Assembly (NCBI GenBank): GCA_003251775.1 | Contig: QKEK01000037.1 | Span: 1-47,449, forward strand | Source of the DNA: Clostridia bacterium | GTDB taxonomy: Bacteria; Bacillota; Clostridia; DSM-8532; SZUA-474 | Direction: 5' to 3' | Length of the DNA stretch: 47,449 nt | Shown here: positions 1 to 47,449 of the stretch, piece by piece | How positions within the stretch are numbered: position 1 is the first letter of the stretch | Layout: the number at the start of each line of letters is the position of its first letter | Made by a program: the position numbers and the translations under genes | The notes under the pieces: generated by a model | The model's input: only the letters and a program-made list of their open reading frames with translations | What the model was told of the DNA's origin: nothing | Databases searched by the model: none

Positions 1-594
1 CCTTCTGGGCGTGCAGGTGGATATACAGCACATAAGCCTGATGAGGATCGCTCATACAAGACATATAATCATTTGATAGAAGAGCTTCTGATAGCACTTG
101 GCGGAAGAGCCGCTGAAGAGTTGGTTTTAGGAGAAATTAGTACTGGTGCATATGGAGACCTAAAGCATGTAAACAGAGTAGCAAGAAGTATGATTACTAA
201 ATTTGGAATGAGTAAGAAGCTAGGTAACATGATCTTTGGTGGAGACAATGATGAGGTGTTCTTAGGCAAAACCTACGCTCAAACCAAGGATTATAGTGAA
301 GAGGTATCAGCTATTATTGACAATGAGGTTAAGGAAATCATTGACAATGCATACGGTAAAATTAAATCTATATTAACAGAGAACTTAGATAGGCTTCACA
401 ACATTGCAAATGCACTATTGGAAAGGGAGCGTCTGGAGGGTACAGAATTCGAAGACATATTTAATAACGGCTTCACACCTAAGGCAATTGAAGCAAAAGA
501 GGATAATAAACAATTAGATGACAAGACTAATGTATCTATTAGTCCAGAAGGTGTTGCACCTGAAGCAGACAAGGATAGTGAGAACAAAGGCTAA
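1..594 (+). CDS. ftsH: ATP-dependent zinc metalloprotease FtsH, C-terminal part
   Basis: This is the C-terminal end of a membrane-anchored AAA+ protease that degrades misfolded and regulatory membrane proteins. The frame is open from base 1 (PSGRAGGYTAHKPDED...), so the gene begins upstream of the window and the ORF-track start at 73 is only an internal TTG. The peptidase domain is recognisable from LGGRAAEELVLG and from TGAYGDL, whose Asp is the third zinc ligand in the family. The HEXXH motif and AAA domain lie outside the window. The last 50 or so residues are an acidic, low-complexity tail, as is common in FtsH. A terminator follows directly. Confidence 0.95.
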   Translation, partial: PSGRAGGYTAHKPDEDRSYKTYNHLIEELLIALGGRAAEELVLGEISTGAYGDLKHVNRVARSMITKFGMSKKLGNMIFGGDNDEVFLGKTYAQTKDYSEEVSAIIDNEVKEIIDNAYGKIKSILTENLDRLHNIANALLERERLEGTEFEDIFNNGFTPKAIEAKEDNKQLDDKTNVSISPEGVAPEADKDSENKG

Positions 595-631
595 CTGTCT
601 GTACATGAAGTTGAGACTAATTGTAAATTGT

Positions 632-677
632 AGAGGCCGACATAAAGGTATTAACCCTATATGTTAGGTCTCTTTTT
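632..677 (+). terminator. Rho-independent terminator after ftsH
   Basis: AGAGGCC and GGTCTCT form the base of a hairpin with further pairing inside (CATA/TATG), followed by a T run. It lies about 38 bases after the ftsH stop codon. Confidence 0.75.
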
Positions 678-707
678 GTTGTAAGAACAGCAAGGTATTA
701 TTATATT

Positions 708-770
708 AGCAACAAGGTTCTTAAGCTGTCGGCTATCTCTTATAGCACTAATGGCATAGATAGCCTAGAT
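708..770. repeat. Segment shared with the thrS leader, containing an inverted repeat
   Basis: About 40 bases beginning CAACAAGGTTCTTAAG resemble 18865-18905 inside the thrS leader (CAACAAGATTCTTAAG), with only scattered mismatches. The segment also contains an inverted repeat, GGCTATCT...AGATAGCC. It could be a remnant of a dispersed repeat or a structured RNA piece. No gene is visible here. Confidence 0.45.
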
Positions 771-817
771 TAAATTAACAATAAACATATATCAGATAAG
801 TGATAAGGAAGGTAAAA

Positions 818-922
818 GGTTGAAAGAAAATGACCAATTAAAACGAGTTAAATAGACAAGGTATAAATATATGATTTTCTTTCAACCCAGATTTGTGCCT
901 GAAGAAAGGGATGGACATAAGT
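818..922 (+). promoter_or_regulatory. Conserved leader element, copy A (upstream of the CARF nuclease)
   Basis: A 14-bp perfect inverted repeat, GGTTGAAAGAAAAT (818-831) and its complement (874-887), encloses a 42-base AT-rich loop with a possible -10 box (TATAAA). The stretch between the hairpin and the start codon at 923 carries the ribosome binding site AAAGGG. Nearly the same sequence precedes the lipoprotein gene on the minus strand at 29453-29563. Similarity ends at the start codon in both, so this is a shared promoter/5' UTR module rather than a duplicated gene. Confidence 0.75.
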
Positions 923-2068
923 ATGAAGTGTAATACTTTAATCAATTTACTAAGTGAATACAATGCACAAAACATAATAGCAATTAAGCAATTAAACCCT
1001 GAAAGGGTAATCTTTCTTTCTGGAAGAAGTGAGCTTGAAAATGATATTTATGGTAACCTTAAAGCTATAATCAAAGAAAGAGGCTATCAAGGTAAAATTA
1101 TACGTGAGGTGTATACCGCGGGCAAGCTAGAAAGCATAAGTAGCATTATTAACAGGTACAAAACAAATGAAACAGTAATTAATCTGTCAGGTGGAGGGAG
1201 ACTGTCAAAGCTGTTAGCAAGACAGGCTGGTATCAAATATGACATTCAATGTGTATATATTGATTTATCAGAACAGAGTATGCTTTTACTTAAAAACAAC
1301 GGAGAGCTTGAGGTGATAGCATCTGATTTACCGGACATAACAGTTAGCGATATTATTGATATAGCTGGAGGAGAGGTTATAACACAAGCCTCTGATATCT
1401 ATGGAAAATCAATATATTTGGAATATATTGATTTTTTGGTCAATAACTATGATATGTGGAGCGAGGTAAGAGTTATTTTAAAAGATAAAAAACGTATACG
1501 TCATAACTACAATTATCCGTATAATATTATGATAAGTTTAAATAGGATTAAAAGAGAAACAATGATTTTGCTCTTTAATTTTGCAAAGAGTCTAAAGCAA
1601 TACAGGTTAGCAACGAATTATTTTTCTGTTGAAAATCAGCTTGAGATCAGATTTTCTAATAGGGAGGCAAAAAACTTTATATGTATTGTAGGAAATTGGC
1701 TTGAGGTTCTCACATATAAGGTTGTAAAGGAGATACGTGGGATAGATGATGTGAAGAGTGGTGTAAGATTTTTATGGGATGAAGATACGCCCTTGGTAGA
1801 AAATGAATTGGATGTTATCGCATCATCGCAGTCTATTCTTGCTTGCATTTCTTGTAAGGATACCTATCAATATGACACAGCAGAGCTAAACGAATTAGAA
1901 ATATACTCTCGGAAAATAGGTGGAGATCTTGTTAAAAAGGTACTTGTTGCCACATTGGAACCAGAGAATAGAATTGTTATGGATAGAGCTTATGAGATGG
2001 GAATCAATATTATTATTTTTGATGGAAATATAGAACAATTTAAAAAAAGACTAGGTGAGGTAATTTAG
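923..2068 (+). CDS. CARF-DUF1887 (Card1/Can2-like) nuclease, CRISPR-independent location
   Basis: This 381-residue protein resembles the DUF1887 family, whose Card1/Can2 members are activated by cyclic oligoadenylate and cut DNA or RNA during type III CRISPR immunity. The N-terminal half looks like a CARF Rossmann fold, with NLSGGGRLSKLLAR (about 92-105) as the ligand-loop signature. The C-terminal half has the restriction-endonuclease-like core: GNWLE, then NELDV (E295, D297) and ISCKD (K312). The ORF track starts at TTG 893. I prefer ATG 923 because the ribosome binding site lies at 905-910 and ATG 911 abuts it. No cas genes, CRISPR array or cyclase are in the window, so its activator is unknown. 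It is preceded by the conserved leader element. Confidence 0.85.
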   Translation: MKCNTLINLLSEYNAQNIIAIKQLNPERVIFLSGRSELENDIYGNLKAIIKERGYQGKIIREVYTAGKLESISSIINRYKTNETVINLSGGGRLSKLLARQAGIKYDIQCVYIDLSEQSMLLLKNNGELEVIASDLPDITVSDIIDIAGGEVITQASDIYGKSIYLEYIDFLVNNYDMWSEVRVILKDKKRIRHNYNYPYNIMISLNRIKRETMILLFNFAKSLKQYRLATNYFSVENQLEIRFSNREAKNFICIVGNWLEVLTYKVVKEIRGIDDVKSGVRFLWDEDTPLVENELDVIASSQSILACISCKDTYQYDTAELNELEIYSRKIGGDLVKKVLVATLEPENRIVMDRAYEMGINIIIFDGNIEQFKKRLGEVI

Positions 2069-2207
2069 TTTATAAATAGATTTCACTGAAACGTGTGCAG
2101 AGAAGCTACTTGAGAAAATATAAGAAAAACAAGCTTGATAAGACAAGGTTACTATCAGTACTAGTTTTCATATACTATAGCAGATCTTTTATTAGGAGAC
2201 ATATTGT

Positions 2208-2534
2208 ATGATAATAAAAATTCTTATCAATCTGTTTGCTATATATGGTATAATAGCTTTAGTCAGAAGTGTTATATACTGGCTAGCTTATCGAAAGGAA
2301 AAGAGACTTTTTGTAAATAAGCTAATACTCTCTATTGAAGACCCCGACTGCAACATTGAGGGAATTGTAAGAACAATAGACAAAAAGTATTTACAAGCTA
2401 TGCTATTGACAGACGGGGAGCTTTATGTGCTTAATAATACCAAAAATGAAAGTATAAGTATTATTCTAGAGAGGCTGTATGCGGACTCAGGGAGTTCATT
2501 AGCAGGGTATAAAATTGTAAGCAAAAATAAGTAA
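2208..2534 (+). CDS. Small single-span membrane protein, unknown function
   Basis: This 108-residue protein is not recognised. One hydrophobic helix lies near residues 3-26, then a basic stretch (YRKEKR), then a soluble domain of about 75 residues that begins IEDPDCNIEGIVRTI and is probably cytoplasmic. The start is supported by TAGGAG nine bases upstream. It ends 19 bases before recD2 and may be cotranscribed with it. The distinct beta-rich tail argues against a random ORF. Confidence 0.7.
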   Translation: MIIKILINLFAIYGIIALVRSVIYWLAYRKEKRLFVNKLILSIEDPDCNIEGIVRTIDKKYLQAMLLTDGELYVLNNTKNESISIILERLYADSGSSLAGYKIVSKNK

Positions 2535-2553
2535 GCATATAAGTAGGGTTAGG

Positions 2554-4776
2554 ATGGAAACAGTTGAGGGATTGATTGAAAGTATAATATACGCAAATGA
2601 GCAGAATGGCTATACTGTTTGCGAGCTTCGTTCGGGCAGGAAGCTTATTACTGTAGTTGGGTATATGCCAGAAATAAATGAGGGAGAGACACTAAAGGTT
2701 AACGGCGTATGGGTTAATCATCAGGATTATGGCCAGCAGCTCAAGGCTGAATATTTTGAAAGGGTACTTCCAACAGAGATATCTGCAATAGAGAGGTATC
2801 TAGCTTCAGGTGTTATTAAAGGAATAGGAGCAAAAACAGCCAAGAGGATTGTAGAGCTATTTGGAAAAGAAACCTTCAGCATTTTGGAGTTTGAGCCTGA
2901 GCGGCTTGAAACAATTAAAGGTATGACTCATAAAAAAGCTATGGCTGTAAGTGAAATATTTAAGGCACAGCAAGGTATGAGAACGGTCACAATGTTCTTT
3001 CAAAAGTATGGGATATCTGCACTATATGCTTCCAAAATATATAAGCTTTATGGTGCAAATTCAATTGATGAAATTAAGGGAAATCCATATAAGCTAACAG
3101 ATGAAAAGATAGGAATTGGATTTAAAACGGCTGATAAGATGGCAGTAGCTGTGGGAATAGATAGAGTATCAAAATTCAGGATTCAAAGTGGAGTTAAGTA
3201 TGTCCTTTCAAGAGCCGCTATGGATGGAAATACATATCTTCCTCAGACGTTGTTGCTTAACTTATCTTCAGAATTATTAGGAGTGAGATTAGAGGAGATT
3301 GAAGATGTACTTGTTCTTCTCGCTCTTGAGGATTCTATTTACGTAGAAAAAAACACAGATAATGAAGCTAGGATTTACCTAAGTGCCTTTCAGCAAGCAG
3401 AGCTTGGAATATGCAACCGACTGAAGATGATGTCATTATGTACATTAGAGCTAGAGGATATAAAGCTTAATGCTAAAATTAAGACAATAGAGGAGACAGA
3501 GGGTATCCAGCTTGCCAAAAAACAGAAGGAGGCTATTATAAAAGCACTAAAAAGTAGGGTAATGGTAATAACGGGAGGACCAGGTACAGGTAAGACTACT
3601 ATTATAAAATGTATTCTTTCTTTATTACAGGAGGAAGGCTTGAAAACGCTACTTGCTGCACCTACAGGAAGAGCAGCGAAAAGAATGAGTGAAGCAACCG
3701 GATTTGAAGCTAAAACGTTACATAGACTTTTAGAAATGGCGTATTCCCCAGATTCGGACAAGCCTGTATTTAACAGAGGAGAGGATAACCCCATAGATGC
3801 AGATATTATCATTGTAGATGAGATGTCAATGGTAGACACGCTTTTGATGTATTACTTATTAAAGGCAATTGAAACTGGGACAAGACTAATTCTTGTAGGC
3901 GACATGGATCAATTACCCTCAGTAGGTGCCGGAAGGGTTCTTGCAGATATAATAGAAAGTCAGCAAATAGATACTGTGAAATTAGATGAAATATTCAGGC
4001 AAGCACAGGAGAGTATGATAGTTGTAAACGCTCATAGAATTAATGCAGGGGAGTACCCGAAAATAAATATTAAAGGCAAAGACTTTTTCTTTATGAAGAA
4101 GAATAGTGGTGAGGATATAGTTAGTGCTATTGTAGACCTTTGTGACAGAAGACTTCCCCAAAGCTATGGGTATAACTCTATTAAGGATATTCAGGTGCTA
4201 ACTCCAACTAAAAAGGGTAGTATTGGTGTGATTAACCTGAATAATGCGTTGCAGCAGGTGCTTAATCCATCTCAAAAGGGAAAAGCAGAGAAGACCGTTA
4301 GGGATTTTGTGCTTAGAGAAGGGGATAGGGTGATGCAGATAAAGAATAATTATAGCCTTAAATGGATAGATATAAACAACTCCAATATAAAGGGAGAAGG
4401 AGTATTTAATGGTGACATGGGTATAATTAGCAAGATAGATGAGGATATGAAGGTGGTTACAGTTGAGTTTGACGACGATAGGGTAGCCGATTATGATTAT
4501 GATTTATTGGATGAGCTACAGCTATCATACGCTATAACCATACATAAAAGTCAGGGAAGCGAATTCCCTGTTGTAATAATTCCTATGTATAGTATGCCAC
4601 CTATGCTAATGAATAGAAATCTACTGTATACAGCGGTAACGAGAGCCAAAACACTGGTTATATTAGTGGGATGGGACAGTATAATGTGTAAAATGGTTGA
4701 TAACAAAAAGGAAAATGAACGCTATTCTGCATTGAAGGATAAGCTAAGCTTTAATGGGAAAGATGTAGTAATTTGA
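2554..4776 (+). CDS. recD2: ATP-dependent DNA helicase RecD2
   Basis: This is a 740-residue SF1B helicase, normal length for RecD2, which moves 5' to 3' on DNA in recombination and repair and works without RecBC. An N-terminal OB-like region and helix-hairpin-helix motifs (IKGIGAKTAKRI, about 88-100) come first. Then come Walker A GGPGTGKTT (about 341-349), Walker B IIVDEMSMVD, the GDMDQLPSVGAG motif, and the C-terminal SH3/UvrD_C_2 part with TIHKSQGSEF and LYTAVTRAK. AddAB is encoded at the other end of the window, so the cell has both systems, as is usual in Firmicutes. Confidence 0.95.
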   Translation: METVEGLIESIIYANEQNGYTVCELRSGRKLITVVGYMPEINEGETLKVNGVWVNHQDYGQQLKAEYFERVLPTEISAIERYLASGVIKGIGAKTAKRIVELFGKETFSILEFEPERLETIKGMTHKKAMAVSEIFKAQQGMRTVTMFFQKYGISALYASKIYKLYGANSIDEIKGNPYKLTDEKIGIGFKTADKMAVAVGIDRVSKFRIQSGVKYVLSRAAMDGNTYLPQTLLLNLSSELLGVRLEEIEDVLVLLALEDSIYVEKNTDNEARIYLSAFQQAELGICNRLKMMSLCTLELEDIKLNAKIKTIEETEGIQLAKKQKEAIIKALKSRVMVITGGPGTGKTTIIKCILSLLQEEGLKTLLAAPTGRAAKRMSEATGFEAKTLHRLLEMAYSPDSDKPVFNRGEDNPIDADIIIVDEMSMVDTLLMYYLLKAIETGTRLILVGDMDQLPSVGAGRVLADIIESQQIDTVKLDEIFRQAQESMIVVNAHRINAGEYPKINIKGKDFFFMKKNSGEDIVSAIVDLCDRRLPQSYGYNSIKDIQVLTPTKKGSIGVINLNNALQQVLNPSQKGKAEKTVRDFVLREGDRVMQIKNNYSLKWIDINNSNIKGEGVFNGDMGIISKIDEDMKVVTVEFDDDRVADYDYDLLDELQLSYAITIHKSQGSEFPVVIIPMYSMPPMLMNRNLLYTAVTRAKTLVILVGWDSIMCKMVDNKKENERYSALKDKLSFNGKDVVI

Positions 4777-4833
4777 TATTAGTAAATTAACAATATCAAT
4801 AAAAAAGTAGAATTATTAAATTGAGAAAGCTAT

Positions 4834-4901
4834 AAGTAAAGTTAATTAATAATGAGAGTAAAGTTAAATTAATAAAAGAGAGTAAAGTTAAATTAATAAT
4901 T
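4834..4901. repeat. Short tandem repeat, about 24-bp unit
   Basis: Two near-identical 24-base units, GAGAGTAAAGTTAAATTAAT plus four bases (4854-4877 and 4878-4901), are preceded by a shorter diverged copy (4834-4853). The array fills the 5' leader of the ABC transporter operon just ahead of its ribosome binding site. The unit number may vary between strains. Confidence 0.8.
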
Positions 4902-4920
4902 GTGAGCAAAGGGGAATATT

Positions 4921-5619
4921 ATGCTAAAGGTAAATGAAGTAACAAAAAAATATGGAAAGGTAGTAGCTGTTGACAAGCTGAGCTTAAGCGTTGAAGCAGG
5001 TGAAATTGGAGTATTGCTGGGACCGAACGGTGCGGGAAAAAGTACAATAATAAAATGTATCGGTAGATTACTCAGGTATGAGGGTGAAATAACAGTCTGT
5101 GGACTAGACAATAAAAGGATAGAGGCAAAAAAGCTATTCGCCTATGTACCAGAAACACCAGCGTTATATGATGCTTTAACAGTTCGAGAGCATATTGAGT
5201 TTATCGCAAGGGCGTATGACCTAAAGGATTATAAGGAATATGCAGAACAACTACTAGCAAGATTTGACTTAAGTGATAAAGCCGATAAGCTTGGAAAGGC
5301 ACTCTCAAAGGGGATGCAGCAAAAGGTCAGCATTTGCTGTGCGGCAGTAATTAAGCCGAAGGTAATGATGTTTGATGAGCCGATGATAGGGCTTGACCCA
5401 AAGGCGATTAAGGAGCTTAAAAAGCTTTTTATTGAGCTAAAGGAGCAGGGATGTACTCTCCTTATAAGTACACATATTATAGATAGCATAAAAGAAATAT
5501 GGGATAAGGTACTAATAATGAACAAAGGAAAAATCGTTGAAAACATGCTTCGTGAGGAAATTGGTAATGATAACGAGATTGAGGAGCTGTTTTTTAGGGT
5601 AACGGAGGGGAAGGAATGA
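4921..5619 (+). CDS. ABC transporter ATP-binding protein
   Basis: This 232-residue nucleotide-binding subunit carries Walker A GPNGAGKST (34-42), an ABC signature variant LSKGMQQKV (about 128-136) and Walker B VMMFDEP (DE at 152-153). It belongs to the CcmA/BcrA-like exporter ATPases. Its stop codon overlaps the start of the following permease gene (ATGA), so the two are translationally coupled and form one exporter. The ribosome binding site AAAGGGG precedes ATG 4921. The substrate cannot be read from the sequence. Confidence 0.9.
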   Translation: MLKVNEVTKKYGKVVAVDKLSLSVEAGEIGVLLGPNGAGKSTIIKCIGRLLRYEGEITVCGLDNKRIEAKKLFAYVPETPALYDALTVREHIEFIARAYDLKDYKEYAEQLLARFDLSDKADKLGKALSKGMQQKVSICCAAVIKPKVMMFDEPMIGLDPKAIKELKKLFIELKEQGCTLLISTHIIDSIKEIWDKVLIMNKGKIVENMLREEIGNDNEIEELFFRVTEGKE

Positions 5620-7181
5620 GTTCATTATTATATATATTAAAACGTACTTTAGTAAATATGCTAAAGGGGCTAATAAAAAAACCTGTAGCCTTGATTGCCT
5701 ATATTCTAATTGCAGGCTTCTTTATTACAATTTCAATTTTGTCTGGCTTAGACGGTGAAGCTACGAAAAAAAGTGTAGATATGGATATAGTAAAGGCTAT
5801 TTTAGTAGGCTATACTAGCTTTTTACTGCTAATGACATTAATCACAAGTCTATCAAATGGGGTATCTTTTTTTAGAATGGCAGATGTCAATTTCTTGTTT
5901 ACCTCTCCAATAAAAGCAGGAAGTATACTTATTTACGGTTTTATTAAGCAATTAGGTGTAAACCTTTTAGTTACGCTTTTTATTGGGTTTCAATACCCTA
6001 ACTGGAAACGAATGTTTGGCTTTAGGGATGGGGCAGGAATAGTGCTTTTTATAGTTTATATTTTAATGGTAATAGTAACCTCTGTCTTAGGTATGATCTT
6101 ATACTCATATATAGCCAGAAAGCCTAAAAGGAGAAAAATTATTACTAATCTTATCTACGTGCTAATCGTTAGTTTCTCGCTTCCTGTAGTAATTCAAAGT
6201 ATAAAAACTGGAGACATATTAAGAAGTGCAATAGATTACTTTTCTAATGATACTATAAAATATATACCCATAATCGGTTGGTTTAGAGAGCTTCTTTTGG
6301 GTGCTTTTATAGGAATTACGTCTGGATTTATTATTAATGCTGGGATAGTGCTGGCAGTTTCAGTTATTATATTTATATATCTGTATAGAATGGATACTGA
6401 CTTTTTTGAGGATGTGCTTTCTAACACTGAGATGAAAGAGACTGCTTTGAATACAATAAGAACTGGTAAGGCAGGAATTGTTTATTCCAGTAATCGAAAA
6501 TACAAAAAAATTAAATTTTCCTTCACCATGTCAGGTAGTAAAGCTATTTTCCAAAAACAATTACTTGAGAATCGTAAACGTGGTGTATGGATAATAAGTT
6601 GGAAAACCATAATTTTACTAGCAGCAGCTATTATAGGAGCGTTCTCTATAAAGATTGAGAGTGAGAAATTGATATCCATATATTTAGGTGCATCTGTTTA
6701 CGTTATGCTAGTATTCACAATGGCGGTTGCTTGGGGTGGAGAGCTATCAAAGCATTATATTTACCTAATCCCTGCATCTAGCTTTAGTAAGATGCTATAC
6801 TCAACAGTAACAGAGATAATTAAGACACTTATAGAAGGGATACTTGTAATAGGTGTTCCCGGCTTAATTGTGGGCTGTCCAATAGTAACCTTGATAATTT
6901 CCATTATGCTTTATGTTAGCATGGGGATGATATTTATTTATTCAGACCTGTTCTTAAGAAGGGTATTTGGCAAAATACATGGTAATATGCTACGGATTTT
7001 CTTCAGAGGATTCTTAGTTATGTTTGTTCTTATGCCTGTGGTTATCAGTGTTATTGTGGTGGTAACTATTACAAAAAGCTTTCCACTAGCTTTTTCTGTA
7101 GGCACAGGAGTAAATCTTTTATTAGTTGCTATATTTATGCTGGTTGGAGTAGGGTTGTTTGACAATCCTGAGTTTGACTAA
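5616..7181 (+). CDS. ABC exporter permease (putative ABC exporter family)
   Basis: This 521-residue integral membrane protein has roughly ten to twelve hydrophobic segments in two halves around a charged central region (about 270-310). It resembles the putative ABC_export family found next to stand-alone ATPases in Clostridia and Bacilli. The stretch FRMADVNFLFTSPIK near residue 90 is characteristic of these permeases, by recollection of the family. It overlaps the ATPase gene by four bases. The substrate is unknown. Confidence 0.8.
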   Translation: MSSLLYILKRTLVNMLKGLIKKPVALIAYILIAGFFITISILSGLDGEATKKSVDMDIVKAILVGYTSFLLLMTLITSLSNGVSFFRMADVNFLFTSPIKAGSILIYGFIKQLGVNLLVTLFIGFQYPNWKRMFGFRDGAGIVLFIVYILMVIVTSVLGMILYSYIARKPKRRKIITNLIYVLIVSFSLPVVIQSIKTGDILRSAIDYFSNDTIKYIPIIGWFRELLLGAFIGITSGFIINAGIVLAVSVIIFIYLYRMDTDFFEDVLSNTEMKETALNTIRTGKAGIVYSSNRKYKKIKFSFTMSGSKAIFQKQLLENRKRGVWIISWKTIILLAAAIIGAFSIKIESEKLISIYLGASVYVMLVFTMAVAWGGELSKHYIYLIPASSFSKMLYSTVTEIIKTLIEGILVIGVPGLIVGCPIVTLIISIMLYVSMGMIFIYSDLFLRRVFGKIHGNMLRIFFRGFLVMFVLMPVVISVIVVVTITKSFPLAFSVGTGVNLLLVAIFMLVGVGLFDNPEFD

Positions 7182-7188
7182 ATCCTAA

Positions 7189-7211
7189 TTGATATTGACA
7201 ACCAATATCAA
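7189..7211. promoter_or_regulatory. Palindromic operator over the feo promoter (metal-regulator-like)
   Basis: TTGATATTG and CAATATCAA form a perfect 9-bp inverted repeat around ACAAC. It overlaps the -35 box of the feo promoter. Position and AT-rich dyad suit a Fur- or DtxR-type iron repressor. It does not match the classical Fur box closely, so the regulator is an inference. Confidence 0.6.
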
Positions 7212-7223
7212 TTATGCTATAAT
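7195..7223 (+). promoter_or_regulatory. Sigma-A-type promoter of the feo operon
   Basis: TTGACA (7195-7200) and TATAAT (7218-7223) are both consensus with a 17-base spacer. The promoter lies about 85 bases upstream of the first feoA start. Confidence 0.85.
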
Positions 7224-7234
7224 TTAAGTATATT

Positions 7235-7274
7235 GTTGTTATATATTTATACGCTATAACAACGCAAAAAGCTT
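7235..7274 (+). repeat. Hairpin in the feoA 5' UTR with the AACAACGCAAAAAGCTT repeat
   Basis: GTTGTTATA (7235-7243) pairs with TATAACAAC (7255-7263) and runs into GCAAAAAGCTT. The same core occurs in at least six other intergenic spots of the window. In this copy it would sit in the untranslated leader of the feo mRNA. Confidence 0.65.
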
Positions 7275-7307
7275 AATTTAAGTAGCTTAATTATAGGGGG
7301 GTTGGAT

Positions 7308-7523
7308 ATGCCGTTAACTATGCTATCTGTTGGAAAAGAAGCAAAAATAGATTACTGTAGAGCAAATGATAAGACCAAAAAGTATCTCGAGGACCTTGGG
7401 TTGATACCTGGTGCGATAGTGTCAATTGTTTCTGAGCTTGGTGGAAACCTTATACTATCAGTTAAGGACTCAAGGATTGCACTTAGTAAAGGAGTGGCAA
7501 GTCAATTAATTGTAGAAAGCTAA
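7308..7523 (+). CDS. feoA: FeoA family protein (first copy)
   Basis: This 71-residue SH3-like protein of the FeoA family is thought to modulate the FeoB iron(II) permease from the cytoplasm. The motifs YLEDLGLIPGAIVSIV and IALSKGVASQLIV match the family pattern of a glycine-rich turn before a terminal strand. The ORF track uses TTG 7302. ATG 7308 fits the AGGGGGG ribosome binding site better. It is followed by a second feoA and by feoB, all rightward behind one promoter. Confidence 0.9.
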   Translation: MPLTMLSVGKEAKIDYCRANDKTKKYLEDLGLIPGAIVSIVSELGGNLILSVKDSRIALSKGVASQLIVES

Positions 7524-7567
7524 TAAATCAAATAAGCTAATAAAGCTGATAAAGGGGGTGTTTTTAT

Positions 7568-7789
7568 ATGAAAACACTGAAGGAATTAAAGCCTGGTGAA
7601 ATAGCTGTAATAAAAAGCGTAACAGGTGAAGGTATAGTAAAAAGAAGGCTTATGGATATGGGAGTAACTAGAGGTACTGAAGTTTTGGTTAGAAAGGTTG
7701 CACCACTTGGAGACCCTATTGAGGTTAACATACGTGGGTACGAGCTGACCTTTAGAAAATCAGAAGCAGAAAACATAATAATTGAGTAA
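7568..7789 (+). CDS. feoA: FeoA family protein (second copy)
   Basis: This 73-residue FeoA domain protein contains VKRRLMDMGVTRGTEVLV and VNIRGYELTFRKSEAENI, closer to the classical FeoA pattern than the upstream copy. AAAGGGGGTG precedes the ATG. Two tandem feoA genes ahead of feoB are a known clostridial arrangement. The copies are clearly diverged, so they probably have separate roles. Confidence 0.93.
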   Translation: MKTLKELKPGEIAVIKSVTGEGIVKRRLMDMGVTRGTEVLVRKVAPLGDPIEVNIRGYELTFRKSEAENIIIE

Positions 7790-7830
7790 CAAATGCTACC
7801 TAATAAACAGAGGTAGCAAAAATTTTCTCT

Positions 7831-7852
7831 TATAATGATAACGATAATCAAT
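7831..7852. promoter_or_regulatory. Fur-box-like site between feoA and feoB
   Basis: ATAATGATAACGATAATCA resembles the classical Fur consensus of GATAAT hexamers. It lies in the 176-base gap ahead of feoB and could allow separate iron control of feoB. Inference from motif similarity only. Confidence 0.45.
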
Positions 7853-7965
7853 ATAAATTAACGGAAATACAATGAGGTTATTAAGTTAATCGCTATCCTT
7901 GTTAGTGTCAATTGCTTGGAGTTTTATTAAAAAATATGGTTTTTAATGATGAAAGGGGTATAGAA

Positions 7966-10011
7966 ATGTCGTATACGTTTGCTTTAGTTGGAAACCCAAA
8001 TTCAGGGAAGACAACTATGTTTAATGAAATCACGGGAAATACTCAATATGTAGGGAACTGGCCTGGGGTTACAGTGGAAAAAAAAGAGGGAAAAGCCAGA
8101 AGATTTAAAGATGATATAAGCATTATAGATTTACCTGGCATATACTCTCTGTCACCGTACACCATGGAAGAAATTATAGCTAGGGATTACATAGTAGATG
8201 AAAAGCCTGATGTTATAATTAATATTGTTGATGCTTCAAACATAGAAAGAAATTTATATCTTACAACACAGCTTATCGAGTTAGGAATTCCTGTGGTTGT
8301 TGCATTAAATATGATAGATGTTGTTAACTTAAGACATGATAAAATAGATATAGAAAAGCTTGAAGAGGGATTTGGAGTTTCTGTATTGGTTGCTTCCGCA
8401 AGTAAAGGATTAGGAGTTACAGAGGTTGTAGAAAAGGCATTGGAGCTAGCTAAAAGTGCTACAGTAAAAAAGTCAGAGCTATCACATAGAATATTTGATA
8501 ATGAGGTTGAGGATAGCCTAAAGAAAGTAAAAGAATTAGTTAATATGCTAGCAAATAAAAGTGGATATAGTGCAAGGTGGCTAGCACTGAAGCTTCTTGA
8601 AGAGGATATTAAACTGAAGGAAAAGCTTGACGTAAGTGAAGTGATGATGTCAGATATTAAAAAGCTTGGTCAGGAATTAGAGAACAAATATGATAATGAT
8701 ATTGAGACTATAATAGCGGATAACAGATACAGGTTTATATCGGGTGTTATAGCGAAAGCTGTTAGTAGAAAAAGCAAAGGTAATACGCTTACAATGTCTG
8801 ATAAGATTGATAAGGTGGTAACGAACAGGATATTAGCCATTCCAATTTTTTTATTGGTCATGCTTTCTATCTTTCAGGTCTCCTTTGGTTCTATAGGCTC
8901 ATATACAATTGATTGGCTTGATGTATTTATAAATAAAACAATATCAGGGTTTCTTACATCATTATTAGAGGCGGGAGGAGCTGCAGACTGGCTTAAAGCA
9001 CTAATCATTGATGGAATTTTAGCTGGTATGGGTAGCATGCTGGTATTTGTTCCACAGATTATGATTGTATTCTTTTTTCTATCCTTGCTTGAGGATAGCG
9101 GGTATATGGCAAGAGCGGCTTTTGTTATGGACAGAGTGTTAAGAAAGCTTGGACTAAGCGGAAAATCCTTCATACCGATGCTAATGGGCTTTGGATGTAG
9201 TGTTCCCGCTGTAATGGCAGCAAGGACACTCGAAAATGAAAAAGACAGGAGGCTAACTATTATTCTTACCCCGTTTATGTCATGCGGAGCCAGATTACCT
9301 GTTTATGCTCTATTTGCAGCGGCTTTCTTTGCTAAGAATCAAGGAGTAGTAATTTTCTCTATTTATATTTTAGGAATACTTATAGCAGTACTTTCTGGTA
9401 TTTTTCTTAAGAGGTTCATTTTGAAGGGTGAGGTTGCACCTTTTGTTATGGAGCTACCTCCATATAGGATACCAACACTTAAGGGGCTCTCCATTCATAT
9501 GTTAGATAGGGGAAAAGGTTTTGTAAAGAAGGCAGGTACGGTTATTTTTGCAGCTTCGGTTATCATCTGGTTTCTTCAAACATTCAGCTTTACTTTTCAA
9601 ATGGTAGAAAATCCAGCAGACAGTATAATGGGAGGCGTTGGAAGGCTAATTTCATTTGTATTTGCTCCTTTGGGTTTCAATGACTGGAGGGCTTCAGTGG
9701 CTTTATTAACTGGTGTAGTTGCTAAGGAGGTAGTGGTGTCTACTCTGGGTATTCTGTCAGGTGTAGGAGAGATATCAGAGGGATCGGCAGAGCTGGCAAT
9801 AGCATTGCAGACATATTTCACGCCGTTGAAGGCATACGCCTTTATGGCATTTACATTACTTTATATGCCTTGTGTAGCGGCATTTGGAGCTATAAAAAGA
9901 GAAATGAATTCGTGGAAGTGGACACTATTTACTGTTGGATATCAGACAGGTACTGCATGGCTGGTTGCTTTCTTAATTTATCAAGTGGGTAAAGTAATGG
10001 GGTTAGGGTAG
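7966..10011 (+). CDS. feoB: Ferrous iron transport protein B
   Basis: FeoB imports iron(II) across the cytoplasmic membrane. The 681 residues begin with a G domain: GNPNSGKT (9-16), GNWPGVTVEKKEG, DLPGIYSL and ALNMID. Two Gate/nucleoside-recognition transmembrane halves follow, with the conserved LMGFGCSVPAVMAAR and FMSCGARLPVY cysteine motifs. The ORF track starts at TTG 7912. ATG 7966 is preferred because GAAAGGGG lies just upstream and MSYTFALVGNPNSG is the usual FeoB beginning. Iron limitation is the likely inducing signal, given the sites upstream. Confidence 0.96.
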   Translation: MSYTFALVGNPNSGKTTMFNEITGNTQYVGNWPGVTVEKKEGKARRFKDDISIIDLPGIYSLSPYTMEEIIARDYIVDEKPDVIINIVDASNIERNLYLTTQLIELGIPVVVALNMIDVVNLRHDKIDIEKLEEGFGVSVLVASASKGLGVTEVVEKALELAKSATVKKSELSHRIFDNEVEDSLKKVKELVNMLANKSGYSARWLALKLLEEDIKLKEKLDVSEVMMSDIKKLGQELENKYDNDIETIIADNRYRFISGVIAKAVSRKSKGNTLTMSDKIDKVVTNRILAIPIFLLVMLSIFQVSFGSIGSYTIDWLDVFINKTISGFLTSLLEAGGAADWLKALIIDGILAGMGSMLVFVPQIMIVFFFLSLLEDSGYMARAAFVMDRVLRKLGLSGKSFIPMLMGFGCSVPAVMAARTLENEKDRRLTIILTPFMSCGARLPVYALFAAAFFAKNQGVVIFSIYILGILIAVLSGIFLKRFILKGEVAPFVMELPPYRIPTLKGLSIHMLDRGKGFVKKAGTVIFAASVIIWFLQTFSFTFQMVENPADSIMGGVGRLISFVFAPLGFNDWRASVALLTGVVAKEVVVSTLGILSGVGEISEGSAELAIALQTYFTPLKAYAFMAFTLLYMPCVAAFGAIKREMNSWKWTLFTVGYQTGTAWLVAFLIYQVGKVMGLG

Positions 10012-10070
10012 CAAAAATTTAATAAGAGGTATAACTTTAAAGCTTACAATCTAGAGAAAGAAGGGATAGT

Positions 10071-10232
10071 ATGATTAACTGGGTTATAGGGGGTATAATA
10101 ATGCTTGCTACATTATTCATCATAATTAAAAAGATTAATAAAATTAAAAAAGGGGAAAATGGGTGCGAAGGCTGTAATGCTATTCATTGCGAATGCGGAA
10201 GTAAGAGGAGTGCTGTTAAAAGATCGTGCTGA
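10071..10232 (+). CDS. FeoB-associated Cys-rich membrane protein (too short for ORF track)
   Basis: This 53-residue protein starts MINWVIGGIIMLAT, a single transmembrane helix. A lysine-rich turn follows, then a tail with five cysteines (GCEGCNAIHCECGS...SC). This layout matches the small Cys-rich FeoB-associated family encoded directly after feoB in Firmicutes. The ribosome binding site AAGAAGGG precedes the ATG, and the gene starts 60 bases after feoB. The tail may bind iron or a redox partner; that role is unproven. The ORF at 10159-10371 in another frame is a shadow. Confidence 0.85.
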   Translation: MINWVIGGIIMLATLFIIIKKINKIKKGENGCEGCNAIHCECGSKRSAVKRSC

Positions 10233-10375
10233 CATAGAAATATTAAGTATAATTTTTTTACGGATAATAGCATATAAGCTAGATTTTAACGAGGATGAAG
10301 AGGGTGTTTATATAGTTGAATTCAGATACTTAATGATATATACTGGTTTTAAAGATATATTGGGGAAGTGAATAT

Positions 10376-11062
10376 GTGAATATATTGATTGCTGAGGATG
10401 AAAAAGACATAAGAAACCTATTAAGGGACAATCTTGAACGTGAAGGATACTTGGTTTTTGATACAAAGGATGGAATTGATGCTCTTGACGTTATTAAAAA
10501 TGAGACTATTGATCTTGCTATATTGGATGTAATGATGCCTAGATTGGATGGATTTAACCTATTGCGTAAAATTCGTGAAATTAGCACCTTGCCAGTTATA
10601 TTTCTGACTGCTAGAGGTGAGGATATGGACAAGGTTCTTGGGCTTGGGTTGGGTGCAGATGATTATCTTGTAAAGCCATTTAGCATGTCAGAGCTTATAG
10701 CAAGGGTAGGAGCTCAGCTTAGACGATGCCAACAATACACAGTTAAAAATCAGGAAAGATTATCTCAGGTTGTATTTAAAAATCTGACTTTAGATAAGGA
10801 AAGCTGCTGTATATATAAAAATGATAATATGATTGAGCTTAACGCAAAGGAATATAAGCTGTTATTATATTTAATGGATAACTCTGGGAGAGTATTTACA
10901 AAGAAGCAATTATATAGTGCGGTCTGGGAAGAGGATTATTATTATGATGACAACACTATTATGGTACATATAAGCCATATAAGAAACAAGATAGAAGATG
11001 ACCCTAAAAATCCAGAATTTATTAAAACTATACGGGGAATAGGGTATAAGTTTGTCAAATAA
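10376..11062 (+). CDS. OmpR/PhoB-family response regulator
   Basis: This is a 228-residue two-component transcription factor. The receiver domain (1-115) has the acidic pocket ED at 7-8, the phosphoacceptor D51 in LAILDVMMP, and the lysine in DDYLVKPFS. The C-terminal winged helix (about 130-228) ends with HISHIRNKIEDDPKNPEFIKTIRGIGYKFV, typical of the OmpR class. The start is GTG 10376 behind GGGGAAG. It is followed by its kinase, and direct repeats suited to this class lie beyond the kinase gene. Confidence 0.95.
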   Translation: MNILIAEDEKDIRNLLRDNLEREGYLVFDTKDGIDALDVIKNETIDLAILDVMMPRLDGFNLLRKIREISTLPVIFLTARGEDMDKVLGLGLGADDYLVKPFSMSELIARVGAQLRRCQQYTVKNQERLSQVVFKNLTLDKESCCIYKNDNMIELNAKEYKLLLYLMDNSGRVFTKKQLYSAVWEEDYYYDDNTIMVHISHIRNKIEDDPKNPEFIKTIRGIGYKFVK

Positions 11063-11143
11063 GAACCCTAAATTGTTGACTTTATCAGAGATAACGAACA
11101 ATTTAAGAACCTTATTGTTTATACAATAAGAAGGAGGTCGAGA

Positions 11144-12553
11144 ATGGGAAAAATTTCTAATCAGTTTCTGGCAAATTATCTTCTAATGTTTATTATATCA
11201 GTTATAATAGCCGCTTTGGGACTAGCACTAATGGATTTTGCTAATCATGTAATATCTAAAACTCTTGCAAAAAACAATTTTACTGCTGAAAGCATAATGC
11301 AAGATAATTATAATGCACTTAATACAGAATTAATAATCCAAAATGGAGGTGGAGTGCAGGTAATTAATAGTAATTACGAGATTGTTTTTACTAAGGGCAT
11401 TGACACCCTTAAAAAGGATAAGCTTACAATACAAGAGTTTACCGAATTCTTAATAAAAAGTAACAGTAAGGGGATTGAATATAGCTATAGTATCCAATAC
11501 AATACAAAAATGAATTTTTGGTTGATAGTGACATTTCCTACGTCCTTCAGAATTGATTTTATGGTTGTTCATAACAAGGAGTTTTCCTCTGCGGACAAAC
11601 AAAGAGTGCTGGGTATTGTTGTAGCAATACTTATTTTTTACCTTATACTTCTTGCTTTAAGTACTATAATATATTCTAAAATATCATCAATTAGGATTGT
11701 AACTCCATTGAAAAGGTTATCTGAGAGTGTAAGTCGCTTTAGAGATGGAGACTATTCAGTGCGGGTTGACTTAAAGCTACAAAATGAATTTAAGGAGCTA
11801 CAAGATACCTTTAATGCCATGGCACAGGAGCTAGAGAACCAGATATTAATAACAAAGAAATTAGAGGAAACGCGAAAAAAACTGATGCTTGACATTTCTC
11901 ATGATTTAAGAAATCCACTTACTTGTATTATAGGATACGCGGAGTTATACCAAGCGAAAATGAAAGAAGACAGTTTGTCTATACAAGAACAAGAGACCAT
12001 CATTAGAATTATACTTGAAAATAGTAGTAGAGCAAATGTTTTAATCTCAGGGCTTTTTGAGATGTCTAAAATGGAAAGTCCTGAGTTCTTGCTAGACAAG
12101 AAAATGACAGATATTTGTGAGTATTTGCGTGAAAAAATAGTAGACGCAATGCCTCTTCTTGATAGAGCAGGATTTGCCTATGATTTTAACATTCCAGAAA
12201 ATGAGATTTATGTCTTAGTTGACACAATACAGTTGGATAGAGTATTTCAAAATCTTTTGCTAAATACTATACAATATAATACTGAAGGAACGAGGGTAAC
12301 AATTGTCTTATTAGAGAGAGATAATATAATTGAAATTATTTTTAAGGATGATGGTGTAGGGATGTCTCCTAGTACTGCAGAAAACATTTTTAAACCATTT
12401 GTAAGAGCAGATGTTGCGAGGAACTCGCAAACGGGAGGTACTGGCTTAGGATTAGCTATCGTAGAGAAAATTATTGCCTTACATGGTGGTAGCGTTAAGC
12501 TCAAAACCGATGAAAAAAGAGGGTGCGAATTTATTATACTCCTTCCAAAGTAG
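11144..12553 (+). CDS. Membrane sensor histidine kinase
   Basis: This 469-residue partner of the preceding response regulator has one transmembrane helix at about 10-32 and a second at about 156-178. They flank an extracytoplasmic sensor region of about 120 residues. A HAMP domain (about 180-235) follows, then the H box DISHDLRNP with H253, and the ATP-binding domain with LLNTIQYN, DDGVGM and GTGLGLAIVEKI. AAGGAGG precedes the start. An 8-bp hairpin (TTATTGT/ACAATAA) sits just ahead of that site and may affect its translation. The signal sensed is unknown. Confidence 0.95.
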   Translation: MGKISNQFLANYLLMFIISVIIAALGLALMDFANHVISKTLAKNNFTAESIMQDNYNALNTELIIQNGGGVQVINSNYEIVFTKGIDTLKKDKLTIQEFTEFLIKSNSKGIEYSYSIQYNTKMNFWLIVTFPTSFRIDFMVVHNKEFSSADKQRVLGIVVAILIFYLILLALSTIIYSKISSIRIVTPLKRLSESVSRFRDGDYSVRVDLKLQNEFKELQDTFNAMAQELENQILITKKLEETRKKLMLDISHDLRNPLTCIIGYAELYQAKMKEDSLSIQEQETIIRIILENSSRANVLISGLFEMSKMESPEFLLDKKMTDICEYLREKIVDAMPLLDRAGFAYDFNIPENEIYVLVDTIQLDRVFQNLLLNTIQYNTEGTRVTIVLLERDNIIEIIFKDDGVGMSPSTAENIFKPFVRADVARNSQTGGTGLGLAIVEKIIALHGGSVKLKTDEKRGCEFIILLPK

Positions 12554-12622
12554 GTAAGTAATATCTTAGTATTTAATGTCATTTCTACAGCAAACGCAAC
12601 ATACTTAAAAACAAGGATAGGA

Positions 12623-12698
12623 TTTAAGGTTAATTTAAGATTATTAGCAGCTTCGTTTAAGGGCTAGCTGATATAGTAATAATTAAGGTAATCTTAAA
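12623..12698. promoter_or_regulatory. Putative response-regulator operator: direct repeats TTTAAGRTTA
   Basis: TTTAAGGTTA (12623-12632) and TTTAAGATTA (12634-12643) repeat with an 11-base period, the spacing usual for OmpR/PhoB-class proteins. TAATCTTAAA (12689-12698) is an inverted copy. The sites lie between the kinase gene and the methyltransferase gene, so the adjacent regulator is the obvious candidate. Confidence 0.55.
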
Positions 12699-12740
12699 TA
12701 ACTATTTTGAAAAAGCAAATAAGTATGGAGGAATGAATTT

Positions 12741-13352
12741 ATGGAAACGATTGAGAGTCATTATAATAATTGGTTTGGAGTAGCATTTTTTATTTTACTG
12801 TACAGTGTAGTGTTATTATTTATACCAATTTACAGCAAGATGGATAAAAAACCAAAAAGAGCGTATGTTGCCTTTGTTATAGCATTTGCTGTAGAGATGC
12901 ACGGGATTCCATTTAGTATGTACATTATTACATGGATTATAGGAAAAAATCTTCCCGAGGGAATTCTATGGGGACATACACTATTTTCATCAGTAGGCTT
13001 CTTAGGAATGTATATTAATTATGTATGTGTTGTCATCGCATTATTATTAATTATAAATGGATGGTATAATATATACAAAAAATACTGGTCTAAAGAAAGG
13101 GGAACAGGCACACTTGTAAAGAAAGGAGTATATAAATTTATACGTCACCCACAATATACGGGGTTGTTGCTTTTATCTTTTGGTATGCTTATTGAATGGG
13201 CAACCCTACCAATGCTTTTTATGTATCCTGTTATGGTAGCTATGTATGTTAGACTAGCCAAACGAGAGGAAAGGGATATGATTGATGAGTTTGGTGAAGA
13301 ATATAAGAACTATATAAAAACAACTAAAATGTTTATTCCTTATGTTATTTAG
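12741..13352 (+). CDS. ICMT/PEMT-like membrane methyltransferase family protein
   Basis: This 203-residue integral membrane protein has about five hydrophobic segments. Its C-terminal motif RHPQYTGLLLLSFGML, followed by REERDMIDEFGEEYKNY, is the signature of the isoprenylcysteine carboxyl methyltransferase/phospholipid methyltransferase superfamily. Bacterial members methylate lipids or unknown hydrophobic substrates with S-adenosylmethionine. TGGAGGAA precedes the start. It probably belongs to the regulon of the two-component system upstream, judging by the repeats in its leader. Confidence 0.85.
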   Translation: METIESHYNNWFGVAFFILLYSVVLLFIPIYSKMDKKPKRAYVAFVIAFAVEMHGIPFSMYIITWIIGKNLPEGILWGHTLFSSVGFLGMYINYVCVVIALLLIINGWYNIYKKYWSKERGTGTLVKKGVYKFIRHPQYTGLLLLSFGMLIEWATLPMLFMYPVMVAMYVRLAKREERDMIDEFGEEYKNYIKTTKMFIPYVI

Positions 13353-13602
13353 CAAAAGCAGAAACATATAGAAAACAAAACATAAACCTTGCAGTGAATA
13401 GAAGAACAAGGTTATTAATAATAGTATATAATATAATAAAATAAATTATTCATAATCATTCTGTAATATGAATGAAAATAGTTTTCAACATTACTATGCT
13501 ATAATTAGCATAATTGCATTATTTACGTATAAGAATATATAGTTTATGACTATAATGAGAATAAGGCAATTTAAGCGAATTAATTGTAGGGTGAGTATTG
13601 TT

Positions 13603-16575
13603 ATGAAAAAAACAGTTATATTATTAATCATATTAATTTACATAAATAGTATTCTTCTCAATGGCTGTCAAAGGGGAGGTATTGGTGGCACTTGGGTTAT
13701 AGATGCAGACAAGTCGAATTCAGCCATTAATGCCATATCTGGGAATACTACAGGGCAAGGCGTAATAATTGAAATTCCGCCAGAAGAACCAGAGGCAGGT
13801 GAAAGTAAACAGAATACTGACAATAATATGGAAACTGATGATGACTTAAATAATAAAAATGTCGGGCATACCAATCTAGATGATAATGCTGAAGGAGGTA
13901 GTTACATAGATGAGACTTTACTTTATGAAGCTGTAGAGGAAATGTCTAACGTCAATGCTACTAAATTATCAAAGAATCTTGAATTAAGTGGAATAACAGA
14001 GGATATGTTAAGTTTTGAGTTTTGGATAAAGCAAGAGGATGAAAACAAAAAAATCATAAGCTCATTAGAATACATACAAGCCACTAATAAACGAAATATA
14101 GAGACATTAGACTTTTTACATAATATCTTTTCATTAAAAAATAAGGATGCATCATGGATTAAAACTCAGATATTGAGCTTAAGCAAGCCATCTGCATCTA
14201 AACGGTATACTGAAGAAGGCAGGCTACTTGGTAAAATTGATTATGACATGTGGAGCAATGATTTAAATATTGAAAATATTAGCGGAAAGATACAATATGG
14301 ATTAATAACGGTCAGAACTAATATGAGGACATGGCCAACCAACGAGAAGGTTTATGATTCTCAGACAGAGCGTTTGTATGATAGATTTCAGGAAACGGCT
14401 GTTTATGTAGCTGAGCCAGTTGCAATTTTGCATGAGAGCAGGGATGGGAAATGGTATTTTGTTGCTATGTATAATTATATGGGTTGGATTTCTTCTGGTG
14501 ATGTAGCTATTGGGGATGTGCAGGAAATATATGAATATTCAAATTCGCAGGATTTTCTATTAATAACTGCTTCAAAGCTGTTTATACAAAACTCTGAAGA
14601 AAATAAAATTCAGCTTGATATGGGTGTGAAGCTCCCGCTGGTAGGTATGAAGGTAACAGAAAGGCTTCAACAAAGTTTAGAGGATACAGAGAGTGACTAT
14701 ATTGTAAAGATGCCAAGGGCAGATTCAAATGGAAATCTTGTATATTACTACGCCAAAGTTTGTAATAATTATGATGTAAAAACTGACTATATGGATTATA
14801 CTACCAGTAACATTGTAACGCAGGCGTTTAAGTTAATTACTGAAGAGTATGGATGGGGCGGAGAAAATAATGTAAGGGATTGCTCAGCCTTTATTATGGA
14901 TGTATTCAGATGCTTTGGTATCAATTTACCAAGAAATACTGGGCAGCAGGAGCAGGCAGAAGGAAATAAAGTAGCGTTAGAAAATACTTCACCCGAGGTC
15001 AAATCTAAGATATTTGAAGAAATGAGACCAGGAACAGTTCTATACATGAATAATCATACAATGTTGTATCTTGGTAAATATAACAACAAGGAATATATAA
15101 TTCATGATATACCTTCAGTATATGAAAAAAGGAATGGAAAGCTGACACCTATTGCGTTAGAACAGGTTGCCATCACCCCTCTATCAATACTAACCAAAAG
15201 GGGTACTTCGTATCGTGATTTATTGACTGATGCGATATTATACTCTGTTGAGACTGATTTAGTCAACCAGACAGAGTCGGGCAAAAGTAGCTCAATTAAT
15301 AATAATTCATTAGGCAAGATTGTAGACCGTAGCTTGGAAAGACTTTTTTCTAAGTTAGACAGTGAACAGATTATTCTATCAAAGGCTTTGAATGCAGATG
15401 GCTTTAAAGTAGCCATTTCTTTATATGAAAAAAATGGTGGGGAATGGATTTGTACAGATGCCGATATATCAGGGGTGCTAGGCAAAAATGGAATTGGGAA
15501 AAAAAGAGAGGGAGATAATAAATCGCCTACCGGGATATTCTCTATAGGAAGTGCTTTTGGTTTTGGAGAGCAACAAAATTTAGAATATCCATATTTTAAG
15601 ATAAATAATAATAGTTTTTGGGTAGATGACCCAAATTCTTCATACTATAATCAATTAGTTAATTATTTAACAGGCTATTATAAGGACTGGAATAGTGCTG
15701 AGAAAATGTCAAGTATACCTCAATATAAATATGGATTGGTTATAAATTATAATCTTAAGGCTAAACAAAATGCGGGTAGTGCAATATTTATGCATACCTA
15801 TAAAAATGAGCAAAGTCCTACTCAGGGATGCACAGCTGTAAATGAAGATAAAATGAAGCAAATAATAGATTGGCTGGATTATAACAAGCATCCATTATTT
15901 ATACAAGGCACTGAAGCTGATTTCATTAATTGGTCGGAGGGTAATACTGAACAACCTGTAAGGCTACCAGAGGGATTTGTATATGTAAGGGACTTTGTTC
16001 CTGATATAACGGAAGCTTTAGCATATGCAAGTACACATAATTTTACGGGTCGTGTAGTACCAGGGTATTTTAATAATACATCTATACTAACCCTTAAAGC
16101 CACTCAGGCACTAAAAAATGTGCAGGAAGTGCTTAATAAAAAAGGGTATTCTTTGCTAATTTATGATGCTTATAGGCCTACACAGGCGGTGGAGAGCTTT
16201 GTACAATGGACACAAAACCCGAGCGATATACAGGTAAAGGAAATTTATTACCCAGATTTAGATAAAACTCAACTTATTCCACAGGGATATATTGGTAAAG
16301 TCTCAGCACATAGCAGAGGTAGTACAGTGGATGTTAGTATAATTGACTTAAAAACTGGAAAAGAACTGGATATGGGTAGCTTTTATGACTTCTTCGGTGA
16401 GATTACGCGTTATGATTCTTTGGCAGTAAATGAGAAACAACGCCAAAACAGAAAGCTACTTAAGGATGTTATGGAAGCAAACGGATTCTCTCCATATGTA
16501 GCAGAATGGTGGCATTTTCGACTAACAAATGAGCAATTTCCAAATAAACCATTTAATTTCCCTGTAAAAAGATGA
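13603..16575 (+). CDS. Lipoprotein fusing NlpC/P60, YkuD-like and VanX-like peptidoglycan enzymes
   Basis: This 990-residue predicted lipoprotein starts MKKTVILLIILIYINS with lipobox LLNGC (Cys22). After an acidic linker come an N-NLPC_P60-like helical part and an SH3b region (about 235-310). The NlpC/P60 peptidase has DCSAF (Cys427) and His485. An L,D-transpeptidase/YkuD-like domain follows with His731 and TQGC (Cys743). A D-Ala-D-Ala dipeptidase domain ends the protein, with SAHSRGSTVD (His903, Asp910) and EWWH (Glu968, His971) in VanX spacing. All key residues seem present. The ORF track begins at TTG 13546; ATG 13603 gives the signal peptide. It likely trims stem peptides outside the cell. 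Confidence 0.88.
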   Translation: MKKTVILLIILIYINSILLNGCQRGGIGGTWVIDADKSNSAINAISGNTTGQGVIIEIPPEEPEAGESKQNTDNNMETDDDLNNKNVGHTNLDDNAEGGSYIDETLLYEAVEEMSNVNATKLSKNLELSGITEDMLSFEFWIKQEDENKKIISSLEYIQATNKRNIETLDFLHNIFSLKNKDASWIKTQILSLSKPSASKRYTEEGRLLGKIDYDMWSNDLNIENISGKIQYGLITVRTNMRTWPTNEKVYDSQTERLYDRFQETAVYVAEPVAILHESRDGKWYFVAMYNYMGWISSGDVAIGDVQEIYEYSNSQDFLLITASKLFIQNSEENKIQLDMGVKLPLVGMKVTERLQQSLEDTESDYIVKMPRADSNGNLVYYYAKVCNNYDVKTDYMDYTTSNIVTQAFKLITEEYGWGGENNVRDCSAFIMDVFRCFGINLPRNTGQQEQAEGNKVALENTSPEVKSKIFEEMRPGTVLYMNNHTMLYLGKYNNKEYIIHDIPSVYEKRNGKLTPIALEQVAITPLSILTKRGTSYRDLLTDAILYSVETDLVNQTESGKSSSINNNSLGKIVDRSLERLFSKLDSEQIILSKALNADGFKVAISLYEKNGGEWICTDADISGVLGKNGIGKKREGDNKSPTGIFSIGSAFGFGEQQNLEYPYFKINNNSFWVDDPNSSYYNQLVNYLTGYYKDWNSAEKMSSIPQYKYGLVINYNLKAKQNAGSAIFMHTYKNEQSPTQGCTAVNEDKMKQIIDWLDYNKHPLFIQGTEADFINWSEGNTEQPVRLPEGFVYVRDFVPDITEALAYASTHNFTGRVVPGYFNNTSILTLKATQALKNVQEVLNKKGYSLLIYDAYRPTQAVESFVQWTQNPSDIQVKEIYYPDLDKTQLIPQGYIGKVSAHSRGSTVDVSIIDLKTGKELDMGSFYDFFGEITRYDSLAVNEKQRQNRKLLKDVMEANGFSPYVAEWWHFRLTNEQFPNKPFNFPVKR

Positions 16576-16697
16576 TGTACTTATTTTATAAAATTATTAT
16601 GACTCAATTCTACAAAACTCCGTAATATTTTACTTGAAAATCAGTAGTGCATTTAATACAATATATCTAGCTATATAGAGTAAAAAAGGAGACCAAA

Positions 16698-17441
16698 ATG
16701 ACACTACAAAAAAGATATAAGCTAATAGCTTGTGAGGTCATGTTCAGAGAATTAAGCTATTGTGCAGCTAAAAGCAAGAATATAATTGATGTGGTATTCT
16801 TATCAAAGGGATTGCATGATATGGGGGCAGAAAAAATGCTGTCATCATTGCAGGACGAAATTGATAGGGTTGATATAGAAAAATATGAAGCCATTCTTCT
16901 AGGGTATGCCCTATGCAATAATGGTATTGTAGGGTTGAGGTCATCGATCCCTATAATAGTGCCACGTGCACATGATTGCATTACATTATTATTGGGCTCT
17001 AAGGAAAGATATAAGGAATATCATTCTAAAAATTCTGCAACCTTTTTTAAGTCTACAGGCTGGGTAGAAAGAGATATAAATCCTAGTGATGTTAAAGAAA
17101 GTGTAACTACTCAATTAGGAATGAATAAAACCTATGATGAATATGTAAAGGAATTTGGGGAGGAAAATGCAGCATTTTTAATGGAAACGCTATGTAATTG
17201 GACTGCTAATTATAATAAGTATACATATATAGACACCAATGTTGGAGATTTTTCTGAATATAAAAAGATAGTAGAGCAGCAGGCAAAGGAAAAGGGCTGG
17301 GAATATGAAGAGCTTAATGGTGATATTCGCTTGCTAATGAATTTATTAAATGGCGAGTGGAATCCGGAGGAATTTCTTGTTGTACCTTCCCAACGGAGTA
17401 TAAAAAATTCATATGATGATGATATTATAGGTTTAGAATAG
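16698..17441 (+). CDS. DUF1638 family protein
   Basis: This 247-residue cytoplasmic protein resembles DUF1638. The segments LIACEVMFREL near the start, YEAILLGYALCNNG (about 55-68) and IIVPRAHDCITLLLGSKERY (about 86-105) are family hallmarks. The function is not established. Other members occur near corrinoid and methyltransferase genes in anaerobes, but no such gene is here. AAGGAG precedes the ATG. The gene stands alone between the lipoprotein and a long palindrome. Confidence 0.8.
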   Translation: MTLQKRYKLIACEVMFRELSYCAAKSKNIIDVVFLSKGLHDMGAEKMLSSLQDEIDRVDIEKYEAILLGYALCNNGIVGLRSSIPIIVPRAHDCITLLLGSKERYKEYHSKNSATFFKSTGWVERDINPSDVKESVTTQLGMNKTYDEYVKEFGEENAAFLMETLCNWTANYNKYTYIDTNVGDFSEYKKIVEQQAKEKGWEYEELNGDIRLLMNLLNGEWNPEEFLVVPSQRSIKNSYDDDIIGLE

Positions 17442-17489
17442 TAAGAAACGTGTTGATTACACAATAATAATTGAAAATTCATGAAAGTA

Positions 17490-17551
17490 TATAATCATAG
17501 TATTGCATAATTATACATGGTGGTGTATAATTATGCAATACTATGATTATA
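17490..17551. repeat. Perfect 28-bp inverted repeat with a 6-base loop
   Basis: The left arm 17490-17517 (starting TATAATCATAGTATTGCATA) is exactly complementary to 17524-17551, with loop TGGTGG. There is no T run after it. It may be a terminator-like hairpin for the DUF1638 gene, a cruciform, or a decayed mobile element. Confidence 0.9.
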
Positions 17552-17584
17552 AGAGCTAACTTCGTCGTTTTATATTTATGTAAA

Positions 17585-17598
17585 AACGCAAAAAGCTT
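17585..17598 (+). repeat. Copy of the dispersed AACGCAAAAAGCTT repeat
   Basis: This 14-base core is identical to the one in the feoA leader (7261-7274), and it too is preceded by a TATATTTAT stretch. It lies in the argC leader. Confidence 0.7.
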
Positions 17599-17647
17599 TT
17601 ATAAAAACCTTGTTAGAACATTATAAAAACACTCTGGAGGGAGAGAT

Positions 17648-18634
17648 ATGAAATATAAAATTTTTGTAGATGGGCAAACAGGTACGACTGGTTTAGAGAT
17701 ATTTGAAAGACTTAAGAGGCATACTGAAGTTGAAATGCTATCTATAGAATATGAAAAGAGAAGAGATGTAGAAGAAAAAAAGCGGATTTTAAATCAGGCT
17801 GACATTGTTTTTCTATGTCTACCTGATGATGCAGCAAAGGAATCTGTAGCATTAATAGAAAATAGCACAACAAGGGTAATTGATGCAAGTACTGCACATA
17901 GAACGCATGATGATTGGGTATATGGTATCCCTGAATTAAGTAAACAAAGAGAGCTTATTAAGAAAGCAAGGAGGGTAGCAAACCCTGGTTGTCATGCCAC
18001 TGGGTTTGTTATATCAGTTGCACCTCTGGTTCAAGCTGGCATACTACCGCCTGACTATCCTTTAGCATTTCACTCTGTAACTGGATATAGTGGCGGAGGT
18101 AAAAGCTTGATATCTTTGTATGAAGAGGGTGATAGCAATCATGATATTAAAGAAAAAATTAGGAACAGTGGATATGGGGCTGATGTACTATTAACTCCAA
18201 GGCATTATGCACTTACCCTAAACCATAAGCACCTCTCGGAAATGAAAAAGCACTCTGGACTTATGTATAACCCTCTGTTTACGCCAATATTAAGTAATTT
18301 TTATAAGGGGATGGGAGTCACCATACCTTTAGTTAAGAGATGCCTATCCAAGCTTAAAACCTCAAATGAAATATGGTCATATCTAAATGAGTATTATAGT
18401 GGTGAGTATTTTGTAAAGGTAATGCCATATAACAGCTATGAATCCCTATTTGAAGGTGGCTTTAATATAACAGCATGTAATGACACAAATAATCTTGAGC
18501 TTTTTGTTTTTGAGAGCAACGAAAATATTCTTATAATGACAAGGTTTGATAACCTAGGTAAGGGAGCTTCAGGTGCTGCTATACAAAATATGAACGTAAT
18601 GCTAGGAATAGAAGAAAATTTAGGGTTAGAATAG
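17648..18634 (+). CDS. argC: N-acetyl-gamma-glutamyl-phosphate reductase, type 2
   Basis: ArgC reduces N-acetylglutamyl phosphate to its semialdehyde with NADPH, the third step of arginine synthesis. The 328-residue length and opening FVDGQTGTTGLEIFERL fit the shorter type-2 class. The catalytic Cys115 lies in ANPGCHATG. The segment HSVTGYSGGGK and the ending RFDNLGKGASGAAIQNMN are conserved. GGAGGGAGAG precedes the ATG. No other arg gene is nearby, so it is an isolated copy. Confidence 0.92.
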   Translation: MKYKIFVDGQTGTTGLEIFERLKRHTEVEMLSIEYEKRRDVEEKKRILNQADIVFLCLPDDAAKESVALIENSTTRVIDASTAHRTHDDWVYGIPELSKQRELIKKARRVANPGCHATGFVISVAPLVQAGILPPDYPLAFHSVTGYSGGGKSLISLYEEGDSNHDIKEKIRNSGYGADVLLTPRHYALTLNHKHLSEMKKHSGLMYNPLFTPILSNFYKGMGVTIPLVKRCLSKLKTSNEIWSYLNEYYSGEYFVKVMPYNSYESLFEGGFNITACNDTNNLELFVFESNENILIMTRFDNLGKGASGAAIQNMNVMLGIEENLGLE

Positions 18635-18668
18635 ACATTGCTAGTCTAAAAGCTTTTTGGTTAAAAGC

Positions 18669-18698
18669 TTGACACAACCGTGTTTTTGGTTATACTAT
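18669..18698 (+). promoter_or_regulatory. Promoter of the thrS T-box transcript
   Basis: TTGACA (18669-18674) and TACTAT (18693-18698) are 18 bases apart. They lie about 50 bases upstream of the T-box stem I. Confidence 0.65.
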
Positions 18699-18744
18699 AA
18701 TAATAAACCTGTTAGATAATAAAAAAAGGCAATGAAGAGGAAGA

Positions 18745-19063
18745 GTAGAATAAAAACAGTCTACAGAGAGAAAGGGTCAGCGGCTGTAAGCCTTTTCAGA
18801 TAAGATTATTTGAAAACCACCTTGGAGCCATTCATTGAATATTAGTTGTTGTTATTGTTGTGCAAACAACAAGATTCTTAAGTTGTCAGCAATCTATGAT
18901 AGCGTCAATAACTTAGGATTCATATTTTAAAAAATATGGCAGCAATTGTACTAGGTGATGTCGGGTCGTTACGTTATAAACGATATGAGTGATAGCATTA
19001 GTTGTGCTATAATTTGGGTGGAACCGCGAGATACTCTCGTCCCTTTTGGGATGGGAGTTTTTT
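18745..19063 (+). ncRNA. T-box riboswitch (threonine) controlling thrS
   Basis: The leader carries the hallmark T-box sequence GGGTGGAACCGCG (19016-19028) and an early AGAGAG motif. It ends in a terminator, CTCTCGTCCC/GGGATGGGAG followed by six T. The candidate specifier is ACC (18815-18817 or 18818-18820), a threonine codon, matching the ThrRS gene downstream. Uncharged tRNA-Thr should favour the antiterminator. The linker between stem I and the T-box (about 18865-18905) matches a segment after ftsH. Confidence 0.93.
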
Positions 19064-19156
19064 ATTGTATAAAAAACGTAAAATTATTAATTTTACAAAA
19101 ACTAAATACATTTTATAAAGCGTATAAGAAATTTGGAAGAAAAGGAGATGATGACA

Positions 19157-19258
19157 ATGAGAAGAATACTTTTTATTGCTGCTGCATTAGCTTATGACAA
19201 TAATGCAATCTGTTTTTCTGATTGTGAAGGGACTATAACCTGTAAGTATTCTTTGTAG
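19157..19258 (+). CDS. Possible 33-residue leader peptide or small protein before thrS
   Basis: The ORF reads MRRILFIAAALAYDNNAICF and 13 more residues, with AAAGGAG nine bases before ATG 19157. It lies between the T-box terminator and thrS and is absent from the ORF track. The short hydrophobic start and three cysteines could suit a small membrane peptide. It could also be chance or a remnant of a lost thrS 5' end. No homologue is recognised. Confidence 0.35.
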   Translation: MRRILFIAAALAYDNNAICFSDCEGTITCKYSL

Positions 19259-19338
19259 CAGTAAATTTATGGATAATAGATATTGGAAGTAAGACTTTCT
19301 AATGTCATTTATTAAGTCAGTTAAAGGAGAGAATAATT

Positions 19339-20604
19339 ATGAGTGATGGATTAATGAAAAACAGTATAAATGCAGATGAAAATAATCATATAGAGATAGG
19401 TAAGCGATTTGACATATTTGCTAAATATCCTGACGTAGGTCAGGGGCTGGCACTTTGGAAACCCAATGGCGGCATGATTAGGTATCTGCTTGAGAGATTC
19501 AGTCAGGAGGCACATATACTAAACGGATATCAATGGGTGTATACTCCGCATATTGGAAGAGCAAATCTATGGAAAACTTCAGGACACCTTGATTTTTATA
19601 AAGAATCAATGTATAGCTCAATAGAAATTGATGATGAAGAGTATTATCTAAAGCCAATGAATTGTCCCTTTCATATTATGATATACAATGATGGAATTAA
19701 ATCATATAGAGAATTACCTGTAAGATATGTTGAGTACGGGACAGTATACCGCTACGAGCTTTCTGGGGCATTGCATGGACTAACAAGGGTAAGAGGCTTT
19801 ACTCAGGACGATGCACATATAATTTGCAGACCAGATCAAATCTTAGATGAGGTTGAGAATGCCTTAAGGTTTTCAATTTATATACTCAAGAAATTTGGTT
19901 TAAATAGATTTAAGGCTTATATATCTACAAAAAATGAAAATAAATATATAGGAAATACAAGTCAGTGGGAATATGCACAGAATATATTAAGAGAAGCTGT
20001 GAAAAAAAATGGTCTTGAATATGTGATAGACGAAGGTGGCGGAGCCTTTTATGGTCCCAAAATAGATCTGAAGATAGAGGATAATAAGGGGAGAGAGTGG
20101 CAATGTAGTACCATTCAGTTTGATTTTAATCTTCCAGAGCGTTTTAATATGTCCTATATAGGAGCTGATTCACTGAAGCATACACCAATGATGGTGCACA
20201 GAGCACTTTTCGGAAGTATAGAGAGATTCATAGCATTGCTACTAGAGCATTTTGGGGGGAGCTTTCCGTTTTGGCTTTCACCAGTACAGGTTAAGGTTAT
20301 ACCAGTGGCTAATTGCCATCATTCATATGCTGAAAAAATAATAATGATTATGAAAAAAATAGGCATTAGGACAGAATTGGACTTATCGGGTGATACATTA
20401 GGGGCTAGAATAAGACAGGCGGAGGTAATGAGAAACCCATTAATATTAGTTGTGGGTGATAAGGAAGTACAGCAGGAAAGTATATCTATGAGAGTGCGTG
20501 GTAGTAGAAAACAAGAAATATTGACACTAGATGAGCTAGTTGAAAGACTAAAGGGTTTACTAAAGGAGGCACAGCCAGAGTATTTAGTCCTTAAACACAT
20601 ATAA
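19339..20604 (+). CDS. thrS: Threonyl-tRNA synthetase lacking TGS and editing domains
   Basis: This enzyme charges tRNA-Thr with threonine. The 421 residues match only the catalytic and anticodon-binding part of bacterial ThrRS, which is usually about 640 residues. Catalytic residues are intact: zinc ligands Cys109 (MNCPFH), His160 (DDAH) and His287 (MMVHRA), motif 2 around YRYELSGALHGLTRVRGF, and motif 3 GSIERFIALLLEH. The anticodon-binding domain runs from about 315. The start is real (AAAGGAG upstream), and no TGS/editing sequence precedes it in any frame that I see. A T-box controls it. A full-length copy may exist elsewhere; the window cannot show this. Confidence 0.9.
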   Translation: MSDGLMKNSINADENNHIEIGKRFDIFAKYPDVGQGLALWKPNGGMIRYLLERFSQEAHILNGYQWVYTPHIGRANLWKTSGHLDFYKESMYSSIEIDDEEYYLKPMNCPFHIMIYNDGIKSYRELPVRYVEYGTVYRYELSGALHGLTRVRGFTQDDAHIICRPDQILDEVENALRFSIYILKKFGLNRFKAYISTKNENKYIGNTSQWEYAQNILREAVKKNGLEYVIDEGGGAFYGPKIDLKIEDNKGREWQCSTIQFDFNLPERFNMSYIGADSLKHTPMMVHRALFGSIERFIALLLEHFGGSFPFWLSPVQVKVIPVANCHHSYAEKIIMIMKKIGIRTELDLSGDTLGARIRQAEVMRNPLILVVGDKEVQQESISMRVRGSRKQEILTLDELVERLKGLLKEAQPEYLVLKHI

Positions 20605-20628
20605 TAAGCAGGTTCTCATTGTTAAGTG

Positions 20629-20670
20629 ACAAGGGGTTGAACACTAGTCAATAAATGTTTAACCCCTTGT
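20629..20670. terminator. Bidirectional terminator between thrS and bioY
   Basis: ACAAGGGGTTGAAC pairs with GTTTAACCCCTTGT, a 14-bp stem with one G-U pair. It lies between converging genes and can serve both. Confidence 0.75.
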
Positions 20671-20703
20671 TATCTCAGAAAAATTATATAGTTTAGTATT
20701 TTA

Positions 20704-21378
20704 TTATAATTCGTTAATATTTGGTAACAAATTAGCTCTCTTTAGAATGTTAATTATTTCAACGCCTGAAAGTGCTATAATAACAGCTTTTACTATATCA
20801 CCAGTAACAAGTGGAATTAAAATTTTGTCTATTAAGCTCTGAACAGTAAGCTCAGATGATAAATAAAAATTCTTAATAATATACAAATATGGGACACCAA
20901 TTGAGTAAACAATTAGGATTCCAATAAATGATGATATTAGAATAGAGGCATATTTTGTTACTTGCTTATCACTCTTATTAGACAAAAAGCTATGTAGCTT
21001 TCCTACAAAAAATGTGCTAATAATAAAGCCTATTAAAAATCCAAACGAAGGTTGAAATACGTATGATGGGCCTCCACCGTTAGAAAAAACCGGAATACCG
21101 ACTAAGCCAATAAGAATGTATATAATCTGTGATAGCATTCCTAGTTTAGCCCCAAGAAGAATACCTGAATAGAACACAAAAAATGTTTGAAGAGTAAAGG
21201 GGATATATGGGAGAGGGATTTTAATAAAAGCACCCACTGCAGTCAATGCTGCAAAAAGTGCAACTAAAGTCATTGATTTTGGTGTTAGTTTTACATTTCT
21301 CACAACATAAACAATAAGACTTAATAAGGCAAGTATAATAACTATGCCTACAGCAATCTCTATAGGTTTGTTTGGCAT
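20704..21378 (-). CDS. bioY: Biotin transporter BioY (ECF S-component)
   Basis: This 224-residue membrane protein binds biotin and works with an ECF energy module encoded elsewhere. The BioY core is recognisable from ALFAALTAVGAFIKIPLPYIPFTLQTFFVFYSGILLG and from the glycine-rich VFSNGGGPSYVFQPSFGFLIGF. The C-terminal PLVTGDIVKAVIIA is also typical. An additional N-terminal helix (about residues 5-27) precedes the usual six-helix core. The AGAGGA ribosome binding site fits ATG at 21378. A BirA-type operator overlaps its promoter. Confidence 0.93.
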   Translation of the reverse strand: MPNKPIEIAVGIVIILALLSLIVYVVRNVKLTPKSMTLVALFAALTAVGAFIKIPLPYIPFTLQTFFVFYSGILLGAKLGMLSQIIYILIGLVGIPVFSNGGGPSYVFQPSFGFLIGFIISTFFVGKLHSFLSNKSDKQVTKYASILISSFIGILIVYSIGVPYLYIIKNFYLSSELTVQSLIDKILIPLVTGDIVKAVIIALSGVEIINILKRANLLPNINEL

Positions 21379-21416
21379 AATAAATTTCCTCTTTTCTTTA
21401 CAAATATTATGAGTAC

Positions 21417-21445
21417 ATTATACGAAATTTATCACTTATTGTCAA
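21417..21445 (-). promoter_or_regulatory. bioY promoter
   Basis: On the minus strand TTGACA (21445-21440) and TATAAT (21422-21417) are both consensus and exactly 17 bases apart. Confidence 0.85.
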
Positions 21446-21470
21446 CTTATAATATAAATATAGTTTACAA
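21439..21470. promoter_or_regulatory. BirA-type biotin operator
   Basis: TTGTCAAC and GTTTACAA flank a 16-base spacer, matching the bipartite BirA operator of Firmicutes. One half overlaps the bioY -35 box, so biotin-loaded BirA should repress bioY. Confidence 0.85.
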
Positions 21471-21630
21471 TAAGCAAGAATAGTCTTAATACGTATTTAA
21501 AAAAATGCAAAACTTAGAAAAGCCTAAAAATTCCTTATAATAAGGGATTTGGAGCTTTGACAAGACCAGCATATTGATGTAAAATGAACGTTAGAGATTA
21601 GCATTAAACAAGAAAATTAGTGAGGTACGA

Positions 21631-22092
21631 ATGAATAATAAAATAAAAATGCAAAAACAAAAGCATATAGCGTTAATAGCTCATGATAACAGAAAGGAAG
21701 ACCTTTTAAATTGGGTAGAAAGAAACCGTGAGCTTCTTTCCAGACATTTTCTTTGCGGAACAGGGACAACAGCCGCTTTAATAGCAGAGAAAACAGGGCT
21801 TCCTGTGAAAGGTTACAAGAGTGGACCTTTGGGAGGTGACCAGCAAATTGGTGCATTAATTGCTGAAGGTCAGGTAGATTTTACGATATTCTTCTGGGAT
21901 CCACTAACCTCTCAGCCACACGATCCAGACGTAAAGGCACTATTAAGGATATCAGTTTTGTATGATATTCCTGTAGCAATGAATCAGTCAACAGCAGATT
22001 TTCTTCTGACCTCTGAGCTTATGGATAAGGAATATGAAAGAAATATTATAGATTACTATAGTAGGCTCAGAAAAAATATAAGTGCACAATAA
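21631..22092 (+). CDS. mgsA: Methylglyoxal synthase
   Basis: MgsA converts dihydroxyacetone phosphate to methylglyoxal, a bypass of lower glycolysis under phosphate limitation. The 153-residue protein has the family motifs IALIAHDNRKEDLL, GTGTTAALI, the catalytic Asp70 in SGPLGGDQQIGALI, FFWDPLTSQPHDPDVKALLR and MNQSTAD. GTGAGG precedes ATG 21631, giving a short basic N-terminal extension. It is 77 bases ahead of the 4Fe-4S protein gene and probably a separate function. Confidence 0.95.
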   Translation: MNNKIKMQKQKHIALIAHDNRKEDLLNWVERNRELLSRHFLCGTGTTAALIAEKTGLPVKGYKSGPLGGDQQIGALIAEGQVDFTIFFWDPLTSQPHDPDVKALLRISVLYDIPVAMNQSTADFLLTSELMDKEYERNIIDYYSRLRKNISAQ

Positions 22093-22115
22093 AAAGCCAA
22101 TTTAAGATTTTTATA

Positions 22116-22130
22116 CAACAACGCAATTTG
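22116..22130 (+). repeat. Copy of the dispersed AACAACGCAA repeat
   Basis: CAACAACGCAATTTG in the gap after mgsA shares its core with the other intergenic copies listed here. Confidence 0.55.
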
Positions 22131-22169
22131 CTCAATTTATTTTTTAGATTAGCCAAGGGGGATAAATAA

Positions 22170-23492
22170 ATGAGTAACAAAAGGAATGTAGTCTTATTTA
22201 AGCTACTAAGATATTCTATACTAGCTGGTGTATTGATTTTTGTAAGCTGGCAGGTGTTTTCACACGCTCTGGGAAATAAGATTTTCCCTGCAATACACGG
22301 CTTGTGTCCTTTTGGGGGAGTAGAATCACTATATTTATATTTGTCACAGGATGGCTTAACTCTAGCAAAAATCTTTTCTGGAACAATGGCAATATTTTTT
22401 ATGACTGTTGTCATAACTATTGTGTTTGGCAGAACCTTTTGTGGGAATATTTGTCCGCTGGGCACATTGCAAGAAGGAGCAGGTAATGCGGGAAGACTTA
22501 TACTCAAGGATAAATTTATAATACCAAGGGTAATAGACAGACCATTACGATACTTAAAGTATGTAATTCTCATAATATCTGTATTTATGGCATGGGCAAC
22601 GGCAACCTTATGGTTTCAGGTTATTGACCCTTGGGCGGCGTATGGTCATATACTTAAGCCTCAAGAATTATTCTCTGGGTATTTAATTGGGTTAATTATA
22701 CTAATAATTTCATTAGTTATGTCATTTTTCTTTGAAAGATTCTTCTGTAAGTATATGTGTCCCATGGGTGCATTTAATGCTTTGGTAGGTATCTTAAGCC
22801 GTTCAAGGGTAGTTAGAGATACTGAGTTATGTATTAGCTGTGGACTGTGTAGTAAAGCGTGTCCTGTTCAAATTGAGGTAGATAAGCAAGATGTTGTTAA
22901 AAGTAAAGAGTGCATTAATTGCTCTAAATGTGTTATAGAATGTCCTGAGCATGGAGCACTAAAAACTAGTTTTTGGGGTTTGAAGCTTAAGCCAATAGCT
23001 TTCTTACTTTTGACAGTAGGCGTGTTTTTCGGAGGTATTTTCACCTTACAGATGTTAGGATTTGATAGATATAGTGGTAAAGCAGAGGCTACCTTAAGGG
23101 AGGTTGCAAAACAACAAGGGTTCACAGTAGAGGATTTTATTAATAAATATGATTTACCTGAAAGCGTAAACGCTAGAACTAAGATGAGTAAGGTACAGGA
23201 GCTAATACCGTTTTACAAAATGGCAGAGATAAACAATACATCAACGGAGTCACTCAAGGAGCTTTTGGGTTTGCCAGATGAACTTGATAATAACACACCT
23301 TGGGGAAAAGCATACGATGAGGTTAAGCTTAGCAAAATTGCAGAGCTACAGGGGGCAACAATAGAGGAATATATTTCATACTACGAGCTTGGTGATGAGG
23401 TTAATGCTGAGACAAGGTGGAAAGAAGTAAAGGGTTTAGTTGAAGAGTATAATAAACTGAATTCAGGTAGCGAAAGCTGCGGTGGTCACTAA
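22170..23492 (+). CDS. NapH/NosR-like membrane 4Fe-4S protein with three C-terminal repeats
   Basis: This 440-residue electron-transfer membrane protein has about five helices. Two CxxxCP motifs lie next to the membrane (FCGNICPLG, FCKYMCPMG), and a pair of 4Fe-4S clusters follows (CISCGLCSKACP and CINCSKCVIECP). This layout is that of NapH/NosR/YccM quinol-linked proteins. After a late helix, three degenerate repeats of about 38 residues appear, each with a helix and an LP or LG turn (KYDLPESVNARTK, LGLPDELDNNTPW, YYELGDEVNAETRW). apbE follows after 28 bases, suggesting a flavinylation-linked extracytoplasmic electron path. No FMN-binding domain protein is adjacent. Confidence 0.85.
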   Translation: MSNKRNVVLFKLLRYSILAGVLIFVSWQVFSHALGNKIFPAIHGLCPFGGVESLYLYLSQDGLTLAKIFSGTMAIFFMTVVITIVFGRTFCGNICPLGTLQEGAGNAGRLILKDKFIIPRVIDRPLRYLKYVILIISVFMAWATATLWFQVIDPWAAYGHILKPQELFSGYLIGLIILIISLVMSFFFERFFCKYMCPMGAFNALVGILSRSRVVRDTELCISCGLCSKACPVQIEVDKQDVVKSKECINCSKCVIECPEHGALKTSFWGLKLKPIAFLLLTVGVFFGGIFTLQMLGFDRYSGKAEATLREVAKQQGFTVEDFINKYDLPESVNARTKMSKVQELIPFYKMAEINNTSTESLKELLGLPDELDNNTPWGKAYDEVKLSKIAELQGATIEEYISYYELGDEVNAETRWKEVKGLVEEYNKLNSGSESCGGH

Positions 23493-23520
23493 GCCTAAAT
23501 ATGTATAAGGAGTAGTAGAG

Positions 23521-24609
23521 GTGCAAGCTTTGAAAAGGTATTATAGTGGGGTTTTAGTAATAGTATTACTTGTATCAATGCTAAGTGCGTGTACAAAACA
23601 GAACGCTCAGAAGTATAGCCATGAGTTTTTAGGCACATTTGATACAATTATTCAATTTATAGGCTATGCTTCAAATGAGAGAGACTTTGTCGAAATGTCA
23701 GCTAAGGGACAGGCAATGTTTGAGAGGCTTAATAAATTGTATGATATTTATAATGAATACTCTGATATTAACAATATAAAGACAATTAATGATAATGCAG
23801 GTATAAAGCCTGTAAAGGTTGAAAGCGAGATTATTGATATAATTGACTTTTCAATACAGTGGTATGAAAAATCAGGTCATACAGTTAATATTGCTCTTGG
23901 ACCTGTACTATCTATATGGCATGATTATAGAGATGAAGCCTCCAGAGAGCCTGAAAAAGCAAGGTTGCCTGATATGAAGATATTAGAGGCTGCCTACCTA
24001 AAATCAGATATTAATAAAATTGAAATTAATTACCATGAGCAAACAGTATTTCTAAAGGAAAAGGGGATGCGACTGGATTTAGGAGCAGTAGCAAAAGGCT
24101 ATGCTACAGAGCTAGTTGCTAATGAGCTAATAAAACAGGGGTATGATTCATTTGCTATTACTAGTGGTGGAAATGTCAGAGCTGTGGGAGTGCCAAAGGA
24201 TGGTATAAGAAATAAATGGGGAATAGGGATACAGGATCCAGAGGGTAATGAGTATATATCTAATGAAGATATTTTGGATATAGCATTTGTAAAGGATACC
24301 TCAGTTGTGACAAGCGGAGATTATCAGAGGTATTATGTAGTTGATGGGAAGAGGATTCATCATCTTATTAACCCAAGAACTTTGATGCCGGCAGACTACT
24401 ATCGATCAGTCACTATTATAACGCAAGACTCAGGGCTTGCAGACTTTTTATCCTCAAGTGTCTTTATACTTCCATATGAAGAGAGTCGAGGTCTGGTTGA
24501 GTCACTTGACGGTGTAGAGGCTCTATGGGTAATGTCGGATGGTACTCTAGAAGCAACACAGAATATGAAAAAGGTACTAAAAAACATGGGCGGAGCGACA
24601 AATAAATAA
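23521..24609 (+). CDS. apbE: FAD:protein FMN transferase (lipoprotein)
   Basis: ApbE attaches FMN covalently to threonine in FMN-binding domains outside the cytoplasm. The 362 residues begin with a lipoprotein signal ending LLVSMLSAC (Cys near 21). Core motifs are GTFDTIIQF, RLDLGAVAKGYATE, TSGGNVRAVG, TSGDYQRYY with HHLINPRTLMPA, and the magnesium site GLADFLSSSVFIL. The ORF start is GTG 23521, behind GGAGTAGTAGAG. It forms an operon with the 4Fe-4S protein. Its flavinylated substrate is not in the window. Confidence 0.94.
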   Translation: MQALKRYYSGVLVIVLLVSMLSACTKQNAQKYSHEFLGTFDTIIQFIGYASNERDFVEMSAKGQAMFERLNKLYDIYNEYSDINNIKTINDNAGIKPVKVESEIIDIIDFSIQWYEKSGHTVNIALGPVLSIWHDYRDEASREPEKARLPDMKILEAAYLKSDINKIEINYHEQTVFLKEKGMRLDLGAVAKGYATELVANELIKQGYDSFAITSGGNVRAVGVPKDGIRNKWGIGIQDPEGNEYISNEDILDIAFVKDTSVVTSGDYQRYYVVDGKRIHHLINPRTLMPADYYRSVTIITQDSGLADFLSSSVFILPYEESRGLVESLDGVEALWVMSDGTLEATQNMKKVLKNMGGATNK

Positions 24610-24630
24610 CAGGTGCTAGGAATTAGGTTT

Positions 24631-24718
24631 AAGCTTTTTGCGTTGTTGTATATTTATAAGCAAACATCGCACTAGTTGAGTATGATTTTTTACAAATATA
24701 TAACAATGCGAAAAGCTT
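24631..24718. repeat. Inverted pair of AACAACGCAA-type repeats
   Basis: A 25-base arm (24631-24655, starting AAGCTTTTTGCGTTGTTGTA) is complementary to 24694-24718 with three mismatches, two or more of them G-U compatible. Each arm is a copy of the dispersed repeat. The pair lies between the convergent apbE and cyclophilin genes and could act as a terminator or be a small mobile element. Confidence 0.8.
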
Positions 24719-24754
24719 AATCAAGCAAAAGAGTTTTCTTGTAATACAAGCAGT

Positions 24755-25273
24755 TTAACAGGTTTCTACCTCTCCATACTCTATGCCGAATGTATCTACT
24801 GTCATTTCTTTTATTTGCTGTTTTTCCAGTGGTCTGTCACTATAATCTGTTTTTACGCTAACAATACGATCCGTTTCCTCAATACCTTCTATTACCTTAC
24901 CAAATGCAGCATACTGACCATCTAGATGAGGAGATTTTTCTACCATAATAAAAAACTGGGAGCCTGCTGAATCTGGAATCATAGTTCTAGCCATTGAAAG
25001 AACACCTCTGTCATGCTTTAGGTCATTCTTAAAACCATTGGAATTAAACTCTCCCTTTATTGAATAGCCAGGTCCTCCCATCCCAGTACCTTCAGGGTCT
25101 CCACCTTGAATCATAAAGCCGGGGATTACTCTGTGAAAGATAACTCCATTATAATATTTCTTTTGAATTAAGGAAATAAAGTTCCTTACAGTGTTAGGTG
25201 CTATATCAGGGTACAGCTCTGCTTTTATCTTATTGCCATTTTCCATTTCAATAGTTACTATTGGATTACTCAT
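24755..25273 (-). CDS. Cyclophilin-type peptidyl-prolyl isomerase
   Basis: This 172-residue cyclophilin catalyses proline cis-trans isomerisation during folding. Conserved elements are FHRVIPGFMIQGGDPEGTGMGGPGY, SMARTMIPDSAGSQFFIM and LDGQYAAFGKVIEG. No signal peptide is present, so it is cytoplasmic. The ORF track starts at 25279, but ATG 25273 (MSNPIVTIEM) is better spaced from AAAGGA. Downstream on its own strand lies the inverted repeat at 24631-24718. Confidence 0.93.
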   Translation of the reverse strand: MSNPIVTIEMENGNKIKAELYPDIAPNTVRNFISLIQKKYYNGVIFHRVIPGFMIQGGDPEGTGMGGPGYSIKGEFNSNGFKNDLKHDRGVLSMARTMIPDSAGSQFFIMVEKSPHLDGQYAAFGKVIEGIEETDRIVSVKTDYSDRPLEKQQIKEMTVDTFGIEYGEVETC

Positions 25274-25375
25274 GTTCATAATTCCTTTCCAATTATTATC
25301 TTTAAATACTAATCAAAAAATTTAAAAATTAACTTATCTAGCCCTAATTTTAACAAAATAGAAATGAATGTTCAA

Positions 25376-25409
25376 GGGGAAAAACAATTTGAGTTTCCCC
25401 ATTTTTTTA
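25376..25409 (+). terminator. Terminator-like hairpin upstream of the DUF2953 gene
   Basis: GGGGAAA and TTTCCCC enclose an 11-base loop and are followed by ATTTTTTTAT, a strong plus-strand terminator pattern. No plus-strand gene ends nearby; apbE ended 770 bases earlier. The rest of the 320-base gap holds only AT-rich sequence. Confidence 0.7.
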
Positions 25410-25593
25410 TAAACCATAACTAAACATTATTTATATTAGGAAACATATAGTTAAGCATTTAGTATTTCAATAAATGCTAGAGCAATTCACTTCATTAAGA
25501 AATACTAATTAATTTAGATAAAGAAAAAATATTAACAAGGTATAAATAATACGTTATTGGATAAAATTAGCTTATAAAGGAGGAGGGTATTTA

Positions 25594-26109
25594 ATGCTTA
25601 TAATCAAATATGTTTTATTTACCCTGTTTATATTATTAGCATTATTTACATGCCTTTTAATTTTGCTTATTTTCTTTATTGGTATAGGTATAAAATATGA
25701 CTCTGGTAAGGGTGCCAAAATATATATTACAATATTTAAGATTCCATTTACAATAACCTTTAATAAAATTGAATCTTATATCTTAAAAGGTATAAAAAAA
25801 AGAGAAGCCAAGAAGCAGAAAAAAGAGAAGAAAAAAAAAGAAAGGGGTATGGGTATAAGAGTCTTAAAAAAGCTATTTCTAAGAATTAGTTTTAGAAAGT
25901 TTATTTTTAAAGTTAAGTATGGTCTTGAGGACCCAATGGTTACTGCTTTGGTTAATGGATTTCTATGGAGTTTTATTTCAATACTCTATTCTGTCTTTGT
26001 TAAAAACATTAACAGCAAAAAATTACAAATTCATATATCTCCTCTATTTACTGAAATAAAATTTGATTTGTATTTTGAGTGTATATTACGCATCAAATTA
26101 TTAGGTTAA
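25594..26109 (+). CDS. DUF2953 family membrane protein
   Basis: This 171-residue protein has an N-terminal transmembrane helix (about 5-32), a very basic segment (KKREAKKQKKEKKKKER, about 68-84) and a C-terminal domain with YGLEDPMVTALVNGFLWS. This resembles DUF2953, the family of B. subtilis YtfI, usually paired with the sporulation gene ytfJ/gerW. No such partner follows here. AAAGGAGGAGGG precedes the start. A sporulation link is inference from family context. Confidence 0.65.
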   Translation: MLIIKYVLFTLFILLALFTCLLILLIFFIGIGIKYDSGKGAKIYITIFKIPFTITFNKIESYILKGIKKREAKKQKKEKKKKERGMGIRVLKKLFLRISFRKFIFKVKYGLEDPMVTALVNGFLWSFISILYSVFVKNINSKKLQIHISPLFTEIKFDLYFECILRIKLLG

Positions 26110-26176
26110 TAACCCCTAATTTATAAATATAATCAAAGATAGCAGAAGATTTTAATAATGCTTTCACATTTATTTA

Positions 26177-26191
26177 AAACAACGCAATTTG
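26177..26191 (+). repeat. Copy of the dispersed AACAACGCAA repeat
   Basis: AAAACAACGCAATTTG lies between the DUF2953 gene and the ABC-F gene, almost identical to the copy at 22116. Confidence 0.55.
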
Positions 26192-26208
26192 ATTAATAAA
26201 AAGCTACT

Positions 26209-26237
26209 TTGACTATTAAATAAAAATGTGATATCGT
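26209..26237 (+). promoter_or_regulatory. Likely promoter of the ABC-F gene
   Basis: TTGACT (26209-26214) and TATCGT (26232-26237) are 17 bases apart, about 50 bases before the start codon. Confidence 0.6.
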
Positions 26238-26286
26238 ATGAAAAGAGTTATCTATCTATAGGGTTTAACTAAAAGGAGAATTATTT

Positions 26287-28191
26287 GTGAACATTTTATC
26301 AGTTGAAGGCGTTTCCAAGAGCTATAGCGAGAGGATACTATTTAAAAACATATCACTAGGTATAAATGAAGGAGATAAGATAGGTCTTATCGGGATAAAC
26401 GGCACAGGAAAATCTACTTTTATGAAAATTATTGCTGGAGTAGAGGGAGCTGATGAGGGTGGTATTATAAGAGTTAATGGCTTAAGAATAGCATACCTAT
26501 CACAAAACCCAGTTTTTAAGAGTGGTGTTACTGTACTTCAATATGTTACAGAGGTAAAACAAGAAAAGGATAATATAGATGTGTGGACCATAGAGCATGA
26601 AGCAAAAAACGTATTAACAAGGCTAGGTATAACAGATTTTAATGCCGATGTGAGTATACTTTCTGGTGGACAGCAAAAAAGGGTTGCTATCGCAGAGGCA
26701 CTTATACATCCTGCTGATTTGTTAATACTTGATGAACCAACAAATCATATAGATAACGATACAATTGACTATCTGGAAAAATACTTACAGCATAGAAATG
26801 GTGCTTTATTAATGGTTACACACGACAGATATTTTTTAGATAGGGTTACTAATAGGATTGTTGAGCTGGATAATGGTAATTTGTACTGTTATCAGGGGAA
26901 TTATAGTTATTTTTTAGAGAAAAAAATGGAGCGGGAGGCGTCAGAAGCTTCAACTGAACAAAAACGACAGACCTTATATAAAAAAGAGCTTGAGTGGATA
27001 AAAAGAGGGGCAAAAGCACGTACTACAAAACAAAAAGCAAGAATAGATAGATTTGAAAAGCTGAAGGAGGAGCAAGGTCCAAAAGCTAATGAAAGCATTG
27101 AAATAAAGTCAGGAATAAGTCGCCTCGGTAAGAAAATTATTGAAATTGAAAACGTAAATAAAGTATATAATAAGGCAGATGGAGAGCTAAGGGTCATTAA
27201 CGATTTCAGCTATATTGTTTTGAGAGATGATAGGATAGGAATCATCGGAATCAACGGTGTAGGTAAATCTACTCTTCTGAAAATAATTGCCGGTATATTA
27301 AAACCAGATTCAGGCAATTTGATTATTGGAGAGACGGTTAAGCTTGGTTATTTCTCTCAGGATTGCGAAGAAATGAATGGTGAGTTAAGGGTTATTGAGT
27401 ATATTAAGGAGGAGGCTGAATACTTGAAAACATCAGAGGGATTAATAAGTGCTTCACAAATGCTTGAACGCTTCTTGTTTCCGCCAGATACTCAATGGAC
27501 ACCTATTTCAAAGCTTTCGGGAGGAGAAAAAAGAAGACTTTACTTATTAAGAGTGTTAATGGGAGCACCTAATGTTCTGTTATTGGATGAACCTACTAAC
27601 GATTTAGACATACAGACCCTGACTATACTTGAAAGCTATTTAGACGATTTTTCGGGAGCGGTTATAGCTGTATCACATGACAGGTATTTTCTTGATAGGA
27701 TAGCAAACAAGATTTTCGCATTTGATGAAGCAGGTAGAATTGACAAGTCTGTTGGAAATTACTCAGACTTTTATCAAAGAAAAAAGGAAAATGAAAAGCT
27801 TCAAAAGAGTATAGAATTATCAAGGAATAGCATTGATTTCCCCAACTCACAAGCTAATAAAAAGAATCAAGGAGGAGTATTAGAAAATGATACTTCTGCT
27901 AAGATGCCTAGCACTAATTTGAAAGGTAATGGTGATTTAAAGCCACTTAAGTTTTCATACAAGGAGCAAAGGGAATACGAGCAGATAGATGATTGTATTT
28001 CTGCATTAGAGAAAAAAATAGATGATATTAATATACAGGTAAATGATGCTGCAAGTGATTTTACACAGCTACAGGAGCTTTTAGTACTAAAAGACAAGAC
28101 AGAAAAAGAGCTGGAAATCCTAATGGAACGATGGGTTTATTTGAACGAGCTGGCAGAGGAAATAGAGAAGAATAGAAAAAATAGGACATGA
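26287..28191 (+). CDS. ABC-F family ATPase
   Basis: This 634-residue soluble protein has two nucleotide-binding domains: GINGTGKST (first Walker A), LSGGQQKRV, LILDEPTNHID; then GINGVGKST, LSGGEKRRL, LLLDEPTNDLD. No membrane segment is present. ABC-F proteins act on the ribosome. The charged interdomain linker (about 215-280) and C-terminal coiled coil (about 555-634) suit the Uup/YdiF-like housekeeping group rather than a clear antibiotic-resistance type, though that cannot be decided by eye. The start is GTG 26287 behind AAAAGGAG. Confidence 0.93.
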   Translation: MNILSVEGVSKSYSERILFKNISLGINEGDKIGLIGINGTGKSTFMKIIAGVEGADEGGIIRVNGLRIAYLSQNPVFKSGVTVLQYVTEVKQEKDNIDVWTIEHEAKNVLTRLGITDFNADVSILSGGQQKRVAIAEALIHPADLLILDEPTNHIDNDTIDYLEKYLQHRNGALLMVTHDRYFLDRVTNRIVELDNGNLYCYQGNYSYFLEKKMEREASEASTEQKRQTLYKKELEWIKRGAKARTTKQKARIDRFEKLKEEQGPKANESIEIKSGISRLGKKIIEIENVNKVYNKADGELRVINDFSYIVLRDDRIGIIGINGVGKSTLLKIIAGILKPDSGNLIIGETVKLGYFSQDCEEMNGELRVIEYIKEEAEYLKTSEGLISASQMLERFLFPPDTQWTPISKLSGGEKRRLYLLRVLMGAPNVLLLDEPTNDLDIQTLTILESYLDDFSGAVIAVSHDRYFLDRIANKIFAFDEAGRIDKSVGNYSDFYQRKKENEKLQKSIELSRNSIDFPNSQANKKNQGGVLENDTSAKMPSTNLKGNGDLKPLKFSYKEQREYEQIDDCISALEKKIDDINIQVNDAASDFTQLQELLVLKDKTEKELEILMERWVYLNELAEEIEKNRKNRT

Positions 28192-28219
28192 GAGTAGGTG
28201 GCAATATTAAGTATTTTTT

Positions 28220-29452
28220 CTAGGACTTGTTAATGAACTCAACCTCAAAGTCTTGAAAGCGTTCTCTCCACTTTTCAATAGACATTGGAACCTTTTGAAT
28301 ATATTTTGCATTAGTATAGACCTTTACTGTATTATTAAGAGGTTGTATTACTGCTGCACATATTTTATCATCAGGCAAAAACATTATAATTGACTCATTA
28401 GTTCCAGCTAGTCCTCTAACCCAATGCACTTCAACAATAGCCTCAAAGTCATCTAGATTCTCTGTTGTACAACACTTTTGTGAAGTGTCTAAAAATAGAG
28501 CTATATCCTCTCCAACTAATAGCTGTAACTCTCTTTCTTGTTCTTTGGTCTTGACTATTCCTGTACTTAGAGGGGTAAATTCTTCATTCAAATCTCCTTT
28601 TTTAAAGTCTCCACTAAAGCCAACACCAGCTCCTGCATAGAACTGTGCTTCATTATTTTGCTCTAATACTATAACTCCATTATTAAGAGTAAACAATAGT
28701 TCAGCACCAGTATCTATGTCATAGAATCTAGCTTCTAAACTGCTAATGCTAGCTGTTCCGCCGATAAACCCTTGATATCCTCCACTAAAAGCATCTATCT
28801 GAAAATCAAAATTCTTATCAGTCTCATTAAAGATAACTAAAGTTGCTGGATCAAACCTTCCTGAATTTATTCTTCTCCATTCTCCGCTCCATGTGCTTTT
28901 TTCACTTATTCCATTTATTATATTAAGCTCAAAAGGTAGGATTTCTTTAGTATTCTCATTTATCCAGCTGCCTTCAATTCTGATGCCAGGAGTATACCAT
29001 CCATCAAATGTACCAGCTATAGAACCATCTGCACCATATTCTGTAATTCTTATCATTCTGTTAATTTCAATAGTACCTTTAAGCTGGATATTAGTTTTAT
29101 ATTTATTATAAAAGTAAGTACCCTCAACCTCTCCTTCATATATTTTAATACTCATATGTATTTCTAAATCACCTATAGTACCTTTTAAATCTATATAGTC
29201 TTCTGTTACTGTATCAGATAAATTAATACTTTCTGATTCTGCTTGTGCCGAGAGGTTATTATCTGTAGGTTTTTCAGTCGTAGTGCTTTCAATGCTATCT
29301 TGAACATACTCAGATATATTAATATCTTGTTTTACGCTTTCTTTGATTGTGCTATTTCCTTCTTTGTTGTTACTACTACTTAAATTGCTACTACATGAAA
29401 CTAGGCATAGTCCAACAATACTAAATATTAACACAATAATTATTTTTTTCAT
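28220..29452 (-). CDS. Lipoprotein of unknown function
   Basis: This 410-residue predicted lipoprotein has signal MKKIIIVLIFSIVGLCLVSC with Cys20. A serine/threonine-rich linker (about 21-75) follows, then a beta-rich region with the pattern EGEVEGTYFYNKY...IQLKGTI...GTFDGW...IEGSW. That pattern resembles short domains in other clostridial surface lipoproteins of unknown role. The C-terminal part contains a tryptophan-rich end (EKWRERFQDFEVEF). The ORF track starts at TTG 29482; ATG 29452 is where the signal peptide begins. Its leader is nearly the same as that of the CARF nuclease gene. Confidence 0.8.
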   Translation of the reverse strand: MKKIIIVLIFSIVGLCLVSCSSNLSSSNNKEGNSTIKESVKQDINISEYVQDSIESTTTEKPTDNNLSAQAESESINLSDTVTEDYIDLKGTIGDLEIHMSIKIYEGEVEGTYFYNKYKTNIQLKGTIEINRMIRITEYGADGSIAGTFDGWYTPGIRIEGSWINENTKEILPFELNIINGISEKSTWSGEWRRINSGRFDPATLVIFNETDKNFDFQIDAFSGGYQGFIGGTASISSLEARFYDIDTGAELLFTLNNGVIVLEQNNEAQFYAGAGVGFSGDFKKGDLNEEFTPLSTGIVKTKEQERELQLLVGEDIALFLDTSQKCCTTENLDDFEAIVEVHWVRGLAGTNESIIMFLPDDKICAAVIQPLNNTVKVYTNAKYIQKVPMSIEKWRERFQDFEVEFINKS

Positions 29453-29563
29453 TATTATGTTCATTCCTCTCTTCAGGCACAAACCTAGGTTGAAAGAAAA
29501 TCATATATATACCTTCTCTATTCAAATCATTTCAATTGGTTATTTTCTTTTAATCTTTCAACC
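29453..29563 (-). promoter_or_regulatory. Conserved leader element, copy B (upstream of the lipoprotein)
   Basis: Read on the minus strand, this begins GGTTGAAAG and carries a hairpin closing with ATTTTCTTTCAACC. It continues through TTTGTGCCTGAAGA to GAGAGG and the start codon. It aligns with 818-922 over its whole length with small gaps. About 60 of the last 70 bases are identical. Confidence 0.75.
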
Positions 29564-29848
29564 TCGGTAATAAGCCCTAAAAATAAATTTACTTAACTTA
29601 ACATAAACCATTATATCACAAGATAATGTAAAAAAGTGTATTGAAGTTATCAAAAAGGAGAGGTATGATTTGTTGCAACACAAAATAAGCATATTAACAT
29701 GGTTTAAGGTAGTAAATATTATTGCATTAACAAATTAGATATAATAAAATGAAATAGAGATTATTGAATTTTAAGAAAGTGTAAACAAAGACCTTGTTGA
29801 ATAGGTCTGTGCTTTTGCTAACGCTCTGGTGGGAGGATATTTATTGGA
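29564..29848. other. Intergenic stretch with a micro-ORF and a small hairpin
   Basis: No regular gene is visible. AAAGGAGAGG precedes TTG 29670, which would open a 22-codon ORF (MLQHKISILTWFKVVNIIAL and two more), too short to trust. A 6-bp hairpin AGACCT/AGGTCT lies near 29793-29812, shortly before the ribosome binding site of the next small ORF. Confidence 0.35.
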
Positions 29849-30001
29849 GTGAGTGATAATGGAGAAATTTTCGGAACGGATACAAGTAATGTAGCAAGGT
29901 CACGGATTCAGGATACACTAAGAAAAATTCAACGAATTTTGGAAATTAGGTATACTTTGAGAAAGAGAGTATACATATGCTTTTTGGAGGTGGTGGATTA
30001 A
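29849..30001 (+). CDS. Small 50-residue ORF coupled to the next gene
   Basis: From GTG 29849 the ORF reads MSDNGEIFGTDTSNVARSRI and continues with a basic amphipathic helix (DTLRKIQRILEIRYTLRKR). GGGAGGA lies 11 bases before the GTG. Its TAA stop overlaps the ATG of the next gene by one base (TAATG), the usual layout of translational coupling. It is absent from the ORF track because of its length. No homologue is recognised and the function is unknown. Confidence 0.45.
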   Translation: MSDNGEIFGTDTSNVARSRIQDTLRKIQRILEIRYTLRKRVYICFLEVVD

Positions 30002-30309
30002 TGTTAACAGTAGTTATTTTACCTCTAATCTTTATATATAGTGCGTTAATGATAGGTTTTTATGGACATAAAGCAGTTGGGGAAGTAAAGACATATAGTT
30101 TTCGTGATAAATATTTTCTTCTATACAATTTCATAAATATAGTTTATGAGGATGCAGTTTTATTTAAAGCTTTAGCTAGTACTCTGACTTTACTACTTAG
30201 CTTTTGTATAGCTACATCAAATCACATTGTAATCTCAATGCTAATTCTTTTTATTTTCAGCGGTCTATTGATTATTTTTCTTAATAGAGTAAAGGTAACT
30301 GCTCTGTAA
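30001..30309 (+). CDS. Small multi-span membrane protein upstream of secA2
   Basis: This 102-residue hydrophobic protein has one helix at about 2-21 and two near 60-95. They are separated by a polar segment (GHKAVGEVKTYSFRDKYF). The ORF track starts at 29977, but ATG 30001 is well spaced from GGAGGTGG and overlaps the stop of the preceding small ORF. It lies 132 bases ahead of a SecA paralogue and may be a partner of that system; this is inferred from position only. Confidence 0.65.
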   Translation: MLTVVILPLIFIYSALMIGFYGHKAVGEVKTYSFRDKYFLLYNFINIVYEDAVLFKALASTLTLLLSFCIATSNHIVISMLILFIFSGLLIIFLNRVKVTAL

Positions 30310-30390
30310 ATAGTGTTTAATTCAATAAAATCAATAATAATCTAAATTACTATCAAAGGGGAGCACATCTCATATAGCGAATTAAATACT

Positions 30391-30404
30391 ATTTTGCGTT
30401 GTTT
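30391..30404 (-). repeat. Copy of the dispersed AACAACGCAA repeat, inverted
   Basis: ATTTTGCGTTGTTT is the reverse complement of AAACAACGCAAAAT. It sits in the secA2 leader, just ahead of the ribosome binding site. Confidence 0.55.
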
Positions 30405-30441
30405 CTAAAAGGAACAACATAGAAAGAACAGGGAGGTTTTT

Positions 30442-32832
30442 ATGTTTAAGAAACTATTTAAAATTAAAGATGTCATTACCAGAATTAATGACATTGTTGA
30501 GTATAATACTGAGAAATATAAACCTATTGTGAAGGAAATTAATAACATTGATCTTAGTGATGTTGCTGAAGAAAAGCTTAAAGCGATGTCAACTAATATA
30601 AAAAGTAAGGCTATTCAAGGGACATCGCTAGATGAGCTGCTAATACAAGCCTTTGCTTTAGTCAGAGAGGTATCTAAGAGAAAAATTGGTCTTTACCCTT
30701 ATGATGTGCAGATTATAGCAGGAATAGCAATGCATGAGGGTAAATTAGTTGAAATGAAAACGGGAGAGGGAAAAACTCTTGCTGCTGTGCTTCCAGTGTA
30801 TTTGAATGCGTTGACTGGAAAGGGGGTTCATGTACTAACTTTCAATGACTATCTTGCATATAGGGATGCAGAATGGATGAGGCCCATTTATGAATTTTTG
30901 GGGCTCACAGTAGGGCATGTTATTGAGGACATGAATAAAACTAAAAGGCAAGAAGCATATAATTCAGACATAACCTATGTTACGGCAAAAGAGGCTGGCT
31001 TTGATTATTTAAGAGACTTTTTGTGCATAAAGGAACAGGACTTGGTGCATAGACATAGTAGGGGAAATTCTAATAACAATGGCGGGTGCTTTAATTTTGC
31101 TGTTATAGATGAGGCGGATTCTCTTATGATAGATGAGGCAAGAATACCACTAGTTATTGCGGGTAAAATTAATAGCCACAGATCTAATAGGTATGAGATA
31201 GCTAATCTAACAAAGAATTTGCAGGCAGGTGAGGATTATGAATTTGAGCAGTATGGCAACAATGTTTATTTAACTGATAAAGGGCTTGAGAGGGTTGAAC
31301 AAATACTAGCTTGTGGAAACCTATATGATGCACATAATTTGGAGACTCTTACCAGTGTTAACTGTGCATTATATGCCAAGGAATTGCTTGTACGCGATAA
31401 AGACTATGTTGTAAAAAATTCAGGAATTGAAATTGTTGATGAGTATACGGGGCGAATAGCAGATAAACGTAAATGGCCTGATGGCATTCATGAAGCAGTG
31501 GAGGCTAAGGAAAATGTTTGTATTCAAGAAAAGGGAGAAATTATGGGCTCTATAGCACTGCAATATTTTCTTGAGCTATATCCTAAGCTGTCTGGTATGA
31601 CAGGAACAGCAGTTACAGTAGCAAATGAGCTAAAAGAGATTTATGGAATAGATGTACTGGTAATCCCTTCAAATAAGCCGTGCATAAGAAAAGACCATAC
31701 TGATGCCTTGTTTGTAGATAGGTATAATAAAGAAAGAGCAATAGTAAATGAGATTTACAGAGTTCATACAAAAGGACAGCCAATATTAGTAGGGACGAGC
31801 AGTGTAGAAGAATCAGAAAGATTGGCGGTAAGACTTAATAATACGGGGATAAGCTGTAATGTACTAAATGCAAAGAATGATGAAATGGAGGCACAGATTA
31901 TTGCACAAGCAGGTAGCCTTGGTGCTGTAACAGTTTCCACTAATATGGCGGGTAGAGGTGTTGACATTAAACTTGGTGGCAGTGATGAAAGAGATAAAGA
32001 AAGGGTCATGTTACTTGGAGGTCTTTATGTACTTGGCACAAATCTATTTGAGAGCATACGGGTAGAAAAACAACTAAGAGGCAGAGCTGGACGACAGGGA
32101 GAGCCTGGAGAGAGCAGGTTTTTTATAAGTCTGGAGGATGAATTAATAAGAAAATATGAGCTTGTCAGGTATATGCCTTCGCTTAAAAATATAGATTCAG
32201 TAAATAAGGAAGCAATACAAAATATTAGCATTATAAGTGAGTTGCATAGAGGTCGTAAAATAATAGAAGGGTACAACTCTGATATCCGTCGCCAATTATG
32301 GAAATATACTTATGTCATTGAGGAACAGCGTCGTATTATATATAAGAAAAGGCTGGGTATTCTTACAGGTATAACGCAACTAAACACATTATCAAAAGGA
32401 GCAACAGAAAAGTATCAATATTTTAAGCATCTGTTTGGAGAAAGAATAATTAACAAAGTTGAAAAACAAATAACCCTATATTATATAAATAAAAACTGGG
32501 CTCAATATCTTAATTATATTTCTTATATACGTGAAAGCATACATTTAGTAGTTTTGGGCAAAAAGAACCCACTCGATGAATTTAATAGTATAGCAATGGC
32601 TGCATATATGGATATAATAGCTGACATTGATAAAGATATTGTAAATAAGTTTATCGAGCTAAGTATTGAAAGTATTAATGAAAATGGAATTGATTTGAAG
32701 AGAGAAGGCATTAACATGCCATCTTCTACATGGACATATCTTATAACAGATAATCCTGATCAGTTCAGCAGGCTACCAGCTTTGATAAAGGGTATTACTG
32801 AGGCAGTAAGCGGAAGATTATCAAAAGCTTAA
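30442..32832 (+). CDS. secA2: SecA-family preprotein translocase ATPase, accessory (SecA2-like)
   Basis: This SecA motor protein drives export through SecYEG or a specialised channel. The 796 residues hold NBD1 with MKTGEGKT (105-112) and VIDEADSLMIDEARIPL, the preprotein-binding region, and NBD2 with GTSSVEESERLA, STNMAGRGVDIKLGG and LRGRAGRQGEPGESRFFISLEDEL. The C-terminal zinc-binding tail of housekeeping SecA is absent, and the helical scaffold is short and divergent. A paralogue is therefore likelier than the main SecA. No secY2 or asp genes follow. AGGGAGG precedes the ATG. Confidence 0.85.
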   Translation: MFKKLFKIKDVITRINDIVEYNTEKYKPIVKEINNIDLSDVAEEKLKAMSTNIKSKAIQGTSLDELLIQAFALVREVSKRKIGLYPYDVQIIAGIAMHEGKLVEMKTGEGKTLAAVLPVYLNALTGKGVHVLTFNDYLAYRDAEWMRPIYEFLGLTVGHVIEDMNKTKRQEAYNSDITYVTAKEAGFDYLRDFLCIKEQDLVHRHSRGNSNNNGGCFNFAVIDEADSLMIDEARIPLVIAGKINSHRSNRYEIANLTKNLQAGEDYEFEQYGNNVYLTDKGLERVEQILACGNLYDAHNLETLTSVNCALYAKELLVRDKDYVVKNSGIEIVDEYTGRIADKRKWPDGIHEAVEAKENVCIQEKGEIMGSIALQYFLELYPKLSGMTGTAVTVANELKEIYGIDVLVIPSNKPCIRKDHTDALFVDRYNKERAIVNEIYRVHTKGQPILVGTSSVEESERLAVRLNNTGISCNVLNAKNDEMEAQIIAQAGSLGAVTVSTNMAGRGVDIKLGGSDERDKERVMLLGGLYVLGTNLFESIRVEKQLRGRAGRQGEPGESRFFISLEDELIRKYELVRYMPSLKNIDSVNKEAIQNISIISELHRGRKIIEGYNSDIRRQLWKYTYVIEEQRRIIYKKRLGILTGITQLNTLSKGATEKYQYFKHLFGERIINKVEKQITLYYINKNWAQYLNYISYIRESIHLVVLGKKNPLDEFNSIAMAAYMDIIADIDKDIVNKFIELSIESINENGIDLKREGINMPSSTWTYLITDNPDQFSRLPALIKGITEAVSGRLSKA

Positions 32833-32866
32833 GTGTAAAAAGCTATTTGATTATCTACAGAAAAAT

Positions 32867-32895
32867 TTGATATGAAAAATAATAGTTGGTATAAT
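32867..32895 (+). promoter_or_regulatory. Promoter of the GGDEF gene
   Basis: TTGATA (32867-32872) and TATAAT (32890-32895) are 17 bases apart, about 64 bases before the start codon. Confidence 0.7.
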
Positions 32896-32958
32896 ATTGT
32901 CTTAGAAGATAGCATGAAAATTGCATGTAGCATATTATTGTGGAATGGAGTATAGATT

Positions 32959-34410
32959 ATGATGCATATTATTTTATTCAGCTTAATATTAATATCTGGT
33001 ACTATACTTTTGATAATAGCTGTTTTTGCTTTTCGTCGTAAGAATGTTAAAAGTGTCAGGATTTTCTCATTGTTAATGCTGGCAATGGTTATTCATTCCT
33101 ACGGATACGCTTTCGAGCTATTGAGTCAAACCCTTAGTGGTATGTACTTTTGGATACGTATAGAATATATTGGCATTTCGTTCTATCCATTTCTTATAAT
33201 GCTCTTTTCCAGAGAATATGTTGATGAAAAGAAGATAGCTAGTAAACCTGTATTAGGTATATTGTTTGCTACAGGCATAATGACATTCCTATTAGTCCAA
33301 ACTAACCAATACCATAATCTATTCTATTCACGCATTGGTGTAGATTCATCGTATGGATTCAATGTTCTTGTCTTTAAAAGAGGACTCTGGTACACAGTTC
33401 AAGGTGTTACGCTCTATGTGTCACTGCTTTACAGTATTGCTGTTTATATCCACAAAATTGCAATAACAAAAGGCTCAGTACGAAAACGAGCTGTGGTTAT
33501 GCTTGTTGGAGCCATTATACCTGTAGTCACAGCATTGCTATATATACTAGAGCTACTTCCAAAGCACATAGATACCTCGCCCTTCTCATATCTGTTAATG
33601 AGTCTTGTTGCTATGAGGGGGCTTTACAGATATAGCTTACTGTTTTTGGGGGGAGTTACTCACGAAATGATATTAAATGCTATTGAGGAAGCTGTTTTTG
33701 TTGTTGATAGAGATGGATACATAATCAACATAAACAGTACATCAAAGAGATACTTTGACCCGTTGTGCAGGCTTTCATATGGTGATGAACTGTCAAAATA
33801 CCCGTTTCTTCTATCCTTGTCTACGGAAAAACACATACAGGATTTCGAGGTTGAAGCAAGGCATTATCAGCTCAAAATAATTCCCTTTGGTAAGGATTAT
33901 GGAGAAATTTTTGTTTTTTCGGATATAACCGAGACAATTCAAGCCAAAAGAAAGCTTGAGATATTGGCAACTACAGACTCGCTGACGGGCTTATTTAATA
34001 GAAGGTTTTTTATTAAAGCCTTTAGTAATATAGCTAAAGATGGGGTTTTTATGCTTCTTGACATTGACTATTTCAAAAAAATCAACGATAATCACGGTCA
34101 TGTAGAAGGGGATAGGGTTCTATCTCAGCTTGGAGAGCTACTAAAGCAACACTTTCCGGAGGGAGTTCATTGCAGGTATGGGGGAGAGGAATTTGCGTCA
34201 TTCTTTGAGGGAGTTAGTTTGGAGATAATATACCAACAAGCTGAAGAATTTAGGTATATAATTGAAACTATAAATGATAGGATTATGTATACGGTATCAA
34301 TAGGAATTGTGCCAATAATAATTAATGATTTCAGACAAACCATTATTCTTGCAGACAGATGTTTATATCAAGCAAAGGAAAGAGGAAGAAACCAGGTTTG
34401 TATTACTTAA
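32959..34410 (+). CDS. 7TM-PAS-GGDEF diguanylate cyclase
   Basis: This 483-residue membrane enzyme is predicted to make cyclic di-GMP. Seven N-terminal helices (about 1-220) resemble the histidine-kinase-type 7TM sensor module. A PAS-like domain follows (about 228-320, AVFVVDRDGYIININ). The GGDEF domain has TDSLTGLFNRRFF, DIDYFKKINDNHGH and the active-site variant RYGGEEF. The inhibitory I-site is not seen: a glycine occupies the usual Asp position four residues before the Arg. Transcription should come from the promoter just upstream. Confidence 0.92.
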   Translation: MMHIILFSLILISGTILLIIAVFAFRRKNVKSVRIFSLLMLAMVIHSYGYAFELLSQTLSGMYFWIRIEYIGISFYPFLIMLFSREYVDEKKIASKPVLGILFATGIMTFLLVQTNQYHNLFYSRIGVDSSYGFNVLVFKRGLWYTVQGVTLYVSLLYSIAVYIHKIAITKGSVRKRAVVMLVGAIIPVVTALLYILELLPKHIDTSPFSYLLMSLVAMRGLYRYSLLFLGGVTHEMILNAIEEAVFVVDRDGYIININSTSKRYFDPLCRLSYGDELSKYPFLLSLSTEKHIQDFEVEARHYQLKIIPFGKDYGEIFVFSDITETIQAKRKLEILATTDSLTGLFNRRFFIKAFSNIAKDGVFMLLDIDYFKKINDNHGHVEGDRVLSQLGELLKQHFPEGVHCRYGGEEFASFFEGVSLEIIYQQAEEFRYIIETINDRIMYTVSIGIVPIIINDFRQTIILADRCLYQAKERGRNQVCIT

Positions 34411-34431
34411 TAAGAAATATTAACCAAAGAA

Positions 34432-34473
34432 AAAGGGAGTGTAGGCTTTTTAAGAGCCTATGACACTCCCTTT
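34432..34473. terminator. Bidirectional terminator
   Basis: AAAGGGAGTGT pairs with ACACTCCCTTT and inner GGCT pairs with AGCC. It lies between the convergent GGDEF and KAS III-like genes, with a T-rich run on the minus strand. Confidence 0.85.
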
Positions 34474-34493
34474 GCTTCATAATGCTGAACAGT

Positions 34494-35492
34494 CTAATAG
34501 ATAAATGCCGTTGCCCCACAAGAAAAGCCTGAGGCACCAACAATAGTTACTACACGGTCACCCCTCTTAAGCAGTCCCTCCTTTTCAGCAAGTGCCATAC
34601 CCAAGGGTATTGAAGCACTACCTGTGTTACCAACTGTAGGGAAGCTATAGTGTACCTTTTTATACAAATCCTCACGAAGATTACCGCAAAAGCGTTTCAA
34701 ATTTCCTGTTACCTGATGGATAAATATGATATCAACTCCGTTAAAGTATTCTTCTGCCTTATACACGAAATCAGGAATAAATTCCTTCATAATGTCTAAT
34801 GCAATTGCTGCCAGCTGTCTGCTATGTACCATAAGCTTAAGATCGTTTTTTTCCTTACCAATCCTTATTTTGCAAACATCCTTATGCTCGCTATATGTAT
34901 TCATGTCAAATAGCTTAAAATTCCTTTTGTCCCCACCTTTTGTTAGAACCATTGCAACAGCACCATCTGCTATTGTCAGAGAAGAAAAGCCAGTGTTATC
35001 ATTGCTATCACCAAACATGTCCCATGGTATTAGCTCAGAACAAACCTCAGAGCTAACAATTAGTATATTATTATATCTGTTAGTCTCCAAGTACATATAC
35101 GCTAATTCTTTAGCATTTAAAAACCCCATACAGGCATTAGATATGTCGAAGGCATTTGAATTCTTTGCACCAATAGCATCTCTGATATGAATACTCATAG
35201 CGGGCTCTACATAAGCACGATACATAGATACATATAGGATTAGGTCTATATCTAACACGTTGATACTCCCATTTTCCAAACAGCGTTTTACAGCCTCTTC
35301 AGCCATTATAATGCCGTTTTCATCCTTGCTAATAAAGTGACGTTGCTTTGCTACATTTAGCGTAAGCTTTTTTTTCATATCGGCTATATTTGTGGTCTCA
35401 CCAGAGTAGCTTGCTACTTTTTGGAGTAAATCGTCGTTTGTTACAATCTTTTTTGGCAAATAATGACCGATACTTGCAATACACATAGACAT
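34494..35492 (-). CDS. 3-oxoacyl-ACP synthase III-like protein
   Basis: This 332-residue protein has the KAS III (FabH-like) thiolase fold. The catalytic triad is present: Cys121 (ISNACMGF), His259 (FIHQVTG) and Asn289 (VGNTGSASIP). The enzyme should condense an acyl thioester with a malonyl or acyl partner. It is not in a fab cluster, so it may be a specialised or secondary-metabolite synthase rather than the housekeeping FabH. GGAGGG lies before ATG 35492. The C-terminus GASGFSCGATAFIY is typical. Confidence 0.88.
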   Translation of the reverse strand: MSMCIASIGHYLPKKIVTNDDLLQKVASYSGETTNIADMKKKLTLNVAKQRHFISKDENGIIMAEEAVKRCLENGSINVLDIDLILYVSMYRAYVEPAMSIHIRDAIGAKNSNAFDISNACMGFLNAKELAYMYLETNRYNNILIVSSEVCSELIPWDMFGDSNDNTGFSSLTIADGAVAMVLTKGGDKRNFKLFDMNTYSEHKDVCKIRIGKEKNDLKLMVHSRQLAAIALDIMKEFIPDFVYKAEEYFNGVDIIFIHQVTGNLKRFCGNLREDLYKKVHYSFPTVGNTGSASIPLGMALAEKEGLLKRGDRVVTIVGASGFSCGATAFIY

Positions 35493-35712
35493 AATATTCC
35501 CTCCTGTTGAATTATTTATTTTTTTATCTATTAATACTAATTATACACGAATTACAAAGGAAATCAATACAATATAAATTAATATATAACATCGTATGAA
35601 TATAAATCCACCAATGTATGTTTTCTCAAAAAGCAAGTGGTATTCCTAAATCATAAGAAAAGCAAATAATGTAAAAAAGTTACAAAATCCTTGTTGTTGT
35701 TTAAACAACAAA
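35493..35712. other. Intergenic stretch between the KAS III-like gene and the MITE
   Basis: AT-rich sequence without a credible gene. A perfect palindrome TTGTTGTTTAAACAACAA (35694-35711) lies next to the element's target site. Confidence 0.5.
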
Positions 35713-35720
35713 GCTTAGAG
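35713..35720. repeat. Target-site duplication, left copy
   Basis: GCTTAGAG directly before the MITE, identical to 36001-36008. Confidence 0.9.
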
Positions 35721-36000
35721 GTAACTATTCAGACTATAATTTATATATATTTTTACTGTTACTTTTAAGCACTTAAGTGAAGACTTGAGGCATATAAAAT
35801 AAGTCGTACAGATTCTAGTTGTTAATTGCCCAAAAAGGCTTAGTGTGGTTCGTATGTCTGACCATTAGGGAGTTTACGAACACCACTTGCCTTTTAGGGC
35901 AATTTGCAATTTAGAAGCTGTAGACTTATTGGTTTATGTAGCAAGGCTTCACATAAGTGCTTAAAAGCTTTTTTAGAAAATTTGAAGTCTGAATAGTTAC
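35721..36000. mobile_element. 280-bp hairpin MITE, IS66-like ends
   Basis: The ends GTAACTATTCAGACT and AGTCTGAATAGTTAC are perfect 15-bp inverted repeats. Most of the element is self-complementary: TTTTAAGCACTTA, ACAG.TTCTA, AATTGCCC, AAAAGGC and TTCGTA pair with the opposite half, leaving a small central loop. GTAA ends and an 8-bp duplication are traits of IS66-family elements. No ORF is inside, so it would need a transposase supplied from elsewhere. Confidence 0.88.
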
Positions 36001-36008
36001 GCTTAGAG
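36001..36008. repeat. Target-site duplication, right copy
   Basis: GCTTAGAG directly after the MITE, identical to 35713-35720. Confidence 0.9.
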
Positions 36009-36040
36009 TTCTTTTTTTATAGTAATATTGGTGAATTATA

Positions 36041-36069
36041 TTGAATATACCAATAACCTGTATTATAAT
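36041..36069 (+). promoter_or_regulatory. Promoter of the chemoreceptor gene
   Basis: TTGAAT (36041-36046) and TATAAT (36064-36069) are 17 bases apart, just outside the MITE and 45 bases before the start codon. Confidence 0.7.
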
Positions 36070-36114
36070 ATAGTGTATACATTAGGGGAATGTAGCTATA
36101 TTATTGGAGGTATT

Positions 36115-37686
36115 ATGGAGAAAAAGGAGATTAACAAACTATACAAACAAAACTTATTAGACTATCAAATTAGTATTAATACGTTTACTTATTTGGTATG
36201 TTTAGTTAGTGCCGTAGGATCAATTCTATTACTGATACTGTTTATGACAACAAAGGTATGGGATAAGCTATCGTGGGACAACATATTAGGGCTAGGACAA
36301 TTCATGCTTGCAACAATAATTATCTCTAGTGTTATGTATGTAATATATAAAAAATCAGATAAGCATAGTAAAGAAGCAGTTAAGGTTTTTAAATACATAT
36401 TAATAGCCTCATCTTATATAAATTATTATGGTATTGTTAAAAACATGCCATATACTGAGGTGTGGGGTATTGGGTTCTTTTCTATTTTCTTGAGTGCACT
36501 TTACTTGGAAATTTCTACGTATGCATATTCGGTCACAATATGCGTTATTATTAATACTGTTTGCTACTTTACAGTACCAACATATGTGCCTCAGGGTAAT
36601 CTAAAGGGTGAGTTTACATTAAGGGTTATATCACTCGTATTTGGAATAGTAGGAACATACCTGACCTTACACTACTCCAAAAAGCTTTTATTACGTTCGT
36701 CAAAAAGTGAGTATGAGGTTAAGCAATCATTCAACAATCTGAAATTGGTATTTGATAACGTCAATCAGATTTCACAGCAGGTATCCTTATCAAGTGAGCA
36801 GGTAGCTACATTATCTACACAGCAAAACAAATCCAGTGAGGTTATAGCAAATTTATCAGGTGAGGTATCAGTAGGTGCTACCGAGACGGTTAATAGTATT
36901 AAAGAAACATCAGGTTTAATTAACCAGCTGATGGAAGGTATAAATAATGTCTTATACAAGACAAATAATTCAGTTGAGGTATCTGAAAGATTGCGTGAGT
37001 TTGCTAATGAGGGAAAAACATCAATAACCAGTGCATCAAATAAGATAATGAGTATAAAGGATAGTGTATCAATTACATCAAAAAGCACAAAGGAATTAGA
37101 GGCTAAAACAAAGGAAATAGACTTAGTTGTTTCCTTTATTAAGCAGATATCCGATCAAACAAATTTATTGGCACTTAATGCTTCGATTGAAGCTGCAAGA
37201 GCTGGTGAGCACGGCAAGGGGTTTGGTGTTGTTGCAGACGAAATCAGAAATTTAGCTGAGCAAAGTCATAACTCGTTAAAAACAATAACAAAAACCCTAG
37301 GAGAGATATCTGAATACGGTAAAAGAGTTGATGAATTAATGAACAGAAGCGTTTCTATGGTTGAGGAAGGTGCTACTATTATTAATAAGTCAAGTGAATA
37401 TTATCAAAGCATAATAGAAAACATAGCCATAACCAAGTCTTCATTGCATGAAGTTAACTCCTTGTCAGAAGAACAGCTAAAGCAAACAAAAAGAGTAACT
37501 CAATATATAGAAGCAATGAGCAAAATTGCTAAGGAGTCGGCAGAAAGCGTTGAACACGTAGCAAGTACTACACAGGAAAGCTTTGCGGCTAGCGAAGAAT
37601 TACTGGATACAGCACATAAGCTAGACAATATTTCAAAACAGCTACTTAAAGCAATTTCAACAGATGACGCTAGGGCTAAAAATTAG
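36115..37686 (+). CDS. Methyl-accepting chemotaxis protein
   Basis: This 523-residue chemoreceptor has six transmembrane helices in the first 190 or so residues, not the usual periplasmic loop. It may sense within or near the membrane. No HAMP domain is apparent. The signalling domain (about 210-520) has the conserved tip [44 protein letters not shown]. The ORF track begins at TTG 36028; ATG 36115 follows TTGGAGG by four bases and is the better start. The MITE lies directly upstream. Confidence 0.93.
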
Positions 37687-37716
37687 TATATAGCATAGGC
37701 ATAAGGGGATTTTGTA

Positions 37717-38667
37717 ATGGTCAGTAATGATATTATAAAAAATAATGAGATTAGTAGCGATAAGAATAATTTAGATAATAAAATGATTAAAACAATATCA
37801 ATTAAAGAAGCGGTAAATACCGCTTCTTTAATTCTTAAGCAAAATGGAGTAGAAGAGCATATATTTGAGGCTAGGCTAATACTATGTAATATTTTAAAAT
37901 GTGACAGAACAGCTCTATATCTAAAAGAGGATTTGCTTTTAAAAAAAGAGGATGTAAAATATTTTCTGGAACAAACCCATTTACGAGGCTCCGGATTTCC
38001 GCTACAATATATAATTGGAGAGCAGGAATTTATGTCATTACGCTTCAAGGTTACTCCCTCTGTTTTAATACCTAGAGCTGATACAGAGGTATTAGTTGAA
38101 GAAGTCATAGGCTATGCTTCAAAACAGGCTAGCCATAGCGATAAAAGGCTTGAACATGGATTTAAGATACTTGATATTGGAACAGGCTCTGGATGTATAT
38201 CTATAGCACTAGCATATTACGTACAGGATGCTTTGATTACTGCAGTTGATATTTCAGCAGAGGCTCTGAAGCTTGCACAAGAAAATGCTCAAACAATAGG
38301 TATTGGAAAAAGAATTACATTTTTACAGAGTGATTTATTCTCTGCAATTGAGAAGACAGAGCGATTTGATGTGATTGTTTCTAATCCTCCATATATTACA
38401 GAGCAAGAGATGAAAGAGCTACAAAGAGAGGTTGTTGAGCATGAGCCTATAGGGGCATTATATGGTGGTATAGATGGATTAGACTATTACAGAAAAATAA
38501 TAAATGAGGCTTTTCTTTACTTAAATAAGCCTGGTGCACTAATGTTTGAGGTGGGGTATAAACAGGCGGCTGAGGTTGCGGCAATGTTAGAAGAGCATAG
38601 CTTTAAAGCTAGAATTGTTAGGGATTTATCAGGGATAAAGCGTGTTGTTATTGGAATTTTACAGTAA
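37717..38667 (+). CDS. prmC: Release factor glutamine methyltransferase
   Basis: PrmC methylates the GGQ glutamine of peptide release factors RF1 and RF2. The 316 residues have the helical N-terminal domain (LRGSGFPLQYIIGEQEFM), the AdoMet loop ILDIGTGSGCISIALA and the catalytic VSNPPYI (N223-Y226). About 22 extra residues precede the usual start. AAGGGGAT supports ATG 37717, and ATG 37783 has no good ribosome binding site. A perfect 34-base palindrome lies inside codons 28-39. prmC is usually next to prfA; here it heads a run of five rightward genes. Confidence 0.93.
   Translation: MVSNDIIKNNEISSDKNNLDNKMIKTISIKEAVNTASLILKQNGVEEHIFEARLILCNILKCDRTALYLKEDLLLKKEDVKYFLEQTHLRGSGFPLQYIIGEQEFMSLRFKVTPSVLIPRADTEVLVEEVIGYASKQASHSDKRLEHGFKILDIGTGSGCISIALAYYVQDALITAVDISAEALKLAQENAQTIGIGKRITFLQSDLFSAIEKTERFDVIVSNPPYITEQEMKELQREVVEHEPIGALYGGIDGLDYYRKIINEAFLYLNKPGALMFEVGYKQAAEVAAMLEEHSFKARIVRDLSGIKRVVIGILQ
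37800..37833. repeat. Perfect 16-bp inverted repeat within prmC
   Basis: AATTAAAGAAGCGGTA is separated by AA from its exact complement. It would form a strong hairpin in the prmC mRNA about 85 bases after the start codon. Confidence 0.9.
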
Positions 38668-38690
38668 ATGTCAGAGAGGAAAATGTAGTG

Positions 38691-39377
38691 ATGAGAACAA
38701 GGTTGATAATTGTCAGGCATGCAGAAGCGATGGGGAATATTAGCAGAGAATTTCATGGCTGGACAGATGAGGGGCTTACTGATAAGGGGCATAAACAGGC
38801 GAAGCTAATGGCAGAAAAGCTGAAGGATACAGACATAGATGTTTTATATGCAAGCAGTATGGTAAGAACCATGCAAACAGCACTATTCATTGCAGAAGCA
38901 AAGGGCTTGAAAATTATTAAAACAGATAAGCTAAAAGAGATTAACGGTGGAGATTGGGAGCGTAGGAAATGGGTTGATTTAGAAAAGGAATATCCAGTTG
39001 AATACAAAATGTGGGACTTTGAGCCTCATAACCACCAGATGCCAGGTGGAGAGCATATGAGAGGATTTCATGAACGGCTGATAAATGAATTCTATAGAAT
39101 AATATCAGAAAATACGGGTAAAAGCATATGTATAGTAACTCATGGGACGGCATTAAGAGCTTTGATGTGTACCTTTAGAGGGCTTGAGCTCGACAAAATG
39201 CTAGATATAATGTGGCATGATAACACAGCTATCAGTATAGTAGATTTCGAAGAAGACAAATTCAAAGTAGTCATTGAAGGTGACAATACTCATCTTGGAG
39301 CAGAATTAAGTACCATACAAAATCAGGATTGGTATCAAGATTATATCAAGAGGTTTGAAAAAACCAATAGCTGTTAA
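38691..39377 (+). CDS. Histidine phosphatase family protein
   Basis: This 228-residue member of the phosphoglycerate mutase-like superfamily starts RLIIVRHAEAMGN, giving the phosphohistidine motif RHAEA at about 9-13. The second conserved histidine is in SICIVTHGTALRAL. The DE...GGDWERR and PGGEHMRGFHERL segments suit a broad-specificity phosphatase. ATG 38691 is better placed than GTG 38688 relative to AGAGG. The gene is 23 bases after prmC. Confidence 0.88.
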   Translation: MRTRLIIVRHAEAMGNISREFHGWTDEGLTDKGHKQAKLMAEKLKDTDIDVLYASSMVRTMQTALFIAEAKGLKIIKTDKLKEINGGDWERRKWVDLEKEYPVEYKMWDFEPHNHQMPGGEHMRGFHERLINEFYRIISENTGKSICIVTHGTALRALMCTFRGLELDKMLDIMWHDNTAISIVDFEEDKFKVVIEGDNTHLGAELSTIQNQDWYQDYIKRFEKTNSC

Positions 39378-39396
39378 AGTAGAAGGGGGTTTTCAC

Positions 39397-41259
39397 TTGA
39401 ATAGCATAAGAGAAAAGATAATTAGGTATACTGTTATAGCAGTATTGATTGCATTAACAGTAAAATTTGGTGTAATCCCTAGGATTATAGGAGATGAAGG
39501 AGATGCAAATCGCAGAGCAGAACTGGATTCAATAAACAAAAAGTTAGATGAAGAGTATTCTGTGATAGTTGTTGGTGAACAGCCTGAAGGAATCACTGCC
39601 GCCGTAGCGGCTGCCAGACTTGGTTTAAAAACCCTGCTTATTTGTGAGGAAGCAAATTTAAGTTCAGATATAAAAGAAAGTCTTAAGGTGGTTTTTAATC
39701 CTGGCTTTGACAATAAAGGTTTTCTTTTGAGTAGGGGTATCTATGAAGATATGTATAACGCTATAGGTGCTAATATTTCTAATGAAGCTTATAATGAATA
39801 TGTGAGTAAGCTTGTCCAAAATCAAAAAAATTTAGAGGTATATTACTCTCTTGATATTGATTCAGTAACACTAAAAAAGGGACAGATTAGTGCAGTTAAT
39901 GCAATTTCTAACGCTAAAGAATTAACCTTTAAGGCAGATATATTTATAGATGCAACAAAGGATGGTAAGCTTCTTGAACTAAGTGGAGTCCCTTTCTTTT
40001 ATGGCTCTGAGGATCTAAATCTGATAAGAAGCTATGCTCCTTTGGAGCTTAATTTCAGAATATCTGGAGTTGATTTTGATGAATTGAACAAGATGACTCG
40101 ATATGAGGATGAAATAAAATTTGTTATACAGGATTTGATAACGGGGTATGAGCCTATAAACCCTAATCTAGTTTTAACGCAGCTACAGTTTATAAAGCAG
40201 GAGGACAACTCAATAATAGTACATGGGTTAAGATTTGCAGAAATAGATATAGCAAATGAAAAGGAAATCAAGGATGCTTATGTGCAGGCTGTAGCAGAGA
40301 GTAAGGCTTTCTTTGCTTACCTAAAGGCTACTCTCAATGTATTTGAAAAGGGTAGGTTTGAGGAGCCAGCAGAAAGCTTTTATATTCCAGAATACAGACA
40401 CTTTACTGGAATGTATGTGCTTACAGCAAATGACGTTATAGAAAATGCTGATTTTGACCTGAAAATAGCTGTAGACAATCACTTTATAAATGCAGATAAG
40501 TTTAATTTGGGGAATATGAATTATGACTTTATACTAGGAGCACCTGAAATGTATTCCATTCCAATTGATTGTATATTACCAATTAATCTTGATAACGTTT
40601 TTATGGTAGGAAGAAATGCTTCGTATTCGTCTTTGGCTTCCTTAGCAGCAAACAACATAGCAACCAATATGACGACTGGAGAGGTAGCTGGATATGCTTC
40701 TTACTATTGCTTATTTAACAAAATACTTCCAAAGCAGATAACTGAGCTTGAAGAAACAAAAAGGAAAGAGTTCACAGAATTTTTACAAAAGGCAGGGGTA
40801 TATTTACCTACTTGTACGAACACTACAGAGAATTTTCAGTATCCAGCTTATAAATGGGCTAGGGTCTTAAATAATATAGCAGTTATTTCTGGTGGTATTG
40901 AGAATGATGAATTCAGGTTTAAGGTTCCAACCACAGAGGGAGAAATGTCAACAATTTTAGTTAATGCAACATTCAAGCTGGACAAAGATAAATATAGTAT
41001 AGCAATGGATGAGAGAATGAAGCAATACTATGATTCTAGCACAAAGGTTACGCTAGAAAAAGGGGCAGAAATATTATTAGCCTTCCACGGTATTAGCAAG
41101 GAGGGAAATCCAGTAAACGACTGTGTCTCAAAAGGGTATATTTCCAAGGAATTTTACGATAGAATTAAGGATAAGGACTATTTGTTGACTGAAGACATTT
41201 ACGAGCTATGTATCAAAAATACTGAGATTATGGTAGATAAAAAGCTAGTAGAGGATTAA
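39397..41259 (+). CDS. Membrane-anchored FAD-dependent oxidoreductase
   Basis: This 620-residue protein belongs to the FAD_oxidored type. After an N-terminal hydrophobic anchor (about 10-28) the dinucleotide fold begins YSVIVVGEQPEGITAAVAAARLGLKTLLI; the usual GxGxxG is G-E-Q-P-E-G. Later parts include ADIFIDATKDGKLLELSGVPFFYG and the FAD-binding VFMVGRNASYSSLASLAANNIA. TTG 39397 is chosen because AGAAGGGGG precedes it; the tracked start at 39355 lies inside the phosphatase gene. The substrate is unknown. Confidence 0.75.
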   Translation: MNSIREKIIRYTVIAVLIALTVKFGVIPRIIGDEGDANRRAELDSINKKLDEEYSVIVVGEQPEGITAAVAAARLGLKTLLICEEANLSSDIKESLKVVFNPGFDNKGFLLSRGIYEDMYNAIGANISNEAYNEYVSKLVQNQKNLEVYYSLDIDSVTLKKGQISAVNAISNAKELTFKADIFIDATKDGKLLELSGVPFFYGSEDLNLIRSYAPLELNFRISGVDFDELNKMTRYEDEIKFVIQDLITGYEPINPNLVLTQLQFIKQEDNSIIVHGLRFAEIDIANEKEIKDAYVQAVAESKAFFAYLKATLNVFEKGRFEEPAESFYIPEYRHFTGMYVLTANDVIENADFDLKIAVDNHFINADKFNLGNMNYDFILGAPEMYSIPIDCILPINLDNVFMVGRNASYSSLASLAANNIATNMTTGEVAGYASYYCLFNKILPKQITELEETKRKEFTEFLQKAGVYLPTCTNTTENFQYPAYKWARVLNNIAVISGGIENDEFRFKVPTTEGEMSTILVNATFKLDKDKYSIAMDERMKQYYDSSTKVTLEKGAEILLAFHGISKEGNPVNDCVSKGYISKEFYDRIKDKDYLLTEDIYELCIKNTEIMVDKKLVED

Positions 41260-41260
41260 T

Positions 41261-41297
41261 CAACGCAAAATAGCCTATAAATATATAACAAAGCAGT
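41261..41297 (+). repeat. Copy of the dispersed CAACGCAA repeat
   Basis: CAACGCAAAATAGC is followed by TATAAATATATAAC, in the gap before addB. Both parts recur in other copies, in differing order. Confidence 0.5.
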
Positions 41298-41344
41298 ATA
41301 TTGTAAATAATTAAGTTGAACGGATGATTATAGAGTGAGGGGTT

Positions 41345-44300
41345 ATGGGGCTTAGAATAATTTATGGTAGAGCTGGAAGTGGCAAGAGTAGCTATTGCTA
41401 TAAAAAAATCGTTGAAGGACTTGAAGCTACACCTAATAAAAGGCAAGTGCTTATAGTTCCAGAGCAGCATTCTTTTGTAGCTGAAAAGCAGCTTGTAAGT
41501 CTTATAAAGAAAAATACTGGCTTAAATACAGAGGTACTAAGCTTTAACCGTTTAGCATATAGAATATTTAATGAGGTTGGTGGAGTAACACAGGAATTTG
41601 TTAATGCAGCGGGAAAGAGTATTCTGGTATATAAGGTTATGAATCAGATTAAGGGGGAGCTTGAGGTATTTTCAAAGGCTATCCATCAAAAGGGCTTTGT
41701 AAACTTAATTTCGGACACAATATCAGAATTTAAAAGGTATCACTGGAGTGAAGAGGTCTTTAATAGAATACAGAGCCAAGCTGACAGCGAATACCTTAAA
41801 AAAAAGCTATCCGAAATAAGACTTATTATGGAAAAATACGAAGAGACTCTAAGCCTAAACTATAAGGACATGGATGACACATTAAATATTCTTGCAGATC
41901 TCATATCGGAATCTGATTATTTAGAAAATGCAGAGATATGGGTAGATCAATTCACAGATTTTTCTCCGCAGCAAAGAAGAGTAATTGAGGAAATGCTATA
42001 CAAATGCTTCAGGGTTAATATCGCATTATGCACTGACTGTATTCAGGATGATAACATGCTAGAGACCGATATATTTAATTCAGTAAAAAGAGAAGCATCT
42101 CTGCTCATGAAAATAGCTGGTAACTGTAACGTCAAAATAGAATCGCCCATTTGCGTTATAAAAAATAATTTCAAAAATGATTTTAAAGGGCAGGATGAGA
42201 ATATAGAGCTACGGCATTTAGAACAACAGTTTTTCAGATACCCATATAAGAGATATGACAAAGCAACAGAGGCAATTCAATTGTTTTGTTCTACAAATAT
42301 ACATAATGAGATTGACTATACAGCAAGGCAAATAATTGCTCTTTGCAGAGATAAGGGCTATAGATATAGAGAAATAGCAATTGCTATAGGAAATTTAGAG
42401 GATTATGAAAAATTACTGGTAGCAGTGTTTGAACAGTACAAGATCCCGTATTTCATTGATAACAAGAAGGATGTGCTTGGGAATCCAGTAGCATTATTGG
42501 TATTATCCATGCTAGAAATATTCAACTCAAACTGGTCATATGAAGCAGTTTTTAAGTATCTAAAGACAGGGCTGGTTAATATAGATTGTGACCAAATTGA
42601 TAGGCTGGAGAATTATATAATAGCAACCGGAATAAAGGGTAAGGATAAGTGGACTGGTAAACATAGATGGTCGTATATTCCAGGCAACTGGAATGGGGCA
42701 ACTGCTACAGAAGAGCAAGAAAAACAGCTTGAAGAAATTGATATGATTCGAAAGGTTGTTATAGAACCGATTTTAAGCTTCCGAGAGAAAACGCTTGGTG
42801 GATGTAAGGGTAAAGAAATGTGTACAGCTCTATTTAGCTTTTTATGCGATATAGCTGTTCCAGATAAAATAGAAGAAATAACTGAACAATATAAGGCATC
42901 TGGTGAGTTTGAGGCAGCAAGTCAGTATAGTCAGGTATGGAATATCCTCATGCAATTACTTGACCAGATAGTACAGGTTATGGGAGAGGAGAAAGTAGGG
43001 GTAAGAAAATTTGCTGAGATACTCACTATAGGGCTGTCAGAATTTAAAATTGGTATTATTCCGTCGACAGTTGAACAGGTAATGGTAGGAAATGTACAGC
43101 GAAGTAAAGTAGGAAATGTTAAAGTGCTTTTTGTTATGGGTGCTAATGATGGAGTGTTACCTTCAGCAGGAATACAGGAGGGCATAATATCAGATGCAGA
43201 AAGACAAAAGCTTGAGGAGCTTGGAGCTGGTCTTGCTAAAACAACACGCCAGCAGACCTTTGAACAACAATTCCTTATATATAAGCTATTATCCTTGCCA
43301 TCTGAATACTTACATATAAGCTGGCCAATAGCCGACCATGAGGGAAGGACAATGCGGCCTTCATATATTATCTCAAGGATAAAAAAGGTTTTTCCAAAGC
43401 TATCCTCGAAAAATGACCTGATAGAGACAGAGGAGGAAATGGCACAACTTGAATACATAGCTGCACCGCTCCCAGTCTTTAATAAAATGATATTAAAAAT
43501 AAGGGAGGAAGCGGATGGTAAGAAAATGAGTGAGCCTTGGAAGACCGTCTATGCTTGGTTTGTAAATTCAGACAAATGGTCAGTGCAGGTTAAAAAAGCA
43601 CTAAGTGGCTTAGTTTATGGCTCAAAAACAGAATGGCTTTCTCGGGATAACATTTTAAAGCTTTATCCCAAAAGCATTTATACTAGTGTTACTCGATTTG
43701 AAAAGTACCAAGCCTGCCCCTTCTCATATTTTTTAAAGTATGGTTTGTCAATTAAGGAGCGAAGCACTTGCAAAATAACCTCAATGGATACTGGTAGCTT
43801 TATGCATAGTATTATAGAAAGGGTCTCAAACCAGCTAGAAGATGGTAATATAAGCTGGGAAGAGATAGACGATATATGGATAAAAGAAGCTGTAGGAAAG
43901 GCAGTGAGACTTCAACTAAAGGCTATGGGAAATGCAGGGTTTAACAGCTCTGCACGATATCAATATATGGCAAAAAGGCTTGAAAATCAGATAATTAAGG
44001 CTATTAAGCTTATAGCAGAGCAAATAAAAAGAGGAAAATTCACGCCGATAAAATATGAGGTTGCTTTTGGAAGGGGAAATAAAGCAGATTTTGATGCTGT
44101 AAGAATTGAGATAGGAGACGATGCAAGCATTGAATTATCAGGGAAAATTGACAGATTGGATATATATGAGAGTGAAGAGGATACCTTTGTAAGAATAGTT
44201 GACTATAAAACTGGAAATCGTTCACTAAGGCTTCAGGACGTTTATTATGGGTTACAGCTACAGCTACTAACATACCTTGCAGCAGTATGTCCTATGCAAA

Positions 44301-44782
44301 ATGAAGAGGGGTGGAAGCCAGGAGGCATTTTTTATCTAAAGCTACACAGCCCCATTATTAGAGCAGAAAGGACAGTATCGAAGGAGCAAGCAGAGAGAGA
44401 GATAATGAAGCAATTGAAGCTTAAGGGGTTAATACTGGCAAAACCAGAGATTGTAGATGCTATGGATACAGGCATTTCTGGAGCATCTGATATTATTCCA
44501 GTATACATAAAAAAGGACGGCAGTCTTGGAAGAGCCTCCGCTGCAACTATGGAGCAATTTAAAGTTTTACAGCAGCATATTAAGAAAACCATCAAGCAAA
44601 TCGGCCAAGAAATAATTAATGGTAATATTGCTATAAGTCCATATAAGAGTAAAAAGCAAAAAGCGTGTGATTTCTGTGAGTATAGTGCAGTTTGTGTATT
44701 TGACCCTATAACAGGAAATGGAAATTATAGATTAATGCCTGATGTTGATGAATCAGAGATTTGGAAATCTATGCATAAGTGA
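41345..44782 (+). CDS. addB: ATP-dependent helicase/deoxyribonuclease subunit B
   Basis: AddB is the second subunit of AddAB, which processes double-strand breaks for RecA. The 1145 residues are normal length. Walker A GRAGSGKSS lies near residue 8. The C-terminal nuclease domain has the catalytic IVDYKTG. The iron-sulfur cysteines frame it: FEKYQACPFSYF on one side and KACDFCEYSAVCVFD on the other. The gene is followed by addA after 104 bases, as in other Firmicutes. Confidence 0.96.
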   Translation: MGLRIIYGRAGSGKSSYCYKKIVEGLEATPNKRQVLIVPEQHSFVAEKQLVSLIKKNTGLNTEVLSFNRLAYRIFNEVGGVTQEFVNAAGKSILVYKVMNQIKGELEVFSKAIHQKGFVNLISDTISEFKRYHWSEEVFNRIQSQADSEYLKKKLSEIRLIMEKYEETLSLNYKDMDDTLNILADLISESDYLENAEIWVDQFTDFSPQQRRVIEEMLYKCFRVNIALCTDCIQDDNMLETDIFNSVKREASLLMKIAGNCNVKIESPICVIKNNFKNDFKGQDENIELRHLEQQFFRYPYKRYDKATEAIQLFCSTNIHNEIDYTARQIIALCRDKGYRYREIAIAIGNLEDYEKLLVAVFEQYKIPYFIDNKKDVLGNPVALLVLSMLEIFNSNWSYEAVFKYLKTGLVNIDCDQIDRLENYIIATGIKGKDKWTGKHRWSYIPGNWNGATATEEQEKQLEEIDMIRKVVIEPILSFREKTLGGCKGKEMCTALFSFLCDIAVPDKIEEITEQYKASGEFEAASQYSQVWNILMQLLDQIVQVMGEEKVGVRKFAEILTIGLSEFKIGIIPSTVEQVMVGNVQRSKVGNVKVLFVMGANDGVLPSAGIQEGIISDAERQKLEELGAGLAKTTRQQTFEQQFLIYKLLSLPSEYLHISWPIADHEGRTMRPSYIISRIKKVFPKLSSKNDLIETEEEMAQLEYIAAPLPVFNKMILKIREEADGKKMSEPWKTVYAWFVNSDKWSVQVKKALSGLVYGSKTEWLSRDNILKLYPKSIYTSVTRFEKYQACPFSYFLKYGLSIKERSTCKITSMDTGSFMHSIIERVSNQLEDGNISWEEIDDIWIKEAVGKAVRLQLKAMGNAGFNSSARYQYMAKRLENQIIKAIKLIAEQIKRGKFTPIKYEVAFGRGNKADFDAVRIEIGDDASIELSGKIDRLDIYESEEDTFVRIVDYKTGNRSLRLQDVYYGLQLQLLTYLAAVCPMQNEEGWKPGGIFYLKLHSPIIRAERTVSKEQAEREIMKQLKLKGLILAKPEIVDAMDTGISGASDIIPVYIKKDGSLGRASAATMEQFKVLQQHIKKTIKQIGQEIINGNIAISPYKSKKQKACDFCEYSAVCVFDPITGNGNYRLMPDVDESEIWKSMHK

Positions 44783-44886
44783 TTATTCAAAAAATATGAA
44801 CTTTATTGTTTGCATAACAACACATAAGATTACAACAAAACTATTGTAGTATACTTAATAGGTAAAGTGACGGTGATAAATAAAGG

Positions 44887-47449
44887 ATGAGTAAGACGAC
44901 AAAATGGACTCCTGAGCAGAGCGATGCAATAACTGAAAAAAACTCTAATCTATTAGTTGCAGCTGCTGCGGGTTCAGGTAAGACAGCGGTATTGGTAGAA
45001 AGAATAATAAGAAGGGTAACTGATGAAGTATCACCTATAGATATAGATAGGCTTTTAGTAGTAACCTTTACAAATGCGGCAGCTACCGAAATGAGGGAAA
45101 GGGTGGCTGATGCTTTAGCAGAGGAGATTGAAAGAAGACCAGAATGTGCAGGGCTTCAAAGACAGATGCTACTGTTAAACAGAGCAAGCATAACCACTAT
45201 TCATTCCTTTTGTATGGAGGTCATAAGAAACAATTTTCATTTACTTGACCTAGACCCTGGCTTTAGAATAGCAGACCAAACAGAAACAGTACTACTCAAA
45301 ACAGAGGCACTTGAAGAGCTATTTGAAACCCTTTACACCGAGGATATGGCAACTGATAAAGCATTTTCTGAGCTTATAGAAGGCTATAGTAGCACTAGTG
45401 AGGATACTGAGGTACAGAATCTTGTTTTAGATATACACAGCTTTGTACAAAGCTCCCCTTGGCCAGAGGAATGGCTAAACACAAGCGTAGCCTCATTAAA
45501 CATTGAAAGCAAAAGGGATTTTGGACAAACTCAATGGGGCAAGCTTTTAATAAATGATAGCAGGATGAAGCTTCAGGAGAGTAAGGACATACTAAAAAAG
45601 GCATTAAGATTAATTAATAACTCTGAGGGGACAGAGCCTTATTCACCAGCAATAGAAGCTGACCTTAAACAAGTAGATGAGATTTTATCGCTTTTTGGCA
45701 GTGACGTAGAAGCCATATGGAATGCAGTTAGTAGTAAGGTGAGCACCTTTGTATTTGAGAGACTGGGGCGTTGTCAGAAGCATGCAGATAAGGCTGCACA
45801 GGAAAGAGTTAAGGCATATCGAGAAAGTGCTAAATCAAACCTATCAGATATCAAGGAAAATATATTTAATGCCAGCTCAGAGGTCTTAATAAGCGAGCTA
45901 AGGGATATTTATCCTAGAATAAGGTGCTTGACACAGCTAGTAATAGCTTTTGATAAGCTATATGGTGAGAAGAAAAAGGAAAAAGGGCTTATTGATTTTA
46001 ATGATTTAGAGCATATGGCTCTGAATATCTTGGTAAACAAATCAGAGGACGGTAGCATGAACCCTACAGATATAGCCCTGCATTACAAGCAAAAATTTGA
46101 AGAGATTCTAATAGATGAGTATCAGGACAGCAATCTGGTACAGGAGCTTTTGTTGGGGAGTATATCAAGAAAGGATACAGATAACCCTAATTTATTCATG
46201 GTAGGAGATGTAAAGCAAAGCATATACCGCTTCAGACAGGCAAATCCAAAGCTATTTTTGGAAAAGTATAATTCATACTCTGCAAAAAAGGGAGAGAGAT
46301 GCAGAAAAATCTTGCTATACAAAAACTTCAGAAGCAGAAAGGAAATTTTAGATGGTGTAAACTACATATTTAGACAAATCATGTCTACAGATGTAGGGGA
46401 GCTTAACTATACATCTGAAGAAGCACTATTTCTTGGTGCAAGCTATCCTATGTTAAACCAAAGTGACAAAAAAGCAGATAGCCAGATAAGTGATGAAGAA
46501 GGTTATCAAAATAGTGCTACAAGTAATAAGGATACTCAAAACTTAGTACAGCAAGGGTTTAAGACCTTTGAAGGTGCAAGCATAGAGCTTCACATAATAG
46601 AAACAGGAGGAGATAAGGAAGCTTCGGATTTAGATGAGTCTACAAACGAAATAGATGGAGCTAGTACTAGAAATAATAGCAATTCAGAAATATCATCTAA
46701 TGAAGAATATGAAGCTAATTCATTTGAAGAAGAGGATAATCCAGATAATATACAATGCGAAGCACGAATAATTGCCTCTGAGATAAATAGGCTTGTTAAC
46801 CATTCAGAATACATGATATTTGATAAAGGTATTAAAGGCTACAGAAGCGTGCATTACAGAGATATTGTAATCCTATTAAGGGCAGTTAGTGGCTGGATGG
46901 AGACCTTCTCACAAGAATTTGAGGCTCAATCAGTGCCTATATATGCAGATGCAGGAACAGGGTATTTTGACACTGTAGAAATAAGTATTATGATGTCCTT
47001 ACTTAAAATAATAGATAATCCTTCTCAGGATATACCTTTTATAGCAGTGTTAAGATCAACGATAGGTGGCTTTAGTGCAGATGAGCTAGTTAATATAAGA
47101 ATAATACAAAGAGGCTTCGATGTATGAGGCATTCTGTAAATACTGTGGTGATGTTAAAGCTACTGATGAGACAGAAGGCACAGCTTCAATTAATAATGAA
47201 ATTACAGTCGATAGTATAGAAAAGAAGAGTGAAAAATTAGTTGCAAAAGCAAAAGCATTTCTATGTCAACTAGATAAATGGAGAAGCAAAGCAAGATTTA
47301 CACCGACCGATAGACTTATTTGGTACTTGTTTTCTGAAACCGGCTACTTTAGCTTTGTAGGGGCGATGCCTGCCGGTAAGCAAAAGCAGGCAAACCTGAT
47401 GCTGTTATTTCAAAGAGCACAGCAATACGAAAAAACAAGCTACAGAGGG
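44887..47449 (+). pseudogene. addA: Helicase/nuclease subunit A, with apparent frameshift and cut by window end
   Basis: AddA is the motor and nuclease subunit of AddAB (about 1200 residues). Frame 44887-47127 encodes 746 residues with WTPEQSDAITE, Walker A AAAGSGKTAVL, LIDFNDLEHMAL, LIDEYQDSNLVQE and VGDVKQSIYRFR, then stops early. From 47117 the reading continues in a second frame (SMYEAFCKYCGDVKATDET... to FTPTDRLIWYLFSETGYF) to the last base. That is the sequence expected next in AddA. The change fits one extra base near 47116. It may be a real mutation, a sequencing error, or re-initiation at ATG 47120. Confidence 0.88.

What the first reader, a model, noticed from the sequence alone, without database searches (positions are those of the whole stretch)
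923..2068. Orphan Card1/Can2-like CARF nuclease without CRISPR genes
The protein has a CARF-like half and a DUF1887 nuclease half with GNWLE, NELDV and ISCKD. Known Card1/Can2 proteins respond to cyclic oligoadenylates made by type III CRISPR complexes. Here the neighbours are ftsH, recD2 and a small membrane protein, with no cas gene or array in 47 kb. It may answer to a CRISPR locus elsewhere, to another cyclic nucleotide source, or to a stress signal. The nuclease motif has SCK where a classical ExK would be.
Basis: partly seen in the sequence, partly recalled or inferred. Interest (0 to 1): 0.7.

Follow-up and report, generated by a model that had tools for sequence, protein, structure and literature searches.

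The report
CRISPR-free CARF nuclease, relocated catalytic glutamate
This gene encodes a signal-gated nuclease of the Can2/Card1 type that normally serves CRISPR immunity, but here and in most genomes of a clostridial genus it is kept as a single chromosomal gene without the CRISPR system that would make its signal, and its catalytic site is rearranged in a way that none of the five solved relatives aligned here shows.

Summary
Window 923-2068 (+) encodes a 381-aa CARF + PD-(D/E)xK protein of the DUF1887/Can2/Card1 family. The AlphaFold2 model (pLDDT 91.7) matches VC1899 (Z 31.8) and Can2 (Z 29.6) over its full length, and the CARF signature is intact. The assembled genome (93% complete) has no Cas1, RAMP, CBASS cyclase or above-cutoff Cas10/mCpol. 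The orphan state is systematic: in a clostridial genus, 45 of 68 genomes carry one copy, 41 of those 45 lack a type III RAMP protein, and gene and RAMP are not associated (p = 0.68). Synteny with psd and dN/dS well below 1 show a maintained gene. The odd SCK motif is a clade character: in 66 nuclease domains, ECK always goes with a helix lysine, and Ser at that site always goes with a helix glutamate, at the lysine's position (52) or one turn earlier (7). In Cdn1 that lysine was placed at the scissile phosphate by docking. This resembles the relocated glutamate of NgoMIV/Cfr10I; activity and geometry remain untested. CRISPR-free members such as VC1899 are already known, so this is a new variant of a known kind. 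The ligand is unknown.

The parts
923..2068 (+). CARF-nuclease gene (DUF1887/Can2/Card1 type), 381 aa
923..1327 (+). CARF (ligand-sensing Rossmann) domain, residues 1-135; pocket signature S11, N14, N87-L-S89-G-G-G-R93, Y112, D114
   Evidence: structure match over residues 1-129 to CARF domains of Csm6, Cami1, ring nucleases at about Z 14-16; column conservation; signature from PMC4012209
1664..2065 (+). PD-(D/E)xK-type nuclease domain, residues 248-381
   Evidence: PF09002 5.6e-14 over residues 255-377; invariant columns
1703..1705 (+). E261 of GNWLE (equivalent of Cdn1 E274)
   Evidence: invariant
1805..1813 (+). E295-x-D297 of NELDV (equivalents of Cdn1 E308, D310)
   Evidence: kept in all Ser-310 domains; essential in Cdn1
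1850..1858 (+). S310-C-K312, the changed ExK motif (S310 is the column of the essential Cdn1 E323)
1892..1894 (+). E324 in helix 319-336, proposed relocated catalytic glutamate (column of Cdn1 K345)
1883..1885 (+). E321, one helical turn earlier; the site used instead of 324 in seven relatives

Best explanation
It is a stand-alone, ligand-gated nuclease of the Can2/Card1 type. Two copies pair through their CARF domains; a small nucleotide-type ligand binds the pocket at the dimer interface and brings the two nuclease domains together to cut nucleic acid with metal ions. It does not depend on a type III CRISPR system: the ligand is most likely made by, or released in, the cell by another route (an unrecognised cyclase, or RNA-end or damage signals as for the CARF protein RtcR), and the outcome is probably growth arrest or defence. 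In this clade the carboxylate normally supplied by ExK has moved to a helix glutamate (E324, or E321 in some relatives), giving a PD...SxK...E site like NgoMIV/Cfr10I. Shown here: fold, CARF signature, absence of recognised cOA synthases in the assembly, conservation, purifying selection, the pairing of Ser310 with a helix Glu. Inferred: dimer, ligand, catalytic role of E324, substrate, physiological role.
For: Fold: AF2 pLDDT 91.7, full-length match to VC1899, Can2, Cdn1, Card1. CARF signature and conserved pocket columns (N14, N87, G91, D114 invariant in 17; R/K93 in 16 of 17; Y/F112 in all). Own genome lacks Cas1, RAMP (28), SMODS (52), Cas10 over cut-off, mCpol over cut-off; the weak hits are a GGDEF-EAL protein and a response regulator. 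In the genus of G098, 45 of 68 genomes carry one copy without internal stops, 41 of 45 without RAMP, no association. Convergent psd neighbour in 16 of 29 of those loci. dN/dS 0.05-0.18 (nuclease) and 0.15-0.37 (CARF) in the 14 closest pairs. Catalytic columns kept; ECK with helix Lys 7 of 7, Ser310 with a helix Glu 59 of 59; Card1 and Cdn1 are also ECK + Lys (75). Cdn1: E323 essential, K345 at the scissile phosphate in docking. CCGG-family motif PDx21-53Kx12-13E, with BsaWI proposed to use an acidic residue about one turn earlier.
Against: No biochemistry. The Ser310/Glu324 pairing rests on few independent changes (position 310 changes twice, 324 five times; sign test not significant). Several Can2 cA4-contact positions are not kept (the T42 column is the most variable of the CARF; position 11 is Asp in most orthologs, as in VC1899), so a cOA ligand is neither shown nor excluded. 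In VC1899, the studied orphan relative, only weak cA4-independent RNase activity was seen. No conserved operon partner was found.
Confidence: 0.6

Rival explanations
1. It is an ordinary cA4/cA6-activated Can2-type effector that works in trans with type III systems that come and go (mobile, or missing from the assembly).
For: Full-length similarity to Can2/Card1; R93 and Y112 match the Can2 cA4 contacts K99 (conservatively) and Y118; own genome only 93% complete.
Against: 41 of 45 gene-bearing genomes of one genus lack RAMP genes, no association; a complete chromosome (C. manihotivorum) has the gene in a genome without RAMP; recurrent chromosomal site; T42 and S121 equivalents not kept.
Confidence: 0.17
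2. It is a VC1899-like relic or repurposed protein: the CARF half only dimerises, and the nuclease is constitutive and weak or acts in housekeeping nucleic-acid metabolism (repair, RNA turnover).
For: Closest solved structure is VC1899, an orphan with weak cA4-independent RNase activity; nuclease half more constrained than CARF; some relatives (L005, L006) have lost the CARF GG/basic motif; recD2 next door and addAB or sbcCD near several loci.
Against: CARF pocket columns are selectively conserved and the CARF evolves under purifying selection; an unregulated nuclease would be costly (inference).
Confidence: 0.15
3. Catalytically dead sensor: loss of the ExK glutamate inactivated the nuclease and the protein is a regulator.
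For: The S310 column is Cdn1 E323, whose alanine mutant is inactive.
Against: E261, E295, D297, K312 and a helix glutamate are invariant or nearly so across Ser310 proteins as little as 20% identical, and nuclease dN/dS is 0.05-0.18. L055 and L060/L061, with the Lys of xCK lost, are what decay looks like; this clade is not like them.
Confidence: 0.08

Closest known systems
VC1899 (PDB 1XMX), Vibrio cholerae DUF1887 protein
   Same: CARF + nuclease over the full length (Z 31.8); described as an orphan CARF protein without a type III system
   Different: VC1899 has IECK with a helix Lys; this protein has ISCK with a helix Glu. Of the four conserved cA4 contacts VC1899 keeps only Arg96; this protein keeps S11, R93 (conservative) and Y112
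Can2 (SthCan2, 7BDV) / Card1 (6WXW, 6XL1)
   Same: Domain order, fold, GxWxE, NELDV and xCK motifs; Z 25-30
   Different: They are cA4-activated type III effectors with ECK and helix Lys; here no type III system, SCK and helix Glu; T42 equivalent not kept
Cdn1 (9U49/8Z4I)
   Same: Fold Z 28.4; active-site residues E274/E308/D310/K325 correspond to E261/E295/D297/K312
   Different: Essential E323 is S310 here; K345 (phosphate contact in docking) is E324 here; Cdn1 sits in a type III-B locus
CCGG-family restriction enzymes NgoMIV, Cfr10I, BsaWI
   Same: PD...K...E arrangement with the second acidic residue on the helix after the Lys strand; an alternative acid about one turn earlier is proposed for BsaWI
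   Different: No CARF; spacing K-x12-13-E versus K-x11-E here; resemblance is by motif only, not tested by superposition

Membership tests
DUF1887/Can2/Card1 (PF09002, PADLOC CARF4--CARF_PDDEXK) | Card1-type nuclease domain above Pfam cut-off | tested here: met
   52.3 bits against 26.4
DUF1887/Can2/Card1 (PF09002, PADLOC CARF4--CARF_PDDEXK) | N-terminal CARF fused to the nuclease, same overall fold | tested here: met
   PADLOC 5e-109 over 1-381; Z 29.6-31.8
DUF1887/Can2/Card1 (PF09002, PADLOC CARF4--CARF_PDDEXK) | ExK half-motif of characterised members (a feature of the solved members, not of the Pfam family, which includes the SCK clade) | tested here: not met
   SxK at 310-312, shared by a whole clade
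CARF domain superfamily | Alcoholic residue at end of strand 1 and [DN]x[ST]xxx[RK] at strand 4 | tested here: met
   S11; N87-L-S89-G-G-G-R93. Pfam CARF_Card1 itself is below its cut-off
Type III CRISPR effector (Can2/Card1 in the functional sense) | Linked to or co-occurring with Cas10/RAMP genes | tested here: not met
   None in the window or assembled genome; no association in 68 genomes
Type III CRISPR effector (Can2/Card1 in the functional sense) | Binds and is activated by cA4/cA6 | not testable with these tools
   Only indirect: some contact positions kept, others not
NgoMIV/Cfr10I-type PD...SxK...E site | Non-acidic residue at the ExK acid position and an acidic residue on the next helix | tested here: met
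   S310 with E324
NgoMIV/Cfr10I-type PD...SxK...E site | K-x12-13-E spacing and superposable carboxylate | tested here: inconclusive
   Spacing is x11 (loop length varies); no coordinates to superpose

The most novel reading that the evidence does not exclude
A large clostridial clade of CARF nucleases has left CRISPR altogether: it senses a cell-made nucleotide or RNA-end signal unrelated to Cas10, and cuts with a rearranged SxK...E active site that evolved within the CARF nucleases.
Probability: 0.45. Interest if true: 0.75.

Novelty: new variant of a known kind. Interest (0 to 1): 0.52.

Why it matters
CARF domains are known mainly as receivers of Cas10-made cyclic oligoadenylates. A single-copy CARF nuclease kept in about two thirds of the sampled genomes of one clostridial genus, with or without type III CRISPR, is a tractable case for asking what else CARF nucleases sense. 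The S310/E324 swap gives a sharp, testable prediction about how the catalytic site works without the ExK glutamate.

Tried and rejected
Cas10, RAMP, Cas1, SMODS and mCpol in the own genome: nothing over cut-off; the weak Cas10 hit is a GGDEF-EAL protein and the weak mCpol hit a response regulator. Relatives in viral contigs and phages: none found; plasmids gave one orphan relative on an 809-kb Peptoclostridium replicon and, with a VC1899 fragment as query, a type III-B linked Aeromonas Can2 of the ECK type. Independent-pairs test of the 310/324 association: too few independent changes to be significant; the plain Fisher value (4e-6) ignores relatedness and is not used as evidence. Conserved operon partner: none; ftsH/recD2 here, psd in Clostridium. 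NgoMIV is not among the listed fold matches, which says nothing either way. Makarova 2020 (CARF classification) and the Card1 paper are not held, so a prior description of the SCK clade could not be excluded.

Full report
What is there. Window 923-2068 (+) encodes a 381-residue protein. Pfam places residues 255-377 in Card1_endonuc (52.3 bits, cut-off 26.4) and finds the CARF half only below threshold; PADLOC matches the whole length to a CARF4 CARF_PDDEXK model at 5e-109. A profile of six relatives hits Can2 (3.3e-17), VC1899 (3.5e-12) and a further Can2 (2.9e-7) in the PDB. An AlphaFold2 model built on 28 window and locus sequences has pLDDT 91.7 and pTM 0.84. It aligns with VC1899 at Z 31.8 over 353 residues, Can2 at 29.6, Cdn1 at 28.4 and Card1 at 25.1; the CARF half alone matches CARF domains of Csm6, Cami1 and ring nucleases at about Z 14-16.

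CARF pocket. The superfamily signature described in PMC4012209 (S/T after strand 1, [DN]x[ST]xxx[RK] at strand 4) is present as S11 and N87-L-S89-G-G-G-R93. Mapped through the alignment, the Can2 cA4 contacts S19, T42, K99 and Y118 become S11, G34, R93 and Y112. In 17 clade members N14, N87, G91 and D114 are invariant, R/K93 is kept in 16 and Y/F112 in all, while the T42 column is the most variable of the domain and position 11 is mostly Asp. A pocket is therefore kept, but not in the Can2 form, so the ligand may differ.

Orphan status. The gene is single copy in its genome. No Cas1, RAMP, SMODS cyclase or over-threshold Cas10 or mCpol was found. The weak Cas10 and mCpol hits lie in a GGDEF-EAL protein and an AraC-type response regulator, judged by reading the sequences. 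The window has no defence locus beyond generic helicase and protease matches and no CRISPR-like repeat. The assembly is 93% complete, so absence is not proof.

Relatives. A genome scan gave 19 loci, most of them from Clostridium species. Of the 19 genomes then tested (18 reached through these loci, plus the window's own), three have RAMP genes. A convergent psd (phosphatidylserine decarboxylase, by sequence reading) gene lies just downstream in 16 of 29 loci of that genus. In the 14 closest ortholog pairs dN/dS is 0.05-0.18 for the nuclease and 0.15-0.37 for the CARF part. The gene is thus largely vertically kept in that genus and maintained independently of type III CRISPR. By contrast an Aeromonas plasmid relative of the ECK type sits inside a type III-B locus. 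In the window's own order the gene is patchy: of the sampled relatives of that order only G010 and G032 have members, at 25-37% identity.

Active site. Across relatives E261, E295, D297 and K312 are kept; the ExK acid is Ser (S310-C-K312). In Cdn1 the corresponding E323 is essential. The table shows what replaces it: in 66 domains, all 7 ECK proteins have Lys at the column of E324, and all 59 Ser310 proteins have Glu there (52) or have Lys there and Glu one turn earlier at 321 (7). Card1 and Cdn1 alignments agree with ECK + Lys. The Lys in Cdn1 is K345, which docking placed in a salt bridge with the scissile phosphodiester, so this side chain should face the active site. Enzymes of the NgoMIV/Cfr10I group have the same kind of relocated acid, PD...K-x12-13-E, and BsaWI is proposed to use an acid about one turn earlier. 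The association was counted on a tree built without these columns: 310 changes twice and 324 five times, never against the rule, but this is too few for significance. I therefore treat the relocation as likely, not shown.

Mechanism. By analogy with Can2 and Cdn1 ligand binding at the CARF dimer should close the two nuclease domains on nucleic acid. What the ligand is here is open; RtcR, a CARF protein controlling an RNA repair operon described as regulated by damaged tRNAs (PMC7790460, title and abstract start), shows that a CARF signal need not come from Cas10.

Novelty. CRISPR-free members of this family were already noted (VC1899; PMC4012209), and an annotated relative is named 'DUF1887 family CARF protein'. 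What I did not find described in the papers held is the SCK/helix-Glu clade and its systematic independence from type III systems in a clostridial genus. The 2020 CARF classification could not be read.

Noticed in passing
window 18723-19047: T-box leader (Rfam RF00230, 116.7 bits).
   Followed up: no
window 2208-2534: 108-aa protein with a hydrophobic N-terminus between the CARF gene and recD2; no family match in Pfam, NCBIfam or PADLOC, not shared with the other loci.
   Followed up: partly
window 41345-44782 and 44887-47127: addB and addA at the far end of the contig; in several Clostridium loci (L022, L023, L025, L027, L029) addBA lie a few kb upstream of the CARF gene, and sbcDC in L024 and L026. 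May be coincidence.
   Followed up: partly
L005/L032 and L006/L033: Relatives from the window's own order have lost the CARF GG/basic motif (NYC.. or NNC..); L033 carries a second gene of the family directly downstream.
   Followed up: no
L055, L060, L061: Relatives in which the catalytic Lys of xCK is replaced (SCS, SCT), possibly inactive nucleases.
   Followed up: no
L024 12776-13642 and 20667-21113: Partial repeat copies of the CARF gene joined to other sequence with X residues in a C. mediterraneense contig; looks like an assembly artefact.
   Followed up: no
L065: Orphan DUF1887 CARF protein on an 809-kb Peptoclostridium replicon listed as a plasmid, no cas gene among its annotated neighbours.
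   Followed up: partly
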